This document shows positions 1 to 64,000 of a stretch of DNA of 64,000 nucleotides, piece by piece. The number at the start of each line of letters is the position of its first letter. Within the stretch, counting starts at the first letter, position 1. The notes beneath the pieces were generated by a model. It was not told the DNA's origin, made no database searches, and saw only the letters and a program-made list of their open reading frames with translations. Both the position numbers and the translations under genes were made by a program. This stretch comes from Alphaproteobacteria bacterium (GTDB lineage Bacteria; Pseudomonadota; Alphaproteobacteria; UBA9219), in NCBI GenBank assembly GCA_028866275.1, contig JAGWIK010000006.1:1-64000 (forward strand), written 5' to 3'.

Positions 1-675
1 TACGCACAAAAAGCTCCTTTCAACGACTGGTGGTACTGGTCGGAATGTCTGGTCAAGCGTCTGCGCACGATGGGCGATCTGTATCGCGAGAACGGCGAGA
101 ACGAACGCGCCGATCAGGCGCATGACTGGGCCAAGCGGTTGAAAGACAATTGCATGACGCCGGTGGTGGCGGCGCGCAAGGGGTTGAAAACCGACGAACA
201 GAAAGCCGAAGTCAAGAAGTTGGAAGAGACGGCGATTTTTGCCGCCGCCGACATGTTCCGCGAGCTTCTGGTCAACCTGCCCTTTATGTCGAGCGCGGTT
301 CAGGATTTCCTGTCGGTGAATTGGCAGGACTGCAAGTGGGAAGACCCCAACGAACCCGAAGAAATCGACGAGGATACCGGTTTGCCGGTGCGCAAAAAGA
401 AAAAGAAACAGACGGACGGCCGCATTACGGAATTATTCTGGGGCCCCAAGGCGCGGCAGGATGAAGGCATCCGCAGCGGCAAGCCCGAGGATGGCGGCCT
501 GCCCGGCATTTTGATGAATCTGCTGGCTGCGGAAAAAACGACATCGAGCCGGTCGCCCACCGAATATGGCCAGGCGATGCTGGCGTCGGCGGCGCAGAGC
601 GGGCTTGCCACCACGATGAACCAGATGGAAAAAATGGGCATTCAGGTCAATTTCAAACCCGGCGGATCGATTTGA
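1..675 (+). CDS. Hypothetical protein, 5'-truncated by window edge
   Basis: The frame is open from the first base, so the gene starts outside the window; 224 codons are visible and an internal ATG lies at 70. I do not recognise the family. The visible part is hydrophilic and mostly helical in appearance. It begins with an aromatic stretch (FNDWWYWSECL), carries a basic run (RKKKKK) near the middle, and ends in a Gly/Ser-rich tail. No signal peptide or membrane segment can be judged without the N-terminus. Its TGA overlaps the ATG of map by one base (TGATG), which suggests translational coupling with map. High confidence that it is coding, none on function. Confidence 0.75.
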   Translation, partial: YAQKAPFNDWWYWSECLVKRLRTMGDLYRENGENERADQAHDWAKRLKDNCMTPVVAARKGLKTDEQKAEVKKLEETAIFAAADMFRELLVNLPFMSSAVQDFLSVNWQDCKWEDPNEPEEIDEDTGLPVRKKKKKQTDGRITELFWGPKARQDEGIRSGKPEDGGLPGILMNLLAAEKTTSSRSPTEYGQAMLASAAQSGLATTMNQMEKMGIQVNFKPGGSI

Positions 676-1496
676 TGACAAACGAAGATTCCGAAGAAGG
701 CCTGATCGAAATTCACGGCGAGGAGGATTTTGCCGCGATGCGCGCCGCCGGACGGCTGGCCGCCGATCTGCTGGATTACATCACGCCGTTCGTCGTGCCC
801 GGCGCGCGCACCGGCGATCTGGACGATATGTGCGACGCGTTCACGCGCGAGCGCGGCGCGGTGTCGGCGCCGTTGGGCTATCGCGGCTATCCGCGCGCCA
901 CATGCATGTCGATCAACCATGTCGTGTGCCACGGCATTCCGGGCGACAAGGTTCTGGAAGAAGGCGACATCGTCAATATCGACGTGACGCCCAAATTGAA
1001 CGGCTGGCACGGCGACAGCAGCCGCATGTTTTTCGTCGGCGGCAAAACCAGCCTCAAGGCACGGCGGTTGGTCGAAATTACTTATGAATGCCTGATGCTG
1101 GGCATCCAGCAGGTGCGCCCCGGCGCGACTTTGGGCGATATCGGCCATGTCATCCAGCAACATGCCGAAGCGGCGCGTTTTTCCGTAGTACGCGATTTTT
1201 GCGGCCACGGCACGGGACAGACGTTCCACACGCAGCCGTCGGTTTTGCATTACGGCCATAAGGGCGAAGGCGCGGTTTTGAAAAAAGGCATGATTTTCAC
1301 GATCGAGCCGATGATCAACGCCGGAAAATACGACATCAAGGTTTTGTCCGACGGATGGACGGCGGTGACCAAGGACAAATCGTTATCGGCGCAGTTCGAA
1401 CATACGATCGGCGTCACCGAGACCGGATGCGAGATTTTCACGAAATCCGCCAAGGGTTTCGATTGCCCGCCCTATATTGCCGGCGCCGAGGGCTGA
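675..1496 (+). CDS. map: Methionine aminopeptidase type I
   Basis: Cytosolic metalloprotease that removes the initiator Met from nascent proteins. The 273-aa length fits type I enzymes. The five metal ligands of the pita-bread fold are visible in order: Asp in NIDVT, Asp in HGDSSRMF, His in FCGHGTG, Glu in TIEPM and Glu in QFEHTIGV. The substrate-side His in the HTQPS segment is also present. I chose the ATG at 675, which overlaps the upstream stop as TGATG, over the TTG three bases earlier. The C-terminus extends about 20 residues beyond the catalytic core. Confidence 0.96.
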   Translation: MTNEDSEEGLIEIHGEEDFAAMRAAGRLAADLLDYITPFVVPGARTGDLDDMCDAFTRERGAVSAPLGYRGYPRATCMSINHVVCHGIPGDKVLEEGDIVNIDVTPKLNGWHGDSSRMFFVGGKTSLKARRLVEITYECLMLGIQQVRPGATLGDIGHVIQQHAEAARFSVVRDFCGHGTGQTFHTQPSVLHYGHKGEGAVLKKGMIFTIEPMINAGKYDIKVLSDGWTAVTKDKSLSAQFEHTIGVTETGCEIFTKSAKGFDCPPYIAGAEG

Positions 1497-1589
1497 AATC
1501 GGCATATCTGCCGCAATTTCAGGAAAAATTAAGATTACGGTGCATAAACTGTTGGCTCTTTTGTCAAAACGTGTCAATGCCACGGAGTT

Positions 1590-3221
1590 ATGTCAGAGCT
1601 TCCCAACATCGACGATTTTCTTTCGGCGTCCGGCGACATCGCCTATGACTGGGATTTGCGCACCGACGCGATCACCTGGTTTGGCGCGTGGCAGAAGCTG
1701 TTCGGCGACGCAGCCCCGCCGCCGGATTCGCAAGCGTTGTATCACCTTATCCACTCCGACGACCGGCATATTGTGTTCAGCGGCGAAAACACCAAGATCG
1801 ACCGGCAGTTCAGGCTGACGCTTGCGTCGGGCGGCGTTATCTGGGTGCATGAACGCGGCGACGGCGAAGGCGACGCGGGCAATCCGTCGAGACAGCGCGG
1901 CATCTGGCGGATGATTCCGCCGCCCGCGCAAATCGCCTCGTCCGATGCGCAGAGCCGCGACCCGCTGACGGGGTGTTTTAAACGCGGCATTCTGCTCGAC
2001 CACCTGACGCGCGCCATCGAAACCGCGCAAGGCACCCGCCGCGCCGGCGCCTATCTTGTCGTCAGCATCGACAAAATGTCTTTCGTCAACGAAGCCGTCG
2101 GCACCGAAGGCGGCGACGCCGTGTTGCGCGGCGTCGCGGCGCGGCTGGCCCAGATTATCCCGACGCGCGCCGTTTTGGGACGCGTCAGCGGCGACATTTT
2201 CGGCATTCTGCTGCCCGAACCGCTGGGCAACGATTTGCAGGCATTAGCCGAACGCATCGTGCAGGATTTCCGGCATTCGCCCGTGGTCGCCGCCAATACG
2301 TTGCTGCATATCACCGTGTCCATCGGCGGCGTGCGTTTTCCGTCCATCGCCCGGTCGGCCAACGAAGCGATGATTTACGGCGAACAGGCATTGCACATGG
2401 CGCATCAGCGCGGCGTCGGCAGCATCGTCGAATATATCGACAGTCCCGAACGCGCGCAGGAAAACCGCTTGCTGCTGGAGCTCAGCGAACGCATCAAACG
2501 CGCGTTTAAAACCGACGGCTTCCGCCTTGCCTACCAGCCGATCGTCGACGCCGGAACCGGCATGCCCGTTTGTTACGAAGCGTTGGTGCGCATGTTCGAC
2601 GATGCCGGCAAACCGATACCCGCCGCGATGTTCGTGCCGATGATCGAACAGCTGGGGCTCGTCGGCGAACTCGACCGGCTTGTGCTCGACATAGCGATCC
2701 GCGATATGCTGGCGCATCCCCAGCTGTGCGTCGCCATCAACGTGTCCGGCCTGACCGCATCGCACAGCGGCTGGCCCGATCATTTGCACAAAACGCTTAC
2801 GCCGCACCCCGACGTGGCGCGGCGATTGACCGTCGAGATCACGGAAACCGCCGCGATCGCCGATATTGGCGAAACCCAGCGTTTCGGCGATACGTTACGT
2901 AATCTGGGCGGGCGGCTGTCGCTGGACGATTTCGGCGCGGGGGCGACGTCGATCCGTTATTTGCGCGAACTTGACCTGTCTTATATGAAAATCGACAAGG
3001 ATCTGTTGAAAGACATCCTGACCGACAGCGAACAGCAACATCTGGTATCGGTATTGATCGAATTGGCGCGCGGGCTGGGCATCCAGACCATTGCCGAAGG
3101 CGTGGAAACCGACGATGTCGCCATATGGCTGCGCACGGCGCGCGTCGATTATCTGCAGGGCTATTATTTCGGCAAGCCGTCGCTGGATATCCCGCCCGAT
3201 AATCCGCGCCCGTTGCCATAA
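1590..3221 (+). CDS. PAS - degenerate GGDEF - EAL cyclic-di-GMP protein
   Basis: A 543-aa soluble protein without membrane segments. An N-terminal PAS_3-like fold (about 15-110) is followed by a GGDEF-type domain (about 120-285) and an EAL domain (about 300-535). The GGDEF signature is replaced by SGDIF at 200-204, so cyclase activity is unlikely and this domain may act as a GTP sensor. The EAL domain keeps its catalytic signatures: EAL at 330-332, NVSG, EITET, LDDFGAG, KIDK, AEGVET and QGYYFGKP. A c-di-GMP phosphodiesterase is therefore the best call. The start has a CGGAG ribosome site just upstream. It sits 93 bp behind map and is probably its own unit. Confidence 0.92.
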   Translation: MSELPNIDDFLSASGDIAYDWDLRTDAITWFGAWQKLFGDAAPPPDSQALYHLIHSDDRHIVFSGENTKIDRQFRLTLASGGVIWVHERGDGEGDAGNPSRQRGIWRMIPPPAQIASSDAQSRDPLTGCFKRGILLDHLTRAIETAQGTRRAGAYLVVSIDKMSFVNEAVGTEGGDAVLRGVAARLAQIIPTRAVLGRVSGDIFGILLPEPLGNDLQALAERIVQDFRHSPVVAANTLLHITVSIGGVRFPSIARSANEAMIYGEQALHMAHQRGVGSIVEYIDSPERAQENRLLLELSERIKRAFKTDGFRLAYQPIVDAGTGMPVCYEALVRMFDDAGKPIPAAMFVPMIEQLGLVGELDRLVLDIAIRDMLAHPQLCVAINVSGLTASHSGWPDHLHKTLTPHPDVARRLTVEITETAAIADIGETQRFGDTLRNLGGRLSLDDFGAGATSIRYLRELDLSYMKIDKDLLKDILTDSEQQHLVSVLIELARGLGIQTIAEGVETDDVAIWLRTARVDYLQGYYFGKPSLDIPPDNPRPLP

Positions 3222-3259
3222 GAGCGTTGCGCGCAAGGGCCGCCGCGCTACAATCCCGT

Positions 3260-5050
3260 ATGTCCGATCTTCTGCAAACTGCCGTCGCGTATCATCAGGC
3301 CGGAAACGCGGTCGAGGCCGAGGGCGCCTATCGCGCTTTTCTGGCCGGCCAGCCGCACCATCGCGACGCCTTGCGGTTTCTGGGCGGGCTTTATCTGCAA
3401 ATGGGACGTCCGGCGGAAGCCGTCGATTATCTGAACCGCGCCGTAGCGATTAATGCCGACGTTGAAACCTTGACCAATCTGGGTATCGCCTTGCGTGGCG
3501 CGGGACGGGGTGCGGAATCGCTGGCAGCCTGTGAACGGGCATTGAAGGCCGCACCGCACACAAGCGCGGCGCGGCGCAATTACGCGGCCGCCTTATTTCT
3601 TGCGGGCAAAATAGACGCCGCGATTGCGTGGTACCATCAAGCATTGGACGCCGACCCCGACGATTTATCCGCCCTTATCAATCTGGGCCTTGCCTATAGC
3701 GATATCGGGCGCGGCGATGCCGCCGCGCCGTGGCTGGCGCAGGCGCAAGCGCGGCTGGAACAAATAGCGGCGGCGAATCCTTCCGACGCCGCGACGCTTA
3801 ACCAGCTGGGCACCATTTTGCAACGGCAAGGCAAACTGCAGGACGCGCTGCCTCCCTATCGCCGCGCGCTGGAAATCCAGCCCGGTTATGCGCAGGCCGC
3901 GCTTAACCTTGCCACATGCCTGCGCGCGCTGGGCCATCCGGCCGAGGCCGTCGACATGTGCCGTTATGCCATCGGGTTGATGCCGGATTCGTCGGATGCC
4001 TATACCAATCTTGGCGTCTTTTTGCAGGAAACCGCGCGGCATGACGATGCCGTCGCCGCTTTTGAAAACGCGCTGCGCCTAAATCCAAACTCCCTTCTTG
4101 CCAAGCGGAATATGTCTTTTTCCCTGCTGGCGCTGGGAAGATATGACGAAGGTTGGGCCATGCATGAAACCGGGCTGGGCATCACGTCGATGCGCGGCAA
4201 GAATCCGTTTCCCGAACGGCGGTGGACGGGGCAAGACGTCACGGGCAAACGTCTGTTGATATGGTGCGAACAAGGCATGGGCGATGATTTGCAATTCATC
4301 CGCTATGCGCCGTTGTGCAAGGCGCGTGGCTGCACATTGGCTGTCCAATGCCCTGCGCCGCTGCGTCGTTTGTTTGCCACGGTTTCCGGTATCGATCGCC
4401 TTGTCGATCATGTCGGAGCTGACGATTTCGATGTCCACGCCTCGCTGATGAGCCTGCCCTATATCTTTGGCACGCGGCTGGAAACCGTGCCTGCGCAAGG
4501 GCCGTATTTGCGCGCGCCGGATGACGCGCGGGCGCAATGGGCGGCGCTGTTTCCGGCACGCACCGGCAATCTGCGTGTCGGGCTGGTATGGGCCGGCAAT
4601 CCGCACGAAAACCAGATCAACGCCCATCTGACCGACCGGCGGCGCAGCATGGCTTTGGAGACGTTACGGCCTTTGTTCGACGTGGCGGGCGTTGATTTTT
4701 ACAGCCTGCAAATGGGCGCGGCGGCGGTGGCGCAGATTGATGTGTGCGGCTTGCGTTCCCGCATCGCCGATATAATGGGCGATGTGCGCGATTTCGCCGA
4801 TACGGCGGCGATTATCGAAAATCTGGATCTGGTCATATCGGTCGATACGTCCGTGGTGCATCTGGCGGGCGGTTTGGGCAAGCCGGTATGGGTGATGTCG
4901 CGGTTCGATGCGTGCTGGAGATGGTTACAGAACCGGCCCGACAATCCGTGGTATCCGTCCGCCCGCGTTTTCGGTCAGCCCGCGCCCGGCGATTGGGCAA
5001 GCGTGGTCGATCGGGTTGCCGCGGCATTGGCAGCGTTCAAGACCCCATAA
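3260..5050 (+). CDS. TPR protein with C-terminal glycosyltransferase-like domain
   Basis: About nine tetratricopeptide units fill residues 1-300, with repeated signatures such as GRPAEAV, GKIDAAI, GKLQDAL, GHPAEAV and RHDDAV. They are followed by a domain of about 290 residues resembling the heptosyltransferase (GT9/GT41-like) fold: LLIWCEQGMGDDLQFIRY, VGLVWAGNP, and ISVDTSVVHLAGGLGKPVWV as the nucleotide-sugar end. Such proteins are common in alphaproteobacteria as protein or flagellin glycosylation candidates, but the substrate is unknown here. I chose the ATG at 3260 (596 aa) over a TTG at 3227. The 3' end overlaps the convergent kinase gene by 14 bp. Confidence 0.88.
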   Translation: MSDLLQTAVAYHQAGNAVEAEGAYRAFLAGQPHHRDALRFLGGLYLQMGRPAEAVDYLNRAVAINADVETLTNLGIALRGAGRGAESLAACERALKAAPHTSAARRNYAAALFLAGKIDAAIAWYHQALDADPDDLSALINLGLAYSDIGRGDAAAPWLAQAQARLEQIAAANPSDAATLNQLGTILQRQGKLQDALPPYRRALEIQPGYAQAALNLATCLRALGHPAEAVDMCRYAIGLMPDSSDAYTNLGVFLQETARHDDAVAAFENALRLNPNSLLAKRNMSFSLLALGRYDEGWAMHETGLGITSMRGKNPFPERRWTGQDVTGKRLLIWCEQGMGDDLQFIRYAPLCKARGCTLAVQCPAPLRRLFATVSGIDRLVDHVGADDFDVHASLMSLPYIFGTRLETVPAQGPYLRAPDDARAQWAALFPARTGNLRVGLVWAGNPHENQINAHLTDRRRSMALETLRPLFDVAGVDFYSLQMGAAAVAQIDVCGLRSRIADIMGDVRDFADTAAIIENLDLVISVDTSVVHLAGGLGKPVWVMSRFDACWRWLQNRPDNPWYPSARVFGQPAPGDWASVVDRVAAALAAFKTP

Positions 5051-7055
5051 ACCGCCGCACATCTTCACAAGCCAGCGCGACGCGACGGATCAAGTCCTGC
5101 TTGGTGGCGGCATCGGCTTCGGCATCCTGCTCGGCCTGTCCGCACAACACCTGCAGCGTACGCGCCCCGAAATTGGCCGCCGACCCTTTCAGTTTATGCG
5201 CGGCCTTTTTCCACGATTCATTATCGACCGTTACCATCGATGCTTCCATCAAGGCCAGAACTTCTTCCGCACCGGACATGAACATCGACACGACGATTTG
5301 TTTTTCTTCCTCGTCGTCGCCGATATAATCGCGCAAATGAGCCAGATCGACCGGCGCGGGCGATGCGGCGACGGCGGTGGCGGCGGCAAGCGGTTTGAGC
5401 GCACCGCCGCCACCGGCTTTGAGCCACTTCATCAAAACTTCGAGCATGCGCGGCATGGTGATCGGTTTGCTGACATAATCGTCCATTCCCGCCGCAACGC
5501 ATTTTTCACGGTCGCCGATCATGGCGTTGGCCGTCATTGCCACGATGGGAATGCGCGTACCGCTGCCGTCTTCGCGCGCACGGATAGCGCGGCTGACATC
5601 ATACCCGTCCATGCCCGGCATTTGACAATCCAGAATAATAAGGTCGTATTTTTCCGCAGCGCTTTTTTCCAGCGCCATGCGCCCGTCTTCGACCGTGTCG
5701 ATGGATTTGAACCCCATTTTCATCAGCAGTTTTCTGGCGAAAAACAGATTGATGGGATGATCGTCGACAATCAGGATGCGGTAAGGCGAGAAGTCGTTTC
5801 CGTCGAGGACATTCGCTTTGTCTGTATTTTCCGCCGACAAACGCCGTGTCTGTTCGGCATCAGCCACGGACAACGGCAGCGAGAACCAGAAGCATGAACC
5901 TTTGCCGACGCGGCTTTCGACGCCAAGAGCGCCATCCATGGCTTCGGTCAGAAGCTTGCATATCGTCAACCCCAATCCGGTTCCGCCATATTTACGCGTG
6001 GTTGAATTATCGGCCTGGGTGAATTTGCTGAAAATACGGTTGATATTTTTTTCTTCGATGCCGATGCCGGTATCCTCGACGCGGAAAATCATGTCGACTT
6101 TGCCGTCATCGCGGCGGCGCGACGATATGTCGATTTTGACGCCGCCCTGTTCGGTGAATTTCAGCGCGTTGCCAACAAGGTTGGTCACAATCTGGCGGAT
6201 GCGCGCCGGGTCTCCGACCAGGCATTCCGGCGCAACCGCGCTGTAGAAAAACGAGAAATCGAGCTTCTTCTGCCGCGCCGACGGTTCGAACAGGCGCACG
6301 ACATCGGCCATCATCGCGACCAGACTGAAAGGAATCTGTTCCAGCGTCAGTTCGTTCGCTTCGATCTTGGACAGGTCGAGCACATCGTTGAGCAGAAGCA
6401 TCAGCGACTCGCCCGATTGCACGATGACATCGACCAGTTCGCGCTGTTCCGTATCGAGCGCGCTGTCGCGCAATAATGACGCCATACCCAGAACGCCGTT
6501 CATCGGCGTGCGCAATTCGTGGCTGACATTGGCCAGAAAATCGCTTTTGGCGCGGCTGGCGGCTTCGGCGCGTTCGGTTTCCTGACGCAGCACTTCTTCG
6601 GTTTGTTTAAGCCTCGTGATGTCGTGGTTATATAGCGTGACGATGCGTTCGTCGCCCAGCAGGTTCGGCGTAATCGATTGTTGATAGGTGATGCTGCCGA
6701 CCGCGACTTCGCGCGTTACGGTTCGCCGCTGGCTGAAGGCGCGCAGCGCGATTTCGGTAATATCGGCCAGCAAAGGATGATCGACGCCCTTTTGGAAAAT
6801 GTCGGAATAGCGGTTAAACGCCGCCGGATTGACATACAGCAATTTGCGATGATCGATGTCGAAACGGATCAACGGGCTTGGGTCGTACAGCGACAATTGC
6901 GCCAGTTCTTCAGCTTTTTTCTGGGCCTTTTTGGCGGTGTCGCGCGCTTCGCGCAATTCCTTGGCCGTGGCATTTTCCGGTTCGGCGTTTTCGGCGATAT
7001 GCACCACGTTATTTTCCGTCCGGATTTCTGGCATGATGTCGGAGGCAGAAGCCAT
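5037..7055 (-). CDS. Hybrid sensor histidine kinase: PAS-HisKA-HATPase-REC-HPt
   Basis: A 672-aa cytosolic hybrid kinase with no transmembrane segment. Order: short coiled coil (about 30-55), PAS (about 55-155), HisKA with the phospho-His in SHELRTPMNG (about H179), HATPase_c with N box, DTGIGI and GGTGLGL motifs, a receiver with Asp in LDCQMPGMDG (about D476), and a C-terminal HPt with AAHKLKGSAANFGA (about H620). It carries every module of an internal phosphorelay and could pass phosphate on to the upstream regulator or to the sigma54 activator. The ATG at 7055 is preferred because a GAGG site overlapping the stop of the upstream regulator precedes it; the longer reading starting at 7136 would run through that gene. 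The two genes form an operon. Confidence 0.94.
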   Translation of the reverse strand: MASASDIMPEIRTENNVVHIAENAEPENATAKELREARDTAKKAQKKAEELAQLSLYDPSPLIRFDIDHRKLLYVNPAAFNRYSDIFQKGVDHPLLADITEIALRAFSQRRTVTREVAVGSITYQQSITPNLLGDERIVTLYNHDITRLKQTEEVLRQETERAEAASRAKSDFLANVSHELRTPMNGVLGMASLLRDSALDTEQRELVDVIVQSGESLMLLLNDVLDLSKIEANELTLEQIPFSLVAMMADVVRLFEPSARQKKLDFSFFYSAVAPECLVGDPARIRQIVTNLVGNALKFTEQGGVKIDISSRRRDDGKVDMIFRVEDTGIGIEEKNINRIFSKFTQADNSTTRKYGGTGLGLTICKLLTEAMDGALGVESRVGKGSCFWFSLPLSVADAEQTRRLSAENTDKANVLDGNDFSPYRILIVDDHPINLFFARKLLMKMGFKSIDTVEDGRMALEKSAAEKYDLIILDCQMPGMDGYDVSRAIRAREDGSGTRIPIVAMTANAMIGDREKCVAAGMDDYVSKPITMPRMLEVLMKWLKAGGGGALKPLAAATAVAASPAPVDLAHLRDYIGDDEEEKQIVVSMFMSGAEEVLALMEASMVTVDNESWKKAAHKLKGSAANFGARTLQVLCGQAEQDAEADAATKQDLIRRVALACEDVRRFMGS

Positions 7056-7062
7056 CACCGCC

Positions 7063-7914
7063 TCACATCGTCGCGGCGGGCACGCATTGCCCGATATAAT
7101 GCAGCAATTTGGCGCGCGTGAACGGCTTGGCGACAAAGCCTTTGGCCCCCAGTTTCATCGCGCGCACGATTTCGTCGCGGAAACTGTTGGCGCTGAGCAT
7201 GATGACGGCGTTGCTGGCGTCGATTCTGGAAATCTGTTCCAGAACGCCATGGCCGCTGACATCCGGCAGGCCGATATCCAGAAACACCAGATCGGGCGCG
7301 TGGTGCAGATAGGTCCGCACCGCTTCGTGTCCCGACGAAGCCGATATCACCTCGTAATCGGCTCCCAACGCGCGTTTGGTCAGGAACAGCGAGGCAGGAT
7401 CGTCTTCAACCAGCAGGATACACGGTTTGGGGCGTTTCTGCCGCGCGGCTTGCGCCAAGGCAAATACCGCCGAGGCGTGGCTGTCGATCCTGATTGGAGT
7501 CGCCGATGACGGACGCGGCGCAACCGGCTGGGCGCGCAGCGTTTTGATTTTGTCGGCACAGACAATGTCGATGCTGATATCGTTCTGATCGATCGGGCTT
7601 GTTTTCAACAGGGTTGCGCCCGCCGCGGGCAAAAACGCCGCCAGAACGGTTTGCAGATTGCGGCACGCTTCGTCGTCGAGCCCGCGAATGACCGTGACGA
7701 TATCGCCGTCGGCGCAATAATAAACGCCGCCTTCCTTGTCCGCCGCGCAATCGGTCAACAGGCCGAAAACAATTTTTTCGGCTTCTTTCTTTTCGGAGTC
7801 CTTGAGCGCGGACAGGCGGAACACAAAACCGCGCCAGCCGGGACGGGCTTCGCTGCGAATGGTTTCCAGCGCGTCTTTCAGCCTGTATTCCGCTTCGGAT
7901 TTGATGATTTTCAT
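7063..7914 (-). CDS. Response regulator with unrecognised N-terminal domain and C-terminal receiver
   Basis: 283 aa. Residues about 1-125 form a compact domain I do not recognise, with a two-Cys patch (YYCADGDIVTVIRG, DIVCADKIK) and alternating helix/strand pattern. A linker of about 35 residues leads to a canonical receiver (about 164-283) with the acidic pair in LVEDDPAS, phospho-Asp in LVFLDIGLPDVSG (about D213), Ser in MLSANSF and Lys in VAKPFT. There is no output domain after the receiver, so signalling would go through the N-terminal domain or through protein contacts. The ATG at 7914 has a GGAGG five bases upstream; the GTG at 7926 would bury that site. First gene of the operon with the hybrid kinase. 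Confidence 0.88.
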   Translation of the reverse strand: MKIIKSEAEYRLKDALETIRSEARPGWRGFVFRLSALKDSEKKEAEKIVFGLLTDCAADKEGGVYYCADGDIVTVIRGLDDEACRNLQTVLAAFLPAAGATLLKTSPIDQNDISIDIVCADKIKTLRAQPVAPRPSSATPIRIDSHASAVFALAQAARQKRPKPCILLVEDDPASLFLTKRALGADYEVISASSGHEAVRTYLHHAPDLVFLDIGLPDVSGHGVLEQISRIDASNAVIMLSANSFRDEIVRAMKLGAKGFVAKPFTRAKLLHYIGQCVPAATM

Positions 7915-8095
7915 TGCCGCCTCCACAAAGACTTACGGCTTTATCTGCACAACCCATGCCAGAAAATAACTAATAAATTTCAATTGGTTATACATGCGCG
8001 CCCGGTTCTACGCCGGAATTTCCCATTATGGGTTTCCAAATCGGCGCATGCGTCCCGTTTCTGGAATTTTAAGTTTTTTCCACCACAATGCCGGC
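7915..8095. promoter_or_regulatory. Divergent intergenic region between two signalling genes
   Basis: 181 bp separates the response-regulator/kinase operon (minus) from the sigma54 activator (plus). The middle part is clearly AT-rich (around 7965-7995), as expected for promoters, against the GC-rich surroundings. I see no unambiguous -24/-12 (TGGCAC-N5-TTGC type) or repeated operator. The region presumably holds both promoters. Confidence 0.45.
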
Positions 8096-9499
8096 ATGGG
8101 CACAATTCTGATCGTCGACGACAGCGAATTGCAAAGACGGTTGACCGCCGATCTTCTCAAACGGCGTTTCCCGCACGCCTGCGTCGAGGCCGAAAGCGCG
8201 GCCACGGCGTTGGCGATTTTGCGCAAGGATATCAGAAGCGATATTTTCACCGTTCTCCTTGACCTGTCGATGCCGGGCATGGATGGGCGCGAGGCCATTC
8301 CCGTCATTCTTAAAATGCGGCCCGGCATGCCGATCATCGTCATTACCAGCACGCAAAATACCGCCGATGTCGTGCAGGTCGTCAAATCGGGCGCGTTCGA
8401 TTATCTGGTCAAACCCGCCAACCCCGATTTGCTGCACAATGCCGTGCGCAAGGCCGAACAATTCGCGGCGATGCAACAGGAAATACAACGTTTGCGCATG
8501 ATGTCCGGCGCGGCGGGGTTTGCCGCGTTGATCGGCCCGTCGACGGCGATGCGCGCCGCCGTCAAAATGGGGCAACGCGCGGCGGTGTCGGATATTACAG
8601 TGATGATCACCGGTGAAAGCGGCGTGGGCAAAGAAGTTATGGCCCGCGCCATTCACAGCGAAAGCGCGCGCGCGGGCAAGGCGTTTGTTGCCGTCAATTG
8701 CGGCGCGTTGCCGAAGGATTTGGTGGAAAGCACTCTGTTCGGCCACGTCAAAGGCGCGTTCACCGATGCCGTGGCCGACGCCGCGGGCAAATTCCGTGAA
8801 GCCGAAGGCGGCACGCTTTTTCTTGACGAAATCGGCGAATTGCCGCTGGCGGCGCAGGTTAAATTGCTGCGCGCCCTGCAACAGCGCGAAGTCGAACCGG
8901 TGGGCGGCGGCAAAACCGTGCCCGTCAATATCCGCATCATCGCGGCGACCAACCGCGATTTGGAACAGGCGGTGCGGCAAGGTTTTTTCCGCGAGGATTT
9001 ATATTACCGCCTGAACGTCTTTCCCATTCCGATCGCGCCGCTGCGCGATCGCGCCGACGACATCCCCGTGCTGGCGGCGCATTTTCTTGAACGCTATGCC
9101 GCGCAGGAAAATAAAAAAGTCACCGGTTTCGACGCGGCGGCGGCGGCGTGGCTGCGCGCCCATCCGTGGCCGGGCAACGCACGCGAGTTGGAAAATCGCA
9201 TTTATCGCGCGGTGCTGTTGTGTGAAGGCGAAACGATCGCCCGGACCGATCTGTGCCCGCCTTCGGTCATTGCCGAACCGGCGGCGCGCGGCGTGGCGCC
9301 GCTTGCGATACGGGATGAGTCCGGCGCCGGGGCTTTCGTCGTCAATCTGGTCGACGAAACCGGCGCGTTCAAAACATTCGACGCCATTACAACCGAAGCC
9401 GAAAACGCCGCGCTGCGTTATTGCGAAGGCAATATCACGTTGGCCGCGCAGAAACTCGGCGTCGGCAAATCGACCTTGTACCGGCATCGACAGGGATAA
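8096..9499 (+). CDS. Sigma54-dependent response regulator (NtrC type)
   Basis: 467 aa: receiver (1-120, phospho-Asp in LLDLSMPGMDG about D56, Lys in VKPAN), AAA+ sigma54-interaction domain (about 143-375) and a C-terminal Fis-type helix-turn-helix (NITLAAQKLGVGKSTLYRH). Walker A is GESGVGKE at 173-180, Walker B LFLDEIGE at 241-248, and the arginine-finger region RIIAATNRDL is intact. The sigma54-contact loop reads GAFTDA (220-225) rather than the canonical GAFTGA. The start is the ATG opening MGTILIVDD; a longer reading from 7994 adds residues unlike any receiver. It lies divergent from the hybrid-kinase operon and is a plausible partner. The gene ends at a strong bidirectional terminator. 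Confidence 0.94.
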   Translation: MGTILIVDDSELQRRLTADLLKRRFPHACVEAESAATALAILRKDIRSDIFTVLLDLSMPGMDGREAIPVILKMRPGMPIIVITSTQNTADVVQVVKSGAFDYLVKPANPDLLHNAVRKAEQFAAMQQEIQRLRMMSGAAGFAALIGPSTAMRAAVKMGQRAAVSDITVMITGESGVGKEVMARAIHSESARAGKAFVAVNCGALPKDLVESTLFGHVKGAFTDAVADAAGKFREAEGGTLFLDEIGELPLAAQVKLLRALQQREVEPVGGGKTVPVNIRIIAATNRDLEQAVRQGFFREDLYYRLNVFPIPIAPLRDRADDIPVLAAHFLERYAAQENKKVTGFDAAAAAWLRAHPWPGNARELENRIYRAVLLCEGETIARTDLCPPSVIAEPAARGVAPLAIRDESGAGAFVVNLVDETGAFKTFDAITTEAENAALRYCEGNITLAAQKLGVGKSTLYRHRQG

Positions 9500-9502
9500 A
9501 AA

Positions 9503-9535
9503 AACCCGCGCCGTGGCAACGGCGCGGGTTTTTCG
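9503..9535. terminator. Bidirectional intrinsic terminator
   Basis: A perfect 12-bp inverted repeat (AACCCGCGCCGT / ACGGCGCGGGTT) with a four-base loop lies between the convergent sigma54 activator and yceI genes. It has A-runs on the left and T-runs on the right, so it can serve both directions. Confidence 0.93.
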
Positions 9536-9547
9536 AGAGCGATTTTT

Positions 9548-10120
9548 TTATTTGTTCGCTTCGGCTTCGATATACAGTTTCACCTCGTCGCCCAAGCCGG
9601 GCAAATAGGCATTCATGCCGAAGTCGGAACGTTTGATCGTGGCGGTGGCGCTGAAACCGGCCGTTTGTTTTTTGAACATGTTTTCGCCGATTTTATTCAG
9701 CGTGACGGTCAACACTTCCGGTTTCGACACGCCATGCAGCGTCAGCACGCCATCGACCGTCGCCGTGTTTTTGCCGGTTTGCACGACTTTCGTGCTGGCA
9801 AAGGTCGCGGTGGGATAAACGGCGGTGTCGAAGAAATCTTTCGACGCCAGATGTTCGTCAAGCGCGGGCAGGCCCGTGACCAGATTGGCGATGGGTATCG
9901 TGACATCGACCTTGCTGTTTTGCGGCGCCTTGTCGTCGAGCGTCACCGAGCCGGTGATCATCGCGAATTTGCCCCACGGGTTGGAAAAGCCGAAATGGTT
10001 GATCGTCCACACTACCGATGTATGCATCGGGTCGATCGTATAGGTATCGGCTGCATGCGCGGGCACGGCAGCCAAAGCCAGCACGGCAACCAGTACGCTG
10101 TTACGCAGGAATGTTTTCAT
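9548..10120 (-). CDS. YceI family periplasmic protein
   Basis: 190 aa with a Sec signal peptide cleaved after AHA (about residue 23). The mature part matches the YceI lipocalin-like fold, known to bind polyisoprenoids or ubiquinone-like lipids: DTYTIDPMHTSVVWTINH at the start, TGSVTLDD, a DVTIPIANLVTG strand, DFFDTAVYPTATF, and KRSDFGMNAYLPGLGDEV near the end. A GGAGG ribosome site precedes the ATG. It lies 12 bp downstream of the WrbA-like flavodoxin gene and is probably cotranscribed with it, which fits a quinone or lipid-stress role (inference). Confidence 0.95.
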   Translation of the reverse strand: MKTFLRNSVLVAVLALAAVPAHAADTYTIDPMHTSVVWTINHFGFSNPWGKFAMITGSVTLDDKAPQNSKVDVTIPIANLVTGLPALDEHLASKDFFDTAVYPTATFASTKVVQTGKNTATVDGVLTLHGVSKPEVLTVTLNKIGENMFKKQTAGFSATATIKRSDFGMNAYLPGLGDEVKLYIEAEANK

Positions 10121-10132
10121 GTCATCCTCCCT

Positions 10133-10696
10133 TTATTTGGTGAATTTGGCGGTGAGCGTCGCGACGCGCGCGCCCAGATGTTCCGCTGTTTTCAGGTCGC
10201 TGGCAATGGGGCCGTTTTCGGGGCCTTGGTCGGCGTTGGATTGCGCCATCGCGCCGAGGAAGCTGCCCAGGCGGTTCAGGTCTTCGACCGAGCCTTTGCT
10301 GTTATTGTTGCCGGGCAGCAAATCCAGCCCGACCCACAGCATGCCGTGTTGCGCGGCAAAGATTGCGAGCGTCTGCAATGTGTTGAGTTTGTCCCCGCTC
10401 TGGCTGGCGGAATTGGTGAAGCCGGCCGCGATTTTGTCTTTCCATTTGCGTTCGTACCAGGGCTTCGAGCTGTCATCCATGAATTTCTTGAACGGCGCGC
10501 TGACGCTGCCCATATAGGTCGGGCTGCCAAAGATAATGGCGTCGGCGGATTCCAGTTCGGCCCACGGCGTTTCGCCTTCGGCGACATTGATCATTTTGAC
10601 TTCGGCGCCGGCCACGGAACCTGCGCCGCGGGCCACGGCCTTGGCCTGTTCGGCGGTGTGGCCGTATCCGCTGTGGTAAACGACGGCTATTTTCAT
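10133..10696 (-). CDS. WrbA-like flavodoxin family NAD(P)H-dependent oxidoreductase
   Basis: 187-aa cytosolic flavodoxin-fold protein. The FMN phosphate loop is YHSGYGHTAEQA at the N-terminus. The second flavin loop is SPTYMGSVSAPFKKFMDD, and GFTNSASQSGDKLNTL fits the third. Length and motifs match WrbA / flavodoxin-type quinone reductases. It is the first gene of a likely two-gene unit with yceI and is divergent from an HxlR regulator. That arrangement resembles quinone-responsive HxlR-controlled reductase loci (YodB/QorR type), so two-electron quinone reduction is the favoured role. Confidence 0.9.
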   Translation of the reverse strand: MKIAVVYHSGYGHTAEQAKAVARGAGSVAGAEVKMINVAEGETPWAELESADAIIFGSPTYMGSVSAPFKKFMDDSSKPWYERKWKDKIAAGFTNSASQSGDKLNTLQTLAIFAAQHGMLWVGLDLLPGNNNSKGSVEDLNRLGSFLGAMAQSNADQGPENGPIASDLKTAEHLGARVATLTAKFTK

Positions 10697-10745
10697 TGTT
10701 CTGTCTCCTGTTGCTGTGTTAACGGGTCGTGGTTGTAATTAAGAA

Positions 10746-10768
10746 CATGGTTCTATATAGTAACCATG
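10746..10768. promoter_or_regulatory. Candidate HxlR operator (inverted repeat)
   Basis: Inverted repeat CATGGTT-N9-AACCATG in the 134-bp gap between the divergent wrbA-like and hxlR genes. The spacer contains TATATAG, which could be a -10 element on either strand, so a bound regulator would occlude a promoter. HxlR/MarR-type winged-helix dimers bind such 7-bp arms. Assignment to this regulator is inference from position. Confidence 0.5.
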
Positions 10769-10830
10769 GATGGCGCTGCCAAGCAGGCACCATTTCATAT
10801 TATAGGAACAAAAAAGTAACCGAGGCGATC

Positions 10831-11232
10831 ATGGCGCACAAAAAGAAATGCAATCCGGCTGCGGATACGCCCTGCCCTTTGCGCGAATTATTGACGCGGC
10901 TGGGCGACAAATGGAGCATTCTGATCATTCACGCGCTGGCGCGCGCGCCGCAAAACCGCGCGCGTTTTTCAGAATTGCGGCGCGAGATCAACGGTATTTC
11001 GCAACGCATGCTGACGGCGACGTTGCGCAATCTTGAACGCGACGGCATGTTGACGCGCGAAGTCTATCCCGTCATTCCGCCGCGCGTCGATTACACCTTG
11101 ACCACGCTGGGCAAGGATTTGCTGCATCCGGTTCAGGCGCTGGTGGCGTGGGTCGAAGGCAATTGGGGCAAGATCGAACAGGCGCGCGCCCGTTTCGACG
11201 CGGCGAACGGCAAGTCAGACAAGATTGCGTAA
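10831..11232 (+). CDS. HxlR family transcriptional regulator
   Basis: 133-aa winged-helix protein. Signatures are PCPLRELLTRLGDKWSILII near the N-terminus, FSELRREINGISQRMLTATLRNLERDGMLTR as the recognition helix and wing, and VDYTLTTLGKDLLHPVQALVAWVE. Cys residues at about 7 and 14 (the latter in the family-typical CP position) could be redox- or quinone-sensing as in YodB/HypR. The start at 10831 (after CGAGG) is preferred; the frame is open back to 10729 without family similarity. It presumably represses the divergent flavodoxin-yceI unit. Its 3' end overlaps the convergent glycosyltransferase by 18 bp. Confidence 0.94.
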   Translation: MAHKKKCNPAADTPCPLRELLTRLGDKWSILIIHALARAPQNRARFSELRREINGISQRMLTATLRNLERDGMLTREVYPVIPPRVDYTLTTLGKDLLHPVQALVAWVEGNWGKIEQARARFDAANGKSDKIA

Positions 11233-12321
11233 CGCCGCTTCCCATGCCGTCGCGCGCGCGGCCCAGCCGTAGTCGCGGCTGGCGCGTTGCGATTGTTCGA
11301 ACAGGCGTTCGGCCCACCCGCGGTCATTGATAAAGGCGTCAACCGCGCGGCGCATGGCAGCGCGGAAATGTTGCGTCAACGCGTCGCCATCTACGCCGCC
11401 GTCGCGCATGGTCATATCAACAAGATCGGCGAAACCCATCGTCGTTTCGCGCAGCGCGCCCAGATCGGTGGCGACAATCTGCATACCCGCCGCCATCGCT
11501 TCGGCCACCGACGTGCAAAAAGTTTCACGGTAAATGCACGGGTAAAATAAAAACGCGTCATGCCGCAATGCCGATGCCAACGCGCTTTGCGCCACCGCGC
11601 CATGACAGGCAATGGCCGGATTTTGCGCGGCGCGCGCGAATAGACCGGCATAATCGCTATCGTCGCCCTGATAAACGCCCATCGAGGAAAACACGTCCAG
11701 ATTCGTGTCGCCGTCGAACCCATCCATCGCGCGCACCAGAACCGACAGGCCGCGAAACGGCGTCGCGGTATAGGCGGCGCGGTTTTGCTTGGCGCGGCGC
11801 AGGGCATCGGCATCGGCAAACATATTTTCGAAAACCGGCGCGATGCCGTTGCCGATCACATAAGGCTGGTGCGACGGGCCGAACGCGGTTTCGATTTCGT
11901 TTTGTTGCCAGCGCGACACGAAAATGGCGGCGTCGATCGCCCGTTTGGTTTCCGGTTGATGCAGGGCCTGCATCGACGGTTGGTCGGGCAAGGCATGCGC
12001 CCAGAATAGGATACGCGCATCCGGCGCGGCGGCTTTGACCGGTGCGGCCGCCGCGGGCGCGTTGCACAGGACGATGACATCGAACGCGCGCGCCGCGAAA
12101 AAGCCGGGGGCGCGCAACGCATCGGGCGCGACATGCGCGACGCCCATGACCGTTCCTGCCGTATCCTGCGGCAGGTTGGCGGCCAGCGTCACGCCGTGGC
12201 CGCGCGCCGCGAGGGCGCGCGCCAGATAACACACCGCCGATTCCGACCCGCCCAGCGGGGCGGCATCCGGCGTTGCCACGGTGAATCGCGGCGCCGACAG
12301 GTTGATGAACAGAATCTTCAT
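11215..12321 (-). CDS. Glycosyltransferase family 4 (GT-B)
   Basis: 368 aa with a typical GT4 layout. The N-terminal acceptor domain has APLGGSESAVCYLARALAARGH. The C-terminal nucleotide-sugar domain holds VIGNGIAPVFE, then the E-x7-E signature region ETFCTSVAEAMAAGMQIVATDLGALRET. No signal peptide or membrane segment. Acceptor and sugar are unknown, and neighbours do not form a glycan cluster. Convergent with hxlR and followed at its 5' side by bamE on the same strand. Confidence 0.9.
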   Translation of the reverse strand: MKILFINLSAPRFTVATPDAAPLGGSESAVCYLARALAARGHGVTLAANLPQDTAGTVMGVAHVAPDALRAPGFFAARAFDVIVLCNAPAAAAPVKAAAPDARILFWAHALPDQPSMQALHQPETKRAIDAAIFVSRWQQNEIETAFGPSHQPYVIGNGIAPVFENMFADADALRRAKQNRAAYTATPFRGLSVLVRAMDGFDGDTNLDVFSSMGVYQGDDSDYAGLFARAAQNPAIACHGAVAQSALASALRHDAFLFYPCIYRETFCTSVAEAMAAGMQIVATDLGALRETTMGFADLVDMTMRDGGVDGDALTQHFRAAMRRAVDAFINDRGWAERLFEQSQRASRDYGWAARATAWEAALRNLV

Positions 12322-12363
12322 AGTCGGAATCCGTTCACAAAAAACATGCCCGCAGAAAGGGGT

Positions 12364-12858
12364 TTACTGCCCCGGCAGGCTGCCGGGCGTGTGCTGGCTG
12401 AGATCCGGCATGGGGTGGCTGAGATCGCCCAGCAATTCACGGATGAAGGTATTATCGTTGCCATAGGCGGGCGTCGCGCCCGGCGCGGGGGTGACATCCG
12501 CGGCCTTGGACAGATTGAGGTTCTTGACATCGGCGACGACGCCTTTGTCGTTGAAATCGATTTCGATCGCTTGCTGTTTCAGCACTTCGGGATCGAGAAA
12601 CGAATATTGCTGGGTGCGGCGTCCGATGTAATACCAGACCTTGTCGTCGAAGGTGGCGACATGTGTCGGCGTGCCCAATTTTGTTTCCACATCCTCGCGG
12701 GTGCTGACGCCGGGTTTGATCTGCGCCAATGCGTCCGGATCGACCAGATCGCCGCGCGTGGCCACGGTCGGCGCGCAGGCGGCAAGGACGGCCAAGGCAA
12801 AAGCGGCAGAGGCAAGGATAAGCGTTTTTTTCATGCGACGGGCGACAACAGATTCCAT
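12364..12858 (-). CDS. bamE: Outer-membrane assembly lipoprotein, BamE/SmpA/OmlA family
   Basis: 164 aa. A lipoprotein signal peptide ends in the lipobox LAAC. The BamE domain follows: DALAQIKPGVSTREDVETKLGTPTHVATFDDKVWYYIG, then the family strand KQQAIEIDFNDKGVV. The protein would be lipid-anchored in the outer membrane as part of the BAM complex. The C-terminal tail of about 45 residues is disordered-looking and Pro-rich. I chose the ATG at 12858, which has GAAGG ten bases upstream; the ATG at 12834 (MKKTLIL) is an alternative that also leaves a full signal. Divergent from the DUF177 gene. Confidence 0.9.
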   Translation of the reverse strand: MESVVARRMKKTLILASAAFALAVLAACAPTVATRGDLVDPDALAQIKPGVSTREDVETKLGTPTHVATFDDKVWYYIGRRTQQYSFLDPEVLKQQAIEIDFNDKGVVADVKNLNLSKAADVTPAPGATPAYGNDNTFIRELLGDLSHPMPDLSQHTPGSLPGQ

Positions 12859-12925
12859 ATAGGTTATACCTTCACAAAAGACGTAGAGGGTCAAGCCTCA
12901 AGCGCAGCAGATCAGGAGAAAGCCG

Positions 12926-13498
12926 ATGTTTGAACCGACCCCCGAATTTTCACGCCCTCTGACCGCCGACCGCCTGCCCGCCGCAGGCGTGCAGGAAAAT
13001 TTGACGGCCAAACCGGTGGAACGCGCGGCCTTGGCCAAGCGTTTCGATCTTCTCGACCTACCCGCCCTGACCGCGCAGCTGACCGTCAAGCCGCAACTGA
13101 GCGGCACGATCGCCGTCGCCGGCACGATACATGCCGATGTGGTGCAAAGCTGCATCGTCACGCTGGAGCCCGTCGCGGCGCATCTGGATATTGCGGTGGA
13201 TATGATGTTCGTCCCCGGCGAAGAGCCGGGTGTCGGCCATGAAGCCAGCGAATCCGATATGGACGCGTCTGAATCGGAAGTCGATTATTTCGCCAACGGC
13301 AAAATCGATATCGGGGAAATGGTCGCGCAATATCTGGGGGTTAATCTGGATGCCTATCCGCGCAAATCCGATGCCGCCCTGCCCGCTCTGGGCATCGGTG
13401 CGGGAGATTCCGAAAGCGGAAATGAAAGAACCAACCCCTTTGCCCGGTTGGCCCTGCTGGCAAAAAACGGCAAAAACAAAGGTAAAACAAGCAACTAG
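12926..13498 (+). CDS. YceD/DUF177 family protein
   Basis: 190 aa. Family features are the central QLSGTIAVAGTIHADVVQSCIVTLEPVAAHL, an acidic stretch (ESDMDASESEVDYF) and GKIDIGEMVAQYLGVNLDAYPRK. DUF177 proteins are almost always encoded upstream of rpmF, as here. In plants and bacteria the family is tied to 23S rRNA maturation or accumulation; the exact biochemical role is not settled. The conserved CxxC that some members have is reduced to one Cys here. Likely first gene of the rpmF-plsX-fabH operon. Confidence 0.9.
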   Translation: MFEPTPEFSRPLTADRLPAAGVQENLTAKPVERAALAKRFDLLDLPALTAQLTVKPQLSGTIAVAGTIHADVVQSCIVTLEPVAAHLDIAVDMMFVPGEEPGVGHEASESDMDASESEVDYFANGKIDIGEMVAQYLGVNLDAYPRKSDAALPALGIGAGDSESGNERTNPFARLALLAKNGKNKGKTSN

Positions 13499-13658
13499 AC
13501 GGGCGACCCCGCGGCTTTCCGATGCAGCTTGCATCTGACGGCAAAATTCTTTAGATAATGGCCGTCGCGCGTTGCCCGATACCGCCGTCCAGATACTGCT
13601 GGTTTGTGCCGTCCGGGGACGCGTTTTATTTTCGTTTTTTAGACTGTGAGTTCTGGCC

Positions 13659-13841
13659 ATGGCCGTTCCTAAAAAGAAGACTTCGAAATCGGTTCGCAAC
13701 ATGCGCCGGTCGCACCACGCTTTGTCGGCCACCAATTCGGTCGAATGCCCCAATTGCGGCGAACCCAAATTGCCGCACCATGTGTGCACCGCGTGCGGTC
13801 ATTATGACGGCCGTTCGGTCGTTAAATCGAAAACCGCTTAA
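13659..13841 (+). CDS. rpmF: 50S ribosomal protein L32
   Basis: 60 aa, starting [20 protein letters not shown] as L32 does, with a zinc ribbon C-x2-C (ECPNCGE) and C-x2-C (VCTACG). Zn-binding (C+) form. It stands 18 bp before plsX in the conserved DUF177-rpmF-plsX-fabH order that links ribosome and membrane-lipid synthesis. The 160 bp in front of it contains no ORF of note and may hold an additional promoter. Confidence 0.97.
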
Positions 13842-13858
13842 CCCCGCGGGCGGGCGTC

Positions 13859-14947
13859 ATGACCAACGCCGCCACGTCTCTTGCCGGCAAGAGCGTTATC
13901 GCGCTTGATGCCATGGGCGGCGACCACGCGCCGGGCATCGTCGTCGACGGCGCGGCATTGGCGCGCGAACGCCACCCCGAATTGCGTTTCATCTTCTTTG
14001 GCAACGAATCCGACATTGCGCCGTTGATTGCCAAACATCCTATTTTGCGGGATTGCAGCACGCTGCGTCACACGCCGGATGTTATCACCTCGGATACCAA
14101 GCCGTCCTTGGCCCTTCGGCAGGGCCGCCAGTCCAGCATGCGTCTGGCCATCAATGCCGTCGCGGCGGGCGAGGCCGAGAGCGTGGTGTCGGCGGGCAAT
14201 ACCGGCGCGTTGATGGCGATGGCCAAATTCGTCCTGAAAACCATGCCGGGCATCGACCGCCCCGCCATTGCCACCATTATTCCGACGCAGACCGGCGAAA
14301 CCGTGATGCTGGATCTTGGCGCCAATATCGAATGCGACGCCGAAAATCTGGTGCAGTTCGCGTTGATGGGCGCGATTTTCAGCACCGCCGTTTTGGGCCA
14401 TCCGCAACCCAGCATCGGGCTTTTGAACATCGGCACCGAAGAATTGAAGGGCCATGACGAAGTGCGCATCGCCGCGTCGATTTTGCGCGAGCGCCCTATT
14501 CCCGGCCGGTTGCACGGCTTTGTCGAAGGCAACGATATCACGGCCGGCACGGTCGATGTCGTCGTGACCGACGGGTTCAGCGGCAATATCGCGCTGAAAT
14601 CCATCGAAGGCACGGCGCATCTGATCAGCCATTTCCTGCGTCAGGCTTTCGCCTCGTCGCTTATCGCGCGGCTGGGTTACCTTCTGTCGATGGGCGCGTT
14701 CCGCCGGTTGAGAAAGCGCGTCGATCCGCGCCGGTATAACGGCGCGATGTTTTTGGGGTTGCAGGGCGTTTGCGTCAAAAGCCACGGCGGCACCGATGCC
14801 GAAGGTTTCGCCAACGCCATCGGCGTGGCGCGCGATCTTGTCGCCCGCGGATTCAACCAACGCATCGCCGAAGAGCTGGCGCGGCAATATGGCATCACCG
14901 CCACGGCTGAAGACATGCCCGTCCTGCCCACGGGCGACGCATCATGA
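13859..14947 (+). CDS. plsX: Phosphate acyltransferase PlsX
   Basis: 362 aa. Converts acyl-ACP to acyl-phosphate, the donor for PlsY in glycerolipid synthesis; peripheral membrane enzyme. Family motifs: [18 protein letters not shown] at the N-terminus, [58 protein letters not shown] and [12 protein letters not shown]. The ATG lies 17 bp after rpmF and the stop overlaps fabH by four bases (ATGA), so the genes are translationally coupled. Confidence 0.97.
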
Positions 14948-15900
14948 TCCGCGCCATCGTCGCCGGATGCGGGGCTTATTTGCCGGCGCGCGCCGTGTCC
15001 AATGCCGACCTGATCGCGGAAAAACATATCGACAGCGACAGCGAATGGATCGAACGCCGTACCGGCATTACGCAACGCCATATCGCCGCCGCGGACGAAA
15101 AAACATCCGATCTGGCGACCAAAGCGGCGCGCAACGCATTGGCCCACGCCGGCATCGACGCCGCCGCCATTGATGCCGTGATCGTGGCCACCACCACGCC
15201 CGACGACCGCTTTCCCGCCACGGCGGCGAAAGTGCAGGCTGATCTGGGCATCGCCCACGGCTTTGCGTTCGATGTGCAGGCCGTGTGTTCGGGCTTTGTC
15301 TATGCCTTGACGATTGCCGACAATTTCATTCGTTTGGGTCAGGCGCGGTGCGTGCTGGTCATTGGCGCGGAAACTTTTTCCCGCCTGCTCGACTGGAATG
15401 ACCGTACCACCAGCGTCCTTTTCGGCGACGGCGCGGGCGCGGTCGTTTTGCAGGCGCAAGAAGGCGCGGGCACGATGGCGGATCAGGGTATTTTGTCCAC
15501 GCATCTGCACAGCGACGGACGGCATTATGAATTGTTGCGCACCGATGAAGCGGGTTTTGTGCGCATGGACGGCAAGGAAGTGTTCCGCCACGCCGTGACC
15601 AACCTGTCGGACGTCGTCGACGAGGCTTTGGCCGCCACAGGATTGAAGCCCGAACAAATCGATTGGCTGGTTCCGCATCAGGCCAACCAGCGCATCATCG
15701 ACGGCACGGGGAAAAAACTGGGCCTGTCGGCGGAACGCGTGGTGTCGACCATTGCCCTGCACGCCAACACATCGGCGGCGTCCATTCCTCTGGCGCTGGC
15801 CACCGCCGTGCATGATGGCCGTATCCGGCGCGGGCAGATTGTTTTGCTGGATGCGATGGGAGGCGGCTTCACATGGGGCGCGGCGGTTGTCCGCTGGTAG
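14944..15900 (+). CDS. fabH: Beta-ketoacyl-ACP synthase III
   Basis: 318 aa. Starts fatty-acid synthesis by condensing acetyl-CoA with malonyl-ACP. The Cys-His-Asn triad is intact: Cys about 115 in [12 protein letters not shown], His in [10 protein letters not shown] and Asn in [14 protein letters not shown]. The C-terminal strand [13 protein letters not shown] is the normal FabH end. ATGA overlap with plsX. Unusually, the sequence coding for this C-terminal strand plus about 60 bp of 3' flank is repeated three more times immediately downstream (see repeat). ihfA, often next in alphaproteobacteria, is not here. Confidence 0.97.
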
Positions 15901-16250
15901 CTTTCTTTCCTGTCCGCCCATCGCAATCAAGATTTGCGCGCCAGCGCGCGCACGGGGGCGGCGGCTTCACATGGGGCGCGGCGGTTATTCGCTGGTAACC
16001 TTCTTTCCTGTCCGCCCATCGCGATCAAGATTTGTGCGCCAGCGCGCGCACGGGGGCGGCGGCTTCACATGGGGCGCGGCGGTTGTCCGCTGGTAGCCTT
16101 CTTTCCTGTCCGCCCATCGCGATCAAGATTTGCGCGCCAGCGCGCGCACGGGGGCGGCGGGGCTTCACGTGGGGCGCGTCAGTTATTCGCTGGTAGCCTT
16201 CTTTCCTATCCGCCCATCGTATCAAGGTTTGCGCCCCAGCGCGCGCGGAC
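15862..16250. repeat. Four-unit ~98-bp tandem array of the fabH 3' end
   Basis: Units start at about 15862, 15960, 16058 and 16156. Each holds the last 13 codons of fabH (GGCGGCTTCACATGGGGCGC ... CGCTGGTAG/TAA) plus about 59 bp beginning with TTCTTTCCTGTCCGCCCATC and ending in a GC-rich hairpin (GCGCGCCAGCGCGC). Unit 1 is the functional fabH end; units 2-4 fill the whole 352-bp gap to the convergent chvG stop. Units 1 and 3 share GTTGTCCGCTGG, units 2 and 4 share GTTATTCGCTGG, pointing to duplication of a dimer. There are no spacers, so it is not a CRISPR. The hairpins could end transcription from both sides. Confidence 0.93.
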
Positions 16251-16252
16251 AT

Positions 16253-18019
16253 TTACCGCGGTATCTGTCGCCGTTCGCCCGCGACGCCTGCGTCGCCCAG
16301 CGCGGGCAGTTGGATGACAAACCGCGCGCCGATGATTTTGCCTTCGCCGTCTTTGCGGTTTTCGGCCCAGATGCGTCCGCGATGGGCTTCGATAATCTGT
16401 TTGGAAATGCTGAGCCCCAGCCCCGAATGCGTGCCGAATTTTTCGTCGCGCGGGCGTTCGCTGTAAAAACGGTCGAAAATAGCGTCGAGCTTGTTTTCCG
16501 GAATCCCGGGGCCGTTATCTTCGACAAAAACCTGAATGCGCCGCCCGACGCGCGACGACACGATCGTCACTCCCTGCCCCGGCGGCGAGAAAGACAGCGC
16601 GTTGTCGATCAGATTCTGGAACACCTGCATCAAGCGGCTGCGCACCCCCAGAATCATCATGGCGTCGTCGGGCACTGTGACATCCAGCCGTCCCGGTTCG
16701 CCGCATTTGGCGGCGTTGAGGCGGTAATAGTCGCGCAGTTGCGCCAAGGCCTGCGCCAGATCGATGGCTTCCAGTTCGGCGCGGCCCAGTTCGGCGTCGA
16801 GCCGCGACGCGCTGGAAATGTCGGTGATCAGCCGCGTCATGCGGTCGACATCGTCGCGGATAATCAGCATCAATTTCTGTTGCGCCGCCGGATCCTGAAC
16901 GCGGGCTACGGTTTCGACCGCGCTGCGCAAGGATGTCAGCGGGTTTTTCAATTCGTGCGCGACGTCGGCGGCAAAATTTTCGATATCGCCGATGCGGCGC
17001 GCCAGTGCCGTCGTCAGGTCGCGCAACGCGCCGGACAGGTCGCCGATTTCGTCGTGCCGCGCCGTCATGTCAGGGATGGCGTCGTTGCGCAGCAGGTTGG
17101 CAAAGCCGGTGATGCCGGCGTGGCTGCTTTGGCCGAGGCGTAAGACTTCGGCGGCCTGCGCCAGCTGGCGGATGGGCCGCGCGATGGCGCGCGCCAGATA
17201 CAAAGACAGCAAAATGGTGATGAACAAAGTGAAAAAGAAAATCTGCAGAATATTGATGCGCACCTCGTAAATCGCATGATCGATGGATTCATCCGACCGC
17301 GACATCACAACCGCGCCCAGCACGCGGCGATAATGCTGAACCGGCACGGCGACCGACAGCAACAGCCCGCCGTGCGGGAGGCTCCATACCTGTCTGGCCC
17401 TGTCATCGCGCAAGGCCTGCGCCGCGACGTCATAGGGCCCGCCGCGCTGCGTCGTTTGTTCGTCATAGACGGGATAGGCGTGGCGTTCGTGGATAATGTC
17501 GATGGCGTCGAAAAAATCGGCAATCGCGCGTTCGCCCCATCCGACCGGCTGCGTGCCGACCGCCGCCAGCGGTTCCGCTTCGACCTTGCCGTTGCGCAGG
17601 CCCAGCAAATTGCGGCTGTCGGCCAGCAGGGCTTCGTCGGCGCTGAACAGCTGCGTGCGCGTTTCGGTGGTTTCGGCCAGCCGCCGCACCATCATGCGCG
17701 CCAAAAGCGGCGACAGGATGCTTTGATCGTCGTCGTTGATGACGACGGCATTTTCGGCGACCGCGCTGGCGACGATGCGCGCCTGCAACAGCATGGCGTC
17801 AAGTTCGGTGGCGACGATGCGGTCCTGGTAACGCCCCAGATACAAAAGGCTGCCCACCAGAATGGCCAGAGCCATAATATTGACCGCGAGGATGCGCAGT
17901 AGAATCGGCGATACCGCGCGTTCGGGCCGCGCATGTTCGGCCTGTTCGTGATCCGTCTTTCCGCTTTCGCGATAGGCGGCGGACACGAGGACGGACGGCA
18001 CGGCGGGCGGGACTGTCAC
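16253..18019 (-). CDS. chvG: ChvG/ExoS-type sensor histidine kinase
   Basis: 588-aa inner-membrane kinase. TM1 lies at about 40-62 and TM2 at about 255-275, enclosing a periplasmic stimulus-sensing domain of about 190 residues. HAMP follows (ARPIRQLAQAAEVLRLGQ), then HisKA with HELKNPLTSLRSAVET and HATPase_c with N box (NLIDNALSF), DNGPGIP and HSGLGLSISKQI. In alphaproteobacteria ChvG senses acid or cell-wall stress and phosphorylates ChvI. GTG start at 18019, four bases after the chvI stop, with AAGGA inside the chvI end: coupled operon. Its 3' end faces the fabH repeat array. Confidence 0.94.
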   Translation of the reverse strand: MTVPPAVPSVLVSAAYRESGKTDHEQAEHARPERAVSPILLRILAVNIMALAILVGSLLYLGRYQDRIVATELDAMLLQARIVASAVAENAVVINDDDQSILSPLLARMMVRRLAETTETRTQLFSADEALLADSRNLLGLRNGKVEAEPLAAVGTQPVGWGERAIADFFDAIDIIHERHAYPVYDEQTTQRGGPYDVAAQALRDDRARQVWSLPHGGLLLSVAVPVQHYRRVLGAVVMSRSDESIDHAIYEVRINILQIFFFTLFITILLSLYLARAIARPIRQLAQAAEVLRLGQSSHAGITGFANLLRNDAIPDMTARHDEIGDLSGALRDLTTALARRIGDIENFAADVAHELKNPLTSLRSAVETVARVQDPAAQQKLMLIIRDDVDRMTRLITDISSASRLDAELGRAELEAIDLAQALAQLRDYYRLNAAKCGEPGRLDVTVPDDAMMILGVRSRLMQVFQNLIDNALSFSPPGQGVTIVSSRVGRRIQVFVEDNGPGIPENKLDAIFDRFYSERPRDEKFGTHSGLGLSISKQIIEAHRGRIWAENRKDGEGKIIGARFVIQLPALGDAGVAGERRQIPR

Positions 18020-18022
18020 CCG

Positions 18023-18724
18023 TTATTCCTTGTAACGATAGCCGACGCCGTACAGCGTTTCGATCTGGTTGAAGTCGTTGTCGACATCCTTGAATTTCTT
18101 GCGCAGCCGCTTGATATGGCTGTCGATGGTGCGGTCGTCGACATAGATCGATTCGCCATAGGCGGCGTCCATCAATTGATCGCGGTTTTTGACATGGTCG
18201 GGGCGTTGCGCCAACGCCTTGACCAGCAGAAATTCGGTCACCGTCAATTCGACATTCTGGCCTTTCCACACGCAGACATGGCGCGCGCCGTCCAGTGTCA
18301 GGTCGCCGCGCACCATGATGGCGGCAGGATCGCCCGTCGGTTGTTGCCGCGCCTGTTCGCGGCGCAACAAGGCGCGGATGCGTTCGACCAGCAGGCGTTG
18401 CGAAAACGGCTTCTTGATATAATCGTCCGCGCCCATGCGCAGCCCCATGATTTCGTCGACTTCTTCGTCTTTCGACGTCAGGAAGATGACCGGCATTTGC
18501 GCCGTCGCGCCCGACTGACGCAACCGCTGCAGCAATTCCATGCCGTTGAGGCGCGGCATTTTGATGTCCAGCACGGCGAGATCGGCCGGACGCGCCGTCA
18601 AACCGCGCAGCGCTTCGTCGCCGTCGGGAAAGGTGCGGACTTCGAAACCTTCGGCTTCCAACGCCATTTGCACCGAGGTCAGGATGTTACGGTCGTCATC
18701 GACCAACACGATATTTTGCGACAT
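18023..18724 (-). CDS. chvI: ChvI-type OmpR-family response regulator
   Basis: 233 aa. Receiver (1-120) with acidic pair in VDDDRN, phospho-Asp in [16 protein letters not shown], Thr in FLTSKDEE and Lys in IKKPFSQ. The winged-helix DNA-binding domain contains [27 protein letters not shown] and the recognition region [17 protein letters not shown], both hallmarks of ChvI. First gene of the chvI-chvG operon, divergent from pckA, the arrangement seen across Rhizobiales and relatives. Confidence 0.96.
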
Positions 18725-18821
18725 GTGGTTACCCGTTTCTTTACCGGTTGCCGTTGTTTTCCTTGTATTGCTGCGTCGCAGCGTGCGGAAAAGCTGTGTT
18801 GTTTCCGCGCCGAAATTAGGT

Positions 18822-18838
18822 CTTTTTTATGAAAAAAG
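18822..18838. promoter_or_regulatory. Inverted repeat in chvI-pckA divergent promoter region
   Basis: A perfect CTTTTTTATGAAAAAAG (7-bp arms, 3-bp spacer) lies in the 174-bp gap between chvI and pckA, in an AT-rich patch followed by CTATAGAAT, a possible -10. It may be a regulator site or part of the promoter architecture. No experimental consensus known to me matches it exactly. Confidence 0.35.
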
Positions 18839-18898
18839 CTATAGAATAACTCTGGCGCGCCTATCAACGAACAGGCTTACCCCGGGCCATTACGCACC

Positions 18899-20476
18899 AT
18901 GCAGGACATTACCCAACATCTGGCGCATATCGGCATCGACGGCCTTGCCGACCTTCATATCAACCTGTCGCCCGCCGCGCTGTACGAAAAGGCGATGCAG
19001 CGGCAGGAAGCGATGCTGACATGCGACGGCGTTTTATCGGCCCGCACAGGGGCGCATACCGGCCGGTCGCCGGGCGATAAATTCGTGGTGCGCGATGCGT
19101 CGACCGACAGCACGGTCGATTGGGGCGCGATCAACCAGCCTTTGTCCCCCGAACAAAGCGTCAGAGTGCAAGCCGGCATGGCCGCGTGGTTTCGCGGACG
19201 AGAAATGTTCGCGCAGGATTTATTCGTCGGCGCCGACCCCGCCCACCATATGCCGGTGCGCGTGCTGACCGCCAACGCGTGGCACAGCCTGTTCGCGCGC
19301 AATATGTTCATTCGTCCCACGCCGCGCGAGCGCGGCGCGGCGCACGACCCGGCCTTTACCGTTTTGCATGCGCCGGAATTTGCCGCCGATTTGTCGGGCA
19401 CGGGCAGCGGCGTTTTTATCGTCATGGATTTTACCCGCCGCATGGTTTTGATCGGCGGCACGTCCTATGCGGGCGAGATCAAGAAAAGCCTGTTCTCGGT
19501 GATGAATTATCTGATGCCCGCCAAGGGCGTGTTGCCGATGCATGCCTCGGCCACTGTCGGCGCGCGCGGCGACACCGCGATATTCTTTGGCCTGTCGGGC
19601 ACGGGGAAAACGACTTTGTCCGCCGATCCGCTGCGCACCCTGATCGGCGACGACGAGCATGGCTGGACGGACGGCGGCGTGTTCAATTTCGAAGGCGGGT
19701 GCTATGCCAAGGCCATTCGCCTGAGCCCTCATGCCGAACCGCAGATTTACGCCGCGGCGCGGCGTTTCGGCACGGTACTGGAAAATGTCGTGACCGATCC
19801 CGTCACGCGCGCGGTCGATTTCGACGATGCATCGCTGGCCGAAAACAGCCGCGCCTGTTATCCCATCGATTACATTCCCAACGCCAGCGCCACCGGCATG
19901 GGCGGACAGCCGCGCAATATCGTGATGCTGACCTGCGACGCCTATGGCGTGTTGCCGCCCATCGCCAAATTGTCGCCCGAACAGGCGATGTATCATTTCC
20001 TGTCGGGATATACCGCGCGCGTCGCCGGCACGGAATGCGGCGTCACCGAACCGCAGGCGGTTTTTTCGCCCTGTTTCGGCGCGCCCTTTATGCCGCGCCC
20101 CGCCGAGATTTACGCAGAGCTTCTGGGCCGGAAAATCGCCGCGCACAAAACGGATTGCTGGCTGATCAACACCGGATGGAGCGGCGGCGGCGCAGGAACC
20201 GGAACCCGCATGCCCATTGCCGCGACGCGCGCGCTGGTCGACGCCGCCCTGTCGGGCGAGCTGGCGCAAGGCCCCTTTGCCACGGATGCCGCGTTCGGCC
20301 TGTCGATTCCGGAGTCATGCCCCGGTATCGACGGCACGATTTTGAACCCGCGCGCGATGTGGGCGGATAAAAACGCCTATGACATGCAGGCGCAGAAAGT
20401 GACCGCTTTGTTCCGCGACAATTTCGGGAAATTCGCCGGAAAAGCACAGGCGGATGTCGCGGCGGCGGGGTTTTGA
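18899..20476 (+). CDS. pckA: Phosphoenolpyruvate carboxykinase (ATP)
   Basis: 525 aa. Converts oxaloacetate and ATP to PEP and CO2, the first committed gluconeogenic step. Diagnostic blocks: [31 protein letters not shown], the kinase P-loop [14 protein letters not shown], metal-binding [23 protein letters not shown], and NTGWSGG near the C-terminus. Length matches the ATP-dependent class. Divergent from chvI, which in related bacteria controls or responds with central carbon metabolism. Confidence 0.97.
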
Positions 20477-20585
20477 CGCCCCCTTTTCACCGCTTTAAAC
20501 TCGTGTTAACCATAAATGGTGCATAAGCGAAGGCGCATCCTGTTTTTCAATGCCCCCTCTTTTTCAATTCCCCATGAGGTTTCCG

Positions 20586-21890
20586 ATGACCACCACCCCG
20601 CACACCGTCACCCTGACCGACGACGCCACCGGCAGAAGCTGGAAACTGCCCGTCATGGAAGGGTCGACCGGCCCCAATGTCATCGATATTCGCAAATTGT
20701 ACGGCGAGACCGGTTTTTTCACCCATGACCCCGGTTTTACCTCGACCAGTTCGTGTGAATCCAAAATTACCTTTATCGACGGCGACAAGGGCATCCTTCT
20801 GCATCGCGGCTATCCCATCGCGGAGCTGGCGGAAAAGAGCGATTTTCTGGAAGTCGCCTATCTGCTGCAATTCGGTGAATTGCCCGATCCGGTGCAGAAA
20901 AAGGAATGGATCAAGAACATCACCTATCACACCATGGTGCATGAACAGCTGAGCACCTTCTTCAACGGTTTCCGCCGCGACGCCCACCCGATGGCGATCA
21001 TGTGCGGCGTGGTCGGCGCGCTGTCGGCCTTCTATCACGACTCGACCGACATTCACGACGAAAACCAGCGCGAAATCGCGTGCCACCGCTTGATCGCGAA
21101 AATGCCGACTTTGGCCGCCATGGCGTTCAAATTCGCATTGGGCCAGCCTTTCGTGTACCCGCAAAACAGCCTGTCTTACGCCGAGAATTTCCTGTACATG
21201 GCGTTTTCGGTTCCAGCCGAACCCTACAGGATCAACCCGGTTCTGGCGCGCGCGATGGATAAAATCTTTATCCTGCATGCCGACCACGAACAGAACGCGT
21301 CGACATCGACCGTGCGTCTGGCGTCGTCGTCCGGCGCCAACCCGTTTGCCTGCATCGCGGCGGGCATCACGTCTTTGTGGGGGCCGGCGCATGGCGGCGC
21401 CAACGAAGCGGTTTTGAAGATGCTGATGGAAATCGGCAGCAAGGACCGCATCCCCGAAATCGTCAGGCGCGCCAAGGACAAGAACGACAGCTTCCGCCTG
21501 ATGGGTTTCGGCCACCGCGTGTACAAGAATTACGATCCGCGCGCCAAGGTCATGCAGCAGACCTGCCGCGAAGTTCTGGCCGAACTGGGCATCAAGAACG
21601 ACCCGCTGTTGGAAACGGCGATGGAACTGGAACGCGTCGCGTTGCAGGACGATTACTTCATCGAAAAGAAATTGTACCCCAACGTCGATTTCTATTCCGG
21701 CATCATCCTGCGCGCCATGGGTTTCCCGATGAGCATGTTCACCGTGCTGTTCGCCCTTGCCCGCACCGCCGGCTGGGTCGCGCATTGGCAGGAACAGTTC
21801 CGCGAGAAGGAACAGAAGATCGGTCGCCCGCGCCAGCTTTACACCGGCGCCGTCGAACGGTCGTTCGTGCCGCTGGATCAACGTAAATAA
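20586..21890 (+). CDS. gltA: Citrate synthase (type II)
   Basis: 434 aa. Condenses acetyl-CoA and oxaloacetate at the entry of the TCA cycle. Catalytic residues are visible: His in [15 protein letters not shown], His in [14 protein letters not shown] and Asp in NVDFYSGII. The N-terminal segment with a [13 protein letters not shown] block is typical of type II Gram-negative enzymes. I chose the ATG at 20586 with GAGG eight bases upstream; in-frame upstream starts (20550, 20574) add only an untypical leader. Downstream lies a strong terminator. Confidence 0.97.
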
Positions 21891-21910
21891 TACAGTAACT
21901 TACCGGCCAA

Positions 21911-21950
21911 AATGGCGGGCGCGCCTTTTATGCGCCCGCCATTGTTTTTT
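21911..21950 (+). terminator. Intrinsic terminator after gltA
   Basis: A 12-bp perfect stem (AATGGCGGGCGC / GCGCCCGCCATT) with a 9-base loop is followed by G and a run of T. It starts 20 bp after the gltA stop. Confidence 0.94.
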
Positions 21951-22029
21951 TGTGTGTCTTTTTATGGCTTTTTTGGGGCAGTTTGTGATATACAGCGCGC
22001 ATTGATTCCATCTTGCGTCAAGAGGCCCG

Positions 22030-22908
22030 ATGACCGCCGCTGCAACCGCGTCTGTGCACGACATCACGGAAAAAAAGGATGCCGATATCCGTCTGGGCAG
22101 CCTTGAAGTGCGTCTGGCCAAAACCCCCGAAGATATCGAACGCGCGCAGGAACTGCGCTATCAGGTTTTCTATGAAGAAATGGGCGCCAAGCCGACGCCC
22201 GATATGGCCGCATCGCGCCGCGATTTCGACGCGCATGATGCGTTTTGCGACCATCTGCTTCTGATCGACCACGCCCGTAAAAACAAAAATCCTGTTGTCG
22301 GCACCTATCGCCTTATTCGCCGCGACGCCGCCGCCAAGTGCGGCGGTTTTTATTCCAGCGCGGAATATGACGTGTCGCGCCTGATCGCCTATCCCGGCGA
22401 GATTCTTGAACTGGGCCGTTCCTGCATCGATGCCGACTATCGCACCGGCCCCGTGATGCAATTGCTGTGGCGCGGGTTGGGCATGTATATCGCGCGCCAT
22501 AATGTCGCGTTGATGTTCGGCTGCGCCAGCCTGCCCGGCACCGACCCCGACGCGTTGAAAATTCCGTTGTCGTACCTTTATCATCACCATCTGGCCCCGC
22601 CCGCGTTGCGCGCCAAGGCTTTGCCCGAACGGTATGTCGATATGAAAATGCTGCCGCGCGAGGCGTTTGACCCGACGACGGCGTTCGAAGAGCTGAAGCT
22701 CGACCCGCGCAGCGGCAGCAACAGCCTGCCGCCCTTGATCAAAGGCTATATCCGCGTCGGCGGTTTTGTCGGCGACGGCGCGGTGGTCGACCACCAATTC
22801 AATACCACCGATATATGCATCATCGTCAAAACCGACCTGATGACGCGCAGATATCAACGGCATTACAATCTGGGCGGCAATCCCGATATCGCCCTGCCGG
22901 TGCAATAA
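22030..22908 (+). CDS. olsB: L-ornithine N-acyltransferase (OlsB family)
   Basis: 292-aa GNAT-fold acyltransferase that attaches a 3-hydroxyacyl group from ACP to ornithine, giving lyso-ornithine lipid. Family landmarks: LEVRLAKTPEDIERAQELRYQVFYEEM, VVGTYRLIRRDAA, FYSSAEYDVSRLIAYPGEILELGRSCIDADYR, and FGCASLPGTDPDALKIPLSYLYHHHLAPP. The C-terminus GYIRVGGFVGDGAVVDHQFNTTDICIIV is also characteristic. Forty base pairs upstream of olsA, as in known olsBA pairs, so membrane ornithine lipids are likely made. Cytosolic/peripheral membrane. Confidence 0.92.
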   Translation: MTAAATASVHDITEKKDADIRLGSLEVRLAKTPEDIERAQELRYQVFYEEMGAKPTPDMAASRRDFDAHDAFCDHLLLIDHARKNKNPVVGTYRLIRRDAAAKCGGFYSSAEYDVSRLIAYPGEILELGRSCIDADYRTGPVMQLLWRGLGMYIARHNVALMFGCASLPGTDPDALKIPLSYLYHHHLAPPALRAKALPERYVDMKMLPREAFDPTTAFEELKLDPRSGSNSLPPLIKGYIRVGGFVGDGAVVDHQFNTTDICIIVKTDLMTRRYQRHYNLGGNPDIALPVQ

Positions 22909-22948
22909 TCCGTGGAATAATCGGCAAAATCATGCGAAAAAGCCGCGC

Positions 22949-23770
22949 ATGAACAATGTGCATAATTACGTTCAAACAGCGTCCGGCATCGTCAAGGCGA
23001 TTATTTTTCTTGCGATGGTCGTCATCCTTGTGCCTGTCGCGCTGGTTTACAAACGGCTGCGTCCACAGGACGGGTTCCGTTTGCCGATGCTGTTCCACAA
23101 GCTGACGCTGCGCCTGCTGGGCATGCGGGTGCGGGTGCATGGCGATATCAGCGCGGCTTCGCCGACTTTCTTCGTCGCCAATCACGCTTCCTATCTCGAT
23201 ATTCCCGTTTTGGGGTCTTTGCTGGCGGCGTCCTTCGTCGCCAAATCCGAAGTCGCGGGCTGGCCTTTGTTCGGGTTTTTGTCGAAGGTGCAGAATACGA
23301 TCTTCATCGAACGCCGCGCCGCCCGCGCCGCCGATCAGCGCGAGCAATTGCAAGACCAGTTGGCGCAACGCCGCAATATCATTCTGTTTCCCGAGGGAAC
23401 GTCGTCCGACGGCATGACCGCCCTGCCTTTTAAAAGCAGCCTGTTCGCGATTGTCGAGGATTGCGCGCACGACATCGCCACGGCGATCCAGCCCGTTTCC
23501 GTCACCTGCACCGAGCTGGACGGATTTCCCCTGCTGCGCGAGGAACGCCCGCTTTATGCGTGGTATGGCGACATGACCTTGGGCAAGCATTTATGGCAGG
23601 TCTTCCGGCGCGGCCATTTCACCATTGATGTGATTTTTCACCCGTCGGTGACGCCCGCTGCGTTCGACAACCGCAAGGCATTGGCCACCGCTTGCCAAGA
23701 TATGGTCGCCCGCGGTATTGAGCGGTCCCTGAACGGTCGAAAACCATTGGGCCTGTTGGATAAAGAGTAG
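22949..23770 (+). CDS. olsA: 1-acyl-sn-glycerol-3-phosphate acyltransferase family (OlsA/PlsC-like)
   Basis: 273 aa with one N-terminal membrane segment (about 13-30) and the PlsC catalytic blocks: NHASYLD (H-x4-D), VAKSEVAGWPLFG, IFIERRAAR and ILFPEGTSSDG. Next to olsB it most likely performs the O-acylation of lyso-ornithine lipid; a PlsC role in phosphatidic acid synthesis cannot be excluded. The TAG stop is followed immediately by the ATGATG of the miaB fragment. Confidence 0.9.
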   Translation: MNNVHNYVQTASGIVKAIIFLAMVVILVPVALVYKRLRPQDGFRLPMLFHKLTLRLLGMRVRVHGDISAASPTFFVANHASYLDIPVLGSLLAASFVAKSEVAGWPLFGFLSKVQNTIFIERRAARAADQREQLQDQLAQRRNIILFPEGTSSDGMTALPFKSSLFAIVEDCAHDIATAIQPVSVTCTELDGFPLLREERPLYAWYGDMTLGKHLWQVFRRGHFTIDVIFHPSVTPAAFDNRKALATACQDMVARGIERSLNGRKPLGLLDKE

Positions 23771-23833
23771 ATGATGACCAAAAAATTTCACATTAAAATC
23801 CGGGGTTGCCAGATGCCGTCCGCGAAAGCGTGA
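23771..23833 (+). pseudogene. Vestigial duplicate of the miaB 5' end (20-codon ORF)
   Basis: Directly after the olsA stop, ATGATGACC opens a 20-codon frame reading [20 protein letters not shown] then TGA. From the second ATG, 14 codons match the true miaB start 91 bp downstream ([14 protein letters not shown]), with five nucleotide differences in 42. The match then stops abruptly; flanks are unrelated. It keeps the first iron-sulphur Cys motif (GCQM) but nothing else of MiaB. Either a fossil of a partial duplication, or a coupled leader peptide. It is translatable, since it is coupled to olsA. Confidence 0.8.
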
Positions 23834-23864
23834 ATCGCCGGACAAAAAACGAAAAGAACTTCGC

Positions 23865-25232
23865 ATGACCAAAAAGCTTCATATTAAAACCTGGGGTTGC
23901 CAGATGAATGTTTACGACTCGAGCCGCATGGCCGATGTCGTGGCGCCGCTGGGCTATGCGCCCAGCGAAACCGCCGAAGGCGCGGATCTGGTTATTTTCA
24001 ATACCTGTCACATTCGCGAAAAAGCGTCGGAAAAACTGTTTTCCGAACTGGGCCGCCTGAAACCGATGCAACAGGACAAGGCCGCCAAGGGCGAACGCAT
24101 GATCGTGGCGGTAGCGGGTTGCGTGGCGCAGGCCGAAGGCGCCGAAATTCAACGGCGCGCGCCCTATGTCGATATGGTGTTCGGCCCGCAGACCTATCAC
24201 CAATTGCCGGAGATGATCGCGCGCGTGACGCGCCAGTCGGGGGGCGTGCTGAACACCGAATTCCCGCCCGATTCCAAATTCGACGCGTTGCCGCAACAAA
24301 GAAACGGCGATGTGTCGGCCTTTCTGTCGATACAGGAAGGCTGCGACAAATTCTGTACTTTCTGCGTCGTGCCCTATACGCGCGGCGCGGAATATTCGCG
24401 CGGCGTCGCGGCGATTATCGCCGAAGCCGAAGTGCTGGCGGCCAATGGCGCGCGCGAAATCACCGTGCTGGGCCAGAACGTCAACGCTTTTCACGGCGAG
24501 GGGCCGGACGGCGCGGTTTGGGGGCTGGGCCGCTTGCTGCGGCGGCTGGCCGACATCCCCAATATTAAACGCCTGCGCTATACCACGTCGCATCCGCGCG
24601 ATATGGATGATGATCTGATCGCCGCGCATCGCGACGTGCCGCAATTGATGCCGTTTCTGCATCTGCCCGTGCAAAGCGGGGCCGATGCCGTTCTGGACGC
24701 GATGAACCGCAAGCACACATCCGACGATTACCGCCGCATCATCGACAAATTGCGGGCGGCGCGTCCCGATATCGCGTTGTCTTCGGATTTTATCGTCGGT
24801 TTTCCCGGCGAAACCGATGCCGATCACGCCGCGACGATGAGACTGGTGCGCGATATCGGTTTTGCCTCCGCTTTCTCGTTCAAATACAGCCGCCGCCCCG
24901 GCACGCCCGCCGCCGCCATGGTTCAGCAAGTCCCGGAAACCGTGCAGGATGCGCGGTTGCAGGAATTGCAGGCCTTGCTGCGCGCGCAACAGGAAGCGTT
25001 CAATCAAAGCCTTGTCGGCAAAACCATTCCCGTGCTGTTCGACGGCGTTGCCCGCAACGACAGCGGCAGGCATGAGGGCAGACAGATGCATGGCCGCGCC
25101 CCGTTCATGCAGTCGACCTATATCGCCGCGCCCGCCGCCGCACCGGAAAGGCTGATCGGCCACGAATTGGCCGTGACGATCACGCAGGCGCGGCAAAGCA
25201 GCTTAATAGGTGAATTGGCGCAGGCCGGTTAA
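23865..25232 (+). CDS. miaB: tRNA-2-methylthio-N6-dimethylallyladenosine synthase
   Basis: 455-aa radical-SAM methylthiotransferase acting on i6A37 of tRNAs reading UNN codons. The N-terminal UPF0004 cluster uses Cys12 (WGCQMN), Cys48 (NTCHIR) and Cys86 (AGCVAQ). The SAM cluster is C160-x3-C164-x2-C167 ([10 protein letters not shown]), followed by [13 protein letters not shown]-terminal TRAM-like segment is present ([11 protein letters not shown] to AVTITQA). The start [19 protein letters not shown] is chosen by family agreement. The preceding 91 bp hold a degenerate second copy of this start. Confidence 0.97.
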
Positions 25233-25298
25233 CCAAGATTGACTTCGCCCGCGAAACTTGGTTGTGTCAGACATCCCATTGAATGAATCGGAGCTTCC

Positions 25299-26075
25299 AT
25301 GCGCAAAATTTTCCTGACCCTGGCCGCGGCCCTGTTGTTGCTGTCGCCGTTGGCGCATGCCGCCGATGCCCCCGCGCCGGCTTTCACCGACGCGCAACGC
25401 GCCGAAATCGAAAGCATCGTCAAGGATTACCTGACCAAGGAACATCCGGAAGTTCTGGCCGAAGGGCTGCAGAACCTGCAAAAGCAGGAACAGGACAGCG
25501 CGGACGCCAAGTCGAAATCCGCCGTCAATGACGCCAAGGCCCGCGTTTTCGATGATCCCAATTCCCCCGTCGGCGGCAACCCCAAGGGCGATGTCACCGT
25601 GGTTGAATTTTTCGATTACCAATGCCCGTATTGCAAAGCCTCGCACAAAGCGGTGACCGAACTGCTGAAAGACGACAAGAATGTGCGTTTCATCTATAAG
25701 GAATTCCCGATTCTTGGCCCCACATCGGTGACCGCCGCCAAGGCCGCGCTGGCCAGCGTCAAGCAAGGCAAATACATCGTGTTCCAGAATGCGTTGATGA
25801 ATGCCCCCTTCTCGCACAACGCGCATCCCGATGCCGACAACGCGTTGATCTATCAAACCGCGAAAGATGTCGGGTTGAATGTCGATAAATTGAAGAAGGA
25901 CATGGAAGACCCCGCGATCGAAGCCGATTTGAAGGCCAACCTCAAATTGGGCGAAGATATCGGCGTGCGCGGAACTCCGATGTTCATTGTCGGCGACAAT
26001 GTTTACCCCGGCGCGCTGCAATACGACCAGTTGAAACAAGCCGTCGCCGACGCGCGCGCGGCGGCCAAAAAATAA
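25299..26075 (+). CDS. DsbA-like periplasmic thiol:disulfide oxidoreductase (ScsC-type)
   Basis: 258 aa with a Sec signal peptide (AHA, cleavage near residue 21). A helical N-terminal segment (AFTDAQRAEIESIVKDYL ... HPEVLAEGLQNLQ) resembles the ScsC/Com1 oligomerisation arm. The thioredoxin domain has CPYC at 109-112 within VVEFFDYQCPYCKASHK, and the cis-proline loop is GVRGTPMFIVGD. It probably oxidises or isomerises disulfides in secreted proteins. The 66-bp gap after miaB and an own ribosome site suggest separate expression. Eleven bases separate it from aroQ. Confidence 0.92.
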   Translation: MRKIFLTLAAALLLLSPLAHAADAPAPAFTDAQRAEIESIVKDYLTKEHPEVLAEGLQNLQKQEQDSADAKSKSAVNDAKARVFDDPNSPVGGNPKGDVTVVEFFDYQCPYCKASHKAVTELLKDDKNVRFIYKEFPILGPTSVTAAKAALASVKQGKYIVFQNALMNAPFSHNAHPDADNALIYQTAKDVGLNVDKLKKDMEDPAIEADLKANLKLGEDIGVRGTPMFIVGDNVYPGALQYDQLKQAVADARAAAKK

Positions 26076-26085
26076 CCGCGCGGCA

Positions 26086-26526
26086 ATGACGAAACCCGTT
26101 CTTGTCCTTAACGGCCCCAACCTTAATATGCTGGGCGTGCGTGAGCCGGATAAATATGGTTCGGCGTCTTTGCAGGATGTCGAAGCGATGTGTCGCAGCG
26201 TGGCCGCCGCCCACGGTCTGGCGGCCGATTGCCGCCAGAGCAACGATGAGGGCGCGTTGATTTCGTGGCTTCAGGCGGCGCGGACAAGCCATGCCGCGAT
26301 CATCATCAATGCCGGCGGGTACAGCCATACTTCCGTCGCCTTGCTCGACGCGTTAACCCTGAGCGCGCTACCTGTGGTTGAGGTGCATATTACCAATATT
26401 CATGCGCGCGAGGAATTCCGCCATCAATCCCTGTTATCTCGCGCCGCCCGCGCCGTTATATGCGGGTGTGGCGTCGACGGGTACAGCTATGCTATGCAGA
26501 CGGTCGCAAAACTGCTAGCAAGCTAG
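26086..26526 (+). CDS. aroQ: 3-dehydroquinate dehydratase, type II
   Basis: 146 aa. Third step of the shikimate pathway. Motifs: LVLNGPNLNMLGVREPDKYG (catalytic Tyr and lid Arg region), CRQSNDEGALISWLQAA, INAGGYSHTSVALLDAL and VVEVHITNIHAREEFRHQSLLS with the active-site His. The usual GAYTHTS block reads GGYSHTS here, a mild variation. It stands just before accB, the common aroQ-accB-accC order. Confidence 0.96.
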   Translation: MTKPVLVLNGPNLNMLGVREPDKYGSASLQDVEAMCRSVAAAHGLAADCRQSNDEGALISWLQAARTSHAAIIINAGGYSHTSVALLDALTLSALPVVEVHITNIHAREEFRHQSLLSRAARAVICGCGVDGYSYAMQTVAKLLAS

Positions 26527-26558
26527 TTCGTTAATGTTCAACAACCGATAGAAGAACC

Positions 26559-27008
26559 ATGCCTCCGAAATTTGACCTCGACATCGACGCCGTGCGCAAG
26601 CTTGCCAAATTACTTGAAGAAACCGGCCTTAGCGAAATCGAATATGAAGAAGGCGACCGCAAAATCCGCGTCGGCCTGCAAAAACACGCGGTTCAGGTCG
26701 CGGCCCCTGTTGCCGCCGCGCCCGCCGCGCAGGCCGCCGCCGTACCTGCTGCCCAGACCAAGCCGGCTTCGTCCGGCACCGCTGTCAATTCGCCGATGGT
26801 CGGCACGGTCTATATGGCCGCGTCCCCCGGCGCCGCGCCTTTCATCAAGGTCGGCGACAAGGTCAAGCAAGGAGATACGTTGCTGATTGTCGAAGCGATG
26901 AAAGTCATGAACCCCATCAAGGCCCCCAAAGGCGGCACGGTTGTCGAAATTCTGGCGCAAGACGCCGCGCCGGTGGAATTCGGCGAACCGCTTGTCGTAA
27001 TTGAATAG
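26559..27008 (+). CDS. accB: Biotin carboxyl carrier protein of acetyl-CoA carboxylase
   Basis: 149 aa. N-terminal helical part (1-45), an Ala/Pro linker (about 46-72), and the biotinyl domain with the biotinylated Lys115 in [10 protein letters not shown]. Carries carboxybiotin between AccC and AccAD at the first step of fatty-acid synthesis. Ends seven bases before the GTG of accC, so the two are coupled. Confidence 0.97.
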
Positions 27009-27015
27009 GTTTGCC

Positions 27016-28356
27016 GTGTTCGAAAAAGTCCTGATCGCCAATCGCGGCGAAATCGCCCTTCGCATCCATCGCGCCTGCCGTGAAATGGGCATCCACACCG
27101 TGGCCGTGCATTCGACCGCCGACGCCGACGCCATGCATGTGCGTCTGGCTGACGAAAGCGTATGCATCGGCCCGCCGCCGGCCAAGGACAGCTATCTGAA
27201 CATTCCCGCCATTCTGACGGCGGCGGCGATTACCGGCGCGGACGCCATTCACCCCGGCATCGGGTTCATGTCGGAAAACGCCAATTTCGCCGAAATGGTG
27301 GAACAGCACGGCTTTACCTTTATCGGCCCCACGCCCGAGCATATCCGCATCATGGGCGACAAGGTCACGGCCAAGCAGACCGTCAAGGCGCACGGCCTGC
27401 CCACAGTGCCGGGTTCGGACGGCGCGCTTAAAGATCTCGACGACGCCAAAAAGAATGCGGCCGACATCGGTTATCCGGTTTTGATCAAGGCGGCGGCGGG
27501 CGGCGGCGGCAAGGGCATGAAGGTGGCGCGCGATGCCGCCGGATTGGAAGAAGCCTATACGCTGGCGCGCGGCGAAGCGCGCGCGGCGTTCGGCAACGAC
27601 GAAGTCTATATGGAAAAATACCTGGAAAAGCCGCGCCATATCGAAGTGCAGCTTTTGGGCGACACCCACGGCAACGCCGTGCATTTCGGCGAACGCGATT
27701 GTTCGATCCAGCGCCGCCACCAGAAAGTTATCGAAGAAGCGCCGTCGCCCGGGCTGAATGCCGACGAACGGGTGCAGATCGGCGAGCTGGCCGCCAAAGT
27801 CATTCGTAAAATCGGCTATCGCGGCGTCGGCACCATCGAATTCCTGTACGAACAGGGCAAATTCTATTTCATCGAAATGAACACCCGTTTGCAGATCGAA
27901 CACACCATTACCGAAATGGTGACGGGCATCGATCTGGTCCGCGAACAGATCCGCGTCGCCGCCGGGTTGCCGCTGAGCTATACCCAAAAAGACATCACCT
28001 TTAGCGGCCATGCCATCGAATGCCGCATCAATGCCGAAAATCCGGAAACTTTCGCGCCGTCGCCGGGCAAGATCGTCGGGTACCATCCGCCCGGCGGGCT
28101 GGATGTCCGCGTCGACAGCGCCTTGTATGACGGGTATCGCGTGCCGCCGCATTACGATAGCATGATCGCCAAATTGGTCGTCCACGGTACCAACCGCAAC
28201 GAATGCCTGCTGCGCCTGCGTCGCGCGCTGGAAGAATTCGTCATCGGCGGCATCGACACCACATTGCCGCTGCATCGTCGCCTGATCGCCGAACCTGATT
28301 TTATCAACGGCGATTACGACATTCACTGGCTGGAACATTATTTGGAGAAGAAGTAA
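27016..28356 (+). CDS. accC: Acetyl-CoA carboxylase, biotin carboxylase subunit
   Basis: 446 aa. ATP-dependent carboxylation of biotin on AccB. ATP-grasp enzyme with [14 protein letters not shown] at the start, the glycine-rich loop [55 protein letters not shown] and [13 protein letters not shown]. The GTG at 27016 follows AGG and gives the family N-terminus; a TTG at 27001 in the same frame would overlap accB and is rejected. A small hairpin covers the stop codon. Confidence 0.97.
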
Positions 28357-28367
28357 GCTTCTTCTTT
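28347..28367 (+). terminator. Weak hairpin at the accC stop
   Basis: GAAGAAG-TAAG-CTTCTTC followed by TTT, spanning the accC stop codon. The stem is AT-rich and short, and aat follows 30 bp later, so it would act at most as an attenuator between accC and aat. Confidence 0.3.
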
Positions 28368-28386
28368 AAAATCCGTTCGAAACGCC

Positions 28387-29079
28387 ATGTCCAACCGCCT
28401 GCCTATCCTGACGCCGACGATTTTGTTACGCGCTTATGCCGCGGGGGTATTCCCTATGGCCGAGAGCGCGCAGTCGCGCGAATTACGTTGGTATGACCCG
28501 CCGGTGCGCGCCATTATCCCGCTGGACGACAGGTTCCATGTGCCGCGCCGCCTTGCCCGCACGGTGCGCCGCAATCCGTATCAGGTCACCGTCAACAAAG
28601 CATTCGCCGATGTCATGCAGGGCTGCGCCGCGCCCACCGGCCATATCGCCGATCATGGCCGCGACAGCACATGGATCAACCGCGATATTCTGCGCCTGTA
28701 CACCGCGTTGCATCATCGCGGCCATGCCCATTCCGTCGAGATATGGCGCGATAAGAATCTGGTCGGCGGATTATATGGCGTGTCGCTGGGCCGCGCTTTT
28801 TTCGGCGAAAGCATGTTCAGCCGCGATACGGACGCCAGCAAGATAGCCCTTGTGCATCTGGTCGCGCTGTTGCGGCATTGCGGATACACGCTGCTGGACA
28901 CGCAATTCCAGACCGACCATCTGGCGCGTTTCGGCACGGTCGAGATTACGCGCGATATTTACCAGCATTTACTGGCCGGCGCGATCAAGGAAAAGGCCGC
29001 GCTGTTTCCGGCCAAACCCGACTGGGCGGCTATTTTGGCGACACCTGCCGCACCAGATCATGCAACGGGACAAGGGTAA
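28387..29079 (+). CDS. aat: Leucyl/phenylalanyl-tRNA--protein transferase
   Basis: 230 aa. Attaches Leu or Phe to proteins with N-terminal Arg/Lys, feeding the ClpS-ClpAP N-degron pathway. Motifs: [78 protein letters not shown] and [15 protein letters not shown]. It follows accC as in many alphaproteobacteria. The last 50 bp are shared with the 3' end of the convergent deacetylase gene, which is long for such an overlap. Confidence 0.96.
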
Positions 29080-29992
29080 ACCCGTCTTTTTCCGCTTGCG
29101 GAATCCATGCCTGCAATACCGCCAGCGTCACCGGATGCGGATGGCCAATAGCGACGGCATAGCCGCGGCGGCGCGCGATATTTTCGGTTTCCTGTAATTG
29201 CTGGCGTACCGCGTCCGGTTCCTGAATGTCGTCGAGAAAAACATCGCGCCCGATGGACGGCAAGCCTTCTTCCCGCGCGATTTTCAGCCCGACCGATTGC
29301 GCGCTGGTGCGGGAATCCAGATAAAACAAATGCCGTTGCTGCAATTCCCCGACCACCATTTTCATGCCGTCAGGCCAGGCCGTGAATTTGCTGCCCATAT
29401 GATTATTGACGCCGTCGAAGCCGGTAAAACTGGCCAGCGCATCGTCGAACCGTTGTTGCAAAACCGGCATCGGCAAGGACGTGAACAGTGCCCCCGGCCC
29501 CGGATCTTCATGCCCCACCGGCTCCATCGGCATATGCAAAATCATTTCGTGGCCGAGGCCGGCCGCTTCCCGCGCCTGTTCGCGCAACCGCACGGCATAA
29601 GGCAGGAACGACAAGGTCACCGGCGCGGGCAGTTTTTCGATGGCCACCGCGCTGTCTTTATAATCGACGCCGACATCGTCGATGACGATCGCGATTTGGG
29701 GTGCGGATTTGGCTCCGCCCCCCGGCATTGCCGGTTGTGGCGGCGGAGACGATAGCACAGGCGGCGGCGGAACGGGTTGCGCGGTTTTTTCCTCGGCCCC
29801 CGACGCCGTGGCAGGCGCGGATTCAGGCGGCGGCGCCGACGGTTTGACCACCCTGACCGTCACTTCGGCCGGCGGGGCAAGCCGCGCGACGGGCCTGTGG
29901 CCCGGCGGCACCAAAGCCAGCCACGCGGCACCGGCGGCAAAAACCAGCCAGAACAGGGTTTTGAACAGTTTTTTGCGTGATGATTTTTTCAT
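29030..29992 (-). CDS. Divergent polysaccharide deacetylase family (YibQ-like)
   Basis: 320 aa: one N-terminal membrane anchor (about 10-28), a Pro-rich periplasmic linker (about 35-95), then the deacetylase fold. Family blocks are [54 protein letters not shown] and [14 protein letters not shown]. These keep the Asp/His residues of the divergent polysaccharide-deacetylase group (Pfam Polysacc_deac_2); the true substrate is not established, with peptidoglycan or a surface glycan likely. Overlaps aat by 50 bp at the 3' end and is divergent from trpG. Confidence 0.9.
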
Positions 29993-30052
29993 TGCTGCAT
30001 CCGCTGCGGGAACCGCATATTATTCAGGCAATCGCAAAGAAAGAAGTCTTTT

Positions 30053-30622
30053 ATGCTCCTCCTCATCGATAATTACGACAGTTTTACCTATAACCTTGCG
30101 CATTATCTGGGCGCGGCGGGGGCGGAAATTGACATTCGCCGCAACGACGCGCTGACGGCGGCCGAGGCCATGGCCCTGCGCCCGTCGCATATCGTGTTGT
30201 CGCCGGGGCCGTGCGGGCCGGAACAGGCGGGCATTTGCCTCGACCTTATCAAAATGGCGCATGACGCGGGCACGCCGCTTCTGGGCGTGTGTCTTGGCCA
30301 CCAAAGCATCGGCCATGCCTTTGGCGGCGATGTCATTCGCGCGCCGATCCCCATGCACGGTAAAACCGACGCCATCCGCCACAAAGGCGACAGCGTGTTT
30401 CGCGGCCTGCCGTCGCCGCTGACGGCCACGCGATATCATTCGCTGATCGTCAAGCGCGACACGATGCCAAAGGAACTGGCCGTCACCGCCGAAAATGCCG
30501 AAGATTTGGTAATGGGTTTGAAACATATCAGCCGCCCCATCCACGGCGTGCAATTTCATCCCGAAAGCATCGCCACCGAACATGGTCATGCGATGATCAA
30601 AAACTTTCTCGATACGCCATAA
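30053..30622 (+). CDS. trpG: Anthranilate synthase component II (glutamine amidotransferase)
   Basis: 189 aa. Class I amidotransferase giving ammonia to TrpE (and possibly PabB). Motifs: LLIDNYDSFTYNLAHYLG, LSPGPCGPEQAG, nucleophile Cys in LLGVCLGHQSIGHAFGG, and His/Glu in GVQFHPESIATEHG. One base separates its stop from trpD. No trpE is in this window; the partner subunit must be encoded elsewhere. No leader peptide or Trp-codon run was seen in the 60 bp upstream. Confidence 0.95.
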   Translation: MLLLIDNYDSFTYNLAHYLGAAGAEIDIRRNDALTAAEAMALRPSHIVLSPGPCGPEQAGICLDLIKMAHDAGTPLLGVCLGHQSIGHAFGGDVIRAPIPMHGKTDAIRHKGDSVFRGLPSPLTATRYHSLIVKRDTMPKELAVTAENAEDLVMGLKHISRPIHGVQFHPESIATEHGHAMIKNFLDTP

Positions 30623-30623
30623 A

Positions 30624-31640
30624 ATGCTGTTGAACGATTTCACCAAGAAGATATGGGCAAAACGTTCTTTGTCGGCGAACGAAGCGCATGCCGCGTTCGA
30701 TCTGATCTTTGCCGGACAAACGTCACCCGACGCCATCGGCGCATTCCTGACCGCCCTGCATAACAAAGGCGAAACGGCGGACGAAATTCGCGGCGCCGCG
30801 GAATCGATGCGCGCCAAAGCGGTGACGATCGCCGCCCCGCCCGACGCCATCGATATTGTCGGCACCGGCGGCGACGGGCGCAACACGCTGAATATTTCTA
30901 CCGCCGCCGCGCTGGTCGTCGCCGCCTGCGGCGTGCCGGTCGCCAAGCACGGCAATCGCGCTGCGACGAGCCGGTCGGGATCGTCGGACGTTCTGGCGGC
31001 GCTGGGCATCAATCTGGAACCGCCCTTCGCCATTCTGGAAAAATGCCTGCACGACGCCAATTTGTGTTTTCTGTTCGCGCCGCGCCACCATCCGGCCATG
31101 CGCCAAGTCGCCGATGTGCGGCGGAAGCTTGGCACCCGCACCATTTTCAATTTGCTGGGGCCGTTGACCAACCCCGCGAACGTCAAACGGCATCTGATCG
31201 GCGTTTATGCCGCCAAATGGATGGAACCAATGGCGGAAACGCTGCGCCAGCTAGGCAGCACGACCGCGTGGCTGACCCATGGGCGCGACGGGCTGGACGA
31301 GCTGACGACGGCGGCGGCCAGCGATGTCGTCGCGCTCGACCGCGGCCTTATCGGCGCGTTCGTTCTGAAACCGCAGGATGCGGGCATTACGCCATTAACC
31401 ACACCCAATGCCCTGACCGGCGGCGACGCCGCGCATAATGCCGGGGCCTTGCGCCGGTTGCTGGACGGCGATAAAAGCCCCTATCGCGATATTGTCGTGT
31501 TAAATGCGGGCGCGGCGTTGGTCGTCGCAGGCAAGGCGCCCAACCTGTCGCAGGGCGTCGGGCTGGCGGCGACGGCTGTGGATTCGGGCGCGGCGCGCGA
31601 TATTTTAAAACGGATTATCGATATAACCAATCAGGTTTAA
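30624..31640 (+). CDS. trpD: Anthranilate phosphoribosyltransferase
   Basis: 338 aa. Transfers phosphoribosyl from PRPP to anthranilate. Motifs: DIVGTGGDGRNTLNISTA (PRPP loop), KHGNRAATSRSGSSDVLAALG, FLFAPRHHPAMRQVADVRRKLGTRTIFNLLGPLTNPA and THGRDGLDEL. The second block has GSS where GSA is usual. Starts one base after trpG and ends three bases before trpC. Confidence 0.96.
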   Translation: MLLNDFTKKIWAKRSLSANEAHAAFDLIFAGQTSPDAIGAFLTALHNKGETADEIRGAAESMRAKAVTIAAPPDAIDIVGTGGDGRNTLNISTAAALVVAACGVPVAKHGNRAATSRSGSSDVLAALGINLEPPFAILEKCLHDANLCFLFAPRHHPAMRQVADVRRKLGTRTIFNLLGPLTNPANVKRHLIGVYAAKWMEPMAETLRQLGSTTAWLTHGRDGLDELTTAAASDVVALDRGLIGAFVLKPQDAGITPLTTPNALTGGDAAHNAGALRRLLDGDKSPYRDIVVLNAGAALVVAGKAPNLSQGVGLAATAVDSGAARDILKRIIDITNQV

Positions 31641-31643
31641 AAA

Positions 31644-32432
31644 ATGAGCGACATTCTGCAAAAAATATGCGCCGACACGCGGCGCGCCGTCGAACGGGCC
31701 AAAGTCGCCAAACCGTTCGAGATCATGCATCGTGAAGCTCTGCGCGCGCCGCCGCCGCGCGGATTTGGCCATGCGCTGCGCGCCGCAAGCGAACGGGAAA
31801 AATTCGGGTTCATCGCCGAGATTAAAAAAGCGTCGCCGTCGGCGGGGTTGATCCGGCAAACATTTTCACCGGCCAGGCTGGCCGAGGCTTATGCAGAAGC
31901 GGGCGCGGCGTGTTTGTCCGTCTTGACCGACGCGCCCTATTTTCAGGGTTGCAATGACGATCTGATCGAAGCGCGCGCGGCCTGCCGCCTGCCGGTGCTG
32001 CGCAAGGATTTTATGCTTGATGTCTGGCAAGTGGCCGAAGCGCGCGCCATCGGCGCGGATTGCATCCTGATCATCATGGCTGCCGTCGACGACGACACCG
32101 CCGCCGCGTTACACAAAGCATCCGCCGATTACGGCATGGATTCGCTGATCGAAGTGCATGACCGCGAAGAATTGCAACGCGCGTTGAAATTGCCGTCGCG
32201 GCTGATCGGCATCAACAGCCGCAACCTGAAAACCCTGAAAATCGATATGGCCAACGCGGCGGAGCTGATCCGCGCCGTGCCGCTAGAACGTTTTGCCGTC
32301 AGCGAAAGCGGCATTTCCACCCCCGAAGATATCCGCCGTATGACGGATGCGGGGGCGCGCGGCTTTTTGGTCGGCGAGTCGCTTCTGAAACAGCCCGACC
32401 CGGGCGCGGCCTTGAACGCCTTAAGGCGCTGA
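31644..32432 (+). CDS. trpC: Indole-3-glycerol phosphate synthase
   Basis: 262-aa TIM barrel. Motifs: FGFIAEIKKASPSAGLI, AYAEAGAACLSVLTDAPYFQG, LPVLRKDFMLDVWQVAEARAIGADCILII, LIEVHDREEL, LIGINSRNLKTLKID, and AVSESGISTPEDI ... GARGFLVGESLLK. A monofunctional TrpC without a TrpF domain. Last gene of trpGDC; the 3' end overlaps the convergent DUF2155 gene by 12 bp. Confidence 0.96.
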   Translation: MSDILQKICADTRRAVERAKVAKPFEIMHREALRAPPPRGFGHALRAASEREKFGFIAEIKKASPSAGLIRQTFSPARLAEAYAEAGAACLSVLTDAPYFQGCNDDLIEARAACRLPVLRKDFMLDVWQVAEARAIGADCILIIMAAVDDDTAAALHKASADYGMDSLIEVHDREELQRALKLPSRLIGINSRNLKTLKIDMANAAELIRAVPLERFAVSESGISTPEDIRRMTDAGARGFLVGESLLKQPDPGAALNALRR

Positions 32433-32918
32433 AGGCTTGGCCACCGGCGGCGCGGGCAGCGGAATCGCCGTCGATCCGATAACAGCGGGAACGGATGAAA
32501 CCGCGGCGGGAGCCGCGGGCGGCGCCGGCGGATTAACGATGTCGCCTTTGCACCCGATGACCCATACATCGTAAATCGGGTCTTGCATCGCCGACAAAGC
32601 GGGGCTGGAGGCGAACATCCAACCGTCGAATACGGGCACGGGTTGCGCCGTGCCGGGTTTGATTTCCTCGATATCGAGATAGGCGGCGGATTCGGGCGGC
32701 GTTTCTTCGGGCAACGTCACGCGGCATGTCCGTGCCGTCACCGACAAAGCCCCGAACGACACGGTCTGGCCGATTGGCAAATCAAGTTCGGCGACGCGCG
32801 CCGTCATTTTATCAAGCGCGCGCACAACGGCGATTGTTTCGCCCTGGGTCGGGACGGTGGCGCGGGCCGCCACCGGCAGCAAAGCCGCCACGACGCCAAG
32901 GACGACCGCCGCCCGCAT
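32421..32918 (-). CDS. DUF2155 domain-containing periplasmic protein
   Basis: 165 aa. A signal peptide (about 1-20, ending ARA) precedes the DUF2155 core: ALDKMTARVAELDLPIGQTV, SVTARTCRVTLPEETPPESAAYLDI, VFDGWMFASSPALSAMQDP and YDVWVIGCKGD. Two conserved Cys may form a disulfide. Ends in a Pro/Ala tail. Function unknown; in alphaproteobacteria it is routinely next to NDUFA12, as here. ATG overlaps the mlaD-like stop by one base (TGATG). Confidence 0.9.
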   Translation of the reverse strand: MRAAVVLGVVAALLPVAARATVPTQGETIAVVRALDKMTARVAELDLPIGQTVSFGALSVTARTCRVTLPEETPPESAAYLDIEEIKPGTAQPVPVFDGWMFASSPALSAMQDPIYDVWVIGCKGDIVNPPAPPAAPAAVSSVPAVIGSTAIPLPAPPVAKPSAP

Positions 32919-33421
32919 CAGGGATGCGCGGGGGCGGACGCGCCGGAAGAACCGCTGTCGCCGCGTTTGTTGCTGTAAATCAACTGGCCGATCAAATCGT
33001 CAAGGCGCAGCGGAGCCTGTGTGTGGGTGATACGGCCCGTGCCGTCGGTTTTGACCATGGTTTCGTCGACGCCGGGTTCCAGCGACATATATTTGCCGCC
33101 CAGCAGGCTTTCGGTCGCGATCATGGCGATCGTATCGGTCGGCAATTGCACCGACGGGCTGATCGTCATCGTGACCCGAACCAGAAACTGGTCGGGGCCG
33201 GGATCGGTGATCAGATTCATCGACGAGACAGACCCGACTTTAACGCCGTTGATATCGACATCCGTGCCGTCTTTCAGACCGTCGACCATGGGGAAATTCG
33301 CCGTGACGGTATAGCCTTCGACCCTGTGGAGGTTCGCGCTCGAATAGGCGAAAGTCAGGAACAGGGCCGCGAGTGCCAGCACCACCGCGCCCAGAATTGT
33401 TTCAAATACATTATGGCCCAT
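32918..33421 (-). CDS. mlaD: MlaD family outer-membrane lipid asymmetry protein
   Basis: 167 aa. One N-terminal membrane segment (FETILGAVVLALAALFLTFAY) anchors a single MCE domain: VTANFPMVDGLKDGTDVDINGVKVGSV, then LPTDTIAMIATESLLGGKYMSLEPG. This is the phospholipid-binding subunit of a Mla-type ABC transporter; the ATPase and permease genes are not adjacent. Coupled to the DUF2155 gene by TGATG. Confidence 0.92.
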   Translation of the reverse strand: MGHNVFETILGAVVLALAALFLTFAYSSANLHRVEGYTVTANFPMVDGLKDGTDVDINGVKVGSVSSMNLITDPGPDQFLVRVTMTISPSVQLPTDTIAMIATESLLGGKYMSLEPGVDETMVKTDGTGRITHTQAPLRLDDLIGQLIYSNKRGDSGSSGASAPAHP

Positions 33422-33438
33422 CTTTTATCCTTCTTTGC

Positions 33439-33816
33439 CTATTGTTCGGGGTGCCAAGCCTGATAATCGCCGGTGGCTTTGGGGCGGTCGAGGCCTTCCA
33501 GCGCGGGCGGCATCCATGCCTGCGGCGTGCCGGTCATGTTCATGACGGGCGGTTTCTGCCACGGTTTGCGGGCGGAATCGGGTATCGGCGCGTCGGCCAG
33601 ATGATGAAGCCAGATATGCCATTCCGGCGGCACTTTGCTGGCTTCGGGTTCGCCTTTGTAAAAAACCCAGCGTCTTTCGCGCAATCCTTTGGGCGTTTTG
33701 CGCGCGCGATAATACCGATTGCCGAATGCGTCACGCCCGACTTCGCGCCCGCAAAATTGCGTGTGCAGCAAAGTGCCTATTTGCGACAGGCGACGGATGA
33801 ATGAGAGATTTTCCAT
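33439..33816 (-). CDS. NADH:ubiquinone oxidoreductase subunit NDUFA12
   Basis: 125 aa. Matches the complex I accessory subunit B17.2/NDUFA12 found in alphaproteobacteria and mitochondria: LHTQFCGREVGRDAFGNRYYRARK, RRWVFYKGEPEASKVPPEWHIWLHH, then KPWQKPPVMNMTGTPQAWMPP. First gene of a three-gene unit with mlaD-like and DUF2155. The ATG at 33816 is preferred over a TTG at 33825. Peripheral on the complex I matrix-side arm. Confidence 0.95.
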   Translation of the reverse strand: MENLSFIRRLSQIGTLLHTQFCGREVGRDAFGNRYYRARKTPKGLRERRWVFYKGEPEASKVPPEWHIWLHHLADAPIPDSARKPWQKPPVMNMTGTPQAWMPPALEGLDRPKATGDYQAWHPEQ

Positions 33817-33911
33817 AAAGTGCAAACCGGAATCGTCGGAAGACAGAACCTTAACGGTTATAGTTGCTTATTTTATCTTGTCCAGCGGGTAGAAAAGGCC
33901 GGTTACCGGAT

Positions 33912-34670
33912 CTATACCGGCTCCATGACCTCGCCGGTTATCTGGGGACAATGGGCGGTATCCGCCTGCGGGCAGTCATGCGCCGTGCGTTCGTTGCAAT
34001 AAACGCACAAGGCCTGCGCGTCGGGCAGGGTCACGCTGGCCCGCGTGCCGGAAATCCCCTTGCCGCGCAAATGATGCAAGGCGCGGGACAAGGTTTCGGG
34101 CTTGATCCCCAGATAGGATGCGATGACCGCCTTTTCAAAAGGCAAGTCGATATCCACGCCGCAACTGCCTCCCTGCTGGCGCAGGCGCAGCAGAAACCAT
34201 CCGACCCGCCGTTCGGCGTCGTGCAGGGTCAATTGTTCGATATGATCCTGCATATCGCGGGCGCGCCGCATATTTTCGGACATCAGGTTGCGTGTAAAAT
34301 GCGCAGACCGTCCGCACAGGTCGCGGATAAACCCGATGGCAAAGCTGACCACCGTCACCGGCGTCAACGCCACGATATCGGTCAATGACTGCATCCGGCC
34401 GGCCGGAGCAAAGTCCGGAAAGAAATCGCGCGCGCCGATAATTTGCAAAATCGATTCATGGCCTTCGGCATTGCCTTTGCGCAGCCCCGCCCAGCCATCG
34501 ACGATCAAGCAGAAGCGCAGGGCCGCTTCGCCCGCGGCCAGCAAGGTTTCGCCTTTGAGGTGGCGCGACACATGCGCGGCCCCGGCCGCGTCGGCCAGAT
34601 CGTCGGCGCCGATGCCGGCGAAAAGGGGCATGGTTTCGACAAGGGACAAAGGGGTAACGGTCTGTTTCAT
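33912..34670 (-). CDS. Crp/Fnr family regulator with C-terminal cysteine-rich tail
   Basis: 252 aa. The cyclic-nucleotide-type beta barrel (about 15-115) lacks the N-terminal Cys cluster of oxygen-sensing FNR, so it resembles FixK/Dnr-type proteins. The recognition helix PETLSRALHHLRGKG has the E-x2-SR pattern that reads TTGAT half-sites. After the helix-turn-helix a 40-residue tail holds C-x2-C-x7-C-x7-C (Cys 222, 225, 233, 241), a possible metal or Fe-S site. Start M in MKQTVTPLSL at 34670; the frame extends to 34718 but that would overlap the FNR-type box region. Divergent from hemN, likely its regulator. Confidence 0.9.
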   Translation of the reverse strand: MKQTVTPLSLVETMPLFAGIGADDLADAAGAAHVSRHLKGETLLAAGEAALRFCLIVDGWAGLRKGNAEGHESILQIIGARDFFPDFAPAGRMQSLTDIVALTPVTVVSFAIGFIRDLCGRSAHFTRNLMSENMRRARDMQDHIEQLTLHDAERRVGWFLLRLRQQGGSCGVDIDLPFEKAVIASYLGIKPETLSRALHHLRGKGISGTRASVTLPDAQALCVYCNERTAHDCPQADTAHCPQITGEVMEPV

Positions 34671-34721
34671 GACGGGTTTTACAAACAAAAGAAGCCACTT
34701 TCGTTCTTTTTGCGCCAAAAC

Positions 34722-34735
34722 TTGATCAAGATCAA
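34722..34735. promoter_or_regulatory. FNR/FixK-type operator
   Basis: TTGATCAAGATCAA is a perfect match to the TTGAT-N4-ATCAA consensus. It lies 36 bp before the hemN ATG and 51 bp before the regulator ATG at 34670, so it can control both divergent genes. Oxygen limitation is the expected signal. Confidence 0.92.
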
Positions 34736-34771
34736 TCGGCCCGTACGCGAAGCAAGTTAGGCTTCGTATCT

Positions 34772-36130
34772 ATGACCGGCGTATTTCCCGACAAGTCCCT
34801 GAATTTCTGGCTGGAACGGCCCGTTCCGCGCTACACCAGCTATCCCCCCGCCCCCGCGTTCCATCCCGGCGTGGCGGCGGATGCCTATGCCGCGTCGCTG
34901 GCCGGACTGTCACCCGACACGCCGGTGTCCCTTTACCTGCATATCCCGTTCTGTCGGGATTTGTGCCTTTACTGCGGGTGCAACACCACCGTTACGCATC
35001 GCGACGACCGCATCGACACGTATATGGGCGCGTTGCAACGCGAGATCGTGCAAACGATCTCGGCGATTCCGCACCGGCCCCGCATCGCGTCCATTCACTG
35101 GGGCGGCGGCACGCCCAATATTTTAAGCGACAAAGCGTTGCGCGAGATGTTCGCGATGCTGGCCGATATGGGCGACATGGATTCCGGCGGCGAAATCGCG
35201 ATGGAAATCGACCCGCGCCATGCCGGCGCAAGCCAGATCGAAACGCTGGCGGGGTGCGGCGTGACCCGCGTCAGTCTCGGCGTGCAGGATTTCGACGCCG
35301 ACGTGCAGAAACTTATCAACCGCGTTCAACCCTATGAAATGGTCGAACGAACCTGCGCGATGCTGCGCGACCACGGCATCACGGCCATTAATTTCGACCT
35401 GATTTACGGCTTGCCGCGCCAAACGCCCGACAGCGTGGCGCAGACGGCGCGGCAGGTTGCGCATCTGCGCCCGTCGCGCATTGCGCTGTTTTCCTATGCC
35501 CATGTGCCGCAGCTTAAAAAACACCAGAAAATTCTGGAAGATGCGGGATTGCCCGACAAATACGCGCGCCTGGCGATGGAAAGCGCGGCGCGCGGGGTTT
35601 TGCGCGATGCGGGTTATGTCGAGATCGGCATGGATCATTTTGCCCTGTCCGGCGATGCGCTGGAGCTGGCCGCGACAGAACGCCGTCTGCGCCGCAACTT
35701 TCAGGGATACACCACGGACAATGCGACGGCGTTGCTTGGTTTCGGCGCGTCGTCGATCAGCAGCACGCCCGACGGCTATTTCCAGAATGAAAGATTGCTG
35801 CCCATCTATCAGGAAGCCGCCGTCGCGGGGACATTGCCCGCGGCGCGCGGGTTGCTATTGACCGACGAAGACCGGCTGCGCGGCAGGGTGATCGAAACCC
35901 TGATGTGTTATATGGCGTGCGACGTCGCGGCGATTTGCGCGCAGATGAATATGCCGATGTCGGCGCTCGACAACGCCTTTGCGGCCCTGCACCCGATGCA
36001 ACAGGCGGGGCTGGTCGCAATCGACGGCGCGAAACTGCGCCTGCTGTCGCCATACCGCATGGCGGTGCGCGTGGCCTGTCAGGCTTTCGACGCCTATGCC
36101 GGGTCTAGCATCGCGTCGCGCGCGGCGTAA
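34772..36130 (+). CDS. hemN: Oxygen-independent coproporphyrinogen III dehydrogenase
   Basis: 452-aa radical-SAM enzyme of anaerobic haem synthesis. Starts with PVPRYTSYPPAPAF, the HemN hallmark. The cluster motif is C61-x3-C65-x2-C68-x-C70 (CRDLCLYCGC). Further blocks: IHWGGGTPNILSDKALREMF, GCGVTRVSLGVQDFDADVQKLINRVQPYE, NFDLIYGLPRQT and GYVEIGMDHFAL. A perfect FNR-type box stands in its promoter. The 3' end overlaps the convergent helicase gene by 26 bp. Confidence 0.96.
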   Translation: MTGVFPDKSLNFWLERPVPRYTSYPPAPAFHPGVAADAYAASLAGLSPDTPVSLYLHIPFCRDLCLYCGCNTTVTHRDDRIDTYMGALQREIVQTISAIPHRPRIASIHWGGGTPNILSDKALREMFAMLADMGDMDSGGEIAMEIDPRHAGASQIETLAGCGVTRVSLGVQDFDADVQKLINRVQPYEMVERTCAMLRDHGITAINFDLIYGLPRQTPDSVAQTARQVAHLRPSRIALFSYAHVPQLKKHQKILEDAGLPDKYARLAMESAARGVLRDAGYVEIGMDHFALSGDALELAATERRLRRNFQGYTTDNATALLGFGASSISSTPDGYFQNERLLPIYQEAAVAGTLPAARGLLLTDEDRLRGRVIETLMCYMACDVAAICAQMNMPMSALDNAFAALHPMQQAGLVAIDGAKLRLLSPYRMAVRVACQAFDAYAGSSIASRAA

Positions 36131-38006
36131 TTTTCAGAATCCGGTCGACGCTGAACAGTTTTTCTTCGCGGCTTTCGGTGCAGAACGCCTTCATGCCGAT
36201 AAAGGCCGCGCCTTTATACATGTGCCGTCCCAGCGCGCGCGGATAGACCGTGCGCGCGGTTTGTTCGACATTGTCTTTCAGATACAAAATATCCAGCGCG
36301 GCCTGATCCTGTATCGCCTGTTCGATCAGACCGATCGTTTCGTTTTCTTCGTCGCCCGCGGCGGGCCGGAAAGCCGTATCTTTTTCCGCGCCGCGTTCCA
36401 TAAAGGCATGAATGCGCGGATCGGTTTGAATATGCCGCCGCTGCAACGGCGTGGTCAGCGTGATGCCTTCGAACGACGTGCAACGGCTGAGCGCGACATA
36501 GACCTGCCCCGCGGCGAACGCGCCCGCGCCGATATCGATGGTCACGCGGTCGAACGTCTTGCCCTGGCTTTTATGTATCGTCACCGCCCAGGCGAGGCGA
36601 AACGGATATTGTGTAAAAGATCCGGCGGATTCCGCCTGAATCTGCCCGCCATCCAGCGCGAAACGATAGACTTCCCATGTGTGGCGGAACACGGCCACCG
36701 GGTCTTCGCCATCCTGCAACCGCACCACGGCATATTGTCCGGCGTCGGCGTCGCGGCGCACGTCTTCAACCACGCCGATGCTGCCATTGACCCAGCGTCC
36801 TTCCTTGTCGTTGCTGAGCATCATGACCTGCGCGCCGATTTTGAACGACAAATCGGGCGCTGCGGGAAAATATTCACGGCCGAAATCGCCTTCGATGGCC
36901 GCGTTCGATTGATAGGTCGCGCCGCCCAATGCCGTCAGATGCGCGGCGTTGATGTCGTCGGCGCAGCGGTTGGTCGCCGTCAGATTGATGGAAAACGCGC
37001 CGTCGCCGGTCGTCACCCCAAGGCGCCGGTTCAGCGTGTCGATATCCTTTTGCGTCACCGAATTGTCGCGCACGCGGTTCAGCAACGCCACGAACGCGCC
37101 GTCTTTCTGGCGATAGACTTTTTCAAGCTCGATCCGGCGCAGGGGAAAATCCCGCATCGCCTGCGCGCTGAAAAAATAGGGCGTGTCGTAATGCGTCGAG
37201 AAAATGTCGCGTTCCTGCGCGCCGACCACGGGCGGCAATTGATACAAATCGCCGATAAAGACCATTTGCACGCCGCCGAACGCCATTCCCGGAAGGGGGC
37301 CGTGGCGGCGCAGAAAGGCGTCGACGCAATCCAGAATATCGGCGCGCACCATCGACACTTCGTCGATCACTATCGTCTCGATCTTTTTATACAGGCCCGC
37401 GTTGCGCGGGGATTTGCGTCCGGCTATTTTCTGCGGCGTAACGTCGATGCCGAAGCGAAAGAAGTTGTGAATGGTTTGCCCGCCGACATTCAACGCGGCG
37501 ATACCGGTGGGCGCCAGCACGACGATATTCTTGCCCGACTTGCGCCGGAAATGGCGCAGCAGGGTTGATTTGCCCGTGCCCGCCTTGCCGGTGATGAAGA
37601 CGCTGTCGCGGGTGTCGAGCAATAACTGCAGCGCGTCGGCAAAGCGCGGATTGATATCGGTGTTTTGTTCTTTTTCCGGCGTCGCCGCCGCGGCCCGTTT
37701 TCGTATCTTTTCTTTTTTCGGCGGCTTGTCGGCGCGTTTCTGCGCAGCCTGCGTCGGCGCAAAATCAGGCACCGGCGTCACCGGCGCGCCGTCTTCGTCA
37801 AGCAGCCCCATCGCCTGCAGATGCGATCTTATGCCGCCGCGCGTTCTGTCATGCGCCGCGGCGATGGCGGCCAAGTCCGTGCCCGCGACATAGGCGTCAT
37901 ACAAACGGCGTTCTTCATCGACCAGCCACGCCGCCCCGTGCGCCCCCGGTTTTGGGCGCGCGGCGTTGTTGTCTTGCGACGCGAGGGTTTCGGAATGGTC
38001 GGTCAT
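36105..38006 (-). CDS. PIF1-like helicase with N-terminal HTH-like and C-terminal WYL domains
   Basis: 633 aa. Residues about 25-70 look like a small HTH/SANT-like module (WLVDEERRLYDAYVAGTDLAAIAAAHDRTRGGI). A basic linker follows. The SF1B helicase core has Walker A TGKAGTGKST (about 139-148), IVIDEVSMV, VFIGDLYQLPPV, and the C-terminal AVTIHKSQGKTFDRV and VYVALSRCTSFEGI motifs. The end (about 570-628) is a WYL-type domain: LDILYLKDNVEQTARTVYPR ... EKLFSVDRILKI. Likely a 5'-3' DNA helicase for replication fork or G-quadruplex problems. PIF1-WYL fusions are known in other bacteria. Confidence 0.9.
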   Translation of the reverse strand: MTDHSETLASQDNNAARPKPGAHGAAWLVDEERRLYDAYVAGTDLAAIAAAHDRTRGGIRSHLQAMGLLDEDGAPVTPVPDFAPTQAAQKRADKPPKKEKIRKRAAAATPEKEQNTDINPRFADALQLLLDTRDSVFITGKAGTGKSTLLRHFRRKSGKNIVVLAPTGIAALNVGGQTIHNFFRFGIDVTPQKIAGRKSPRNAGLYKKIETIVIDEVSMVRADILDCVDAFLRRHGPLPGMAFGGVQMVFIGDLYQLPPVVGAQERDIFSTHYDTPYFFSAQAMRDFPLRRIELEKVYRQKDGAFVALLNRVRDNSVTQKDIDTLNRRLGVTTGDGAFSINLTATNRCADDINAAHLTALGGATYQSNAAIEGDFGREYFPAAPDLSFKIGAQVMMLSNDKEGRWVNGSIGVVEDVRRDADAGQYAVVRLQDGEDPVAVFRHTWEVYRFALDGGQIQAESAGSFTQYPFRLAWAVTIHKSQGKTFDRVTIDIGAGAFAAGQVYVALSRCTSFEGITLTTPLQRRHIQTDPRIHAFMERGAEKDTAFRPAAGDEENETIGLIEQAIQDQAALDILYLKDNVEQTARTVYPRALGRHMYKGAAFIGMKAFCTESREEKLFSVDRILKITPRATRC

Positions 38007-38089
38007 AGGCCGGAAATTTCTTGTTCCCCATCCGTTCTAGGGCCTCTTCAACGCCAAGGCAAGACCGGTGCGCCGGAAAAAGACATCGA

Positions 38090-39145
38090 CTAATGCTGAT
38101 ACCCCAACGGCGCCGGTGCGCCGTTATTGCCGCGCCCGCCATCCTGATATTGCCGGTTATCGCCGCCCTGCCCGCCATGACGGGAATCGTCATGATGTTG
38201 CGGCGCCGGCGCGGGCGCGGCCTGCGGAGCCGGGCCGCCATGATTGCGGGCATGGTCGTCATGGCGTTCCGGCATTTGCCCATGCGGCGCGGCCTGCGAT
38301 GACGGCATCGGCATGCCGACAGGACGCGGGGCCTCGTCATGCCGCATATTATGCGGCGGTTCCTGATGCCATTCATGGGCGGGCGGCGCGACACGCATTG
38401 GCGGGTTGGCAGGCATTTGATGCGGGTGTCCGCGATCGTCAGGCTGCGGCGATGCATGATGGTCGAAATCGCCGTGCCACCAGGCATCGGGCCCGTGACG
38501 GCGGATATCTTCACGGCTGTTGATGCGGTGATGTCCCCAATCCCAGAAAGGCACCACCCACACCGCCTGCGCCGCAGGCGCAACCGGTTCGACCAGAACA
38601 TAGCCGCCGCTGACGACGACGGATTGCGCGTGGTCGGACAGCAGCCGGCCCCCGCGATAGGCCTGCCAGCGCACGCGCTGGATCGAATCCATGACATCGT
38701 CGCGCTGGGTGACGAAGGCGTTGCCCAATTGCACCATCCAGTCCTGATTATTCGCCATCAAAAATAGCAAGCGCGGATCGGCCGCCACGGCTTTGACGCT
38801 GGCATCCCACGGCTGTTGTTGAAGGGCGGCGGTCAACGTCGCGGAATCCAGCGCCGCGATTTCAGGGTCGTCGCGCCACGTCGCGGCGGCGATCACCTGA
38901 TCGGGATAGGTCGCGGCGACGAAAATATCCCCCAGCATCCCGTCGGGATAAAGCGCGACGGGGGCCGTGATCTGGTCAAGCTGGGACGGCGTCAGCGCAC
39001 CGCTGAAAATGACATCGCCGTCGGGCGTTTCCGCGACCGGCGCGTCATACCCCTGCATATAGTCGTCCTGCGCCCGGGCGGACACCGACGACAGCAACGG
39101 CAAAACCAATAAAGAAGCGAACAGAAGCCGGCGCGGTGCGTTCAT
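38090..39145 (-). CDS. DUF3300 domain-containing secreted protein
   Basis: 351 aa. Signal peptide (about 1-26, SARA). The DUF3300 core reads LTPSQLDQITAPVALYPDGMLGDIFVAATYPDQVIAAATW, LQQQPWDASVKAVAADPRLLFLMANNQDWMVQLGNAFV and VMDSIQRVRWQAYRGG. From about residue 225 it turns into a long low-complexity His/Pro/Gln/Asp-rich tail (HHASPQPDDRGHPHQ and similar), possibly metal-binding or cell-wall associated. AAGGA precedes the ATG at 39145; an upstream start at 39187 is less likely. Function unknown. Confidence 0.85.
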   Translation of the reverse strand: MNAPRRLLFASLLVLPLLSSVSARAQDDYMQGYDAPVAETPDGDVIFSGALTPSQLDQITAPVALYPDGMLGDIFVAATYPDQVIAAATWRDDPEIAALDSATLTAALQQQPWDASVKAVAADPRLLFLMANNQDWMVQLGNAFVTQRDDVMDSIQRVRWQAYRGGRLLSDHAQSVVVSGGYVLVEPVAPAAQAVWVVPFWDWGHHRINSREDIRRHGPDAWWHGDFDHHASPQPDDRGHPHQMPANPPMRVAPPAHEWHQEPPHNMRHDEAPRPVGMPMPSSQAAPHGQMPERHDDHARNHGGPAPQAAPAPAPQHHDDSRHGGQGGDNRQYQDGGRGNNGAPAPLGYQH

Positions 39146-39305
39146 CGTGTTTTCCTTTCGGCGGTGGAGGGCGAGTCTGGGAAGCAATTATGGCCAAAGA
39201 ACGGCCCTATTATACGCGCGCACACGAAAAGTTGAGCTTTTTTTAACTCTACCCCCATAACCTGCAAGGCGAATTGCCGTTTTCATACCGGATGGATGTT
39301 CTACT

Positions 39306-40421
39306 ATGGCCAAAGACTATCTTAAACCGATGCTGGATGTCGGGTCGCCGCGCGTCCTGAATTGCAACGTCATGACCCAGCGCATGCTGGCCAAGAATCC
39401 GGAAGGCAAAACATTTTTCCGCTGCAAACCGCTGAACAACCTTGTGCTGATCAAGGACAGCGACCCCGACGCGCGCGGCGCGGCGGCATCGTCGATCGGC
39501 ACCAAGCTTTATATCCCCTTTAACGAAAAGGACATTTATGAAGGCGGGCGCACCATCTTTTTACACAACGCGCATATCGAACAGGCGTTGATCGATAGTT
39601 TCGGCGAAGGCGCGCTGCCTAAGGAATTGCTGGCCGAGGATATGCGCATCATGCATATCCTCGACAAACTACCGTCGCTCGACCCGTTTTTGCTGAAAGA
39701 CGTTTTCATCCGCGAAAAAATCGAGATGAACGACGCCTATTTCGAAGTCGAGCAATCGCTGTGGGATCAGATTGAATTGTACATCCTGCAAGGTTTTGAA
39801 CCGCTGGCCAAGGCGGCTTTCCCCGATGCGCTGTCATCCGACGAGGTGGCGCGCAAATTGATCGAGAAAATCTGGGAAGGCCGCGATCTGGAAGCATTAA
39901 AACCCCTGGTTCTGGCGTTCCGCCTGCCCGCGGGTCAGGAACTGGAAATATTCGCGGCGTGGAAAGGCATTATCTTTTACGGTTTCCAACGCATGCGGGC
40001 GACGCCGTTGGTTACGGAGTTTATCGCCTGGCTCAACGACGTTAAAATTCCCGTCGCCGCCGTGTCGGGTTCGGAACGGGCGGAAATCAAGGCGCAGCTC
40101 GACAATGCGCGGCAACAGCTTCAACATGATTGGCATGCGGCGGAAAATGTCCTGAACGAATATCAGGCCAGTTATGACAAGATGTTCAAATTGCGCGAAG
40201 GGTCGCAGGATTTCATCGCCTTTCTAAAAAACAGCAACAAGGCCTATTGGACGCTGGGCAACTGTCTGGGCCGCACGGGGCATGCCAGTTATTGCTGGGA
40301 TATCGTGTCGAAACGTTATCCGAACCGCAAAATGCCGTGGGAGCAATTGCGTGAATTCATCAACCTGACATCAAAAGTCTTTCCCATCGTCAAGAAAACC
40401 ACCACCGCCGTTGGTTGGTAA
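39306..40421 (+). CDS. Conserved-looking hypothetical protein, 371 aa
   Basis: I do not recognise this family. The protein is soluble-looking with no signal peptide. It has a mixed N-terminal third (RVLNCNVMTQRMLAKNPEG, FFRCKPLNNLVLIKD, LYIPFNEKDIYEGGRTIFLH) and a long helical remainder (IEQALIDSF ... KALVL, RAEIKAQLDNARQQLQHDWHAAENVLNEY). Codon use is like its neighbours, so it is native. ATG follows a 160-bp gap after the divergent DUF3300 gene and it precedes the RND pump genes on the same strand with a 100-bp gap. Coding confidence is high, function unknown. Confidence 0.8.
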   Translation: MAKDYLKPMLDVGSPRVLNCNVMTQRMLAKNPEGKTFFRCKPLNNLVLIKDSDPDARGAAASSIGTKLYIPFNEKDIYEGGRTIFLHNAHIEQALIDSFGEGALPKELLAEDMRIMHILDKLPSLDPFLLKDVFIREKIEMNDAYFEVEQSLWDQIELYILQGFEPLAKAAFPDALSSDEVARKLIEKIWEGRDLEALKPLVLAFRLPAGQELEIFAAWKGIIFYGFQRMRATPLVTEFIAWLNDVKIPVAAVSGSERAEIKAQLDNARQQLQHDWHAAENVLNEYQASYDKMFKLREGSQDFIAFLKNSNKAYWTLGNCLGRTGHASYCWDIVSKRYPNRKMPWEQLREFINLTSKVFPIVKKTTTAVGW

Positions 40422-40521
40422 AAAGCGACGGCAAAGGGGCGTGCCGCCCTTGAATTGCCACAATATCGGGCGCATGATGCGGACGGATTGAGTCCCCCTT
40501 TTTCGGTCGCCCGTTTTTCCC

Positions 40522-43500
40522 ATGTGGATCGTTCGCCTTGCCCTCGACAAACCTTATACGTTCGTCGTTTTGGCTCTGCTTTTGCTTGTCTTCGGCCCGT
40601 TGACGATCCTGACGACACCCAAGGATATTTTCCCGACCATCGGCATCCCCGTCGTCAGCACGATATGGGGATTCACGGGGCTGCCGCCTGACGAAATGGC
40701 CGACCGCATCACATCCGATTACGAACGCGCGATGACCACGACGGTCAACGATATCGAACATATCGAATCGCAATCCTTGACCGGCATTTCGGTCGTCAAA
40801 ACTTTTTTCCAGCCTTCCGTCAACCTCGACATGGCGATCAGCCAGATCACCGCCATCGCCCAGACGGTTCTGCGTCAGATGCCGCCGGGCACAGAACCAC
40901 CCTTGATCGTCAGCTATAACGCGTCGAGCGTGCCTGTCATCCAGATGGCGCTGTCCAGCGCGCAATTGTCCGAGCAGGAACTGTACGACCTCGGCAACAA
41001 TTTCATCCGCACCCAATTGGCGACGGTTCAGGGCGCGGCGCTGCCTTTCCCCTATGGCGGCAAAACGCGCCAGATACAGGTCGACCTCAACCAGAAAAAG
41101 CTGCAAGCGCTTGGCCTGTCGGCGCAGGACGTCAATACCGCCATCGGCGATCAAAACCTTATCATCCCGGCAGGCAGCGAAAAAATCGGCAGCATTGAAT
41201 ATAACGTCAAGCTCAACGCCAGCCCGTCGGCGGTCGACCAGTTGAACGATTTGCCGATCAAATATGTCGGCGGCAACCCCATTTACATCCGCGATGTCGC
41301 CCATGTGCGCGACGGCTTTGCGCCGCAGATCAACATCGTGCATATGGACGGCCACCGCGCCGTTTTGATGACGATTCTGAAATCGGGCAACGCCTCGACG
41401 CTCGATATCGTCAAACGCGTGCGCGCCGCCGTCGAGAAATTGCGCCCTGCCCTGCCCGACACGCTCGACATGGAGTTTATCGGCGACCAGTCGACCTTCG
41501 TACGCGCGGCTATTTCCGGCGTGGTGCGCGAAGGCGTTATCGCCGCCGCGCTGACCGGGTTGATGATTTTGCTGTTTCTGGGCAGCTGGCGCAGCACGTT
41601 GATTATCCTTATTTCCATTCCTTTGTCGGTTCTGGCGTCCATCATTGCGCTGTCGGCGCTGGGCCAGACGATCAACATCATGACGCTGGGCGGGCTGGCG
41701 CTGGCGGTCGGCATTCTGGTCGACGACGCCACGGTGGCGATCGAAAATATCAACTGGCATCTTGAGCACGGCAAGGAAGTCGTCGAGGCCATTCTGGACG
41801 GCGCGCGGCAGATCGCCACGCCCGCGCTGGTGTCGACCCTTTGCATCTGCATCGTTTTCGTGCCGATGTTTTTCCTGACCGGCGTGGCAAAATTTTTATT
41901 CGTGCCGATGGCCGAAGCGGTTATTTTCGCGATGCTGGCGTCCTATTTCCTGTCGCGCACCTTGATTCCGACCATTGCCAAATACCTGCTGCGCGCGCAC
42001 GAAGTCTATTTCGACGCGACGCATCCCGACGCAAAACCGCGCGGTTTCTTCGCGCGCCTGTCCTTTGCCTTCGAAGCGTGGTTCGACCGGCTGCGCCACG
42101 CCTACCGGCATATGCTGGAGGCCGTTTTGCACAGCAGGCGCATATTCATTGCCGGATTTTTGATTTTCGTTCTGGCTTCCTTGGGCGTGCTGGCGCCGTG
42201 GCTGGGCGCGGACTTCTTTCCCGCCGTCGACGCCGGGCAGATAAAAATGCACATCCGCGCGCCGGTCGGCACGCGCGTCGAAGACACCGCCGCCCTGTGC
42301 GATAAAATCGACGCCGCCATACGCGCCGTCATTCCCGCAAAGGAAATTATACGCATCGTCGACAATATCGGCCTGCCGAACAGCGGGTTGAATTTATCCT
42401 ATAGCAATTCCGCCCCCATCGGCCCCGAAGACGCCGATATCATGATTTCGCTGACGCCCCGCCACCATCCCATCGCCGATTACATCCGCACGTTGCGCCG
42501 TGTCATGCCGCGACAGATGCCCGCCGTCACTTTTTCATTCCTGCCCGCAGACATCGTCAGCCAAATTCTGGATTTCGGCCTGCCGGCCCCCATCGACGTG
42601 CAGATCGTCGGCCACAACCAAAATGCCGACTATGCCTATGCCGCCGAAATTCTGGATAAAATCCGCCATGTGCCGGGCATCGCCGACGCCCGCATCCAGC
42701 AGGCGCTGAACGCCCCCGAATTGCGCGTCAATGTCGACCGCACCCGCGCGCAGGAACTGGGCATCACCCAGCACGATGTCGCCACCGACATGCTGATCTC
42801 GCTGAGCGGCAGCTTCCAGACCTCGCCCACTTTCTGGCTCGACCCCAAAAACGGCGTGTCCTATGACATCGTGACGCAGTCGCCGCAATACCGCCTGACA
42901 TCCATCGACGACCTCAAGAACATTCCCGTGACCGGCAGCCTTGGCGGCGCGCCGCAAATTCTGGGCGGGCTGGCGACGGTGACGCCCGGCGTCGGGCCCG
43001 CCGTCGTGTCGCACTACAATGTTCAACCCACGCTGGATATTTTTGCCAGCCCGCAGGATCGCGACCTTGCCGGCGTGTCGAACGATATTCGCGGCATTAT
43101 CGCCGCCACCAAGGCCGACCTGCCCCGCGGGGCGTCCGTCGTTTTGCGCGGCCAGACCCAAACCATGCAAAAATCCTTTGAAGGGCTGGGCGTCGGCCTT
43201 CTGGGCGCGATCCTGCTGGTATACTGCCTGATCGTCATCAATTTTCAGTCATGGACCGATCCTTTCATCATTATCACGGCCCTGCCCGGCGCGTTGGCCG
43301 GCATCGTCTGGATGTTGTTCGTCACCCATACGCGCATCAGCGTGCCCGCGTTGACGGGCGCCATCATGTGCATGGGCGTCGCCACGGCGAACAGCATTCT
43401 GGTCGTCAGTTTCGCCCGCGAACGCATGGATGCCGGGCTTGACGCCGTTGCCGCCGCGCTGGAAGCGGGAACCACACGCCTGCGCCCCGTGATGATGACC

Positions 43501-43692
43501 GCGCTGGCGATGATTATCGGCATGGTGCCGATGGCGATGGGCATGGGCGAAGGCGGCGAACAAAACGCGCCGTTGGGCCGCGCCGTCATCGGCGGGCTGA
43601 TCTTTGCCACCTTTGCCACGCTGTTCTTCGTGCCGTCGGTGTTCAGCCTGATACACGCGCGACGCGCCAAAAACGAAACCGAGGCTTCATGA
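40522..43692 (+). CDS. RND-type efflux transporter permease (AcrB/HAE-like)
   Basis: 1056 aa, the usual RND length, with twelve expected membrane helices and two periplasmic loops. The TM4 proton-relay pair is present (GILVDDATVAIENI). At the TM10 position where AcrB has Lys940 the sequence is GVATANSILVVSFARERM, without Lys, as in a subset of RND pumps. It starts MWIVRLALDKPYTFVVLALLLLVFG. The stop overlaps the adaptor gene by four bases. The adaptor-after-pump order and the absence of a TolC gene here mean the outer-membrane channel is elsewhere. Substrate unknown. Confidence 0.94.
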   Translation: MWIVRLALDKPYTFVVLALLLLVFGPLTILTTPKDIFPTIGIPVVSTIWGFTGLPPDEMADRITSDYERAMTTTVNDIEHIESQSLTGISVVKTFFQPSVNLDMAISQITAIAQTVLRQMPPGTEPPLIVSYNASSVPVIQMALSSAQLSEQELYDLGNNFIRTQLATVQGAALPFPYGGKTRQIQVDLNQKKLQALGLSAQDVNTAIGDQNLIIPAGSEKIGSIEYNVKLNASPSAVDQLNDLPIKYVGGNPIYIRDVAHVRDGFAPQINIVHMDGHRAVLMTILKSGNASTLDIVKRVRAAVEKLRPALPDTLDMEFIGDQSTFVRAAISGVVREGVIAAALTGLMILLFLGSWRSTLIILISIPLSVLASIIALSALGQTINIMTLGGLALAVGILVDDATVAIENINWHLEHGKEVVEAILDGARQIATPALVSTLCICIVFVPMFFLTGVAKFLFVPMAEAVIFAMLASYFLSRTLIPTIAKYLLRAHEVYFDATHPDAKPRGFFARLSFAFEAWFDRLRHAYRHMLEAVLHSRRIFIAGFLIFVLASLGVLAPWLGADFFPAVDAGQIKMHIRAPVGTRVEDTAALCDKIDAAIRAVIPAKEIIRIVDNIGLPNSGLNLSYSNSAPIGPEDADIMISLTPRHHPIADYIRTLRRVMPRQMPAVTFSFLPADIVSQILDFGLPAPIDVQIVGHNQNADYAYAAEILDKIRHVPGIADARIQQALNAPELRVNVDRTRAQELGITQHDVATDMLISLSGSFQTSPTFWLDPKNGVSYDIVTQSPQYRLTSIDDLKNIPVTGSLGGAPQILGGLATVTPGVGPAVVSHYNVQPTLDIFASPQDRDLAGVSNDIRGIIAATKADLPRGASVVLRGQTQTMQKSFEGLGVGLLGAILLVYCLIVINFQSWTDPFIIITALPGALAGIVWMLFVTHTRISVPALTGAIMCMGVATANSILVVSFARERMDAGLDAVAAALEAGTTRLRPVMMTALAMIIGMVPMAMGMGEGGEQNAPLGRAVIGGLIFATFATLFFVPSVFSLIHARRAKNETEAS

Positions 43693-44879
43693 CCGATCCG
43701 CACGCCACGCCACGCCCCCCTGCGCCCGCCGCGAAATCGCGCCTGCGTTTCGTGACGATAGCCACGCTTGCGATTTTCATCGCCATAGGCGCGGCGGGCA
43801 TCGCCAGCCGCGCCGCCGATGCGCGCCGTCTGAAACAGACGACGGACGAAGCCGCCCTGCCTACGGTCGCGGTCATGACGGCGCAAAAAGGCGCCGTGAC
43901 GCAAACGCTCGACCTGCCGGGCACGATACAGGCCTGGCACGAAGCGGTGATTTACGCGCGCACCGGCGGCTATCTGAAAGACTGGAAGGTCGATATCGGC
44001 GCAAAGGTCAAACAAGGCGACGTGCTGGCCGATATCGACGCCCCCGATTTGGACGCTCAATTCCGGCAGGCTCAGGCCGATCTGGCCACCGCTATTGCCA
44101 ACAACAACATCGCGCAATTGACGGCGCGGCGTTACGCGACGCTGCGCAAGACGGATTCCGTATCGCAGCAGCAGGCCGATACGGCACAGGCCGCGGCCGA
44201 CGCCGATGCGGCCGCGGTTAATTCGGCCAAGGCCAATTTGGACCATTTGCAGCAGGAAGAAGATTTCAAGCAGGTTGTCGCCCCCTTCGACGGCACGATC
44301 ACCGCGCGCAACACCGATGTCGGCGCATTGGTCATCGGCGAAAGCAACGGCACGGGGCAGGATCTGTTCCACATCGCCGACACCGGCAAATTACGCATCT
44401 ATGTCCAGGTCCCCGAAAATGACGCGGCGAGCATAACCCCGGACATCAAGGCCGAATTGCATTTCCCCGAACGCCCCGCGGATGTCGTGCCCGCGACATT
44501 AAGCCATATGGCCGATGCGCTGGACCCGACCAATCGCACGCTGATGCTGGAATTCGACGTCGATAATGCCGACGGGCGGATATTGGCGGGCGGCTATACC
44601 GACGTGCATATAACCATTCCCGGGCGAAGCGACACGGTTGTTCTGCCCGTCGGCGCGATGCTGTTCCGCGATGTGCCGCGCGTGGCGACCGTCGACGACA
44701 AGGGCGTGGCGACCTTGCATAAGGTCAAAATCGGCCGCGATTACGGCAGGACGATTGAAATCACGGACGGCATCGCCCCCGGTGATCGCGTTATCGTCAA
44801 CCCGCCGGATTCGTTGCAGGACGGCGAACGCGTGCGCATCGTCGGCGACGCGCACGGTGACAATCAGCCGGCCAAATAA
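43689..44879 (+). CDS. RND efflux periplasmic adaptor subunit
   Basis: 396 aa. Membrane anchor at about 20-42, then barrel-sandwich hybrid halves (AVIYARTGGYLKDWKVDIGAKVKQGDVLADIDAPDLDAQF and VVAPFDGTITARNTDVGALV) flanking a helical hairpin rich in Ala/Gln/Asp. Beta-barrel and membrane-proximal domains follow (RIYVQVPENDA, TLHKVKIGRDYGRTIEI, GDRVIVNPPDSLQDGERV). ATGA overlap with the pump gene. The 3' end overlaps the convergent flavoprotein gene by 16 bp. Confidence 0.94.
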   Translation: MTDPHATPRPPAPAAKSRLRFVTIATLAIFIAIGAAGIASRAADARRLKQTTDEAALPTVAVMTAQKGAVTQTLDLPGTIQAWHEAVIYARTGGYLKDWKVDIGAKVKQGDVLADIDAPDLDAQFRQAQADLATAIANNNIAQLTARRYATLRKTDSVSQQQADTAQAAADADAAAVNSAKANLDHLQQEEDFKQVVAPFDGTITARNTDVGALVIGESNGTGQDLFHIADTGKLRIYVQVPENDAASITPDIKAELHFPERPADVVPATLSHMADALDPTNRTLMLEFDVDNADGRILAGGYTDVHITIPGRSDTVVLPVGAMLFRDVPRVATVDDKGVATLHKVKIGRDYGRTIEITDGIAPGDRVIVNPPDSLQDGERVRIVGDAHGDNQPAK

Positions 44880-46090
44880 GCCAGCGCGCCGCGCGCCGCC
44901 GCCACGGCGGTGCTGAAACAGCCTTGCAGCAGATAGCCGCCGGTCGGCGCTTCCCAATCCAGCATTTCGCCCGCGACGAAAACGCCGGGCTTGCCGCGCA
45001 GCATGAAATGATCGTCGCAGGCGTCGCGGGCAATGCCGCCCGCGCTGGATATCGCCCGCGCGATGCCCGCGGTTGCAGTCAGGGTCAGCGGCGCGGCTTT
45101 GATGCGCGCGGCAAGCCTGTGCGGATCGGCGGGCGGCGATGCATCGCCCAGCGTTTCGCGCAACAGGCCGATCGCCGCGGGCGGCAAGCCGGCCGCCTTG
45201 CGCATGAAGGTTGAAAATGATTGGCTGCCGCGCGGCGATTGCAGCCGTTTGGCCAATGCGGCTTCATCAAGACCGGGCCGCAGATCAAGCGTCACGGTCG
45301 CGTGGCCTTTGGCGTCAATGGCGTCGCGCAAGGCCGCCGACAGGGCATAAACCGCGCCGCCTTCGATGCCGGTTTGCGTGATCATCGCTTCGCCGCGCAC
45401 GGCCCGCCCGCCAAAAGACAGGGCCAACGGTTTCAATGGCTGTCCGGCGAAGCGCGAGGCGAAGCCTTGCCGCCACGGCACAACAAAACCGCAATTGGCG
45501 GGGCGCAACGGCGAAACCCCGGCGCCCGCCGCGCGCAGAATATCGGCCCAGCCGCCATCCGCGCCCAGACGCGGCCATGACGCGCCACCCAATGCCAGAA
45601 CCGTGACATCGGGGGTGACGCGCGCCTCTTGTCCGGCGGCATCGACGAATAACAGATGACCATCCCCGTCCCAGCCGCGCCAGTCGTGCCGCAGGGCGAA
45701 AGCAACGCCCATCCGGTCAAGGCGCCGCAGCCATGCCCGCAACAAGGGCGAGGCCTTCATCGCCGCGGGGAATACGCGGCCGCTGCTGCCGACAAAGACC
45801 GCCTGCCCCAACCCCTCGGCCCAGTCACGCAGGGCCTCGGGCGGAAAAAGATCCAGCACGGGCGTCATCCACGGCGTGGCCGCGCCGTATTTGGCGGCAA
45901 AACCCGGCATGGGTTCGCTGTGGGTCAGGTTTAGCCCGCCCCGCCCCGCCATCAGGAATTTGCGCGCCAGGGACGGCATCCGGTCGTAAACGGTGACCCG
46001 TACGCCCGCCCCGGCCAGTTTTTCCGCCGCCATGAGCCCGGCCGGGCCGCCGCCGATCACGGCGGCCTTTTTGTTTTCAAACTGTTTCAA
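44864..46090 (-). CDS. TIGR03862 / HI0933-type FAD flavoprotein
   Basis: About 408 aa. Dinucleotide-binding AAVIGGGPAGLMAAEKLAGAGVRVTVYDR at the N-terminus, then FLMAGRGGLNLTHSEP typical of the BaiN/HI0933 group, LGGASWPRLGADG, and the closing FAD block GVFVAGEMLDWEAPTGGYLLQGCFSTAVAAARGA. The physiological reaction of this group is unsettled. The start is uncertain: I use a TTG at 46090 directly before the Rossmann strand. The open frame continues to a GTG at 46174, but that stretch is AT-rich and carries the ribosome site of the divergent gene. Confidence 0.85.
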   Translation of the reverse strand: MKQFENKKAAVIGGGPAGLMAAEKLAGAGVRVTVYDRMPSLARKFLMAGRGGLNLTHSEPMPGFAAKYGAATPWMTPVLDLFPPEALRDWAEGLGQAVFVGSSGRVFPAAMKASPLLRAWLRRLDRMGVAFALRHDWRGWDGDGHLLFVDAAGQEARVTPDVTVLALGGASWPRLGADGGWADILRAAGAGVSPLRPANCGFVVPWRQGFASRFAGQPLKPLALSFGGRAVRGEAMITQTGIEGGAVYALSAALRDAIDAKGHATVTLDLRPGLDEAALAKRLQSPRGSQSFSTFMRKAAGLPPAAIGLLRETLGDASPPADPHRLAARIKAAPLTLTATAGIARAISSAGGIARDACDDHFMLRGKPGVFVAGEMLDWEAPTGGYLLQGCFSTAVAAARGALAYLAG

Positions 46091-46174
46091 GGCGCGTTGA
46101 CACTGTATTTTTTTCGTGTAAGAGGACTGCGTCTTTAAAGATAAGCATTTCCGGTTTTTCAAGGAGAATCGCAC

Positions 46175-46480
46175 GTGTCGAAAGCCGAATGGGGAACTAA
46201 GCGTATTTGCCCGAGCTGTGGCAAACGTTATTATGACATGAGGAAGAACCCGCCGGTTTGCCCGAGCTGCAAAACCGCGTTCGACCCCGAAAACATGATG
46301 CGCGCGCGCCGCAACCGCCCCGCCGATAAAAAAGCCGCCAAACCGGAAGACATCATCGACGATCTGCCCATAACGGAAGATTCGGCCGAGGATGCCGAAG
46401 CCATGATCGAAGATGCCGAGGAATTGGGCGATGATGGCGTCGACGAAGTTGTCGAGGTCGAGGAAGAAGAAGAACGTTAG
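46175..46480 (+). CDS. TIGR02300 (FYDLN acid) family protein
   Basis: 101 aa. A zinc-ribbon-like N-terminus RICPSCGKRYYDMRKNPPVCPSCKT (two C-x2-C pairs around the FYDLN-type motif, here YYDMRKNP) is followed by a strongly acidic tail (EDAEAMIEDAEELGDDGVDEVVEVEEEEER). An alphaproteobacterial family of unknown function. GTG start with AAGGAG nine bases upstream. Confidence 0.92.
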   Translation: MSKAEWGTKRICPSCGKRYYDMRKNPPVCPSCKTAFDPENMMRARRNRPADKKAAKPEDIIDDLPITEDSAEDAEAMIEDAEELGDDGVDEVVEVEEEEER

Positions 46481-46512
46481 GGGTTAGGCCGGAAACGGCC
46501 TAGAATAGGCGG

Positions 46513-47448
46513 ATGAAAATCGTCTTTTTCTGCCCGCCGGTTTCCGTCATCAATGGCGGGATCAAACATATCTTTCGCATGGCCGAGGCGTTGATCGCGC
46601 AAGGGCGCGACGCCGTCGTGTTCGAACAGAACGGTGAACGGCCCGTCTGGTTCGCATCGACCGCACCCGTTGTCGGGCAAAGTATTTTCAATGACATAAG
46701 CGACCATCTTTATGTGCTGCCCGAAGACCAGCCGCGCATTCTGGCCGATTTCGCCCGCCTGCCGCCGCGCAAGGTCATCTATAGCCAGAACCATTTTTAC
46801 GGCGCGCTGGGCATCGGCTCCGCGCGAAGCTATGCCGATTACGGCGTCACCGACATCCTGTGCAGCAGCCGCACGATTTACGATCACGCCCGGCATCGCC
46901 ACCCCGCCCTGCGCGCCCATATCGTGCCCTGCGCCGTCGACCCGGCTTTGTTCGCCCCCGCCGCCGGCAAACAGAAGGTTATCGCCTATATGCCGCGCAA
47001 ACGGCCTATCGAGGCCGTGTATCTGCGCGACATGTTCCGCTTTGCCTTTCCGCAATATAATGATTGGACGTGGCACGAAATCACCAACGCCGGAGAGGCC
47101 GAGGCCGCGCGGGCCATGGGCGACGCCGCCGTCTTTTTATCCCTAAGCCGGCTGGAGGGGTTCGGCCTGACGCCGCTGGAAGCGATGGCATCCGGTTGTA
47201 TCGTCGCTGGCTTTACCGGCATCGGCGGGCGCGAATACGCCACGCCGGAAAACGGATTCTGGGTCGCCGAGGATGATTATGCCGGGTGCATCGCCGCGCT
47301 GGCGCAGGCGGTCGCATTAAGCCAGTCCACTGGCCCCGCCCGCGCCGCCTATGCCGACGCCGCCCGAAGCACAGCGCAACGCTTTACACCCGCCACCTTT
47401 CAACAGGGCGTGCGCGCGGCGTGGGCGGCGATATTGGGCGGGAAATAG
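46513..47448 (+). CDS. Glycosyltransferase (GT4-like)
   Basis: 311 aa. GT-B pattern: NGGIKHIFRMAEALIAQGRDAVVFEQNG at the acceptor side, VPCAVDPALFAP linker, and DAAVFLSLSRLEGFGLTPLEAMASGCIVAGFTGIGGREYA as the E-x7-E donor motif. ATG lies 33 bp after the TIGR02300 stop. Sugar and acceptor unknown. A hairpin with a short T-run follows, before the tRNA. Confidence 0.85.
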   Translation: MKIVFFCPPVSVINGGIKHIFRMAEALIAQGRDAVVFEQNGERPVWFASTAPVVGQSIFNDISDHLYVLPEDQPRILADFARLPPRKVIYSQNHFYGALGIGSARSYADYGVTDILCSSRTIYDHARHRHPALRAHIVPCAVDPALFAPAAGKQKVIAYMPRKRPIEAVYLRDMFRFAFPQYNDWTWHEITNAGEAEAARAMGDAAVFLSLSRLEGFGLTPLEAMASGCIVAGFTGIGGREYATPENGFWVAEDDYAGCIAALAQAVALSQSTGPARAAYADAARSTAQRFTPATFQQGVRAAWAAILGGK

Positions 47449-47497
47449 CGTTTTCACGCCTCCGTGGCGGGCGGGCTCACATTTTTTGCAAAAATCT

Positions 47498-47517
47498 CTT
47501 GCCCTTGGGGCAAGTTT
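47498..47517 (+). terminator. Possible intrinsic terminator upstream of tRNA-Ala
   Basis: CTTGCCC-TTG-GGGCAAG followed by TTTCGG. It sits 50 bp after the glycosyltransferase stop and 40 bp before the tRNA. The T-run is short, so efficiency is doubtful. Confidence 0.45.
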
Positions 47518-47556
47518 CGGTCATTTTGCGCGCCTTACGTCGATACGACCTCGTGT

Positions 47557-47632
47557 GGGGCCATAGCTCAGCTGGGAGAGCGCAACAATGGCATTGTTGA
47601 GGTCAGGGGTTCGATCCCCCTTGGCTCCACCA
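47557..47632 (+). tRNA. tRNA-Ala (anticodon GGC)
   Basis: 76-nt cloverleaf: acceptor GGGGCCA pairs with TGGCTCC (one G-T), D arm TAGCTCAGCTGGGAGAGC, anticodon stem CAACA/TGTTG with loop ATGGCAT giving GGC, T arm GGGGTTCGATCCCCC, and an encoded ACCA end. It reads GCC/GCU codons. Its 3' end is partly repeated about 810 bp downstream, which marks it as a possible integration target. Confidence 0.96.
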
Positions 47633-47667
47633 ATTCATCTTTTTTATTTGCAAGAATTGGAAATGCC

Positions 47668-48264
47668 GTGAAGCGTTTCACATTTTTCATATGTCTTTTT
47701 CTAGCACTCGCATCCGTCAAATCTTTTGCCGAAGATACCGCTGTTCCTACGCCGCCTAAACTTGTGAGCGCTGGCGATCGGGCGGCAGATCATCTCACGA
47801 ATTATCTAAACGAGTTTTATGAATGGTATTTTCTCTCCCGTGAGAAAATTCTTCAGGAACGGGAAAAACAGAAATCCGGCAATAAAAGGGAAAATGCATC
47901 ATGGCATCAAAGAAATTTGTACATAACCGACGCTCTGTCAGAAAAATTGAAGACATCATATCTTAAGCAACAAAGCGCATATGATGGCGAGCAATCGGCC
48001 CCCTTATGTAAAGATCATGATGCGGATGTCGTCACATGCTTATTGAATCCGGCTGACAAACTGCTGGCCCCTGTCCAATCAGGACTTACGCAAATCGATA
48101 AGAACGGCGCAACTCTCTCCGTAACTATTCCCAAATATCAATGGAGCGATCAACCTGACAATACAAATCTCAGTACAGCTGATAGCCTTAGCATCACCAT
48201 TACCTTGGTCGCAGAAAAAGGATCATGGAAGATCGATAAAGTTACCGACATAAGTGGGAAGTGA
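47668..48264 (+). CDS. Small secreted protein of unknown function
   Basis: 198 aa from a GTG start 35 bp behind the tRNA. A clear signal peptide (VKRFTFFICLFLALASVKSFA) precedes a mature region with YLNEFYEWYFLSREKILQ, two Cys (PLCKDHDADVVTCLLNP) that could form a disulfide, and a C-terminal strand-rich part (SLSITITLVAEKGSWKIDKVTDI) resembling periplasmic NTF2-like or DUF3828-type proteins, an uncertain comparison. The longer frame from 47464 would run through the tRNA and is rejected. Base and codon use are AT-richer than the surroundings, suggesting acquired DNA. Confidence 0.75.
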   Translation: MKRFTFFICLFLALASVKSFAEDTAVPTPPKLVSAGDRAADHLTNYLNEFYEWYFLSREKILQEREKQKSGNKRENASWHQRNLYITDALSEKLKTSYLKQQSAYDGEQSAPLCKDHDADVVTCLLNPADKLLAPVQSGLTQIDKNGATLSVTIPKYQWSDQPDNTNLSTADSLSITITLVAEKGSWKIDKVTDISGK

Positions 48265-48411
48265 CGGATGGCCTCGAACTATCAATTGGACTATCAAATC
48301 GCCCATAACAGAGTTAATTTAGACGAGATCGTGCTGCGCGATAGTTAATGCCAATTGCTTGGCTTTCTTCGATTATCACGCAAAATCCAGCAAGTTCGTC
48401 AGTGGCAGAAT

Positions 48412-48441
48412 GGTTCGATATCCTTCCCATTGGCTCCACCA
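48412..48441 (+). repeat. Partial copy of the tRNA-Ala 3' end (att-like)
   Basis: GGTTCGAT (48412-48419) and TTGGCTCCACCA (48430-48441) repeat the T-loop and acceptor end of the tRNA at 47557-47632, with the T-stem replaced by unrelated bases. The tRNA-encoded copy is GGTTCGAT at 47608-47615 and TTGGCTCCACCA at 47621-47632. The two copies bracket 48 bp short of 860 bp that includes the small secreted protein. No integrase or recombinase is present. The 240 bp from 48265 to 48504 contain no other feature I can support. Confidence 0.7.
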
Positions 48442-48504
48442 CTAGCTATAATTTTATCGTCAAAGCATGTTGTAACCGGGCGTTAAAAAGGCATCAGGCA
48501 TAAA

Positions 48505-49161
48505 ATGGACAAAGAAAATTACAAAACAACTTTCACCGAAGATGACTCCCCGGGCTGGTCGTCTATTGATAGTGCCTTGGAAAAAATCTATGGAACCCAA
48601 AAGCCTCTCATTCACTATGCACCGAAGCTTCCGCCTGTTATAGGGGGCCAAGGACCGGACGGCGTCAGCCTGTATTTGGCCGACGGGTATCTGCATTTTA
48701 TCAGCTATGGATTTTCCGAACTGCATTACAATGAAGAATCTGCGGGCAAAGAATTCAGCAAGTGGGGCTTTGAACTGACCTTTCGTTTAAAGATTGACAC
48801 ACCTGTAACTCAAGAAACAGCGCCACGTTGGCCCATTTCCGTAATGCAAAACCTGTATAATTACGTCAATAAATCACAACGTTGGTTTGAGCCTATGCAG
48901 GCAATCCCCGTCACGGATCGCCCTATCAATCTGGATGTAAATTTAAGCGAGTCTGTAATAACCGGCCTTGGTTTTGTTGAAGATCCAAAATTAAAATCCA
49001 TAGATACACCCCACGGTAGAGTCCAATTTATCCAAATGATAGGTCTCACACAGAGCGAAGCCCAACATATCAAAGCGGACGCAACCCAGACCTCAATTAT
49101 TATTAGGAAATTGGGTATTGAGAACCCGCTTTATATTACGGATATGAAGCGCGGCCTCTAA
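48505..49161 (+). CDS. Suppressor-of-fused (SUFU) domain protein
   Basis: 218 aa, all of it SUFU domain: SPGWSSIDSALEKIYGTQKPLIHYAP at the start, DGVSLYLADGYLHFISYGFSELHYNE, WGFELTFRLKI, RWPISVMQNLYNYVNKSQRWFEPMQAIP and GFVEDPKLKSIDTPHGRVQFIQMIGLT. Bacterial SUFU-domain proteins are soluble and occur as immunity-like proteins around polymorphic toxins as well as stand-alone genes; no toxin is adjacent here. AT-rich base composition like the preceding gene. A short AGG lies upstream of the ATG. Confidence 0.9.
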   Translation: MDKENYKTTFTEDDSPGWSSIDSALEKIYGTQKPLIHYAPKLPPVIGGQGPDGVSLYLADGYLHFISYGFSELHYNEESAGKEFSKWGFELTFRLKIDTPVTQETAPRWPISVMQNLYNYVNKSQRWFEPMQAIPVTDRPINLDVNLSESVITGLGFVEDPKLKSIDTPHGRVQFIQMIGLTQSEAQHIKADATQTSIIIRKLGIENPLYITDMKRGL

Positions 49162-49312
49162 GATCCGCGCTTACCGCCTCGAACATCTAAATTGTATGAC
49201 GGCACAGTCGTTCGATGCGTGCTGTTTGCCCATTGCGTCGTTTGGCCTTCTGTGGCATCAAGCGCCCCGCGTAAAGCGTATTTTCGGAAAATAAAAAGCG
49301 GAGACGATAAAG

Positions 49313-49681
49313 GTGGTTGACGGAAACGGAGCGGCCGAAACGGCCTGGCGCGTTGTGCAAACGGACGAATCGCGGGGTATATGCGGATACTGGTTGTTCG
49401 GAACCGAAGCCGCGGCGGTGGAGTATTTCAAGGACAATGACGGCAAGCTTGCCTCCCTGTTCCCGCCGGGCGGATGGGCAGCGCCGACGGCAAGCATCGT
49501 CGACATCCGGGGCACGGGGCTGGGCTTAAGGCTTGCGGCGGAACGCAGAGGCTACATGACGGTCGACGCAAAGGATTCAGATCTGTTCGCGGCCGTTCGC
49601 AACCTGCCCGTTCTTGGCTCCGCCCCGATCCGGAAACCCGTGCGCGCGCCCCGGCCCCCGAGATTCGCGGCGGCCCTATAG
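49313..49681 (+). CDS. Orphan hypothetical protein, 122 aa
   Basis: GTG start after AAAGG; the composition reads as a soluble protein (AWRVVQTDESRGICGYWLFGTEAAAVEYF, LRLAAERRGYMTVDAKDSDLFAAVRN) ending in a Pro/Arg-rich tail. GC content returns to genome level here, unlike the SUFU gene 150 bp upstream. No family recognised. A minus-strand alternative at 49258-49515 has low-quality composition and is rejected. Moderate confidence that it is coding. Confidence 0.5.
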   Translation: MVDGNGAAETAWRVVQTDESRGICGYWLFGTEAAAVEYFKDNDGKLASLFPPGGWAAPTASIVDIRGTGLGLRLAAERRGYMTVDAKDSDLFAAVRNLPVLGSAPIRKPVRAPRPPRFAAAL

Positions 49682-49757
49682 GTGGCGGCCAAACCCGCAA
49701 TTGACGGAAGTGCGCGGCCGATATAGGCTTTTTACTGGACAGATTCGGGGGCGCGAC

Positions 49758-49982
49758 ATGGAACGTCTGAAGCAGGCATTGGAAGATTTGGACGAAGCGA
49801 TTTTCGCGCTTGAAGACCGCGTCGCGCTGGACGCCACCCAACAACGCGAAGCCGCGAAACGCCAAGGCGAAATCGTCAAGCAAAGCCGCGCGCGCGAAGT
49901 CGAGGTTCTGGCGGTGACGCAAAAAGTCGCCGCGCGTCTGGACCAGACGATCGAGCATGTCGAACGCATTATCCGCCATTAA
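49758..49982 (+). CDS. Small coiled-coil protein (DUF4164-like) upstream of zapA
   Basis: 74 aa, almost entirely a predicted coiled coil: MERLKQALEDLDEAIFALEDRVALDATQQREAAKRQGE ... KVAARLDQTIEHVERIIRH. Such a gene precedes zapA in many alphaproteobacteria and is annotated DUF4164. The ATG at 49758 is preferred to the longer frame from 49614, which overlaps the previous ORF. Twelve bases separate it from zapA; a role in cell division is inferred from position only. Confidence 0.8.
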   Translation: MERLKQALEDLDEAIFALEDRVALDATQQREAAKRQGEIVKQSRAREVEVLAVTQKVAARLDQTIEHVERIIRH

Positions 49983-49994
49983 GGGGACATACGC

Positions 49995-50321
49995 ATGACC
50001 GCCAGAACCGCGCCCGCCAAAGTTTCGGTTATCCTGTCCAACCGCGAATATATCGTCAATTGCCAGCCCGGCCAGGAACCGCGTCTGCGCCAATTGGTCG
50101 ACATGATCCAGCGCGAAATGGATGCCGTCGCCGACAAGGTCGGCAACGCCACCGAACCGCGCCATTTGATGCTGACCTGCCTGTCTTTGGCCGACAAGCT
50201 GCTGGAAGCGCGGTCGATGGCCAATGCGGAATTAACCAAACAGGAAGATTTATTCGTCGCCGCCGTCAACCATTTGAAGGGCCGCGTCGAAAACCTTGCG
50301 TCGCAGGTTGGCCGGGCGTAA
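49995..50321 (+). CDS. zapA: Cell division protein ZapA
   Basis: 108 aa. Stabilises FtsZ filaments at the division ring. Conserved pattern: VSVILSNREYIVNCQPGQEPRLRQLVDMIQREMDAVADKVG, then RHLMLTCLSLADKLLEAR and a C-terminal coiled coil ending in AAVNHLKGRVENLASQV. 6S RNA follows immediately. Confidence 0.94.
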   Translation: MTARTAPAKVSVILSNREYIVNCQPGQEPRLRQLVDMIQREMDAVADKVGNATEPRHLMLTCLSLADKLLEARSMANAELTKQEDLFVAAVNHLKGRVENLASQVGRA

Positions 50322-50328
50322 TATTGCC

Positions 50329-50494
50329 GAGGAAGGCTGCTGTGCGACACGACAGGCAGCAATGTCCCCGGGGCCGATAATTAGAACCTCTAGGGAGCTG
50401 TCCCTGTTCTGGCCGTGGCCAGAATATATGGCGCCCACCTGCTTATGCAGGCCGCGGAGGAATGCACGCCACCGGTCGATGCGGGGCCTTCCAC
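50329..50494 (+). ncRNA. ssrS: 6S RNA
   Basis: Lies between zapA and the 5-formyl-THF cyclo-ligase gene, the classic ssrS position. The closing stem pairs GGAAGGC (50331-50337) with GCCTTCC (50486-50492), giving about 165 nt. Internal landmarks typical of alphaproteobacterial 6S RNA are GTCCCCGGGGCC, CTCTAGGGAGCTGTCCCTG, the hairpin TCTGGCCGTGGCCAGA, and GCGCCCACCTGC ... GCAGG. It binds sigma70 holoenzyme and downregulates it in stationary phase. Exact ends are estimates. Confidence 0.9.
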
Positions 50495-50536
50495 TTTTCC
50501 TCCGACTGTTTCTTTCTCCGGCTTTATGTGCCGCCC

Positions 50537-51106
50537 ATGCCCTTCGCCCTTTCTGAACGCAAACAGGCTATGCGCCGCATCATGCGCGAGGCACGGCTGT
50601 CGGCGGCACAAAATAATTCAAATGCCGCCAATATGTTGCGCGATGTTTTTAAACTTAACATCAAACTTGAACATGCCACCGTCGTCGCGGGATATCGCGC
50701 CTTTCGCGGCGAGATGGATCCCGCACCGTTGATCCAGCATCTGCGCAACGCGGGCCACCCCATCGCCCTGCCCGTCGTTACGGGCAAGGGGTTACCGTTG
50801 GCGTTCCGCCTGTATGACGGGCACGGGCCGTTGTCCGTCAACCCGATGGGGATCGAGGAACCGCCGCCGGAATGTCCCGATGTCGATCCCGATATTTTAC
50901 TGGTTCCCCTGCTGGCTTTCGACCGCAATCGCAACAGGCTGGGCTATGGAGGCGGATTTTACGACCGCACCATGACAGAATTGCGTCGTCGAAAACCTAT
51001 TCTGGCCATCGGGATTGGGTACAGCCTGCAGCAGGTCGACGAAGTCCCTATCGGCGGCGATGACGCGATATTGGACAAAATCGTCACAGAAAACGGGGTA
51101 TTATAG
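50537..51106 (+). CDS. fau: 5-formyltetrahydrofolate cyclo-ligase
   Basis: 189 aa. Converts 5-formyl-THF to 5,10-methenyl-THF using ATP. Starts MPFALSERKQAMRRIMREARLS; key blocks are VVAGYRAFRGEMDPAPLIQHL, IALPVV, EEPPPE, LLVPLLAFDRNRNRLGYGGGFYDRTM and IGIGYSLQQVDEVPIGGDDAILDKIVTE. The GYGGGFYDR loop binds the triphosphate. Often processed on the same transcript as 6S RNA; the longer frame from 50462 would start inside 6S RNA and is rejected. Confidence 0.94.
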   Translation: MPFALSERKQAMRRIMREARLSAAQNNSNAANMLRDVFKLNIKLEHATVVAGYRAFRGEMDPAPLIQHLRNAGHPIALPVVTGKGLPLAFRLYDGHGPLSVNPMGIEEPPPECPDVDPDILLVPLLAFDRNRNRLGYGGGFYDRTMTELRRRKPILAIGIGYSLQQVDEVPIGGDDAILDKIVTENGVL

Positions 51107-51192
51107 ACCGCTTCTCAGCACGGAATTTTTCTTTTATAAACGGGGCACGGCATGTCGCTTGCCCGTCATTCACCCCCTCCTCCAGGAATTCC

Positions 51193-51654
51193 ATGATATC
51201 GGTCGTTCGTTTTTTTGTCATTCTTGCCTGCGCCGCGATGTTGGGCAACCCCGCCCGGGCGCAAGGCATCGCTTCGGTGCCGCCAGCCGCACCTGCCGCG
51301 CCGACAGCGTCCGCGCCGGAAACCGCGCCGCACGATTACTGGACCAGCGAAAATGTCGACCGCCAGAAATTCCGCGAAACCATGGAAGAAATCCGCAAAG
51401 GTTATGAAGATCTGGAAAGAGATCAGGATGCCCTTCTGGACAAATGCGTCAACGTAACGTCGGCACAGGCGGCGCAATGCGCGCAAGAACGCCTGGCCCT
51501 TCACGCCCGCCGCGCCGCCCTGCATGAGCGCATGCACGCGCTTCACGAAGCGATGGAGGCCGATCGTCTGGCCCACATGCCTGCGGCGGGTGCGCAAAAC
51601 AAAGGGCCTTCCGCCGTCCCCGCTGCTCCAGCCGCTCCAGCCGCGGGACAATAA
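51193..51654 (+). CDS. Small secreted helical protein, unknown function
   Basis: 153 aa. A Sec signal (MISVVRFFVILACAAMLGNPARA) is followed by an Ala/Pro spacer, a charged helical core (DRQKFRETMEEIRKGYEDLERDQDALLDKCV ... QERLALHARRAALHERMHALHEAMEADRLAHM) with two Cys, and an Ala/Pro tail. It resembles periplasmic coiled-coil adaptors but I cannot name a family. Ends at a strong bidirectional terminator. Confidence 0.8.
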   Translation: MISVVRFFVILACAAMLGNPARAQGIASVPPAAPAAPTASAPETAPHDYWTSENVDRQKFRETMEEIRKGYEDLERDQDALLDKCVNVTSAQAAQCAQERLALHARRAALHERMHALHEAMEADRLAHMPAAGAQNKGPSAVPAAPAAPAAGQ

Positions 51655-51657
51655 AAA

Positions 51658-51687
51658 AACCCTTCCCAATTTCTTGGGAAGGGTTTT
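51658..51687. terminator. Bidirectional intrinsic terminator
   Basis: A perfect 12-bp stem AACCCTTCCCAA / TTGGGAAGGGTT with a four-base loop, A-run to the left and T-run to the right. It stands between the convergent secreted-protein and cold-shock genes. Confidence 0.94.
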
Positions 51688-51704
51688 CATGAAGCGTCTT
51701 AAAC

Positions 51705-51917
51705 TTAGGCCGCGTCGACGATCTTGAGATTCGCCGCCGAGGTTTTGCCCTTTTCGGTCGCCAGCTCATAGCTGAGCTTTTGGCCTTCGCGCAGATCGCG
51801 CAAGCCAGCACGTTCAACGGCACTGATGTGCACGAAAACGTCCGCACCGCCGGCATCCGGCTGAATGAAACCGTAACCCTTGGTGCCGTTGAACCACTTT
51901 ACTGTACCTGTCGCCAT
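51705..51917 (-). CDS. cspA: Cold-shock domain protein
   Basis: 70 aa. Single cold-shock domain with both RNA-binding motifs, KWFNGTKGYGFIQP (RNP1) and DVFVHISAVERAG (RNP2). RNA chaperone; the symbol is by family only. MATGTVKWF start at 51917 with AAAGGA nine bases upstream; the frame stays open to 51956 without family similarity. It is preceded by a leader-sized gap of about 227 nt. Confidence 0.94.
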   Translation of the reverse strand: MATGTVKWFNGTKGYGFIQPDAGGADVFVHISAVERAGLRDLREGQKLSYELATEKGKTSAANLKIVDAA

Positions 51918-52144
51918 ATTGATATCCTTTAGTCTGGTATTGGCCGGCATCACCACGACAACCGCGCCGAGTTAGCGCCGAAACGCCGCGGGGTTTTCCC
52001 TTGGCCGGTATCGGCGACTCTTGCACGGTGATGGTCGGCCGGTCGTTTTATGGCGACCGTATTACGTCAAGCACGCGAGAGTCTTCTAATCTCGCGGATA
52101 GAGCTATCTGAAAAAAGGGAAAAAATCAAGGCGCTTTGCGCGGA
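51918..52144 (-). promoter_or_regulatory. Long 5' leader region of the cold-shock gene
   Basis: A gap of 227 bp between the cold-shock start and the stop of the OmpA-like gene holds no ORF of note. On the transcript strand GGTGATG (complement of 51948-51954) can pair with CATCACC (complement of 52027-52033), and GCCGGCC/CCGGCC blocks recur at about 51941, 52002 and 52037. Such a structured leader would fit temperature-responsive csp mRNA. Regulation is inference. Confidence 0.4.
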
Positions 52145-55100
52145 TCAGTCGTTAACCTTGATATCGACCCGATCCATATACCCCGAATCCACATTGGCCC
52201 CTTCGGCGCGAACGTCGATACGGCTGGCATCGATGCCCTTGGACCCCAGATAGTCGCGCACGGCCAACGCCCTCTGCAACGACAGGCGGCGCGCGTCGCG
52301 GGGCGTCGACCCCGCATTATCGGCATAGGCGATCAGGGTAATGCGGACATCAGGATTGGCCGTCAGCACCGAGGCCAGCCGATTAAGCGCGTCCAGCACG
52401 GAATCGTCGATATTACCCGATCCATGGGTGAACACGATCGTCGAGATCGTCGGATCAAGCACCAGATGATTGCCCGGAATCGACGGCGCGGCATCGACCC
52501 CATCCTGCAAGGCGGGCGTGGGGGCGGCCGCGACGGCTTGCGCCGCTTCGCCGGCGGCGGCACGGGGCGGCAAAGTCGGGGTGCTGAGGCTGGGGATTAC
52601 ATTCTTGTCCAAAGCGGGCAGCGAGGCCGACGGGCTGGGCAGTTGCGGCGTCACCAATCCAGAGGTTGACGGCGCAGGCGCGGGCGTTTTAACCGACGCT
52701 TTGGATGACGACGGCGTCATGACCGACGGCAGGGGTGCGTTGCCGCCTGCCAGCGGCGCCTGACAGGCCGCGGCATTGCCGCCATTGACCCCCGAACATG
52801 TCCATGTCCATGGGCCGCTGCCACTGACCGATCCTGTGACGCCGGCGGCACACAAGCCATTTTGCGGTTGCACCAGCGTCGGCACGCCGTTCGCCCCGCC
52901 GCACGCGCCGTCCAGCGGCGCAGGCGGCTGCAAAGGCGCGGTGCAGCTGACCGTCATGCCGCCATTTTCGCCGACGCAGCTCCAATTCCATGGGCCGTTG
53001 CCGACAACTTCGGTCGCAGATCCATTGGCGCATAACCCGTCGGCGGGCGGCGTGCCGGACGACACGACGCCATTATCCGAACCGCACAGCCCGTCAAGCT
53101 TGGGGCCCGGCGGCGACGGCGGCGCGGCTTTGTCGGCGCTGCAGGGAACAGAGTCGCCCCCATTGGCCCCGGCGCACGACCATGTCCACGGGCCATTGCC
53201 GTTGACAACACTGGGCGAGCCGGATGCGCACAAGCCCGCGCTGGGCGCGGATGTCACAGCGGTGTTCGCGGTAACGCCGCAAGCCCCGTTGATTTTAGCC
53301 TGCATCGACGCCGCGCATTTAACGCTGACGCCGCCGCCCGCCCCGTTGCAGGTCCACGACCAAGGGCCGTTGCCATCGATCCCCGACGGCGTGCCGGAAC
53401 TGCACAGGCCGGCAAAGGGCGCGGATTGCAGGGCCGTGCCGTTGGCCGGGCCGCAGGAAGCATCGACCATCTTCGGCGTCGCGCAGGATACGTGCGCGCG
53501 GCCTTTACGGCATGTCCACACCCACGGGCCACTGCCGCGCACCGCCGACGCTTTGCCATCGGCGCATAAATCGGCCGACGGTTGTTCCGGCGCAGGCTGG
53601 GACGCGGCAAGTCCGCAAGACGGGCCGGGTTCAGGCTTGATATGTTTTTTCGTCGAAGGCGATGCCGGCGCAGGCGATGTCGAAACTTCGGGTGTCGGCG
53701 CGGCTTGCGGCACCGCAGGTTCGGCGGGCGCCGGCGCGGCAGGTTGCGCTTCGGGCGCGCCGCCGCTCAGCGACAAAGTGCTGCAGGACGACGTGCTGCC
53801 GTCATTATCGGTGCAGGACCAGCTCCACGGGCCATCGCCGTTGACGGGGCTGGGCGAACCGACGCGGCACAGATCATGATCGGGCGCTTGATAGGCCAGC
53901 GTTTCCGCAGCTTCGCCGCACAGGCTTGGTTTCGTCGCGGAAGCGGCGGCGGGCGGCGATGCCGGTTCAGGCGGCGTTGCCGTCGACGGGGCCGGCGAAA
54001 CGGCGGCTTCGGGCGCGGGCGAAGAAGACGATGCCACAGAAGAAGGCGCGATACAGCTTTGGCTCGCGCCGCCGCCCTGGCCACGGCATGACCAATGCCA
54101 CGGCCCGTCACCCGTTACAGCCGAAGCGGTACCGGTTTCGCACAGATCGGAAGACGGTGCCGTTTCGACGGCGACGCCGTTAGCATCGCCGCACGCACCA
54201 TCGATAGACGCAACGCGCTTGTTCGCCGTGCAGGCGGCGGCACTGCCGCCATTATTGCCGGCACAGGCCCACGACCATGGCCCGTCACCGCTGACGGAGC
54301 TTGGCGTGCCCGACGAGCAAAGATTTGTCGAAGGCGCGTTGTCGTAAGCGTTGTTGGCGGCTTCGCCACAAACGCCATCGGTTTTGACTTCAACGGTCGA
54401 TGCGGGCGGCGCGCAGCTGTTGCTGACCCAGAAATCATGCAGCGAGCCATCGGCGCAGGCCGTACGCGTTTCGCCCTCGATCCTGCCGACATAATTGGCG
54501 GGATAGCCGACTTCGGCACAGGTTTTCTGCCATTTCTGGATGTCTTTGTAACAAACGGCAGGAGACGGGGCCGGCGCAGGCGCGGCCGGAGGCGTCGCGG
54601 CGGCAGGCCCTGCAGCGGCGGTCGCAGCGGGCGCGAGCGCTTCGGGCTGGCCCGTCGCCAGATTTTTAGGCTCTTGCCCGGGTTGATAGGTGACGCCGTC
54701 AACGGTTTGGGGCGCCGCCGGTTGCGCCGAGGCGGCCGCCGCGGGTGTCGCGGTAGATGTCGAGGCGGATGGCGGCAAGGGTAGCGGCGGCAGGGGCAAA
54801 GAAGGCTGTGTTGCCGCGGAAGAAGCCGCAGCCGGTTTCGTTGTCGGGCTAAGCTTCTCAAGGACTTCCTGCATGCCTTGCGACATCATCTGGGCGGTCG
54901 AGCTGGGCTGTGCAGCCGGCGCCATCAGCGGCGCGGTGGCCGTGGCGGCATTGTCAGACGCGGCGGGCGCCAACGCGGGAAGGCTGGGCGGTTGCGCGGG
55001 TTTATTGGCTTCGAGAACGTCCTGCAGCGTGATTGTTCCCGCCGCGACGGGGGAATCGAATGTCGCTTCGTTGGGGCCCGGCGCCATCGGCACGGCCTGG

Positions 55101-55222
55101 TTGGTATAGGTTTGAACCGCGGGCGCGGCGTAGGCCTGCGCGCCCACACCAAGGGCGAGAACACACACGATGATGGGGGCTACCGATGCCCATTTTCCGG
55201 CGGAGGGGAAGCGCAAAGACAT
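52145..55222 (-). CDS. Large secreted protein with eight GPW/Cys repeats and C-terminal OmpA domain
   Basis: 1025 aa. A signal peptide (MSLRFPSAGKWASVAPIIVC..., about 1-32) leads to a Pro/Ala-rich region (about 35-230). Then come eight repeats of about 55-60 residues, each of form C-G-x(8-14)-P-x3-LC-x2-G-x-VxGxGPWxWxC-x(5-8)-C. A second Pro-rich linker precedes the OmpA-like peptidoglycan-binding domain at the C-terminus (STIVFTHGSGNIDDSVLDALNRLASVL ... ITLIAYADNAGS ... RRLSLQRALAVRDYLGSKGI). Four Cys per repeat suggest disulfide-stabilised beginning-to-end modules. Likely anchored to peptidoglycan with the repeats extending to the outer membrane or outside. Confidence 0.9.
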   Translation of the reverse strand: MSLRFPSAGKWASVAPIIVCVLALGVGAQAYAAPAVQTYTNQAVPMAPGPNEATFDSPVAAGTITLQDVLEANKPAQPPSLPALAPAASDNAATATAPLMAPAAQPSSTAQMMSQGMQEVLEKLSPTTKPAAASSAATQPSLPLPPLPLPPSASTSTATPAAAASAQPAAPQTVDGVTYQPGQEPKNLATGQPEALAPAATAAAGPAAATPPAAPAPAPSPAVCYKDIQKWQKTCAEVGYPANYVGRIEGETRTACADGSLHDFWVSNSCAPPASTVEVKTDGVCGEAANNAYDNAPSTNLCSSGTPSSVSGDGPWSWACAGNNGGSAAACTANKRVASIDGACGDANGVAVETAPSSDLCETGTASAVTGDGPWHWSCRGQGGGASQSCIAPSSVASSSSPAPEAAVSPAPSTATPPEPASPPAAASATKPSLCGEAAETLAYQAPDHDLCRVGSPSPVNGDGPWSWSCTDNDGSTSSCSTLSLSGGAPEAQPAAPAPAEPAVPQAAPTPEVSTSPAPASPSTKKHIKPEPGPSCGLAASQPAPEQPSADLCADGKASAVRGSGPWVWTCRKGRAHVSCATPKMVDASCGPANGTALQSAPFAGLCSSGTPSGIDGNGPWSWTCNGAGGGVSVKCAASMQAKINGACGVTANTAVTSAPSAGLCASGSPSVVNGNGPWTWSCAGANGGDSVPCSADKAAPPSPPGPKLDGLCGSDNGVVSSGTPPADGLCANGSATEVVGNGPWNWSCVGENGGMTVSCTAPLQPPAPLDGACGGANGVPTLVQPQNGLCAAGVTGSVSGSGPWTWTCSGVNGGNAAACQAPLAGGNAPLPSVMTPSSSKASVKTPAPAPSTSGLVTPQLPSPSASLPALDKNVIPSLSTPTLPPRAAAGEAAQAVAAAPTPALQDGVDAAPSIPGNHLVLDPTISTIVFTHGSGNIDDSVLDALNRLASVLTANPDVRITLIAYADNAGSTPRDARRLSLQRALAVRDYLGSKGIDASRIDVRAEGANVDSGYMDRVDIKVND

Positions 55223-55310
55223 AAGGGTCAGAACCTGTAGAGAATCGCCAGTCTAAGGTTTTAAGGTTTGTTGTTTTAAAGCACAAGGGGTTACAGGGGG
55301 TTTCCCTCCG

Positions 55311-56309
55311 TTACACCAGCCCCAGACACAGGCGAACCAGCTTTTCCCCCGCATCTTCGGCCTCAAAAGCCAGATGGATCGGCAAAATAACGGTTTCGGC
55401 GCGGAAGTCGGGTGGCAGACGCACGGCGTCTTTTTCGGTCGTCAAAAGACGCGCGCCCTGTTCTTCGGCACGCAGGCGCAGGGCGTCGATGTCGGTTTGC
55501 GTGTATAAGTGATGATCGGGGAAATCCGCCGTGCCGACAATGTTCAATTTAAGCGTTTTAGCCGTTTGATAAAATTTTTCGGGCCGCGCGATGCCCGCGA
55601 AGGCGATAAATTTGCCTTTGCGCACGTTACCGACGGGCATCGCCGGCCTGATATGGGCCTGAAAAACCGGCACGCGTTTGTATTTGCGGCTCTGCGCGGC
55701 AAGGCGATGTTTATCGCGCCCGATGATAATCATCGCGGCGGCGCGCCGCACCGCCGCCCCGAAAGATTCCCGCAACGGGCCGGCGGGCATCATATGGCCG
55801 TTGCCCAGACCTGTTTCGCCGTCGACCACCAGCAACGAAGCCGTCGGCGCGAAAAAGGGATTCTGCATGCCGTCGTCCATAATGATGCAGGTGCCATGCG
55901 CCTGTGCCTGCAACATCGAGATTTTGCGGTCGCTGCCCGCCCATGTCGGCGCGGCGGCGGCAAGCAACAACGCTTCATCGCCGACTTCCTCGGCATGATG
56001 CCGCTGGGGTTCGACATGGATGTTTTCGCCGTTGCCGCCATAACCGCGCGTCACGAAAACAGGTTTTTCGCCGTAGTCGCGGAACAGCCCGGCCAGCGCC
56101 AAAGCCACCGGCGTTTTGCCTGCGCCGCCCGCCACGACATTGCCGACGCATATAACGGGGATTTGCGGACGGAACGGCGTCGCCACCAAACGCCGCACCC
56201 CGCCCGCCGCCGCAAATCCCCACGACAAAGGCGCCAGCAGGTTGGGCAGCACAACCGACAGACGGTCGGGATTTTTGGCGGGCGGATACCAGAAGCGCGG
56301 CGTTTTCAT
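55311..56309 (-). CDS. lpxK: Tetraacyldisaccharide 4'-kinase
   Basis: 332 aa. Phosphorylates the 4' position of the lipid A disaccharide; inner-membrane associated. Blocks: MKTPRFWYPPAKNPDRLSVVLPNLLAPLSW, VICVGNVVAGGAGKTPVALALAG (P-loop), VFVTRGYGG, EEVGDEALLLA, IIMDDGMQNPFF and TADFPDHHLYTQTDIDALRLRAEEQGARLLTTEKDAVRLPP. Start is the ATG at 56309, eight bases after the waaA stop; the frame is open far upstream inside waaA but lacks similarity there. Confidence 0.95.
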   Translation of the reverse strand: MKTPRFWYPPAKNPDRLSVVLPNLLAPLSWGFAAAGGVRRLVATPFRPQIPVICVGNVVAGGAGKTPVALALAGLFRDYGEKPVFVTRGYGGNGENIHVEPQRHHAEEVGDEALLLAAAAPTWAGSDRKISMLQAQAHGTCIIMDDGMQNPFFAPTASLLVVDGETGLGNGHMMPAGPLRESFGAAVRRAAAMIIIGRDKHRLAAQSRKYKRVPVFQAHIRPAMPVGNVRKGKFIAFAGIARPEKFYQTAKTLKLNIVGTADFPDHHLYTQTDIDALRLRAEEQGARLLTTEKDAVRLPPDFRAETVILPIHLAFEAEDAGEKLVRLCLGLV

Positions 56310-56316
56310 GGGGCGT

Positions 56317-57591
56317 TCACGTGGTTTTTTTTGGCATCGACAGCCAGGGCTGTAATTCGACGATGATCTGGTCGAGCACATAACGTTTCCGATAGGCGAG
56401 CAATTGCGCGGCCTGCGCGCGCTTGTCGCGTTCGGCGGGCGCGTCGAGCAAGCGCCCCACCGTGAAGGCGATTTCATTGGCGTGGTGCAGTTGAATGGCG
56501 GCATCGGCGCGCACAAATTCGCGGGCGATTTCGGCAAAATTGGTCATTTGCGGGCCAAAGATGATCGCGGTTTCCAGCTGCGCCGGTTCGATGGGATTAT
56601 GGCCGCCCCATACGAAAGATCCGCCCAGAACCGTGACCGGGCATAAACGATAGAACAGCCCCAGCTCGCCCATCGTATCCGCCAGATAGATTTGCGTATC
56701 GGGCGTTATGGCATCGTTTGCCGACCGGCGCGCGACACGCATTTTTTCCGAAGCCAGATAGCGCGCGATTTCATCGCCGCGCGCGGCGTGGCGCGGCGCA
56801 ATAACCGTCAGCACATCCGGATGCGCCGCGATCATGGCGCGGTGCGCGGCGAGGGCCATATTTTCCTCGCCACGATGCGTCGAGGCCATCAGCCAGACGG
56901 GACGGTTCGCAATCTGGCCACGCAACCGGGTCAATTCGGCATCGTCGCAAGGCAGAGGCAAAGCGGCGTATTTCAGGTTGCCCAAACATTTGACCGGCGA
57001 CGCGCCCAGCGCGATAAGCCGCCCCTTGTCGTCTTCGGTCTGGGCAAGGCAAAGGCTGAAGCTGGACAGGATTTCCCGCGCCCAGCCGCGCGCACGATGC
57101 CAGCCGCGGAACGATTTATCCGACATGCGCGCATTCAACAGCACGGCCGGAATAAGCCGCGCGCGCAGGGCTTCGAGCGTGTTGGGCCATAATTCGGATT
57201 CGATCCACAAAGCCAGACAGGGCCGCCAATGCGCAAGGAAGCGGTTGACGCAGGGCATGCGATCGATGGGGACATATTGATGCATGGCATAAAACGGCAA
57301 ACGCGGGGCGACAAGCCGCGCCGCCGTTACCGTGCCGGTCGTCAGCAGAATGTGAAGATCGGGATAAACATCGTGCAATTTGTCGATGAGGAGCAGCAAA
57401 GAGGTCGCTTCGCCCACACTGGCGGCATGGCACCAAACCAGCCTGCCTTCGGATCTCGGGCGCGACGGGTAACCGAACCGTTCGGCAAAGCGCGCGGCGT
57501 CTTCGCGCCCGCGCGCACGGCGGCGACGCATATAAAGGCCGATAAAAGGCGCGCCGAGATCGGTCAGCGTACGGTAAAGGCTTGATAACAT
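56317..57591 (-). CDS. waaA: 3-deoxy-D-manno-octulosonic acid (Kdo) transferase
   Basis: 424 aa. Adds Kdo from CMP-Kdo to lipid IV-A. One N-terminal membrane anchor region, then RLVWCHAASVGEATSLLLLID, LLTTGTVTAARLV, PIDRMPCVNRFLAHWRPCLALWIESELWPN, NARMSDKSFRGW, GNLKYAALPLP, MASTHRGEE, TVIAPRH, YLADTMGELGLFYRL, VTVLGGSFVWGGHNPIEPAQLETAIIFGPQMTNFAE. Upstream partner of lpxK, a common pairing in alphaproteobacteria. Confidence 0.95.
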   Translation of the reverse strand: MLSSLYRTLTDLGAPFIGLYMRRRRARGREDAARFAERFGYPSRPRSEGRLVWCHAASVGEATSLLLLIDKLHDVYPDLHILLTTGTVTAARLVAPRLPFYAMHQYVPIDRMPCVNRFLAHWRPCLALWIESELWPNTLEALRARLIPAVLLNARMSDKSFRGWHRARGWAREILSSFSLCLAQTEDDKGRLIALGASPVKCLGNLKYAALPLPCDDAELTRLRGQIANRPVWLMASTHRGEENMALAAHRAMIAAHPDVLTVIAPRHAARGDEIARYLASEKMRVARRSANDAITPDTQIYLADTMGELGLFYRLCPVTVLGGSFVWGGHNPIEPAQLETAIIFGPQMTNFAEIAREFVRADAAIQLHHANEIAFTVGRLLDAPAERDKRAQAAQLLAYRKRYVLDQIIVELQPWLSMPKKTT

Positions 57592-57686
57592 GAGGATTTG
57601 AATGACGGGTGAAGCGCAGCTGTTGACGATTTATCAATCTTATGGGCTTTATTATCCAGATACAAATGGCTTTTTTTCGAGTTTCC

Positions 57687-58322
57687 ATGGCCCGCACACC
57701 CGACAAAGACGACAGCCTGCAAACCTTGATTCAACGACTCGACGCGACGATTGAAAAACCGTCGAGCCGCATTGTCGCGTTTATCAGCGCACGGCCCGGC
57801 GAAGGCACATCGACCATCGCCCGCGATTATGCGTTGGCATTGGCCGACATGGGCGAGCAGGAGATTTTGCTGATCGACGCCGGAAAGGTGGATAAGGATT
57901 TCTTTGCCATGCATGGGGCCGACCCTGCCAACGCCCTCGCCGATGTCGTCGCTGCGGGCAAAAACGTCCATGACGCCCTCTATGCGCTGGCCCCGCATTT
58001 AAGGCTGGGCCGTTGGGCCAAGCCGGGACGCGGACGCGGCGCCATTAATAAATTGATGAAAAACGACAAATTCTGGACGGGGTTGCGCGAACATTTCGGC
58101 ACGGTCGTTATCGACGCGCCGTCGTTACTGGATTCCGCCGACGGCGTCGCGCTGGCCGCCCGCGCCGACGCCGCGGTGATTGTGGTTGAAGCCGAAGCGA
58201 CGCGCGCGCCGGTCATTGAACATTTGCGCGACGCCCTGAACCTCGCCGACGCCAAGATCGCGGGCATCGTCATGAACAAACGGCGGTATTATATCCCGAC
58301 CGGGGTTTACCAGCGGATATAG
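57687..58322 (+). CDS. CpsD/CapB-like (BY-kinase family) ATPase with altered Walker A
   Basis: 211 aa. MinD/BY-kinase fold: ISARPGEGTSTIARDYALALADMG (Walker A, PGEGTST where PGEGKST is usual, about 37-43), EILLIDAGKVDKDF (Walker A' region, lacking the usual DxD) and TVVIDAPSLLDSADGVALAARADAAVIVVEAEATRAPVI (Walker B). The C-terminus YYIPTGVYQRI ends without a Tyr-rich cluster. In this exopolysaccharide locus it is the likely cytosolic partner of the separate Wzz/GumC protein. The missing Lys makes kinase activity doubtful. Start at 57687 chosen; the ATG at 57666 is possible. Confidence 0.85.
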   Translation: MARTPDKDDSLQTLIQRLDATIEKPSSRIVAFISARPGEGTSTIARDYALALADMGEQEILLIDAGKVDKDFFAMHGADPANALADVVAAGKNVHDALYALAPHLRLGRWAKPGRGRGAINKLMKNDKFWTGLREHFGTVVIDAPSLLDSADGVALAARADAAVIVVEAEATRAPVIEHLRDALNLADAKIAGIVMNKRRYYIPTGVYQRI

Positions 58323-58512
58323 ACGCGCCTGCTTCGAGCATTATACCGCGAACGTCGCCGGTTCCACTTGACGAATCTGCGCGACTGATATCTGCTTCGT
58401 ACATATTACAAATACAAAAACCATCCGGTTCGCGCGCGTTCCGGCAGGTTCGGAGCGAAGATGCACTTCGCCCGCGTGGCACGATATCTTTTTGCACTGT
58501 TTCAGGAGCGCC
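58323..58512. other. Intergenic region without feature
   Basis: 190 bp between the BY-kinase-like gene and the HNH gene on the same strand. Only a weak hairpin (GCGAAG-ATGCA-CTTCGC) is visible; it probably carries the promoter of the next gene. Confidence 0.35.
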
Positions 58513-59133
58513 ATGTTTTATGATTCGCATTCCGATCGAACGGAAGATCCCATCCCCTTTTTTGATTCCGTCGCCATCCTTAAATCTGTCCCGCGGTCGC
58601 ATGCCTATGTTTCGCCCCGGTTGCGACCGATCCCCATCAGGCTTATCGAGTTTAGATATACCGGTCATGAAAATATGGACTGGACGTGCGGCAAAGAAAG
58701 TTCGGTCATTAAAAAAGAATTCCGCCGGGAGGCCGTCTATCAGCTTTGCCGTGAATGGGGCGGCACATTCGCCCCGTCCTTTCTTGAGAAAATGGCGGAA
58801 GATTGCGATATCCACCATATACGCCCCCAATTTCTGGGCGGCCCCGATAGTGTGGAAAATTTCTGCCTTATGGACAAAAAAACCCATCAGGCGCTGCACA
58901 ACCATTTCAAGAAACAACTCAAGATATTGGCCGCGGCAAAAGCAAGACTGATGGATTCCAGCAGGGCATGCACGCTCCATTCCGAAAAAGATATTTTATG
59001 GAATATCCTTCGCACGCGTGATAACGAACCCGCCCCGCTTGTGCCGATCTATTGGCCCGAAGGAATGTGCCATATCCATGAGCTGCACGGTTTGCACGGG
59101 CGCGCGGCGTCACATCCGGCTTTGACGCAATAA
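58513..59133 (+). CDS. HNH-type nuclease-like protein
   Basis: 206 aa without signal peptide. Residues about 97-132 hold an HNH pattern: CDIHHIRPQFLGGPDSVENFCLMDKKTHQALHNHF (HH 101-102, Asn 116, His 125 and 129), as in HNH/colicin-like and phage-associated nucleases. The N-terminal 90 residues and the C-terminus are not recognised. AGGAG stands nine bases before the ATG at 58513. Embedded in an exopolysaccharide locus with no toxin, immunity or phage gene nearby. The 3' end overlaps the convergent propeller gene by 24 bp. Confidence 0.75.
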   Translation: MFYDSHSDRTEDPIPFFDSVAILKSVPRSHAYVSPRLRPIPIRLIEFRYTGHENMDWTCGKESSVIKKEFRREAVYQLCREWGGTFAPSFLEKMAEDCDIHHIRPQFLGGPDSVENFCLMDKKTHQALHNHFKKQLKILAAAKARLMDSSRACTLHSEKDILWNILRTRDNEPAPLVPIYWPEGMCHIHELHGLHGRAASHPALTQ

Positions 59134-60045
59134 CCCCATCCGCCGCAGGATTTTTTTGGCCAAAAGGCGTGGCGAGAAGGTCAGCCGCATGCCGTCGACC
59201 AGACATTTATTTTCGCCCCACGGCATCAGGGTGTGTACGCCATCGGTATACGCCTTTGCCGAAGGCCTGATATGGTTGACTTCACGTTCGGCGTAATCGT
59301 CCGGTGTGCAGGTCGTTATTTCCATAATACGGATCGACCCGCCGTAAAGGCGCGAACAATCCTGTGACGGGCGGTACAGCTTGCCGTCCGCCGTGAAAAC
59401 CGCGCCGGCGTTGCGGCTGCTTTGCGTGCCGCGCCGCACCGGATTTTTCGGGTGGGGAACCCATGGGCCCGCCAGCGTACGCGCATAAATCAGGTTCAAA
59501 TTATCATGAGGGTGATCGCTGACATCCGTGTAGGAAATCCACAGCAAGCCGTCTTTTTCAAAAAGAGTCGCGTCGGCCGCCGGTTTGTCGAGAAAGAGCG
59601 ATACGAAAGGTACCCATTGCCCGTCATTTTCGCGCCATTGGAAGATTTCGAGTTTTCGCGACGCGCTCGATTCCGGCATCATGAAGACAACGCCGTCGAG
59701 CCGGAACAAAAACGGAAACGACAGATGCGACCGCGCCGGCAGGTCGATGCGCATTTCGTCGATCAGGCCACCATCGCCGATCTTAAGCGCGGCCAGATGC
59801 CCCACATGGCTTTTTGCGTCGCAAATCTCGCACAGGATTGTATCGGTGCTGCCCGGCCACGGGAACGGGTCGGCCATATAGCGTTTGCGGTCGAAAGGCG
59901 CGATCCAGCGCACCGGCGGCAACCGCGTCCAATGCACGGCGTTTTCGATGGGTTGATCGACGACGCCGATCATCCAGTGGCCATAGAACAACACGCTGCG
60001 CACCCAATCGATCAAGCGGCGCGTTTTTTGTGAAAGACCGGACAT
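59110..60045 (-). CDS. GINT1-N-like beta-propeller protein of the polysaccharide locus
   Basis: 311 aa, soluble. It resembles the five-bladed propeller module (glucosamine inositolphosphorylceramide transferase N-terminal type, sometimes labelled formyl-transferase-related) found in polysaccharide gene clusters: RWIAPFDRKRYMADPFPWPG, LCEICDAKSHVGHLAALKI, HLSFPFLFRLDGVVFMMPESS, WISYTDVSDHPHDNLNLIYARTLAGPWVPHPKNPV and GGSIRIMEITTCTPDDYAE. This is typical of GH43-like sugar-binding folds. No catalytic role can be assigned. ATG at 60045 has AAGGA six bases upstream within the end of the preceding gene. Confidence 0.7.
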   Translation of the reverse strand: MSGLSQKTRRLIDWVRSVLFYGHWMIGVVDQPIENAVHWTRLPPVRWIAPFDRKRYMADPFPWPGSTDTILCEICDAKSHVGHLAALKIGDGGLIDEMRIDLPARSHLSFPFLFRLDGVVFMMPESSASRKLEIFQWRENDGQWVPFVSLFLDKPAADATLFEKDGLLWISYTDVSDHPHDNLNLIYARTLAGPWVPHPKNPVRRGTQSSRNAGAVFTADGKLYRPSQDCSRLYGGSIRIMEITTCTPDDYAEREVNHIRPSAKAYTDGVHTLMPWGENKCLVDGMRLTFSPRLLAKKILRRMGLLRQSRM

Positions 60046-60052
60046 GTTTTCC

Positions 60053-61156
60053 TTATCCATGCGAAACAGGCCGAGTATCTACCACTGCCCCATAGGCGTC
60101 AATGCAGCGTCCAACGGTAAAATCGCGCGCGCGGGCGCGCAAGGCATCTTTGTCAATGTCGGACGTCAGGGCGCGCGTCATAGCCTGTGCCAGTGCCGCT
60201 TCGTCATTCATCGGCACAAGAATGCCACAACGACCGTCTTGTAAAATTTCACGCGGGCCACAGGGACAGTCGGTGGCAACGACGGGCACGCCCTGCCCCA
60301 GTGCTTCGACAATGGCGTTCCCGAATCCTTCGCGGTTCGACGCGCTGACAAACAGGGCCGCATGCGCCAGCCATGCGTCCGGCCTCGCCTGAAAGCCGGG
60401 CAGCAGGACTTGATCGGCGATGCCGAGATCGCGCGCCAGTTTTTCCAACGCCGGCTTTTGTTCGCCGTCGCCGAGGATGACCAACCGCGCGGGCCGCGCG
60501 GCCACGACGCGGGCAAAAGCGCGCAGCAAAAGCGCGAAATTCTTTTCAAGCTTCAATCGCCCGATGCCAAGAATAACGGGCGTTGACGCGTCGGCCAGCC
60601 ACGGATGCGGCAAGGGAAATGTCGTATCGGGGACAACGTCATCAATGACGGGGTTATAAATGGTGACGACGCGGGTGCGCGGCGACAGAAAGCCGCGCCA
60701 TAAATCCGCGAGTTTTTTCGACACCGCGACAACGGTATCAGCGCGGGCGTAAAAAAGGCGCACGGCGGCGGCGAACAGGACAGACGCGCGACAGGCATCG
60801 ACACCTTCGGTGCCGTGTTCGGTCAGGATGAGTTGCGTTTCGGTGCGCGCCAATGCAACCGCCAACGCGGCGGCGATATTGGTATAGGGCAATGCGGAAA
60901 TGACCACGTCGAAAGGCCGCGCGCGCAGCAGGCGCGTCAGTTTCCACAAGGCGGCCGCGGTGCGGCGGGCGTTCAGATCGATAATGTCGCCGTCGAACCC
61001 AAGCGCGGGCGCAAGGCCGGTTTGCGCCCCGTAGACGGCAACGGTGACGGCGATACCCCGTCCTTTAAGTCCCTGCGCCAGACGCAGCATCGAGAGTTCC
61101 GCGCCGCCGCGGTCGTTAAGGCAGAGAAAAAAAAGAACGCGACGCGGCGCGGTCAT
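60053..61156 (-). CDS. Glycosyltransferase family 4
   Basis: 367 aa. GT4 layout with LNDRGGAELSMLRLAQGLKGRGI at the acceptor side, VVAVSKKLADLWRGFL, NPVIDDVV linker, GIGRLKLEKNFALLLRAFA and the donor motif VSASNREGFGNAIVEALGQGVPVVATDCPCGPREIL. ATGA overlap with the Wzz/GumC gene; next gene starts seven bases after. Assumed to add one sugar of the exopolysaccharide repeat. Confidence 0.93.
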   Translation of the reverse strand: MTAPRRVLFFLCLNDRGGAELSMLRLAQGLKGRGIAVTVAVYGAQTGLAPALGFDGDIIDLNARRTAAALWKLTRLLRARPFDVVISALPYTNIAAALAVALARTETQLILTEHGTEGVDACRASVLFAAAVRLFYARADTVVAVSKKLADLWRGFLSPRTRVVTIYNPVIDDVVPDTTFPLPHPWLADASTPVILGIGRLKLEKNFALLLRAFARVVAARPARLVILGDGEQKPALEKLARDLGIADQVLLPGFQARPDAWLAHAALFVSASNREGFGNAIVEALGQGVPVVATDCPCGPREILQDGRCGILVPMNDEAALAQAMTRALTSDIDKDALRARARDFTVGRCIDAYGAVVDTRPVSHG

Positions 61157-62397
61157 TTCCGGCGCAACGGCACAGCGCACAAAACCGGCAAACCCGTCGC
61201 GCGTTGCAACCGTTCGGGGGTCAAAAAACCGCTGCGCGAAAATTCGGTAAAAGCGGCGACCGCCGCCACAACGAACAACGACAGGATAAAGCCGGCGAGA
61301 ATGATGAGGCCTTGCAACTTCTTGGGTTCCGGCGGCGCCGACGGCGGTTGAATAACGCGCACGCTGCCCGCGCGGTCGCGTTCGTTGCTGTCATAGGCTT
61401 CGGCTTCGTCCAGCTTGTGCGCATAAATCGTGTATTCGCCGTTGGCTACCTGCAATTCCTGCTGCAGATCGTCATAGTGGCGTTCCAGCGCGTTAAGCGC
61501 ATCGAGCTGCGCGTTGATATTATCGTAACGGTCTTGCAGCGTCGCGCTGGACAACACCGCCATTTGTTTGCGCACGGCATCCCGTTGCGCCAGCAATTGC
61601 GTGCGCTGATCGGGCAGCGAATAAATTTTGTTATCGTTTTTGAATTGCTCGATCTGGTTTTGCAGGGCGATGACGCGGTTATGGGTGGCGTCCGCTTCCT
61701 GTTTCGCCTGCGGGCTGCGCGCGTCCATGTAAAGCTGGCGGCGTTTATCCATGTAAAGACGCAGCAAGGTGTCGAGGGCTTCGATCGCGACGGCGCGGTC
61801 GCGATGTTCAAACGACACGTTGATGACGGAAGATTCTTTTTCCAGATTTATATTAAGATGCTTTTCGAAAATTTCGGCGTCCTTTTCAAGACGGCGCGCG
61901 GCTTTCTGATCCGGCGTCAAGGCGGCATCGGCGCCGTCCCCCAACCTGTCGCGCAGAACCGAAACGACCTGTCCCACAAACGACCCATCGGCATTATCGG
62001 GAAACCATTTATCCAATTGGGTCGAAAGAAAAGTACGCAGGAAACCGCGCGGCTGCACCGGATACATCCGGTCGAGCCCGACGCTTTGAATGACTTGCTG
62101 ATGCAGGTCGGAACTGTCGAGGATGGCGACTTCGGCTTTATATATCTGATCTTGATCGAACGGAATCGGCGAAGGCTGTCCCCCCGATGTCGCGCCGGTT
62201 TCCGGCTGATAGACATATTCCGATCCCAAACGCACCACCAGCGTGCTGGTGGCCTCGAAACGCGGCACAGGCATGAAGGATACCGCGACGGCAAAAACAA
62301 ACGGCAAGGCAAAGGCCAGCAGCAGCCGCCGCCTGTATTTGTAATAAAAGACGAGGATTTCGCGCTTGGGCGATTCGAAAGCGGAGGCGGCCATCAT
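61153..62397 (-). CDS. Wzz/GumC chain-length determinant protein
   Basis: 414 aa. Two membrane segments (about 25-45 and 370-392) enclose a long periplasmic coiled-coil region (about 170-330). Wzz N-terminal part is LVFYYKYRRRLLLAFALPFVFAVAVSFMPVPRFEATSTLVV. The C-terminal membrane part is preceded by RVIQPPSAPPEPKKLQGL, the Pro-rich motif of this family. It has no cytoplasmic kinase domain, matching the separate BY-kinase-like gene nearby. ATGA overlaps on both sides couple wza, wzz and the glycosyltransferase. Confidence 0.93.
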   Translation of the reverse strand: MMAASAFESPKREILVFYYKYRRRLLLAFALPFVFAVAVSFMPVPRFEATSTLVVRLGSEYVYQPETGATSGGQPSPIPFDQDQIYKAEVAILDSSDLHQQVIQSVGLDRMYPVQPRGFLRTFLSTQLDKWFPDNADGSFVGQVVSVLRDRLGDGADAALTPDQKAARRLEKDAEIFEKHLNINLEKESSVINVSFEHRDRAVAIEALDTLLRLYMDKRRQLYMDARSPQAKQEADATHNRVIALQNQIEQFKNDNKIYSLPDQRTQLLAQRDAVRKQMAVLSSATLQDRYDNINAQLDALNALERHYDDLQQELQVANGEYTIYAHKLDEAEAYDSNERDRAGSVRVIQPPSAPPEPKKLQGLIILAGFILSLFVVAAVAAFTEFSRSGFLTPERLQRATGLPVLCAVPLRRK

Positions 62398-63143
62398 TGC
62401 GTGGGCGTGGTGTTGATGTTGTAGGCGACGCCCGCGCTGGGCGAGAACGGCAGAAGCTGGCGGATATTCTGGTCGACCCAGCGGTCGCTTTCGACGATGC
62501 CCGACGGCGGAACGAGGATCAGATCGCCGGATTCAACCGGCACATTCTGCGCCATGTCGAACCCGCGCTCCATTTGGGCGACATCGATGCGATAGGTTTT
62601 TTCATGCCCCGTATCGTCGCGGCGCACCAAAACGACATTGTCCGCTCCGGCGGCCGGCGTCATCCATCCCGCATCGGCCAGTATCTGCATCAGGGTTTCG
62701 CCGCCGGTCAAAATGACGGGCCCCGGCTTGGTTACTTCACCGCCGACATAGGCGCGCTGGCTGGCGAAGCTGCGCACAATGACAACCAGGTCGAGCTGTT
62801 TCAGATGCGGCGCCAGAACGGCGCGGATATTGGCGGCCAGTTCGTCGGCGGTCAGGCCCGCGGCTTGAATATCCTGGGCAAACATGATGGAAATCTTGCC
62901 GTCGGGGCGAACCGTCACGCTTTCATTCATTTCGGGCGCGAAGAAAAATTTGATATCGAGCACGTCGCCGGGGCCGATGCGGTAGACGGCGGGCGCCGCG
63001 GGCGGCAAGGCCGGTTCGGCTTTCAGCGTGGACAAGGGCGCGTAATCAGCGGGTTGCGTCGCGCAGGCCGCCAGCGACAGGAGCAAGGCCAACGCGGTGG
63101 CGGCAGGTTTAAAGCCCGGATATTTTTTATTTGTTTTGGTCAC
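62394..63143 (-). CDS. Polysaccharide export outer-membrane lipoprotein (Wza/GumB type)
   Basis: 249 aa. Lipoprotein signal with lipobox LAAC (Cys about 27). Poly_export domain: VYRIGPGDVLDIKFFFAPEMNESVTVRPDGKISIMFAQDIQAAGLTADELA, then SLBB-type repeats SQRAYVGGEVTKPGPVILTGGETLMQILADAGW and GDLILVPPSG. Forms the outer-membrane channel with Wzz. First gene of the wza-wzz-GT-propeller operon; the stop overlaps wzz by four bases. Divergent from the GH5 gene across 148 bp that contain a TATAAT hexamer at 63220-63225. Confidence 0.94.
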   Translation of the reverse strand: MTKTNKKYPGFKPAATALALLLSLAACATQPADYAPLSTLKAEPALPPAAPAVYRIGPGDVLDIKFFFAPEMNESVTVRPDGKISIMFAQDIQAAGLTADELAANIRAVLAPHLKQLDLVVIVRSFASQRAYVGGEVTKPGPVILTGGETLMQILADAGWMTPAAGADNVVLVRRDDTGHEKTYRIDVAQMERGFDMAQNVPVESGDLILVPPSGIVESDRWVDQNIRQLLPFSPSAGVAYNINTTPTQ

Positions 63144-63291
63144 GCGTTTGACTTTCCCTGAAAACCGACATGGGCATCTTACCGGCAGGTAATAGTTTCA
63201 GCAACTTTGGCGGGCGGATTATAATATTAAGAAGTTTATGGTTAATTAAGCGATCGAAGGTGATGATGGGCTTTGTCTTGCGGGGGATCGC

Positions 63292-64000
63292 ATGTTTTTG
63301 CTGCGTTTTTTATTAGCCTGCGTGCTGTTGGCCGCTGTACCCGCCTGCGCCGATGCGACGGAACCTGCCCTGCACCGCGGCCTTAATCTGTCAAGCTGGC
63401 TGGCCAACGCGCCGCGCCAGCCTCTGTTCGCGCGCGATTTTGCCCAGATCAAGCGCGTCGGGTTTGATCATGTGCGCCTGCCTTTCAACCCCGGTTATTA
63501 TGGTTTCCGTTTTTCGCCCCAGGGCGGCAACGCGGCACAGGTCGATTTTGTCGCGCTGGATCGCGCCGTGGCTTTGGCCGAACAATATGATTTGCCGGTG
63601 ATCATCGATATTCATCCGGGCGAAGACTTTATGGACACGCTGCAAAACAATGCGTGGGCCGAAGACGAATTCGTCGACTTATGGAAAACCATCGCCGCGC
63701 ATTACAAAGACCACGCGTCGTCGGCCGTGATCTTCGAGCTTCTTAACGAGCCGCAATATTACAAATGGGAAGAACAATGGAACCGGTTGAGCACGCGCCT
63801 GATCGAAGCCATCCGCGCCGTGTCGCCGCAACGCATCATTATTGTCGATGCGCCGCACGGCGCGGATATTGAGGCGCTGTCTTTCCTGCATCCCGTATCC
63901 GACCCGCGCATCATCTATGCGTTCCATTTTTACGAACCCTATGTCATCACGCATCAGGGTATCCATCAGGGTTTTGCCGGCAAGGCGATCCGCTATTTGC
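63292..64000 (+). CDS. Glycoside hydrolase family 5 (endoglucanase-like), 3'-truncated by window edge
   Basis: 236 codons visible, open at the window end. Signal peptide MFLLRFLLACVLLAAVPACA, then RGLNLSSWLANAP, IKRVGFDHVRLPFNPGYYG, LPVIIDIHPGED, WKTIAAHYKDHASSAVIFELLNEPQYYKW with the acid/base Glu in LLNEP, and RIIYAFHFYEPYVITHQG. These are GH5/cellulase (Pfam Cellulase) marks; the nucleophile Glu would lie beyond the edge. In an exopolysaccharide locus it may trim the polymer during export, as BcsZ-type enzymes do (inference). Confidence 0.9.
   Translation, partial: MFLLRFLLACVLLAAVPACADATEPALHRGLNLSSWLANAPRQPLFARDFAQIKRVGFDHVRLPFNPGYYGFRFSPQGGNAAQVDFVALDRAVALAEQYDLPVIIDIHPGEDFMDTLQNNAWAEDEFVDLWKTIAAHYKDHASSAVIFELLNEPQYYKWEEQWNRLSTRLIEAIRAVSPQRIIIVDAPHGADIEALSFLHPVSDPRIIYAFHFYEPYVITHQGIHQGFAGKAIRYL

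Follow-up and report, generated by a model that had tools for sequence, protein, structure and literature searches.

In the window, by which we mean the whole 64,000-nucleotide stretch of alphaproteobacterial DNA analysed here, the gene miaB appears to begin twice, and the question that this locus raises is whether the additional start is a leader that serves the gene, the fossil of a duplication or the trace of some other event. An earlier note, made from the letters alone, had described a 14-codon miaB start present twice, 91 bp apart, with the first copy lying on the stop codon of the preceding gene olsA and ending after 20 codons, and with three of five differences between the copies changing the amino acid. 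Each of these observations was borne out. The upstream copy (copy 1) matches the start of miaB at 23865-23906 (copy 2) in 37 of 42 bases, and three of the five differences are residue-changing (L>F, T>I and W>R), so that a conserved Trp is replaced by Arg in copy 1. Since the runner-up match to copy 2 in the 64-kb window, on both strands, reaches only 23 of 42 bases, chance is excluded as the source of this likeness; the same pair was also recovered by repeat finding and by a distance scan for close direct repeats. The letters ATGATG stand directly 3′ of the olsA stop codon TAG, and 31 nt separate the end of the 20-codon ORF from the miaB start. The label olsA is the name given in the earlier note, with Pfam supporting Acyltransferase, and miaB was matched in 55 of 59 relatives (E <= 0.001; paralogues included). 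The features of the locus are collected in the table below.

Table. Features around the duplicated miaB start (positions in the window)
Feature	Position	Strand	Basis
Stop codon TAG of the upstream acyltransferase gene (olsA-like, 22949-23770)	23768..23770	+	Pfam Acyltransferase
20-codon ORF, stop TGA 23831-23833	23771..23833	+	Stop coincides with the invariant TGA bulge in the hairpin element
Copy 1, most likely the displaced native miaB start	23774..23815	+	37/42 identity to copy 2
Hairpin element (H), internally deleted; core GTCCGCGA..TGAATCGCCGGAC at 23818-23843	23814..23846	+	Covariance-model match; G005 has an intact homologue at this position
A-rich tail up to the miaB start codon	23844..23864	+	Other elements likewise have A-rich tails 3′
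miaB, 455 aa, working start most likely copy 2	23865..25232	+	Pfam UPF0004 and Radical_SAM

A gene start with a second copy close upstream is rare in this genome. Among 469 ORF starts of at least 150 aa (120 in the window and, from the same genome, 349 in a 200-kb part of contig C28, with shadow ORFs counted), a copy no more than 500 bp upstream with a score of at least 16 was found for four, namely miaB, two start positions inside a tandem array at the end of fabH and one weak match (18.4). The duplicated start of frr described below is absent from this survey because its ORF is cut at a stretch boundary.

The earlier note had proposed looking for the short ORF in close relatives, and a search of the genus with the window DNA did find a second genome with two miaB starts, the congener G005. 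There, copy 1 covers 69-75 bp (75 when a few bases before the ATG are included) and is followed by a 94-nt spacer, which holds a complete 68-nt hairpin, and then by miaB; the gene order gltA - acetyltransferase - olsA - miaB, in which the first gene is presumably gltA by our own reading, is common to both genomes. Across 34 miaB loci, an upstream second start is present in these two only, scoring 31.0 in the window and 49.2 in G005, while all others score at most 11.8. In G002, which is without the duplication, the miaB start and the olsA stop share the letters ATGA, and in G005 the upstream copy overlaps olsA in this same way. The miaB start of unduplicated relatives therefore corresponds in position to the upstream copy, which makes it most likely, from the comparison of sequences, that copy 1 is the displaced native start of miaB and that copy 2 is the addition and the working start. 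The copy 1 frame of G005 runs for 53 codons, reads through the hairpin and leaves only 1 nt between its stop and the miaB ATG. The note had further suggested gauging coding constraint between the copies, and here the two genomes diverge: the predominance of residue-changing differences in the window speaks against constraint, whereas G005 copy 1, compared with the miaB of the window, shows seven silent changes and no residue change, so that some constraint, or a very recent origin, is possible for G005 copy 1.

Several other observations were made at miaB in these and other genomes. In G007, contig C185 ends exactly at miaB codon 24, where the duplication in G005 ends, and this contig end could hide a third duplicated miaB start. 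A 14-codon miaB start in G015 was ruled out as a duplication, being a contig end. In G011, a dispersed partial copy of that genome's own miaB start lies on another contig (C24:37831-37884; 72% over residues 5-22), with no convincing hairpin element at that place (best match to the element model 12 bits, E 0.035). In G006 (contig C60), a different element, which has the inverted repeats ATTAATCAGTTCATAA..TTATGAACTGATTAAT, lies directly against the miaB ATG. A scan of contigs with MiaB returned 80 alphaproteobacterial loci, the best of them 68% identical and none from this genus. A site-specific island at the 5′ end of miaB was rejected, as neither the G005 nor the window locus has an integrase or cargo between the copies; in a scan of viral contigs with MiaB, one of five candidate stretches was confirmed, with its match inside the gene (residues 80-209) and not at the start. 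Horizontal replacement of miaB in G005 was not concluded, the miaB tree being mostly unresolved at this level.

What lies between the copies belongs to a family of hairpin elements, here called H. A DNA search found related copies of the G005 spacer hairpin elsewhere in G005 and in other members of the genus, and the pattern CCGCGATC-N(8-38)-GTGAATCGC gave 42 matches in four of ten genus genomes (six in the window's own genome, G000, six in G002, seven in G007 and 23 in G005), with no match for the reversed pattern in the same ten genomes. An alignment of 36 of 41 copies, which omits five short or array forms, supports a structure of 27 pairs in which 96.4% of cells pair and 19 pairs are changed on both sides; covariation amounts to 0.593, against 0.157 +/- 0.012 in shuffled alignments and at most 0.138 in slid controls. 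The base GCGATC/G-ATCGC and a bulge TGA are invariant in all 36 aligned copies, a constancy that is partly built in because the collecting pattern fixes most of those letters. The pattern places no constraint on the inner stem, which varies between copies with complementarity kept, and the terminal GTCC is paired with GGAC. Many copies in the genus consist of H, an A-rich tail and a second palindrome, e.g. AGAGCATGATT.. The intact hairpin at the G005 locus folds far better than shuffled sequences (z -8.4). In the window, the top match to a covariance model built from the 36 copies is precisely the spacer element, at 17.5 bits and E 0.022 (E 8.6e-5 when only the local 251 bp are searched with the same model); it is an H that has lost its inner stem, and a similarly shortened H occurs in G007 (C35:4453-4498). 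Class-wide, 18 of 385 genomes, the window's own included, match the H model at E <= 1e-4, and the hairpin superfamily therefore reaches beyond this genus.

The inner stem of H compares differently from one orthologous place to another. Between G002:C1:230346 and G005:C104:27992 it has hardly changed from species to species; in the orthologous H of G005 and G007 that precedes a gene we read as tsaB, the inner stem is completely turned over. At the contig ends of G000:C55 and C14, short forms of H stand in tandem arrays of period 57, and these arrays are probably the cause of the assembly breaks there.

The duplication of a gene edge around H is not peculiar to miaB. In the window's genome, a 200-kb distance scan revealed a gene start present twice, its two copies flanking an element. 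An earlier scan of flanks, using 40 pattern-matched copies, had yielded one clear gene-start case, G005 miaB, along with a contig-end array and one 22-bp match. The flank test proper was made on 75 copies of H, comprising 74 places found by the covariance model and the copy in the window, with weaker opposite-strand duplicate rows and the four array copies at the contig ends G000:C14 and C55 omitted; the gapped test needs longer flanks than two of these copies have, so that 73 flank pairs remained. When left and right flanks were compared, seven of the 73 pairs scored at least 29, the 99% point of mismatched flanks being 12.2 (3000 pairings), and the remaining 66 were indistinguishable from the null (Mann-Whitney p 0.18), with no gradient of decayed cases. 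The seven bridging pairs fall at five loci. Two of these are the miaB genes of the window and of G005, and the others are frr in G000, a T2SSF-domain gene in G002 and the 3′ end of a further gene in G000. At frr, confirmed by Pfam RRF and lying in the window's own genome downstream of a gene that we take to be pyrH, the order is start-hairpin-start. The T2SSF-domain gene has three starts alternating with two hairpins, and the 3′ end in G000, which belongs to a putative outer-membrane receptor gene by our reading, is repeated three times around two hairpins. The suggestion of a phenomenon specific to miaB was therefore rejected, the same layout being found at frr, at the T2SSF-domain gene and at a gene 3′ end.

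These additional loci can be set against their relatives in the same way. The frr gene was compared at nine loci and the T2SSF-domain gene at seven, and the second start is present only in G000 and only in G002, respectively. In the relatives (for frr, G007, G005, G009 and others), there is one start, which follows the same upstream gene directly and lies at the position of the upstream copy; at frr, the exceptions are G002, where the upstream sequence differs, and G006, which has extra intervening sequence. Reading is uninterrupted from the second start in miaB, frr and the T2SSF-domain gene alike. The bridging direct repeats measure about 36-75 bp, and in the T2SSF array, in the 3′-end array and at G005 miaB the left repeat has its end at the edge of H or only a few bases away. 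At frr, 28 nt separate the left copy from H, and it is the working copy rather than the left one that departs from the relatives. In two distant genomes (G060 and G076), none of 19 copies has a bridging repeat around H, and these, together with the 66 unremarkable pairs of the flank test, imply that a long duplication is not a general outcome of H insertion.

Two further direct repeats were met with that lie outside this pattern. In the window, at 15858-16246, the 3′ end and stop codon of fabH (Pfam ACP_syn_III) stand in four tandem copies with period 98 and 92% matches; no convincing H was found in this array (best match to the element model 7.4 bits, E 0.075), and it was not counted as H. 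In G002 (C6:9662-9737), a 76-bp direct repeat with 67 matches recurs at a distance of 591 and looks like the beginning of a signal-peptide-like gene; no match to the element model is listed near it.

Taken together, start-hairpin-start looks like a recurring insertion scar in this genus and not like a purpose-built leader peptide, and we consider it likely that the duplicated miaB start is such a scar, the entry of H and its tail having been coupled to duplication of the target. H with a short A-rich tail would have entered the 5′ end of miaB, and its entry would have been coupled to duplication of a stretch that begins near the ribosome-binding site and extends 13-23 codons into the gene, giving the order old start, H, tail, second start and gene body. 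Because the duplicated stretch spans the gene start, miaB would stay intact, and such insertions could therefore persist at gene edges, that is, at starts and at least one 3′ end. An insertion inside a gene body would be lost, whereas an edge-spanning duplication would leave the gene whole and survive, which would account for the duplicated pieces being gene edges. In the window, the old start would have been cut off after 20 codons by the TGA of H itself and would now be decaying, and H has lost its inner stem. The alternative of a fossil duplication, raised in the earlier note, was thus correct in kind but incomplete, as the copies bracket a hairpin repeat and have a twin arrangement in G005.

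We infer that duplication and insertion were a single event, for which a staggered cut with fill-in, or template switching during replication at the hairpin, would be candidate routes. The left repeat runs up to H at G005 miaB and in the arrays, and a coupled event is accordingly favoured at those places. Counting against the insertion scar are the shortness of the H remnant in the window, whose whole-window E is only 0.022, the lack of decay in G005 copy 1, the many copies of H without a bridging repeat, the absence of a gradient of decayed cases, the 28-nt gap at frr and the departure of its working copy from the relatives, the fourfold repetition of the fabH 3′ end without a convincing H, and the fact that no mobilizing enzyme for H was found. 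A broader claim, that the H family inserts by copying 40-75 bp of its target, far more than an ordinary target-site duplication, and that gene edges, even that of frr, in this way collect leader-like displaced starts, may be put forward only tentatively and with considerable doubt. The gene frr is essential in well-studied bacteria.

The option that the earlier note had placed beside the fossil, a translated leader in which the short copy 1 ORF, coupled to olsA, sets the translation of miaB, perhaps with feedback, has in its favour that copy 1 adjoins the olsA stop in both species, that the G005 frame stays open through H to within 1 nt of the miaB ATG and that the changes in G005 copy 1 relative to the window's miaB start are all silent. 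It is nevertheless very unlikely in our judgement and was not supported: the peptide, its length and its stop position differ between the window (20 codons) and G005 (53 codons), a second start occurs at 2 of 34 miaB loci, most of the window differences alter residues and one removes the conserved Trp, RNA of the window region folds no better than shuffled sequences (z 0.32), and the same architecture arises at unrelated genes. A leader-peptide attenuator is marked by a conserved short ORF ahead of mutually exclusive RNA structures, which neither such a fold nor an ORF that is not conserved would suggest, and no sign of selection for a leader function appeared in the copy comparisons or in the RNA fold. 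Copy 1 may still have a weak effect on miaB translation, and an influence of the 53-codon frame on translation in G005 is possible. A simple tandem duplication, in which replication slippage doubled the gene start and a hairpin entered the redundant and harmless spacer later, fits the close tandem duplication of the fabH 3′ end in the window's genome, which has no convincing H; we regard it as unlikely, since the left repeat ends at or near H in the T2SSF and 3′-end arrays and at G005 miaB, and slippage would make repeated landing on the junction a coincidence. That an assembly artefact joined two strain variants of the miaB start is highly improbable: the window genome and G005 are indeed multi-contig drafts, and a G007 contig stops exactly at miaB codon 24, but H lies between the copies, which are 12-13% divergent, and the layout is found in a second genome and, as start-hairpin-start, at other genes.

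Within the insertion reading, whether miaB was hit once or twice we infer from comparing the copies of the two genomes. A single ancestral start-hairpin-start event, inherited by the window species and G005, with gene conversion keeping the copies alike, would explain why the same gene and the same element family are involved in both, and H does persist at orthologous places with both flanks homologous (before tsaB in G005 and G007, and in G002 and G005). Between the window and G005, however, 70 of 181 four-fold sites differ in miaB and 43 of 90 in olsA, and at the miaB rate neutral copies that arose before the split are expected to be about 29% different, whereas the copies differ at 5 of 42 positions (P 0.008) and 9 of 69 (P 0.0017); this shortfall speaks for two recent events or for gene conversion. 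Between the two copy 1s there are differences at 9 of 42 positions, more than separate copy 1 from copy 2 inside either genome (5 of 42 in both), and the copied stretch ends at codon 14 in the window and at codon 23 in G005. We regard a single event as nearly, although not quite, an even prospect when set against two insertions.

The interest of the locus is in the mode of insertion and not in the control of miaB. Duplicated gene starts can pass for evolved leader peptides, and here one has been traced to a repeat. Should insertion and duplication happen in a single step, small palindromic repeats would be able to enter even essential operons and leave the genes unbroken. Start-hairpin-start scars in closely related strains also offer a handle on the movement of REP-like repeats that have no known transposase. 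The inner stem of H, variable yet paired around fixed ends, presents a second puzzle.

Several known systems resemble H in part, and the families relevant here are treated in PMC3733652 (GTAG and CGTC palindromic repeats), PMC10969869 (MITEs and Rickettsia palindromic elements) and PMC2267715 (stem-loop families). In the available parts of these three sources, no gene-start duplication around a hairpin repeat was found, nor does the accessible part of PMC3733652 mention gene-edge duplication around a repeat; no title or abstract to this effect was found among the open-access papers searched. A search of eight loci against Rfam gave a sole match, below its gathering score. REP/REPIN and BIME repeats of the GTAG and CGTC superfamilies are, like H, short, dispersed intergenic hairpins, but the 27-pair structure of H carries a conserved bulge of 3 nt, and its inner stem varies freely while remaining paired. 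The available text of PMC3733652 describes CGTC repeats as predominating in alpha-Proteobacteria, reported in Micavibrio and without a dedicated transposase, and gives them an unpaired CGTC tag and stems of 8-9 bp, as opposed to the 27 pairs and paired terminal GTCC of H. The RAYT transposase PF01797 has one match in G005 and none in the H carriers G000, G002 and G007 (the last 82% complete), and a RAYT-driven REP/REPIN was dropped from consideration, PF01797 being missing from three of the four main H carriers.

The MITE-like two-hairpin repeats of alpha-Proteobacteria come closer in that many copies in the genus combine H, an A-rich tail and a second palindrome, an arrangement that we would liken to RIME, and G060 carries near-identical two-hairpin copies bounded by CTAG. 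The two-hairpin copies of G060, however, have no long bridging repeat, and the miaB, T2SSF and 3′-end cases involve H alone; as regards MITE features, H is one long inverted repeat, its bridging repeats are about 36-75 bp long and no transposase is linked to it. Rickettsia palindromic elements share with H that they are palindromic repeats at or in alphaproteobacterial genes, many of them being kept in frame inside the gene product according to the part of PMC10969869 available, whereas the products of miaB, frr and the T2SSF-domain gene are unchanged, since the start is repeated, and hold no in-frame insertion. Islands and prophages that integrate in a gene end, for example at dusA, supply a replacement end. 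In both situations a native end is displaced and the gene is rebuilt by a second copy; integrating islands do so with an integrase and cargo, whereas here there is neither, 49-94 nt lie between the miaB copies, and the arrangement recurs at no fewer than three unrelated genes.
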